Assembly: GCA_027051265.1 (NCBI GenBank)
Contig: JALTZH010000244.1
Location: 1-8,266, forward strand
Source of the DNA: an archaeon
GTDB taxonomy: Archaea > Hydrothermarchaeota > Hydrothermarchaeia > JALTZZ01 > JALUTC01
DNA: 8,266 nt
Direction: 5' to 3'
This document shows, one piece after another, positions 1-8,266 of the stretch. The stretch's first letter is position 1, and every line of letters begins with the position of its first letter. The position numbers and the translations under genes were made by a program. Under the pieces are notes generated by a model. The model was given only the letters and a program-made list of their open reading frames with translations, did not search any database and was not told the origin of the DNA.

Positions 1-158
1 CCTATTGAATCGTGGTTTGTTATTTAATTTGCGACAGAGCATCTAATTTTATATAACAGAGATATCGAGAAAGAACTCTTAAAACTCAGGGAGGTCATAA
101 GTTTAAAAAGGGTTCCGTAGTATATAACGATATGCAGAAATGAAGGGAGAGTAAATTT

Positions 159-266
159 TTGAAGAAAGCAAAGGACTTCTCATCGAGAAAAACAACGTTT
201 CATCTTGCTATAACATTTATCGCTTCATTTTCTCCTTTTTTATCCCTATTTTTAAACTTGCAATAA
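159..266 (+). CDS. Doubtful small ORF: 35-residue protein with one hydrophobic segment
   Basis: A frame starting at TTG and ending at TAA (264-266) encodes a short peptide. It begins LKKAKDFSSRKTTFH and continues as a hydrophobic stretch (roughly residues 14-34), the pattern of a small single-span membrane protein with a positive N terminus. A GGGAGAG purine run about 7 bases before the TTG could serve as a ribosome binding site. Against it: the start is not ATG, there is no recognisable family, and T-rich DNA readily yields apparent hydrophobic peptides. It could also be a worn fragment of a larger membrane protein. Treat as a candidate only. Confidence 0.17.
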   Translation: MKKAKDFSSRKTTFHLAITFIASFSPFLSLFLNLQ

Positions 267-298
267 AATAAAAGAGAAACATTTTTTCATTCAAAAAT
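262..298 (-). terminator. Possible T-rich terminator of the leftward ATPase gene
   Basis: Read on the - strand, the region after the ATPase stop codon has a T5 run (293-297), then a T6 run near 282-287, then TTTCTCTTTTATTTTATT (about 262-279). Archaeal RNA polymerase commonly terminates at such U-rich tracts without a hairpin. The whole area is AT-rich, so the call is weak. Confidence 0.3.
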
Positions 299-317
299 CT
301 GGATACAATTTTAACCG

Positions 318-1358
318 TTATTGTTCCATTTCTTTTAGCAGGTTTCTTATAGCAATTAGTTCGAGGTGGGATTGGGGTTTAAGAATTTTTTTTCTTGGGT
401 CAGCGAAGAGGATATTTTTTTCGATGAGGAATTGTATTGTCGGATTTATTTCTTTATATTTGAGAGAGTTTTTATCACGGAATTCTTTAAGCAGTTCGAT
501 TATTTCTTCGAATCTTCTCTCGTTTAACCTTTTTTCCTTGTAAATAATCTCCTCCAGCTGCCCATACCTTATCTCATAAAATTCCTCGCACAACTCCTTA
601 ACATCTTTGCCTACTTTCTTTGTCTGTATTGCCTCAACAAGATATATCGGCTTCCCTCCAAAATAATACCAAACAAGATTTATTTCCTCATCGCTAAATC
701 CTTTGCTACGTAATACCCTCTCGACAGTCTTTCTATCAAAATCATCCACCAAATAGTACCTCGAACGTCCTTGCAGCATCGCTTCGTTGTAAATCCTTTC
801 GATAAAAGTCGAATCCGATGTGATTGCAAAGACGTGACAAAGCTTGAGTTCTTTAGTTAGTCTTATAAACAGATTGAATAATCGGTAAATTAAAGGTTCA
901 TTTACTTTGACATCCTTGATGACTTGTAGCTCGTCAAATATTATTATAGGCATTAAACCTTTTTCTTTAAGTTTTTGCAACGTTTTTATGATATATCTAA
1001 AGACTCCTCGATAATCTTTCTCACGTCTCTCGAACATTAATTTAAACGTCCCAAAAGAAATAGGAATACCGAAGCTTAACCTCGAAATCTTATCGACTAT
1101 CTTTTCTATGCTAAAATCCTTTTCCTCATACGTTTCGAACAAAATTTCATAAAACTCTTCCTCCTTCGTTATTTCCTCACCCCTCAAATTTATGTAAAAT
1201 GCAACGTATTCCTTTGGTAAAATGTTTTCAACCAAATGTTGCATCAAAACAGTCTTTCCTGAATTTATAGGCCCATAAATAAATGTGATCATGTTTGGCT
1301 CCTGCTTTATCATGTTCAACAAATCTCGAAGCTCTTTCTCACGATTGTAAAACTCCAT
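318..1358 (-). CDS. Archaeal AAA+/STAND-type ATPase (Arch_ATPase-like) with C-terminal winged-helix-like region
   Basis: A 346-residue P-loop ATPase of the large archaeal family seen in many, often lineage-specific, copies in archaeal genomes. Visible motifs are Walker A GPINSGKT (residues 29-36), Walker B IIIFDELQ (138-145), a sensor-1-like strand ending AITSDS (178-183), and a GGKP motif (234-237) in a helical segment, typical of this clade. The last ~80 residues are charged and helical, ending in a short beta-like segment, suggesting a winged-helix tail. No signal peptide or membrane segment is seen. The ATG at 1358 directly precedes the conserved FYNREKEL start that is characteristic of the family, so the start is well placed. 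The gene stands 90 bases behind the preceding leftward operon and probably has its own promoter. Codon use is distinct: it uses CGT/CGA arginine and GAG glutamate more freely, while the helicase and histone are dominated by AGA and GAA. That fits a mobile or recently acquired family, though cellular role and partner are unknown. Confidence 0.85.
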   Translation of the reverse strand: MEFYNREKELRDLLNMIKQEPNMITFIYGPINSGKTVLMQHLVENILPKEYVAFYINLRGEEITKEEEFYEILFETYEEKDFSIEKIVDKISRLSFGIPISFGTFKLMFERREKDYRGVFRYIIKTLQKLKEKGLMPIIIFDELQVIKDVKVNEPLIYRLFNLFIRLTKELKLCHVFAITSDSTFIERIYNEAMLQGRSRYYLVDDFDRKTVERVLRSKGFSDEEINLVWYYFGGKPIYLVEAIQTKKVGKDVKELCEEFYEIRYGQLEEIIYKEKRLNERRFEEIIELLKEFRDKNSLKYKEINPTIQFLIEKNILFADPRKKILKPQSHLELIAIRNLLKEMEQ

Positions 1359-1377
1359 AATTAAAATTAATACCTAA

Positions 1378-1390
1378 CTCAAAATTTGAG
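1378..1390 (-). promoter_or_regulatory. Inverted repeat at promoter position of the ATPase gene
   Basis: CTCAAA-A-TTTGAG is a perfect 6-base inverted repeat around one central base. It sits 20-32 bases before the ATG of the leftward ATPase gene, where the TATA element of a leaderless or short-leader archaeal transcript would lie. Its core read on the - strand, CAAATTTTG, is a poor but possible TATA box. It could be an operator overlapping the promoter. It could also act with the T5 run on the - strand at 1391-1395 as an end signal for the upstream operon. Short AT-rich palindromes also occur by chance. Confidence 0.3.
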
Positions 1391-1448
1391 AAAAATTTTT
1401 GCTATGTTGCAAGTTTTCTGGTCAGGAGTGATATAGATGCTAGAAAGT

Positions 1449-2126
1449 TTAAACAATAAGAGTATTAAAAAAAGCTTTTCCGTATATGATTGAATCGTAA
1501 TCCTTTAGATGAATTATTCTACCGGATATCTTTTTCCTAACTTTTGAATACGAATCTATTATAAATATTTCTATAACGTTTTTTCCTTTTTTTCTTATCT
1601 TTCTCTTGATTTCATAACACTCAAGCATCTTTACCTCATCATCCTTAGGAATTAGTACTGAAGCTACTATATTCTCTTCTGATAACGTTTTGAGAAAATT
1701 TTCAATATTTTCATGCTTTTCATGAACTTTAACGAAACAAAACCTCGCATTTCCAATCCTCTTTACATATTTAAGAGAGTTTATAACCTCTTTATAATCG
1801 GTTTTTAACGAAAACAACATGCTTCTAATATTTTTTAGAGGTTTAACGCTTGCTTCATTACCCTTAAGTAATTCAATCGCCGATTCTATATCTAAGAGCT
1901 TTATATTTCTTTCAATCAAAAATCTTTTGAAAAATCCGGATACCTTGAGGAATACATTTCTACCATCATAGTAAAAAGGTTCTGATACCAATATCTTTTC
2001 GAGAAAATCTGTAACTTCATAACCGAGTTTATTCATCATATCAATAATACTTCCATAAATCGTATCTGAATCAATTCTTAAAGGATTCCCAGAAACGTAT
2101 TTAAATTCAACAATAAAATTCTTCAT
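1449..2126 (-). CDS. Reduced Csm4-like (Cas5-group RAMP) protein
   Basis: A 225-residue lysine-rich protein that I read as a shortened Csm4 relative. Csm4 is the Cas5-group subunit that caps type III CRISPR effector complexes, contacts Cas10 and holds the crRNA 5' handle. Seen here: an N-terminal strand FIVEFKY, then LRIDSDTIYGSI (16-27), which matches the HSDTLFGAL-type segment of Csm4, then SEPFYY (48-53), in the place of the SSAFPY-type motif. A strand IGNARFCFVKV (124-134) lies where Csm4 has its glycine-rich GGDRSSGFGRF-type loop. The C-terminal end, with GRIIHL and YGKAFF (215-220), matches the VYRYGYAF-type ending. Canonical Csm4 is about 300 residues; this one is shorter and its glycine-rich loop is almost gone, so crRNA binding may be altered. 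It is the last gene of the ABCE1 block, overlapping the previous gene by 20 bases, which implies coupled translation. The ATG at 2126 starts directly at the first predicted strand. The family call rests on pattern matching by eye; an unrelated ferredoxin-like-fold protein is possible. Confidence 0.5.
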   Translation of the reverse strand: MKNFIVEFKYVSGNPLRIDSDTIYGSIIDMMNKLGYEVTDFLEKILVSEPFYYDGRNVFLKVSGFFKRFLIERNIKLLDIESAIELLKGNEASVKPLKNIRSMLFSLKTDYKEVINSLKYVKRIGNARFCFVKVHEKHENIENFLKTLSEENIVASVLIPKDDEVKMLECYEIKRKIRKKGKNVIEIFIIDSYSKVRKKISGRIIHLKDYDSIIYGKAFFNTLIV

Positions 2127-2991
2127 ATATAATTTTTAAATACTTAGCTAATAGGAATAATGTCTTTTGGAACTCTTCGTTATAATCACAGCTTATCATA
2201 TATTTTGAGAGGGAACTACTTAAAAAGTTATAGAGATATCTAAACCTTTTGATTGATTTTGGAAACCTAACGAAGATGTTTCCATGCTTCATTTTATCTA
2301 AAATTTTAATCAAGAAGCTGTGAAGCATCGTTAAGCAATTCCTAGATAAGTTATAATCCTTAACATCTTTATATATCATAACAAGTAAGTTTGAAAATCT
2401 CTCATCATCTAATCTAAGGATTGAACCATCAACGTATATGAACAAATCTTTTCTGTTGGTCTTAAGTATTTCGACAAATTCTTTTAGTTTTGGTAGAATC
2501 AAACTTTCGTAATCCGTTTTGAGATGTATAACGTTGGAAATATTTTCCACGTTTTTGTATAGAAGAATTCCAAACTTATATACATCTGAGATAAAACCTA
2601 TGGAGGAATATTTCCTTATATAATTGTTACATTTCTCACAAATGAACTCATGTTCTATTGCTTTATCACATACTTTACAATTACGTGTACCAATTCTTAT
2701 GTTGAAAATTTTTGGCAAAATCGTTACGTTTTTGTAAAAAACTTTAGGTATACAGATGTTCATCGTTTCGAATATTTTTGTTAGATATCTTTCAAGAGTT
2801 CCTTTATCGAAATTCTTAATATGGAACGTATATGTATTCATTTTGTATCCTAAAAATTTCGCACCATGATTTTCAAGAAAGGAAAATAGATTTCTCCTCA
2901 TTTCTTTAAAAATCTCGTATCTTATTGGTATAAAATTTTTGTTCAAAAATAAGTATCTCTCCAAATTATCGAACACCACTGTTATTCTCAT
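2107..2991 (-). CDS. Miniature Cas10-like protein with zinc finger, no HD domain and no GGDD motif
   Basis: A 294-residue protein whose order of elements resembles the core of Cas10/Csm1. Residues 1-100 look like a first palm-like domain: strand ITVVFDN, helix 24-40, strand TYTFHIKN (53-60), helix 65-77, then a strand. This parallels the Cas10 order of IQ-FIF strand, helix, GGRFYLLLPN strand and helix. A zinc finger follows with C105, C108, C118 and C121 (CxxC-x9-CxxC), placed as in Csm1 between palm 1 and palm 2. A second half has strand LFIYVDG (183-189), helix SRNCLTMLHSFLIKIL (about 214-229) and strand NIFVRF where Cas10 carries GGDD; here there is no GGDD, so cyclic oligoadenylate synthesis is not expected. 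There is no N-terminal HD nuclease and no D4 domain; Cas10 is usually 700-900 residues. The ATG overlaps the ABCE1 stop in ATGA, and the gene overlaps the Csm4-like gene by 20 bases. The partnership with a Csm4-like gene strengthens the call. It could instead be an unrelated zinc-finger RNA-binding protein. Confidence 0.45.
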   Translation of the reverse strand: MRITVVFDNLERYLFLNKNFIPIRYEIFKEMRRNLFSFLENHGAKFLGYKMNTYTFHIKNFDKGTLERYLTKIFETMNICIPKVFYKNVTILPKIFNIRIGTRNCKVCDKAIEHEFICEKCNNYIRKYSSIGFISDVYKFGILLYKNVENISNVIHLKTDYESLILPKLKEFVEILKTNRKDLFIYVDGSILRLDDERFSNLLVMIYKDVKDYNLSRNCLTMLHSFLIKILDKMKHGNIFVRFPKSIKRFRYLYNFLSSSLSKYMISCDYNEEFQKTLFLLAKYLKIIYEEFYC

Positions 2992-4736
2992 ACATAGTAA
3001 TATTCTCCCAATTTCTTTTGATACCTATCCATTTTACTTCCAGGTTTATTAACTCTTGGTCTCTTCGTATCCTTATCCCTTCTAAAAGTTATATCAAGCG
3101 TTTTCAGAAATATGTTCATACCTTCTCTCATAGATAATGGTTTAGAAGCATATCCTCTTCTCTCAGGTTCTCCTGTAAACACTATTAACTTATCGGAAAC
3201 GTAATCTATTAAGATGAGATCGTGATCTACAACGAAACATAAAGCCTTTCTTTTTTCAATTATTCTTCTTATAATTTTGGCAACGTTTAACCTTTGTTCT
3301 ACATCGAGATATGCAGAGGGTTCATCTATCAGATATATATCCGCAGGTTTTGATAGGCATGCAGCGATTGCAACTCTTTGTAACTCTCCACCACTTAGGT
3401 TACGTAGGATTTTAAACCTTATATCTTCGATACCTAATTGTTTGTAAATTTCTGTATGGAAGAGTTCATCCTTTGGTATCTTCTTAAAAAATTCTTCAAC
3501 GGTTAAATCCGAATCGAGTTTTATGTACTGTGGTTTATATGATACGGATGCCTTTCTTTCTATATCACCAAAATCTTGTTTTAATTCTCCAGCCAATATT
3601 CTTACAAAAGTTGTTTTTCCTATAGAATTAGGTCCAAGAATTCCGATTATTTCTCCTTTATGAAATTCTCCCGATTCTGCTTCAAGAGAAAAACCATCGT
3701 ATGATTTCTTTATTTTTGTATATCTTAGGTAAATCTCGGGTTTTTCTTCTCTTAAATCCTTTCTTTCAAAAAATCTTATCGCTGCATCTCTGAATCTAAC
3801 ATTTTCGTCCTTTATATATCCTTCGAGATACATGTTTATACCTTCTCTCGTAGATTTTGGATTTGATACTATTCCATATACTCCAGGTTTTCCGTAAAGT
3901 ATTACAACATTATCCGCAATATAATCCAGAAATATTAGATCGTGTTCAACAACTATAACAGTCTTTTCATCTTTTAATAGCTCTCTTATTATTTTTGCAA
4001 TCTTTAATCGTTGAGATACATCCAAATAGCTGCATGGTTCATCAAATATATAAACATCGTAATCTTTCAAAAGGCATGCGGCAATTGCTAATCTTTGTAA
4101 CTCTCCTCCACTTAATATTGTTACATCTCTTTCCATTACATTCTTTAGTTCCAATTTTTCAACCACTTTATCCACGTTTCCACCTAATCTTTCAAGAACA
4201 TCCTTAACCTTACCTTTAACATACTTTCTGATCAAATCCACGTGTTGAATTTTATGAACAACTTTAATCTTTCCTTTGTATAAATTGTTGAAATAATCGT
4301 AGAGTTGAGTGTTCTTAAAAGTTTTAAGCACATTATTTTTATCGGAAGAATTCCTGCCGAAATTTGGTATGATCTCTCCTGAAAATATTTTTAGAAGTGT
4401 TGTCTTACCCAAAGCGTTTTGTCCAACAATACCAAGAGCCATTCCCTCTCTAAGGTATGGTATGCGATATAATCTGAAACCATTTATCCCATATTGATGA
4501 ATCTTAAACTTATCATACTCATCTGGTAAAGATACGATACCAATTGCTCCAAACGGACATTTTTTAACACATAAACCACATCCGGAGCATAAGTTTTCCT
4601 TTATTATAGGTCTTTTCTCATCGTCAGAAAAAACTATGGCTTCCTTTCCAGTTTTTAACATGGGGCAATATTTGAGACATTCTCTTGAACACTTTTTTGG
4701 TTGGCATCGATCCTTTTTTAAAACTGCAATTCTCAT
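2988..4736 (-). CDS. abce1: ABCE1/RLI ribosome-recycling ATPase
   Basis: A 582-residue ABCE1, the iron-sulfur twin-ATPase that splits ribosomes into subunits after termination, working with aRF1 or Pelota in the cytoplasm. The N-terminal ferredoxin-like domain has all eight cysteines (C11, C16, C20, C24, C50, C53, C56, C60) for two 4Fe-4S clusters. NBD1 has Walker A GQNALGKTT (105-113), signature LSGGELQR (208-215), Walker B FDEP (232-235) and H266. NBD2 has Walker A GPNSIGKTT (369-377), signature LSGGELQR (448-455), DEP (472-474) and H506. Two hinge segments (about 288-305 and near 535-550) and the C-terminal GEYYYV ending are family hallmarks. Length is close to the usual ~590-600. NBD1 is somewhat divergent, with QNAL in Walker A, IQHVD at the Q-loop and DEPCSYLD after Walker B, but no catalytic residue is missing. 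The ATG at 4736 starts at the conserved MRIAVLKKDRC. It leads an operon with the Cas10-like and Csm4-like genes, and a C/D sRNA lies just upstream on the same strand. Confidence 0.97.
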   Translation of the reverse strand: MRIAVLKKDRCQPKKCSRECLKYCPMLKTGKEAIVFSDDEKRPIIKENLCSGCGLCVKKCPFGAIGIVSLPDEYDKFKIHQYGINGFRLYRIPYLREGMALGIVGQNALGKTTLLKIFSGEIIPNFGRNSSDKNNVLKTFKNTQLYDYFNNLYKGKIKVVHKIQHVDLIRKYVKGKVKDVLERLGGNVDKVVEKLELKNVMERDVTILSGGELQRLAIAACLLKDYDVYIFDEPCSYLDVSQRLKIAKIIRELLKDEKTVIVVEHDLIFLDYIADNVVILYGKPGVYGIVSNPKSTREGINMYLEGYIKDENVRFRDAAIRFFERKDLREEKPEIYLRYTKIKKSYDGFSLEAESGEFHKGEIIGILGPNSIGKTTFVRILAGELKQDFGDIERKASVSYKPQYIKLDSDLTVEEFFKKIPKDELFHTEIYKQLGIEDIRFKILRNLSGGELQRVAIAACLSKPADIYLIDEPSAYLDVEQRLNVAKIIRRIIEKRKALCFVVDHDLILIDYVSDKLIVFTGEPERRGYASKPLSMREGMNIFLKTLDITFRRDKDTKRPRVNKPGSKMDRYQKKLGEYYYV

Positions 4737-4749
4737 ATAACTAAACTAC

Positions 4750-4757
4750 TATAATAA
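4750..4757 (-). promoter_or_regulatory. TATA-like box directly before ABCE1
   Basis: On the - strand TTATTATA ends 14 bases before the ABCE1 ATG, which would give a start of transcription at or just inside the start codon (leaderless). No Shine-Dalgarno-like sequence precedes the ATG. The box abuts the D box of the C/D sRNA, so it may instead be only the sRNA 3' flank, with ABCE1 expressed from the sRNA promoter. Confidence 0.35.
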
Positions 4758-4810
4758 CATCAGAGAATGGATGATTCATCATTTATCAGATTTCCTCGGC
4801 ATCATCATCC
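4757..4810 (-). ncRNA. C/D box sRNA (2'-O-methylation guide)
   Basis: Read on the - strand the elements occur in canonical order with canonical spacing: box C ATGATGA (4802-4808), 12-base guide TGCCGAGGAAAT (4790-4801), box D' CTGA (4786-4789), 3-base spacer, box C' ATGATGA (4776-4782), 12-base guide ATCATCCATTCT (4764-4775), box D CTGA (4760-4763). Such RNAs assemble with L7Ae, Nop5 and fibrillarin and direct methylation of the target base paired to the fifth guide base before D or D'. The D guide is complementary to GAAUGGAUGA, a segment conserved (from memory) in domain IV of archaeal/eukaryotic large-subunit rRNA, with guide bases 2-11 pairing. Four perfect boxes and two equal guides make chance unlikely. 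A terminal stem is weak or absent, as in many archaeal sRNAs. It ends about 24 bases before the ABCE1 start codon. Exact RNA ends are inferred. Confidence 0.88.
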
Positions 4811-4829
4811 AATATTGATTCTATTACTT

Positions 4830-4850
4830 AACATTATTTTAAACAATGTT
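4830..4850 (-). promoter_or_regulatory. Promoter of the C/D sRNA inside an inverted repeat
   Basis: TTTAAAATAAT on the - strand (4843-4833) is a good archaeal TATA box, centred about 26 bases before 4812, just ahead of box C at 4808; that is the expected position for a promoter starting the sRNA. The box is bracketed by a 6-base inverted repeat, AACATT (4830-4835) and AATGTT (4845-4850), which could be an operator for a repressor blocking TBP. It may also drive the downstream ABCE1 operon by read-through. Confidence 0.5.
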
Positions 4851-4929
4851 TAACTTCATGTTTTCTATCAAAGAGTACAAAGTTACCTACAAGATCTATC
4901 GACTCATCGAATAATTAAGTATCATATAC

Positions 4930-4940
4930 TTATAATTTAA
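4930..4940 (+). promoter_or_regulatory. TATA-like box of korC
   Basis: TTATAATTTAA lies about 17-27 bases before the ATG at 4957, giving transcription start at or close to the ATG (leaderless mRNA). A second AT-rich box, TTTATATAAATA (4945-4956), touches the ATG and would start transcription inside the gene, so it is less likely. No Shine-Dalgarno-like sequence is present, in keeping with a leaderless transcript. Confidence 0.4.
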
Positions 4941-4956
4941 TTTTTTTATATAAATA

Positions 4957-5502
4957 ATGAAGTATGAAATTAGATTTGCTGGATTTGGAGGACAAGGAAT
5001 CGTAACAATGGGAATCATATTAGGTAGAGCTGCAGTAATATACGAAGGCCTAAATGCAGTTCAGACTCAAAGTTATGGACCTGAAGCAAGAGGTGGAGCT
5101 TCGAGAAGTGAAGTTATTATATCTAGTGAACCAATATATTATCCAAAAGTTCGTAAGCCAGACATTTTTGTATGCATGTCTACACAAGCCTTGGATAAAT
5201 ACATGAAAGATTTAAAGGAGAACGGTATTCTTATTTATGATTCAAGTATAATTAAAAACGAAATATTATCAAACAAATATAAAATATACAAAGTACCAGC
5301 AACCAAACTCGCTTTCGATATGTTTAAAAGAACGGTTGTTGCCAACATAATAATGCTTGGATTTTTAATTAAAATAACTAAGATAGTATCTTACGAGAGT
5401 TTAAAGAAAGCAATACTTGATGTTGTACCAAAAGGTACTGAAGAGATGAATATGAAAGCGTTGAATGTTGGTTATAATTTTAGTGAGAAAAAACAAAGTT
5501 GA
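4957..5502 (+). CDS. korC: 2-oxoacid:ferredoxin oxidoreductase gamma subunit (2-oxoglutarate type, KorC/KorG)
   Basis: A 181-residue gamma subunit of the coenzyme-A-dependent 2-oxoacid:ferredoxin oxidoreductases. These cytoplasmic thiamine-diphosphate enzymes interconvert 2-oxoglutarate and succinyl-CoA with ferredoxin. Seen: FAGFGGQGIV (residues 7-16) and the hallmark QSYGPEARGGASRSEVI (38-54), followed by YPKVRKPDI, all characteristic of the KorC branch rather than PorG or IorB. Length matches the family (~180-190). The ATG at 4957 begins with the KYEIRFAG strand leading into the GFGGQG loop, so no later start is possible. It faces away from ABCE1 and is followed by a histone gene, with no alpha, beta or delta subunit in the window. 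Normally korC sits next to korA/korB, so the partners must be encoded elsewhere, or this gamma subunit serves another oxidoreductase. Confidence 0.9.
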   Translation: MKYEIRFAGFGGQGIVTMGIILGRAAVIYEGLNAVQTQSYGPEARGGASRSEVIISSEPIYYPKVRKPDIFVCMSTQALDKYMKDLKENGILIYDSSIIKNEILSNKYKIYKVPATKLAFDMFKRTVVANIIMLGFLIKITKIVSYESLKKAILDVVPKGTEEMNMKALNVGYNFSEKKQS

Positions 5503-5521
5503 AGTTTTACGATAAAAACTT
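5502..5521 (+). terminator. Hairpin directly after korC
   Basis: AAGTTTT (5502-5508) and AAAACTT (5515-5521) form a 7-base inverted repeat with a 6-base loop, beginning on the last base of the korC stop codon. The stem is AT-rich and no strong T-run follows at once, so its strength as a terminator is doubtful. It does sit exactly where a 3' end would be expected before the separately promoted histone gene. Confidence 0.35.
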
Positions 5522-5585
5522 TAAAAATTGATGTTAGATAATCGAAAGATAACTTTTAATCTAGATTTTGAATTTTTAGTAAAAT

Positions 5586-5604
5586 AACTTTTTTTTAAAA
5601 AGTT
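5586..5604 (+). promoter_or_regulatory. Likely histone promoter: TATA-like core within a palindrome
   Basis: AACTTTTT-TTT-AAAAAGTT is an 8-base inverted repeat with a 3-base centre. Its core TTTTAAAA (5593-5600) is a plausible TATA box; start of transcription would fall near 5623, leaving a leader of about 25 bases that includes a GGGGTG ribosome binding site. The palindrome could be an operator or chance in very AT-rich DNA. Confidence 0.35.
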
Positions 5605-5637
5605 AAAAGTTTTAAGAAAATAATAAAATGAAAAATC

Positions 5638-5643
5638 GGGGTG
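5638..5643 (+). promoter_or_regulatory. Ribosome binding site of the histone gene
   Basis: GGGGTG lies 4 bases before the histone ATG at 5648 and can pair with the CACC of the archaeal 16S rRNA 3' end. It stands out because the other first-in-line genes here lack such a site. It supports ATG 5648 over the out-of-frame ATG at 5628 and GTG at 5641. Confidence 0.5.
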
Positions 5644-5647
5644 TATT

Positions 5648-5863
5648 ATGGGAGAAATCTCGATATCTGCAGCTGATAGGATTATTAGAAAAGCAACTGG
5701 AATGAGAGTTAGTGAATCTGCGGCAAAAGCATTGGTGGAAATTCTCGAAGAAATAGGTACAAACATCGCCGAAAAAGCTGGTAAACTTGCTAAGCATGCA
5801 AGAAGAAAAACTGTAAGAGCTGAAGATATAAAGTTTGCTTATGAAGAATTGTATAGAAAATGA
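5648..5863 (+). CDS. Archaeal histone (HMf family)
   Basis: A 71-residue histone-fold protein that wraps DNA as dimers and larger stacks. Alpha 1 is SAADRIIRKAT (about 7-17), loop 1 contains GMRVS with the DNA-binding arginine, the long alpha 2 runs over about 22-49, and loop 2 to alpha 3 has the hallmark RRKTVRAEDI (52-61). Length is within the usual 66-72 and there is no tail extension, so it is a minimal HMf-type protein. It has a Shine-Dalgarno site and a likely promoter of its own. Its stop codon overlaps the ATG of the downstream helicase in ATGA, so helicase translation is probably coupled to histone translation. Arginine codons are almost all AGA/AGG. Confidence 0.97.
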   Translation: MGEISISAADRIIRKATGMRVSESAAKALVEILEEIGTNIAEKAGKLAKHARRKTVRAEDIKFAYEELYRK

Positions 5864-8202
5864 AATGCCCTCTCTGTAATAGTGAACTTCTGATAATAAA
5901 ATACGATGAAAGATATGCAGTTCTATGTTTTAGATGTAAGATTAAGGAATCAATTCTTGCAAAATCTGATCAAGAAGCATATGAAAGATTTATTAATATT
6001 ATAAATAATAAAATAAAAAGAATTCCAGACGAACTGAAAGGATTATTCAACGAAATAATCTTCATAAAGGATATTAAACAGGATTCAATTCCTTTTGGTA
6101 AAAGAGTTGAAGATCTGAATATTGATGAAAGATTAAAAGCAGCGTTAAAAATACTTGGAATTGATAGACTTTACAAATTTCAAGAAGAAGCTCTTAAAAA
6201 AATTTTAGAAGGAAGAAACGTCGTCATCGTCGCTCCTCCAGCAAGTGGTAAAACCGAAGCATTTTTAATACCAATTTTAAACAAGATTCTAAACATGAAC
6301 AAAAGAGGTGTTAAAGCGTTACTTGTATATCCAACTAAAGCGTTGGCAAGAGATCAGTTGAGAAAGTTTAAAAACTATGAGAGAATTTTAGGTATAAGAT
6401 TTGAAGTGTTTGATGGTGATACAAGTATAGAAGATAGAGAAAGAATATTCAACAACCCACCGGATGTTTTGATAACAAATCCAGACATGCTACATTATCA
6501 TCTCAATACAAGATATAGATTCTTATTTACACGAATCGATTTTTTAGTTTTGGATGAAATTCACGAATATAAAGGGGTTCTTGGTACAAATGTATATTTT
6601 ATTATAAGAAGATTAAAAAGGTTTAAAAAGTTTCAAATAATTGGTTCAAGTGCTACTATAAAGAATCCCAAAGAATTTGCATCCCAACTTTTCGGTGAAG
6701 ATGTAGAACTAGTTAAAGAAGAGTTTGGAAAAAGAAAAATGAAGATATTAATGTTATATCCGAGAAAAAATTCCTATTCACTTGTTCTTAGGTTGTTGAA
6801 GATGTTTCACAACAGAAAAGTTTTGGTTTTTGCAAACTCGCATAGAGTTGCTGAGCTATTAACACTGATTGCAAAAAAATCCGGATTAAACGTTGATATA
6901 CATAGAGCTGGTTTAAGTAAAGAACATAGGATAAACGTTGAAGCTTCGTTTAGAAATGGATCCTTGAAGCATGTGATTTCAACACCGACATTGGAACTGG
7001 GTATAGATATAGGAGATGTCGATATCGTTATAAGCTATATAATAAACTATACCAGACTTCTTCAAAGGTTTGGAAGAGCTGGAAGGAAAGGACAGTTGAG
7101 TTATGGTATTATTATACTCAAGGAAGATGATACCATATCAAATTATTATAGGAACTATCCGGAAGATTTCTTTTCAGATATAGAACCTATATACCTAGAG
7201 ATAAAAAATGAAGATGTTGCATATTTCCAAATACTTGCTGCAAGTCTGGATAAATATATAAGAGAAGAAGAGTTCGATGATTTCAAATATATACTTGAGA
7301 AGCTTGTAAAAGAAAAGCTACTGAAAAAGGTTGGAAAGTATTATGTACCGGATGAAAAAAGGGTTAAGAGTATCGTTAGAAAATATAGTATAAGAAATGT
7401 TGGTGATAATGTTTTGATAAAGTATAACAACAGAATTATTGGTGAGAGAAATTTACCAATAGCTTTAAGAGAATTATATCCTAATGCAATATACATACAT
7501 GGAGGTCAGATATTTAGAGTGAAAAGGTTCAATCTTAAAGAAGCGGAATTAGAAAAATATTATCGTGACAACATTAAAACGGAACCTTTGAGATATTCTA
7601 TTCCTGAAATTATAGAAAGAATAGAAAGTAAAAAAGTTTTTGGTATGGAAGTTTCGTATTGTAAGTTGATGATAAATGAAATCGTATACGGATACGTTGA
7701 AAAGGAAGTGTTTTCCAACAAAACGATATCAAAAGAAATTTACGATGATGAGATAAGTTACAGCTATGTAACAAGAGGATTTGTATTCAAAGCTCCAAAG
7801 CTTGAAGAATATGATGAGGAAAAGGTTTCAGGAAGTTATCATGCTTTGGAACATGTGTTGATAGAATCGTCTGATATGCTTACAGGAAGTAGTAATAGTG
7901 AGATTGGAGGTATTGCGATGAGTAATGGGTTTATATTCATTCATGATGCATGTAAAGGTGGCAACGGAGTATCAAAACTTCTTTATGAAAGATTGGAAGA
8001 TGCATTGATTCGATCGCTTAAAATACTTGAAGGATGCGATTGTAAAAGAGATGATGGATGTCCAAGATGCACGTATTCCTATAATTGTGGAAACAACAAC
8101 AGACCATTATATAAAGTTGGTGCTATTGAGTTAATCAAGAGAATAATCTCAGGTTATGTAACAAGAGTTGAAGAATTATCTTTAGGAAAATATTACGTTT
8201 AG
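5860..8202 (+). CDS. SF2 DEAD/DEAH-box helicase, MrfA/Hrq1 type with C-terminal DUF1998 (MZB) zinc domain
   Basis: A 780-residue superfamily 2 helicase of the group containing bacterial MrfA and eukaryotic Hrq1, 3'-5' DNA helicases linked to repair of crosslinks and other damage. In order: an N-terminal zinc ribbon with C3, C6, C23 and C26; a Q-motif-like FQEEAL (107-112); Walker A APPASGKT (125-132); motif Ia YPTKALARDQ (157-166); TNPDML (206-211); DEIH (232-235); SSAT (263-266); a second RecA domain with VFANSHRVAELL, STPTLELGIDIG and the arginine-finger motif QRFGRAGRKG (402-411). Near the C terminus HALEHVL and GGNGVS lead into a cysteine cluster, C726, C728, C734, C737 and C743, matching the DUF1998/MZB domain. 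The N-terminal ribbon is not something I associate with MrfA or Hrq1. The ATG overlaps the histone stop in ATGA and the ribbon begins at residue 3, so the start is secure. Which damage it acts on in this archaeon is inference. Confidence 0.92.
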   Translation: MKCPLCNSELLIIKYDERYAVLCFRCKIKESILAKSDQEAYERFINIINNKIKRIPDELKGLFNEIIFIKDIKQDSIPFGKRVEDLNIDERLKAALKILGIDRLYKFQEEALKKILEGRNVVIVAPPASGKTEAFLIPILNKILNMNKRGVKALLVYPTKALARDQLRKFKNYERILGIRFEVFDGDTSIEDRERIFNNPPDVLITNPDMLHYHLNTRYRFLFTRIDFLVLDEIHEYKGVLGTNVYFIIRRLKRFKKFQIIGSSATIKNPKEFASQLFGEDVELVKEEFGKRKMKILMLYPRKNSYSLVLRLLKMFHNRKVLVFANSHRVAELLTLIAKKSGLNVDIHRAGLSKEHRINVEASFRNGSLKHVISTPTLELGIDIGDVDIVISYIINYTRLLQRFGRAGRKGQLSYGIIILKEDDTISNYYRNYPEDFFSDIEPIYLEIKNEDVAYFQILAASLDKYIREEEFDDFKYILEKLVKEKLLKKVGKYYVPDEKRVKSIVRKYSIRNVGDNVLIKYNNRIIGERNLPIALRELYPNAIYIHGGQIFRVKRFNLKEAELEKYYRDNIKTEPLRYSIPEIIERIESKKVFGMEVSYCKLMINEIVYGYVEKEVFSNKTISKEIYDDEISYSYVTRGFVFKAPKLEEYDEEKVSGSYHALEHVLIESSDMLTGSSNSEIGGIAMSNGFIFIHDACKGGNGVSKLLYERLEDALIRSLKILEGCDCKRDDGCPRCTYSYNCGNNNRPLYKVGAIELIKRIISGYVTRVEELSLGKYYV

Positions 8203-8221
8203 AATTAACATTTGCATCTCA

Positions 8222-8256
8222 ACTTCTTATACTTACAGAAGTATCTAAAGTTTTTT
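8222..8256 (+). terminator. Hairpin plus T-run after the histone-helicase unit
   Basis: ACTTCT (8222-8227) and AGAAGT (8237-8242) form a 6-base stem with a 9-base loop, followed by a T6 run (8251-8256), twenty bases after the helicase stop codon. The T-run is the part most likely to stop archaeal RNA polymerase. The order resembles an intrinsic terminator, though the stem is short. Confidence 0.5.
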
Positions 8257-8266
8257 AACCAATTTG

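Follow-up and report, generated by a model that had tools for sequence, protein, structure and literature searches.

We describe a pair of overlapping genes in an archaeal genome, one for a trimmed Csm4 and the other for a small zinc-ribbon protein, that is best read as a reduced, guide-independent leftover of a type III-A CRISPR complex, probably still functional. Our best explanation, put forward tentatively, is that the pair could be a strongly reduced type III-A (Csm) effector remnant retained as a protein-only module. Such a pair suggests that a piece of the CRISPR machinery has been retained for a different task.

Gene order and the ABCE1 neighbourhood

The window (the whole stretch of DNA that was analysed, 8,266 nucleotides) is the entire contig C244 of an archaeal metagenome-assembled genome, G000, whose assembly of 1.46 Mb is divided into 257 contigs and is 95% complete. 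Two overlapping genes had been picked out in an earlier note made from the sequence alone, and both proved to be real and to lie at the positions given there. They are transcribed from the minus strand between ABCE1 and an ATPase gene, in the order ABCE1, P0002, P0001, MJ1010-like ATPase:

2988..4736, minus strand: ABCE1 (RNase L inhibitor family), recognised by Pfam Fer4_RLI and two ABC_tran stretches
2107..2991, minus strand: P0002, small zinc-ribbon protein of 294 aa, a possible reduced Cas10; open reading frame upstream of the csm4-like gene
1449..2126, minus strand: P0001, Csm4-like protein of 225 aa, recognised by PADLOC PDLC01276, phmmer, an AlphaFold2 model and a structure match
318..1358, minus strand: MJ1010-like archaeal ATPase downstream of the pair (ATPase_2, E 1.7e-53)

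The start of P0002 overlaps the end of ABCE1 by 4 nt, the two genes of the pair overlap by 20 nt, and together with ABCE1 they are arranged as if in one operon. Sixteen other ABCE1 neighbourhoods from the class were inspected, and none contained a comparable pair. In G002, a genome of the same order rated 100% complete, there was no ABCE1 match at E 1e-100, possibly because the gene is split over contigs.

The plus strand of the window carries genes for a pyruvate-ferredoxin-oxidoreductase-type subunit, a histone and an MrfA-like helicase. The histone gene and the helicase gene (which encodes an MZB zinc domain) overlap by 4 nt within positions 5648-8202 in an operon-like arrangement. Searches of the window for tRNAs, Rfam RNAs and repeat arrays were negative. 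The MJ1010-like ATPase belongs to a multi-copy family and is probably unrelated to the P0001/P0002 pair. The family has eight matching places in G000, two of them with internal stop codons, and the other copies are 75-48% identical; copies on contig C88 of G000 and contig C147 of the same-genus genome G001 are likewise close to type III cas genes, which may be coincidence or may mark recombination points.

Csm4 identity and predicted fold of P0001

Judged from its sequence and its structural model, P0001 is a true Csm4 derivative whose core fold is predicted to be kept. It matched the PADLOC Csm4 profile PDLC01276 (E 4.6e-8), the Csm4 of G001 (phmmer E 6e-12) and a profile of 26 other Csm4 proteins (hhalign probability 96.7). 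An AlphaFold2 model computed from a 24-row Csm4 alignment reached pLDDT 93.1 and pTM 0.90, and matched solved Csm4 with Z 20.9 over 218 residues (rmsd 2.6), compared with Z near 8.7 or below for Cmr3, Cas6 and type VII Cas5 (8.5 for the last of these) and a weak Foldseek match only for type IV-A. There was no csf2, DinG or cas14 among the window genes. Since Csm4 relatives were present in the alignment from which the model was built, the fold does not count as fully separate evidence from the sequence match, although a sequence that did not fit would hardly reach such confidence. The Csm4-like identity put forward in the earlier note is thus borne out, and the two motifs named there, SDT-x-YGS near the N terminus and YGKAFF at the C terminus, are both present in P0001. 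Other, weak matches to P0001 on contig C115 of G000 and in G043 and G048 were dismissed as cysteine-desulfurase-like and other unrelated genes.

The only clear relative of P0001 in 61 genomes was the Csm4 of G001 (JALUTC01 contig 128, 305 aa), which is encoded in a type III-A operon, csm2-csm3-csm4-csm5, followed by a Csm6-like gene. In the tree P0001 is sister to this protein with support of 100/99, both branches being long; the two are 35-38% identical in the C-terminal half and share YSKV (in place of EGSI) and a GRII-LKD stretch. Since P0001 groups with a full-length III-A Csm4 and shares the derived YSKV with it, P0001 is by these comparisons a reduced descendant of a full-length III-A Csm4, and the suggestion that the pair might be an ancestral minimal form was rejected. 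The G001 Csm4 (locus L051, 1453-2370 on C128), which is full-length, has itself lost the near-invariant EGS motif, with AYSKV instead, as well as the GGW turn. As YSKV is also found in G001, where the locus looks intact, departure from the Csm4 consensus is not always loss of CRISPR function.

Loss of guide-gripping parts from P0001

Three segments of P0001 were located by alignment with other Csm4 proteins:

2049..2069, minus strand: SDTIYGS, conserved Csm4 N-terminal motif, P0001 residues 20-26, aligned with SDTLFGAI of other Csm4
1824..1844, minus strand: thumb junction, P0001 residues about 95-101; other Csm4 carry here a thumb with LDRxT, which is absent
1740..1769, minus strand: degenerate remnant of the glycine-rich loop, about YVKRIGNARF, P0001 residues 120-129

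Set beside the Csm4 proteins of T. onnurineus (6iqw_E) and S. epidermidis (8do6_B), P0001 has the same profile, the same order of core elements and the same predicted fold over most of its 225 residues. It is, however, 60-80 residues shorter, in keeping with the earlier remark on its small size; the LDR thumb is absent, the glycine-rich loop is mostly gone and no Csm3 or Csm5 gene adjoins it. There is no counterpart in P0001 of the T. onnurineus Csm4 segment around residues 115-156, which includes the LDR motif. The arginine of this motif (R136 in T. onnurineus Csm4, where it apparently keeps the flipped -1 nucleotide of the crRNA in place; PMC10289348) was present in 26 of 27 other Csm4 proteins and is missing in P0001. 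The glycine-rich loop, G-x-GG-x4-G-x-G-x-F, is reduced to KRIGNARF: its G-x-G-G, the first glycines of which occur in 26/27 Csm4, is gone, while one later glycine and the phenylalanine are retained. The G001 Csm4, in contrast, retains both LDRVT and FGGERSIG. Core positions that P0001 does retain in the alignment (27 Csm4 compared) are S55, F159, S216, P220, S251, G258 and G275. On this alignment evidence the thumb and most of the glycine-rich loop are lost from P0001. The loss of these crRNA-gripping parts supports the reading, also offered in the earlier note, that the pair has left CRISPR immunity.

The zinc-ribbon partner P0002

The CxxC-x9-CxxC zinc finger previously reported for the larger protein is present in P0002, and two segments of this protein bear on its relationship to Cas10:

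2629..2679, minus strand: zinc ribbon CKVC-x9-CEKC (P0002 C105, C108, C118 and C121), seen in the sequence and the best local match to the Csm1 profile
2419..2442, minus strand: FIYVDGSI, P0002 about residues 184-191, the place of the GGDD hairpin if P0002 is a Cas10; positioned by eye

P0002 has no GGDD, a motif that some genuine Cas10 proteins lack as well, nor even one GG dipeptide. The pairing of YVDGSI with YSGGDD was made by eye alone and was not reproduced by MAFFT, and we do not count it as evidence. An N-terminal HD domain is likewise absent, the gene starting at the ABCE1 stop with at most 11 further in-frame residues. No family was found for P0002 in Pfam, NCBIfam, PADLOC or PHROGs beyond weak zinc-ribbon matches (Zn_ribbon_6 and DZR_2), which were set aside as reflecting the cysteines. 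No relatives were recovered by HMMER in 394 genomes, by pattern scans of genome and viral contigs or by tblastn against plasmids and phages; the sole match in another genome (G096, E 4e-4) lay inside a hydrogenase/NADH-dehydrogenase-type gene and was rejected. No second genome with the P0001/P0002 pair was found, so that the pair is known from one genome.

When P0002 was compared with a profile of 26 archaeal Csm1 proteins, its strongest local match lay in the ribbon. With a gap-tolerant profile dynamic-programming alignment and both shuffles and real proteins as controls, the Csm1-profile score of P0002 fell within the controls (z 1.3 relative to shuffles, 1.15 relative to real proteins), and 27 of 176 real proteins scored as well. 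A rank test slightly preferred Cas10 windows for P0002, a preference probably driven by the cysteines, and the N-terminal half ranked the III-B Cas10 of G000 itself high among the comparison proteins, if weakly (8.5 bits). When P0002 was aligned with Csm1 cores by MAFFT, the cysteines came into register and the Palm2 motifs did not, and this alignment was set aside as a basis for structure prediction. The single-sequence model was poor (pLDDT 39) and its Foldseek matches were meaningless; residues 1-76, at a low confidence somewhat above that of the rest, were modelled as beta-alpha-beta-beta-alpha, a prediction that would fit Palm1 and equally any RRM. The Cas10 of the III-A locus of G001 could not serve as a bridge, being missing from the G001 assembly. 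The Cas10-like identity proposed earlier for this protein was not confirmed, there being no family match, a Csm1 score within controls and a model at pLDDT 39; comparison by profile and fold, which identified P0001 as a Csm4, gave no useful match for P0002.

The likeness of P0002 to Cas10/Csm1 consists of the mid-protein zinc ribbon, the predicted N-terminal beta-alpha-beta-beta-alpha arrangement and a gene near csm4, whereas it differs in length (294 aa against 750-910), in having neither HD nor GGDD and in giving no significant sequence match. We lean modestly towards P0002 being a Cas10, mostly from gene position and the ribbon; if so, it would be one without HD domain and cyclase motif. 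It is rather unlikely, by our estimate, that P0001 is a retained Csm4 derivative while P0002 is no Cas10 but an unrelated or RAMP-like zinc-ribbon partner, which would make the pair a new combination. The missing statistical link to Cas10 speaks for such a partner, as does the N-terminal beta-alpha-beta-beta-alpha, which is an RRM/RAMP pattern too and is not specific to Cas10. Yet Cas10 is laid out in just this way, with a Cys-rich ribbon in mid-protein and a csm4-type gene immediately downstream, and the Cas10-directed signals from the ribbon and, weakly, from the N-terminal half also speak against an unrelated partner.

Other CRISPR components in the genome

The earlier note had seen no other CRISPR component, which is correct for the window but not for the genome. 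No csm2, csm3, csm5, Cas1, Cas6, Cas7 or Cas11 was found in the window, and no CRISPR array either there or on the contig with cas1 and cas2. Elsewhere in G000 there are a III-C locus on C24 (Cmr6, Cas10c, Cmr4 and a Cmr5-like gene), III-B genes on C22 (a Cas10 with GGDD, and Cmr3) and C88 (Cmr1), and cas1/cas2 on C117. The absence of a Cas7 near the pair, which the note had also pointed out, was upheld: a RAMP search of the fragmented assembly gave III-B and III-C RAMPs only, without csm3 or csm5, and the same search recovered the III-A Csm3 and Csm5 of G001. Because the assembly is fragmented, this absence is not proof. A stand-alone HD gene on C232 was discarded as an ordinary HD protein.

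A working role for the pair in CRISPR immunity in trans, either with the Cas7 subunits of III-B or III-C or with csm3/csm5 genes that were not assembled, strikes us as distinctly unlikely. G000 does contain III-B and III-C effectors and cas1/cas2, its assembly is in 257 contigs at 95% completeness, and the III-A Cas10 that is absent from the G001 assembly illustrates how such genes drop out. However, the III-B genes already include a Cas10 and a Cmr3 and the III-C locus a Cas10, P0001 is without the elements that hold the crRNA 5' tag, and III-A Csm3 and Csm5 were found by the RAMP search in G001 and not in G000. We regard a negative regulatory role as very improbable. In that role the pair, free of RNA, would mimic Cas10-Csm4 and compete with, or buffer, the type III subunits of its own cell. 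Its coexistence with III-B and III-C systems and the loss of guide-gripping parts would fit such a dominant-negative form, but the pair is most closely related to III-A, and G000 yielded no III-A complex that it could regulate.

Three further features of these loci were noted. On C117 the cas1 and cas2 genes (L142, 1297-2588) are divergent and their contig is 15 kb long. In G001, the neighbours of cas1/cas2 resemble genes of a type I system (L143). The III-C locus on C24 contains, between cmr6 and cas10, a nucleotidyltransferase/HEPN-type toxin-antitoxin-like pair (L048, 714-1444).

Reading frames and selection

At the base composition of the window, frames as long as those of the pair would arise by chance with probabilities of about 1e-8 and 4e-11. 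The P0001 frame is open although the protein is no more than 35% identical to the Csm4 of G001; between G000 and G001 the identity is 72% for cas1, 76% for cas2 and about 59% for the III-C genes. As the frames have stayed open in spite of P0001 being far more divergent than these genes, selection is favoured over recent decay; the coding composition of P0002 is weak (GC1 0.29 vs 0.44 in ABCE1), which cautions against certainty on this point. We consider it unlikely that a III-A locus is decaying here, with csm2, csm3 and csm5 deleted and the pair left as genes that are still open and no longer selected. Missing partners, missing functional loops, the composition of P0002 and the want of relatives elsewhere are all in favour of decay. 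Both frames are nevertheless intact despite high divergence, the tight overlaps with ABCE1 and between the two genes are retained, and the losses from P0001 fall on RNA-contacting segments while the core is modelled at pLDDT 93, an outcome that random decay would rarely produce.

A possible protein-only module and its known counterparts

Under the explanation that we prefer, a strongly reduced III-A remnant, P0002 would be the matching Cas10, cut down to Palm1, the zinc ribbon and a degenerate Palm2/D4 and carrying neither HD nuclease nor cyclase residues. P0001 and P0002 may form a heterodimer, which is plausible because solved Csm1-Csm4 cassettes exist (binary structures 6mua and 6o74-6o7b) and which, by analogy with these, would be of the same kind. 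Such a heterodimer would use no guide RNA, and could serve, without catalytic activity, in binding or regulation and be produced along with ABCE1. The most specific version seems to us improbable: a Cas10 and Csm4 core that has lost guide RNA, catalytic sites and Cas7 backbone, is expressed along with the ribosome-recycling factor ABCE1 and works, as a heterodimer of proteins only, outside CRISPR.

Reduction of type III systems with a dead Cas10 is known, and the Cas10 of type III-I has no detectable sequence similarity (PMC12669027). Types III-G, III-H and III-I and type VII follow the same trend towards loss of Cas10 activity (PMC12669027), but all of them retain Cas7 and a crRNA-binding complex, whereas no Cas7 was found near the pair. 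We found no paper in the open-access literature that describes a Csm4-type pair without Cas7. With Cas7 and crRNA retained in the reduced type III forms that have been described, a trimmed Csm4 and a small partner outside a cas locus would be an extreme step, and the pair would make guide-free reuse of the Cas10-Csm4 unit testable; were it only a relic, it would still show which parts go first. A miniature Cas10, mCpol of the Panoptes system, is active and makes cyclic nucleotides (PMC12657218, PMC12657230). Like mCpol, which is Cas10-derived, P0002 is small, lies outside a CRISPR locus and may possibly derive from Cas10; mCpol is an active enzyme, whereas P0002 is without GGDD and is paired with a Csm4.

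Follow-up and report, generated by a model that had tools for sequence, protein, structure and literature searches.

A probable archaeal C/D box guide sRNA gene upstream of ABCE1 with predicted targets in 23S rRNA

Introduction

Archaeal double-guide C/D box sRNAs direct fibrillarin to the base that lies five nucleotides upstream of the D or D' box. The sets from S. acidocaldarius, Pyrococcus and Pyrobaculum are the closest systems with which the present locus can be compared. They have the same boxes, two 12-nt guides and a 3-nt linker, and they likewise have 23S rRNA targets that follow the N-plus-five rule and genes placed no more than 25 nt from a protein gene. Here we analyse a stretch of 8,266 nucleotides of archaeal DNA (the window), which contains an sRNA locus without any architectural difference from these sets. 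Our overall reading, to which we assign a probability of about 0.88, is that the minus strand at 4808-4760 carries the gene for an archaeal C/D box sRNA with two guides, for the 23S rRNA positions equivalent to U1971 and, most likely, C1314.

Sequence and conservation of the sRNA gene

The minus strand of the window reads, from 4808 to 4760, ATGATGA TGCCGAGGAAAT CTGA TAA ATGATGA ATCATCCATTCT CTGA (Table 1). The boxes agree with the consensus RUGAUGA for C and C' and CUGA for D and D', and they follow one another in the order C-D'-C'-D; the two guides have 12 nt each, the usual length being about 10-12 nt, and the linker between D' and C' is short (3 nt). The preliminary description had recognised a C/D box sRNA with four perfect boxes and two 12-base guides, which the sequence confirms, and to this we add the strand, which had not been given. 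The gene lies in an intergenic gap of 220 bases (4737-4956) with no open reading frame over it, and a mature RNA of probably about 50-60 nt is predicted.

Table 1. Features of the sRNA locus and of its neighbours, in window positions
Feature	Position	Strand	Basis or predicted target
Core of the C/D box sRNA gene, from C to D box, 49 nt	4760..4808	-	sequence, orthologue, sub-threshold Rfam matches
C box ATGATGA	4802..4808	-	sequence
D' guide TGCCGAGGAAAT, 12 bases	4790..4801	-	23S C1314 equivalent as predicted target; other candidates near 894 and 1036
D' box CTGA	4786..4789	-	sequence
D'-C' linker (TAA), 3 nt	4783..4785	-	sequence
C' box ATGATGA (sister species: GTGATGA)	4776..4782	-	sequence and comparison
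D guide ATCATCCATTCT, 12 bases	4764..4775	-	predicted target 23S U1971 equivalent, GAAUGGAUGA
D box CTGA	4760..4763	-	sequence
ABCE1 (Rli) gene	2988..4736	-	Fer4_RLI E=1.1e-11, ABC_tran E=1.8e-41
2-oxoacid:ferredoxin oxidoreductase gamma subunit gene, divergent neighbour	4957..5502	+	POR E=3.4e-40

We found just one further genome of the genus ('archaeon isolate S146', hereafter G001), and it carries an orthologue at the same place, between the ABCE1 and POR-gamma genes. It is located on contig JALUTC010000219.1 (L053 536-584, minus strand), reads ATGATGA AGCCGAGGAAAG CTGA AAA GTGATGA TTCATCCATTCT CTGA and has all four boxes. Over the 49-base core 44 of the 49 positions are identical in the two genomes, and the five differences fall on base 12 of both guides, base 1 of the D' guide, one base of the linker and the R of C', with bases 2-11 unchanged in both guides. 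The upstream intergenic sequence has diverged, and ABCE1 is 80% identical in the two genomes. Boxes and guides were thus found conserved among relatives in one genome, G001. A search among 61 genomes found the D guide unmutated in the two genus members only, and a search with the D' guide gave mostly scattered matches with three mismatches.

With regard to chance, a search for the fixed architecture with up to three mismatches gave a single match in the window and none in 200 dinucleotide shuffles; a looser version of the motif had no match in 2000 dinucleotide shuffles of the window. Rfam families of archaeal C/D sRNAs match exactly the same stretch and strand, namely sR45 (E=0.0017), sR5 (E=0.0044) and snoPyro_CD (E=0.02), all at scores short of the gathering scores (28.7 of 40, 27.0 of 40 and 27.3 of 45 bits, respectively). 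The alignment to sR45 (RF01274) covers the full length of the C/D structure, and GCCGAGGA is common to the D' guides; assignment to this family was rejected, because the score of 28.7 falls below the gathering score of 40 and the D guides are unrelated. Minimum free energy folding of the sRNA was no better than that of shuffles, as computed by a program that has no k-turn model, and a terminal stem is almost absent from the flanks. A TATA-like sequence, TTTAAAAT, which precedes the C box by about 27 nt, was considered as a promoter and rejected; since it is not conserved in G001, which has a second, divergent sRNA there, we claim no promoter for the sRNA.

With the strict architecture, the window's genome yielded 12 sRNAs and G001 yielded 22, with none in either genome for a reversed-pattern control, and the same pattern gave 0-2 per genome in other class members. 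The number of C/D sRNAs rises with growth temperature (PMC4644070), and the counts of 12 and 22 versus 0-2 fit this trend and point to a hyperthermophilic genus. As a positive control, all 68 guides of the genus were compared with class rRNA, and 12 of them formed at least 10 pairs where 1.05 were expected from shuffles. Moreover, the window's genome encodes both fibrillarin (E=3.3e-95) and L7Ae (E=2.1e-54). The fibrillarin gene (L138, G000:C209) is preceded by a gene for an archaeal Nre protein, not Nop5.

Taken against these data, a chance motif that gives rise to no RNA product appears extremely improbable. Such a reading can draw on the sub-threshold Rfam scores and on the fact that expression of the sRNA is predicted from sequence, but it has to contend with the absence of matches in 2000 shuffles, the syntenic conservation of boxes and guide cores, and the many sister genes. 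The gene looks real and specifies an ordinary sRNA of a well-known RNA type. Gene callers usually miss guide RNAs of this type, to which a well-supported member is here added.

Predicted target of the D guide

The window's assembly, G001 and the same-order genome G002 all lacked matches to models of 16S and 23S rRNA; with the species' own rRNA absent from the assembly, target sites were judged in the 23S rRNA of class relatives. According to the preliminary description, bases 2-11 of the D guide pair in domain IV of 23S rRNA and the methylated base is the U of GAAU. Both proposals are borne out at the level of prediction. The complementary sequence, GAAUGGAUGA, is present at the place named there in the 23S rRNA of five of seven class species versus none of 13 other archaea, all 13 of which differ inside its ten bases. 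It stands in the context GCAUGAAUGGAUGAACGAG of domain IV (5/7 class members), and two class members have other sequences at the site, GAAUGGACGA and GAACGGAUCA. The D guide forms 10 consecutive pairs there, base 5 included, which was equalled or exceeded by 14 of 1500 shuffled guides; for the D guide of G001 the corresponding figures are 11 pairs and 3 of 1500. The fifth-base rule points to the U of GAAU, the equivalent of E. coli U1971, as the predicted site of methylation, and in the 23S rRNA of class relatives the fifth guide base before D and before D' finds a Watson-Crick partner.

Besides the copy in the sRNA, the window's genome contains a single further copy of GAATGGATGA, on contig C14 (L001) and with no similarity to 23S rRNA; the frame that holds it is, as judged by eye, probably carB (carbamoyl-phosphate synthase).

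The predicted site falls in a region, helices 68-71 of domain IV, that is an archaeal hotspot of predicted methylation sites (PMC4644070; PMC7994747). A literature search found no report of methylation at U1971. By numbering, we take position 2314 of yeast 25S rRNA to be E. coli U1971, apparently the same universally placed uridine. Yeast 2314 is a pseudouridine guided by the H/ACA snoRNA snR86 (PMC8307265), whereas the window sRNA belongs to the C/D class and is predicted to guide 2'-O-methylation, so that in yeast a different chemistry appears to act on this domain IV uridine.

Candidate targets of the D' guide

The D' guide, for which the preliminary description gave no target, also fits 23S rRNA. 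In three of seven class 23S rRNAs it forms 10 pairs with UUCCUCGGCA, at the position equivalent to C1314 and with base 5 among the paired bases, and at least 10 pairs were reached by 8 of 1500 shuffled D' guides. This target forms the 5' strand of a domain III hairpin whose two strands covary (CCUCGGC/GCCGAGG and CCUCAGC/GCUGAGG), and pairing with the guide would also keep the hairpin open during assembly.

It should be underlined that the target of the D' guide is ambiguous. Class 23S rRNA contains CCUCGGC at three places, four of the seven class members have CCUCAGC at 1314, and two other sites compete with 1314: near 894, G012 carries AAUUCCUCGGCA, where the fit is equally good (10 pairs), and near 1036, G022 and G008 carry GUCCUCGGC, with 8 pairs. 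It is accordingly possible, if clearly the less favoured outcome, that the locus is a genuine C/D box sRNA of which one guide, most likely D', is an orphan or aimed elsewhere, leaving either U1971 as the sole target or 894 or 1036 in place of 1314. Against this, 1314 is the site that offers 10 pairs in the most relatives, and the UUU that precedes CCUC at 1314 in G022, G012 and G008 complements the AAA of the guide; near 894 and 1036 the fit is weaker or shared by fewer relatives. In the main texts of the literature examined we found no description of a guide pair for 1314 and 1971.

In the reading that we prefer, with U1971 and most likely C1314 as targets, the C and D boxes of the sRNA would form a kink-turn and the C' and D' boxes a kink-loop, and an sRNP would be assembled as the folded RNA binds L7Ae and Nop5 and recruits fibrillarin. 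If the rRNA of this species has the same sites as that of its relatives, bases 2-11 of the D guide, AUCAUCCAUUCU, would pair with GAAUGGAUGA in domain IV, and the U that corresponds to E. coli U1971 would be 2'-O-methylated. The D' guide, UGCCGAGGAAAU, would most likely pair with (U)UUCCUCGGCA on the 5' strand of the domain III hairpin, with the C that corresponds to E. coli C1314 as the base to be methylated. In this manner, an archaeal lineage represented by metagenome assemblies would gain one or two predicted sites of 23S methylation.

Position of the sRNA upstream of ABCE1

The D box lies 23 nt from the ABCE1 ATG in the window and 13 nt in G001, on the same strand. Since the sRNA and ABCE1 share their strand and only these 23 nt separate D box and ATG, the sRNA either forms part of the ABCE1 leader or heads a transcript shared with ABCE1. 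Many archaeal C/D genes overlap a protein gene or sit no more than 25 nt away from one, and most have no promoter of their own and are processed from longer transcripts (PMC7994747). The distance of 23 nt before the ABCE1 start codon fits this pattern, and the sRNA would probably be excised from a longer transcript that runs on into ABCE1.

The same position could be explained by a cis-acting element, in which L7Ae binds the C/D fold of the ABCE1 leader as a k-turn and translation of ABCE1 is thereby tuned, whether or not the fold also serves in methylation. Besides the short distance to the ATG in both genomes, precedents can be cited for such an arrangement, as Sulfolobus L7Ae represses its own mRNA via a k-turn in the 5'-UTR (PMC5539422) and C/D genes that overlap the 5' end of an ORF reduce its expression (PMC7994747). 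We nevertheless consider this explanation unlikely: both guides are conserved and match 23S rRNA, which a mere k-turn would not need, the ABCE1 loci of more distant class members showed no C/D motif, and C/D genes within 25 nt of their neighbours are common without any need for a regulatory role (PMC7994747). A combination of two jobs, with the sRNA guiding 23S methylation while L7Ae-bound k-turns in the ABCE1 transcript set the amount of ABCE1, seems quite improbable. If true, it would tie rRNA modification to ribosome recycling, ABCE1 being a ribosome-recycling factor.

Other guide RNAs and neighbouring reading frames

The survey of the genus also brought up guide RNAs of unusual organisation. 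In the window's genome, L161 612-707 (G000:C256:1511-1606) contains four guide modules in a row, which form two fused C/D sRNAs, the D box of the first overlapping the C box of the second (CTGATGATGA). The first guide of this fusion, AGGAGGTGATCA, forms 11 pairs with the 3' end of 16S rRNA, GAUCACCUCCU, at the anti-Shine-Dalgarno sequence in all eight class 16S rRNAs examined, and its base 5 presumably corresponds to C1533 by E. coli numbering. A triple-guide unit with a period of 26 bases and shared boxes (C-guide-D-C-guide-D-C-guide-D, two guides being usual) was found in G001 at L160 595-669 (G001:C112:1794-1868).

The POR-gamma gene of G001 is flanked by two more C/D sRNAs, L053 609-657 and 1184-1232, both on the plus strand; in the first the D box overlaps the POR-gamma start codon (CTGATG), and in the second the C box lies over the stop codon. 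L053 609-657 is divergent from the orthologue of the window sRNA, with 24 bases between the two C boxes, and L053 1184-1232 corresponds to an sRNA that the window's genome carries on another contig (C78:489-537).

Another C/D sRNA, with the D' guide core TGATGGGCGA and the D guide core CCCTATGAGC, is class-wide, being present in most class genomes (e.g. L069-L071, L073-L077, L079, L080 and L084). Its copy in the window's genome (G000:C12:5418-5466) has kept the D' guide, and the D guide is replaced by TCCCTGGAGTAG, a case of guide swapping. At L083 (G001:C2:5587-5635) a C/D sRNA apparently follows directly downstream of a tRNA-Ala gene, like known tRNA-sRNA dicistrons.

Downstream of ABCE1 in the window, two ORFs on the minus strand (1449-2126 and 2107-2991) encode products of 225 and 294 aa without a Pfam match. 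The N-terminus of the 225-aa product (SDTIYGSI) bears a likeness, by eye, to RAMP-type CRISPR proteins.
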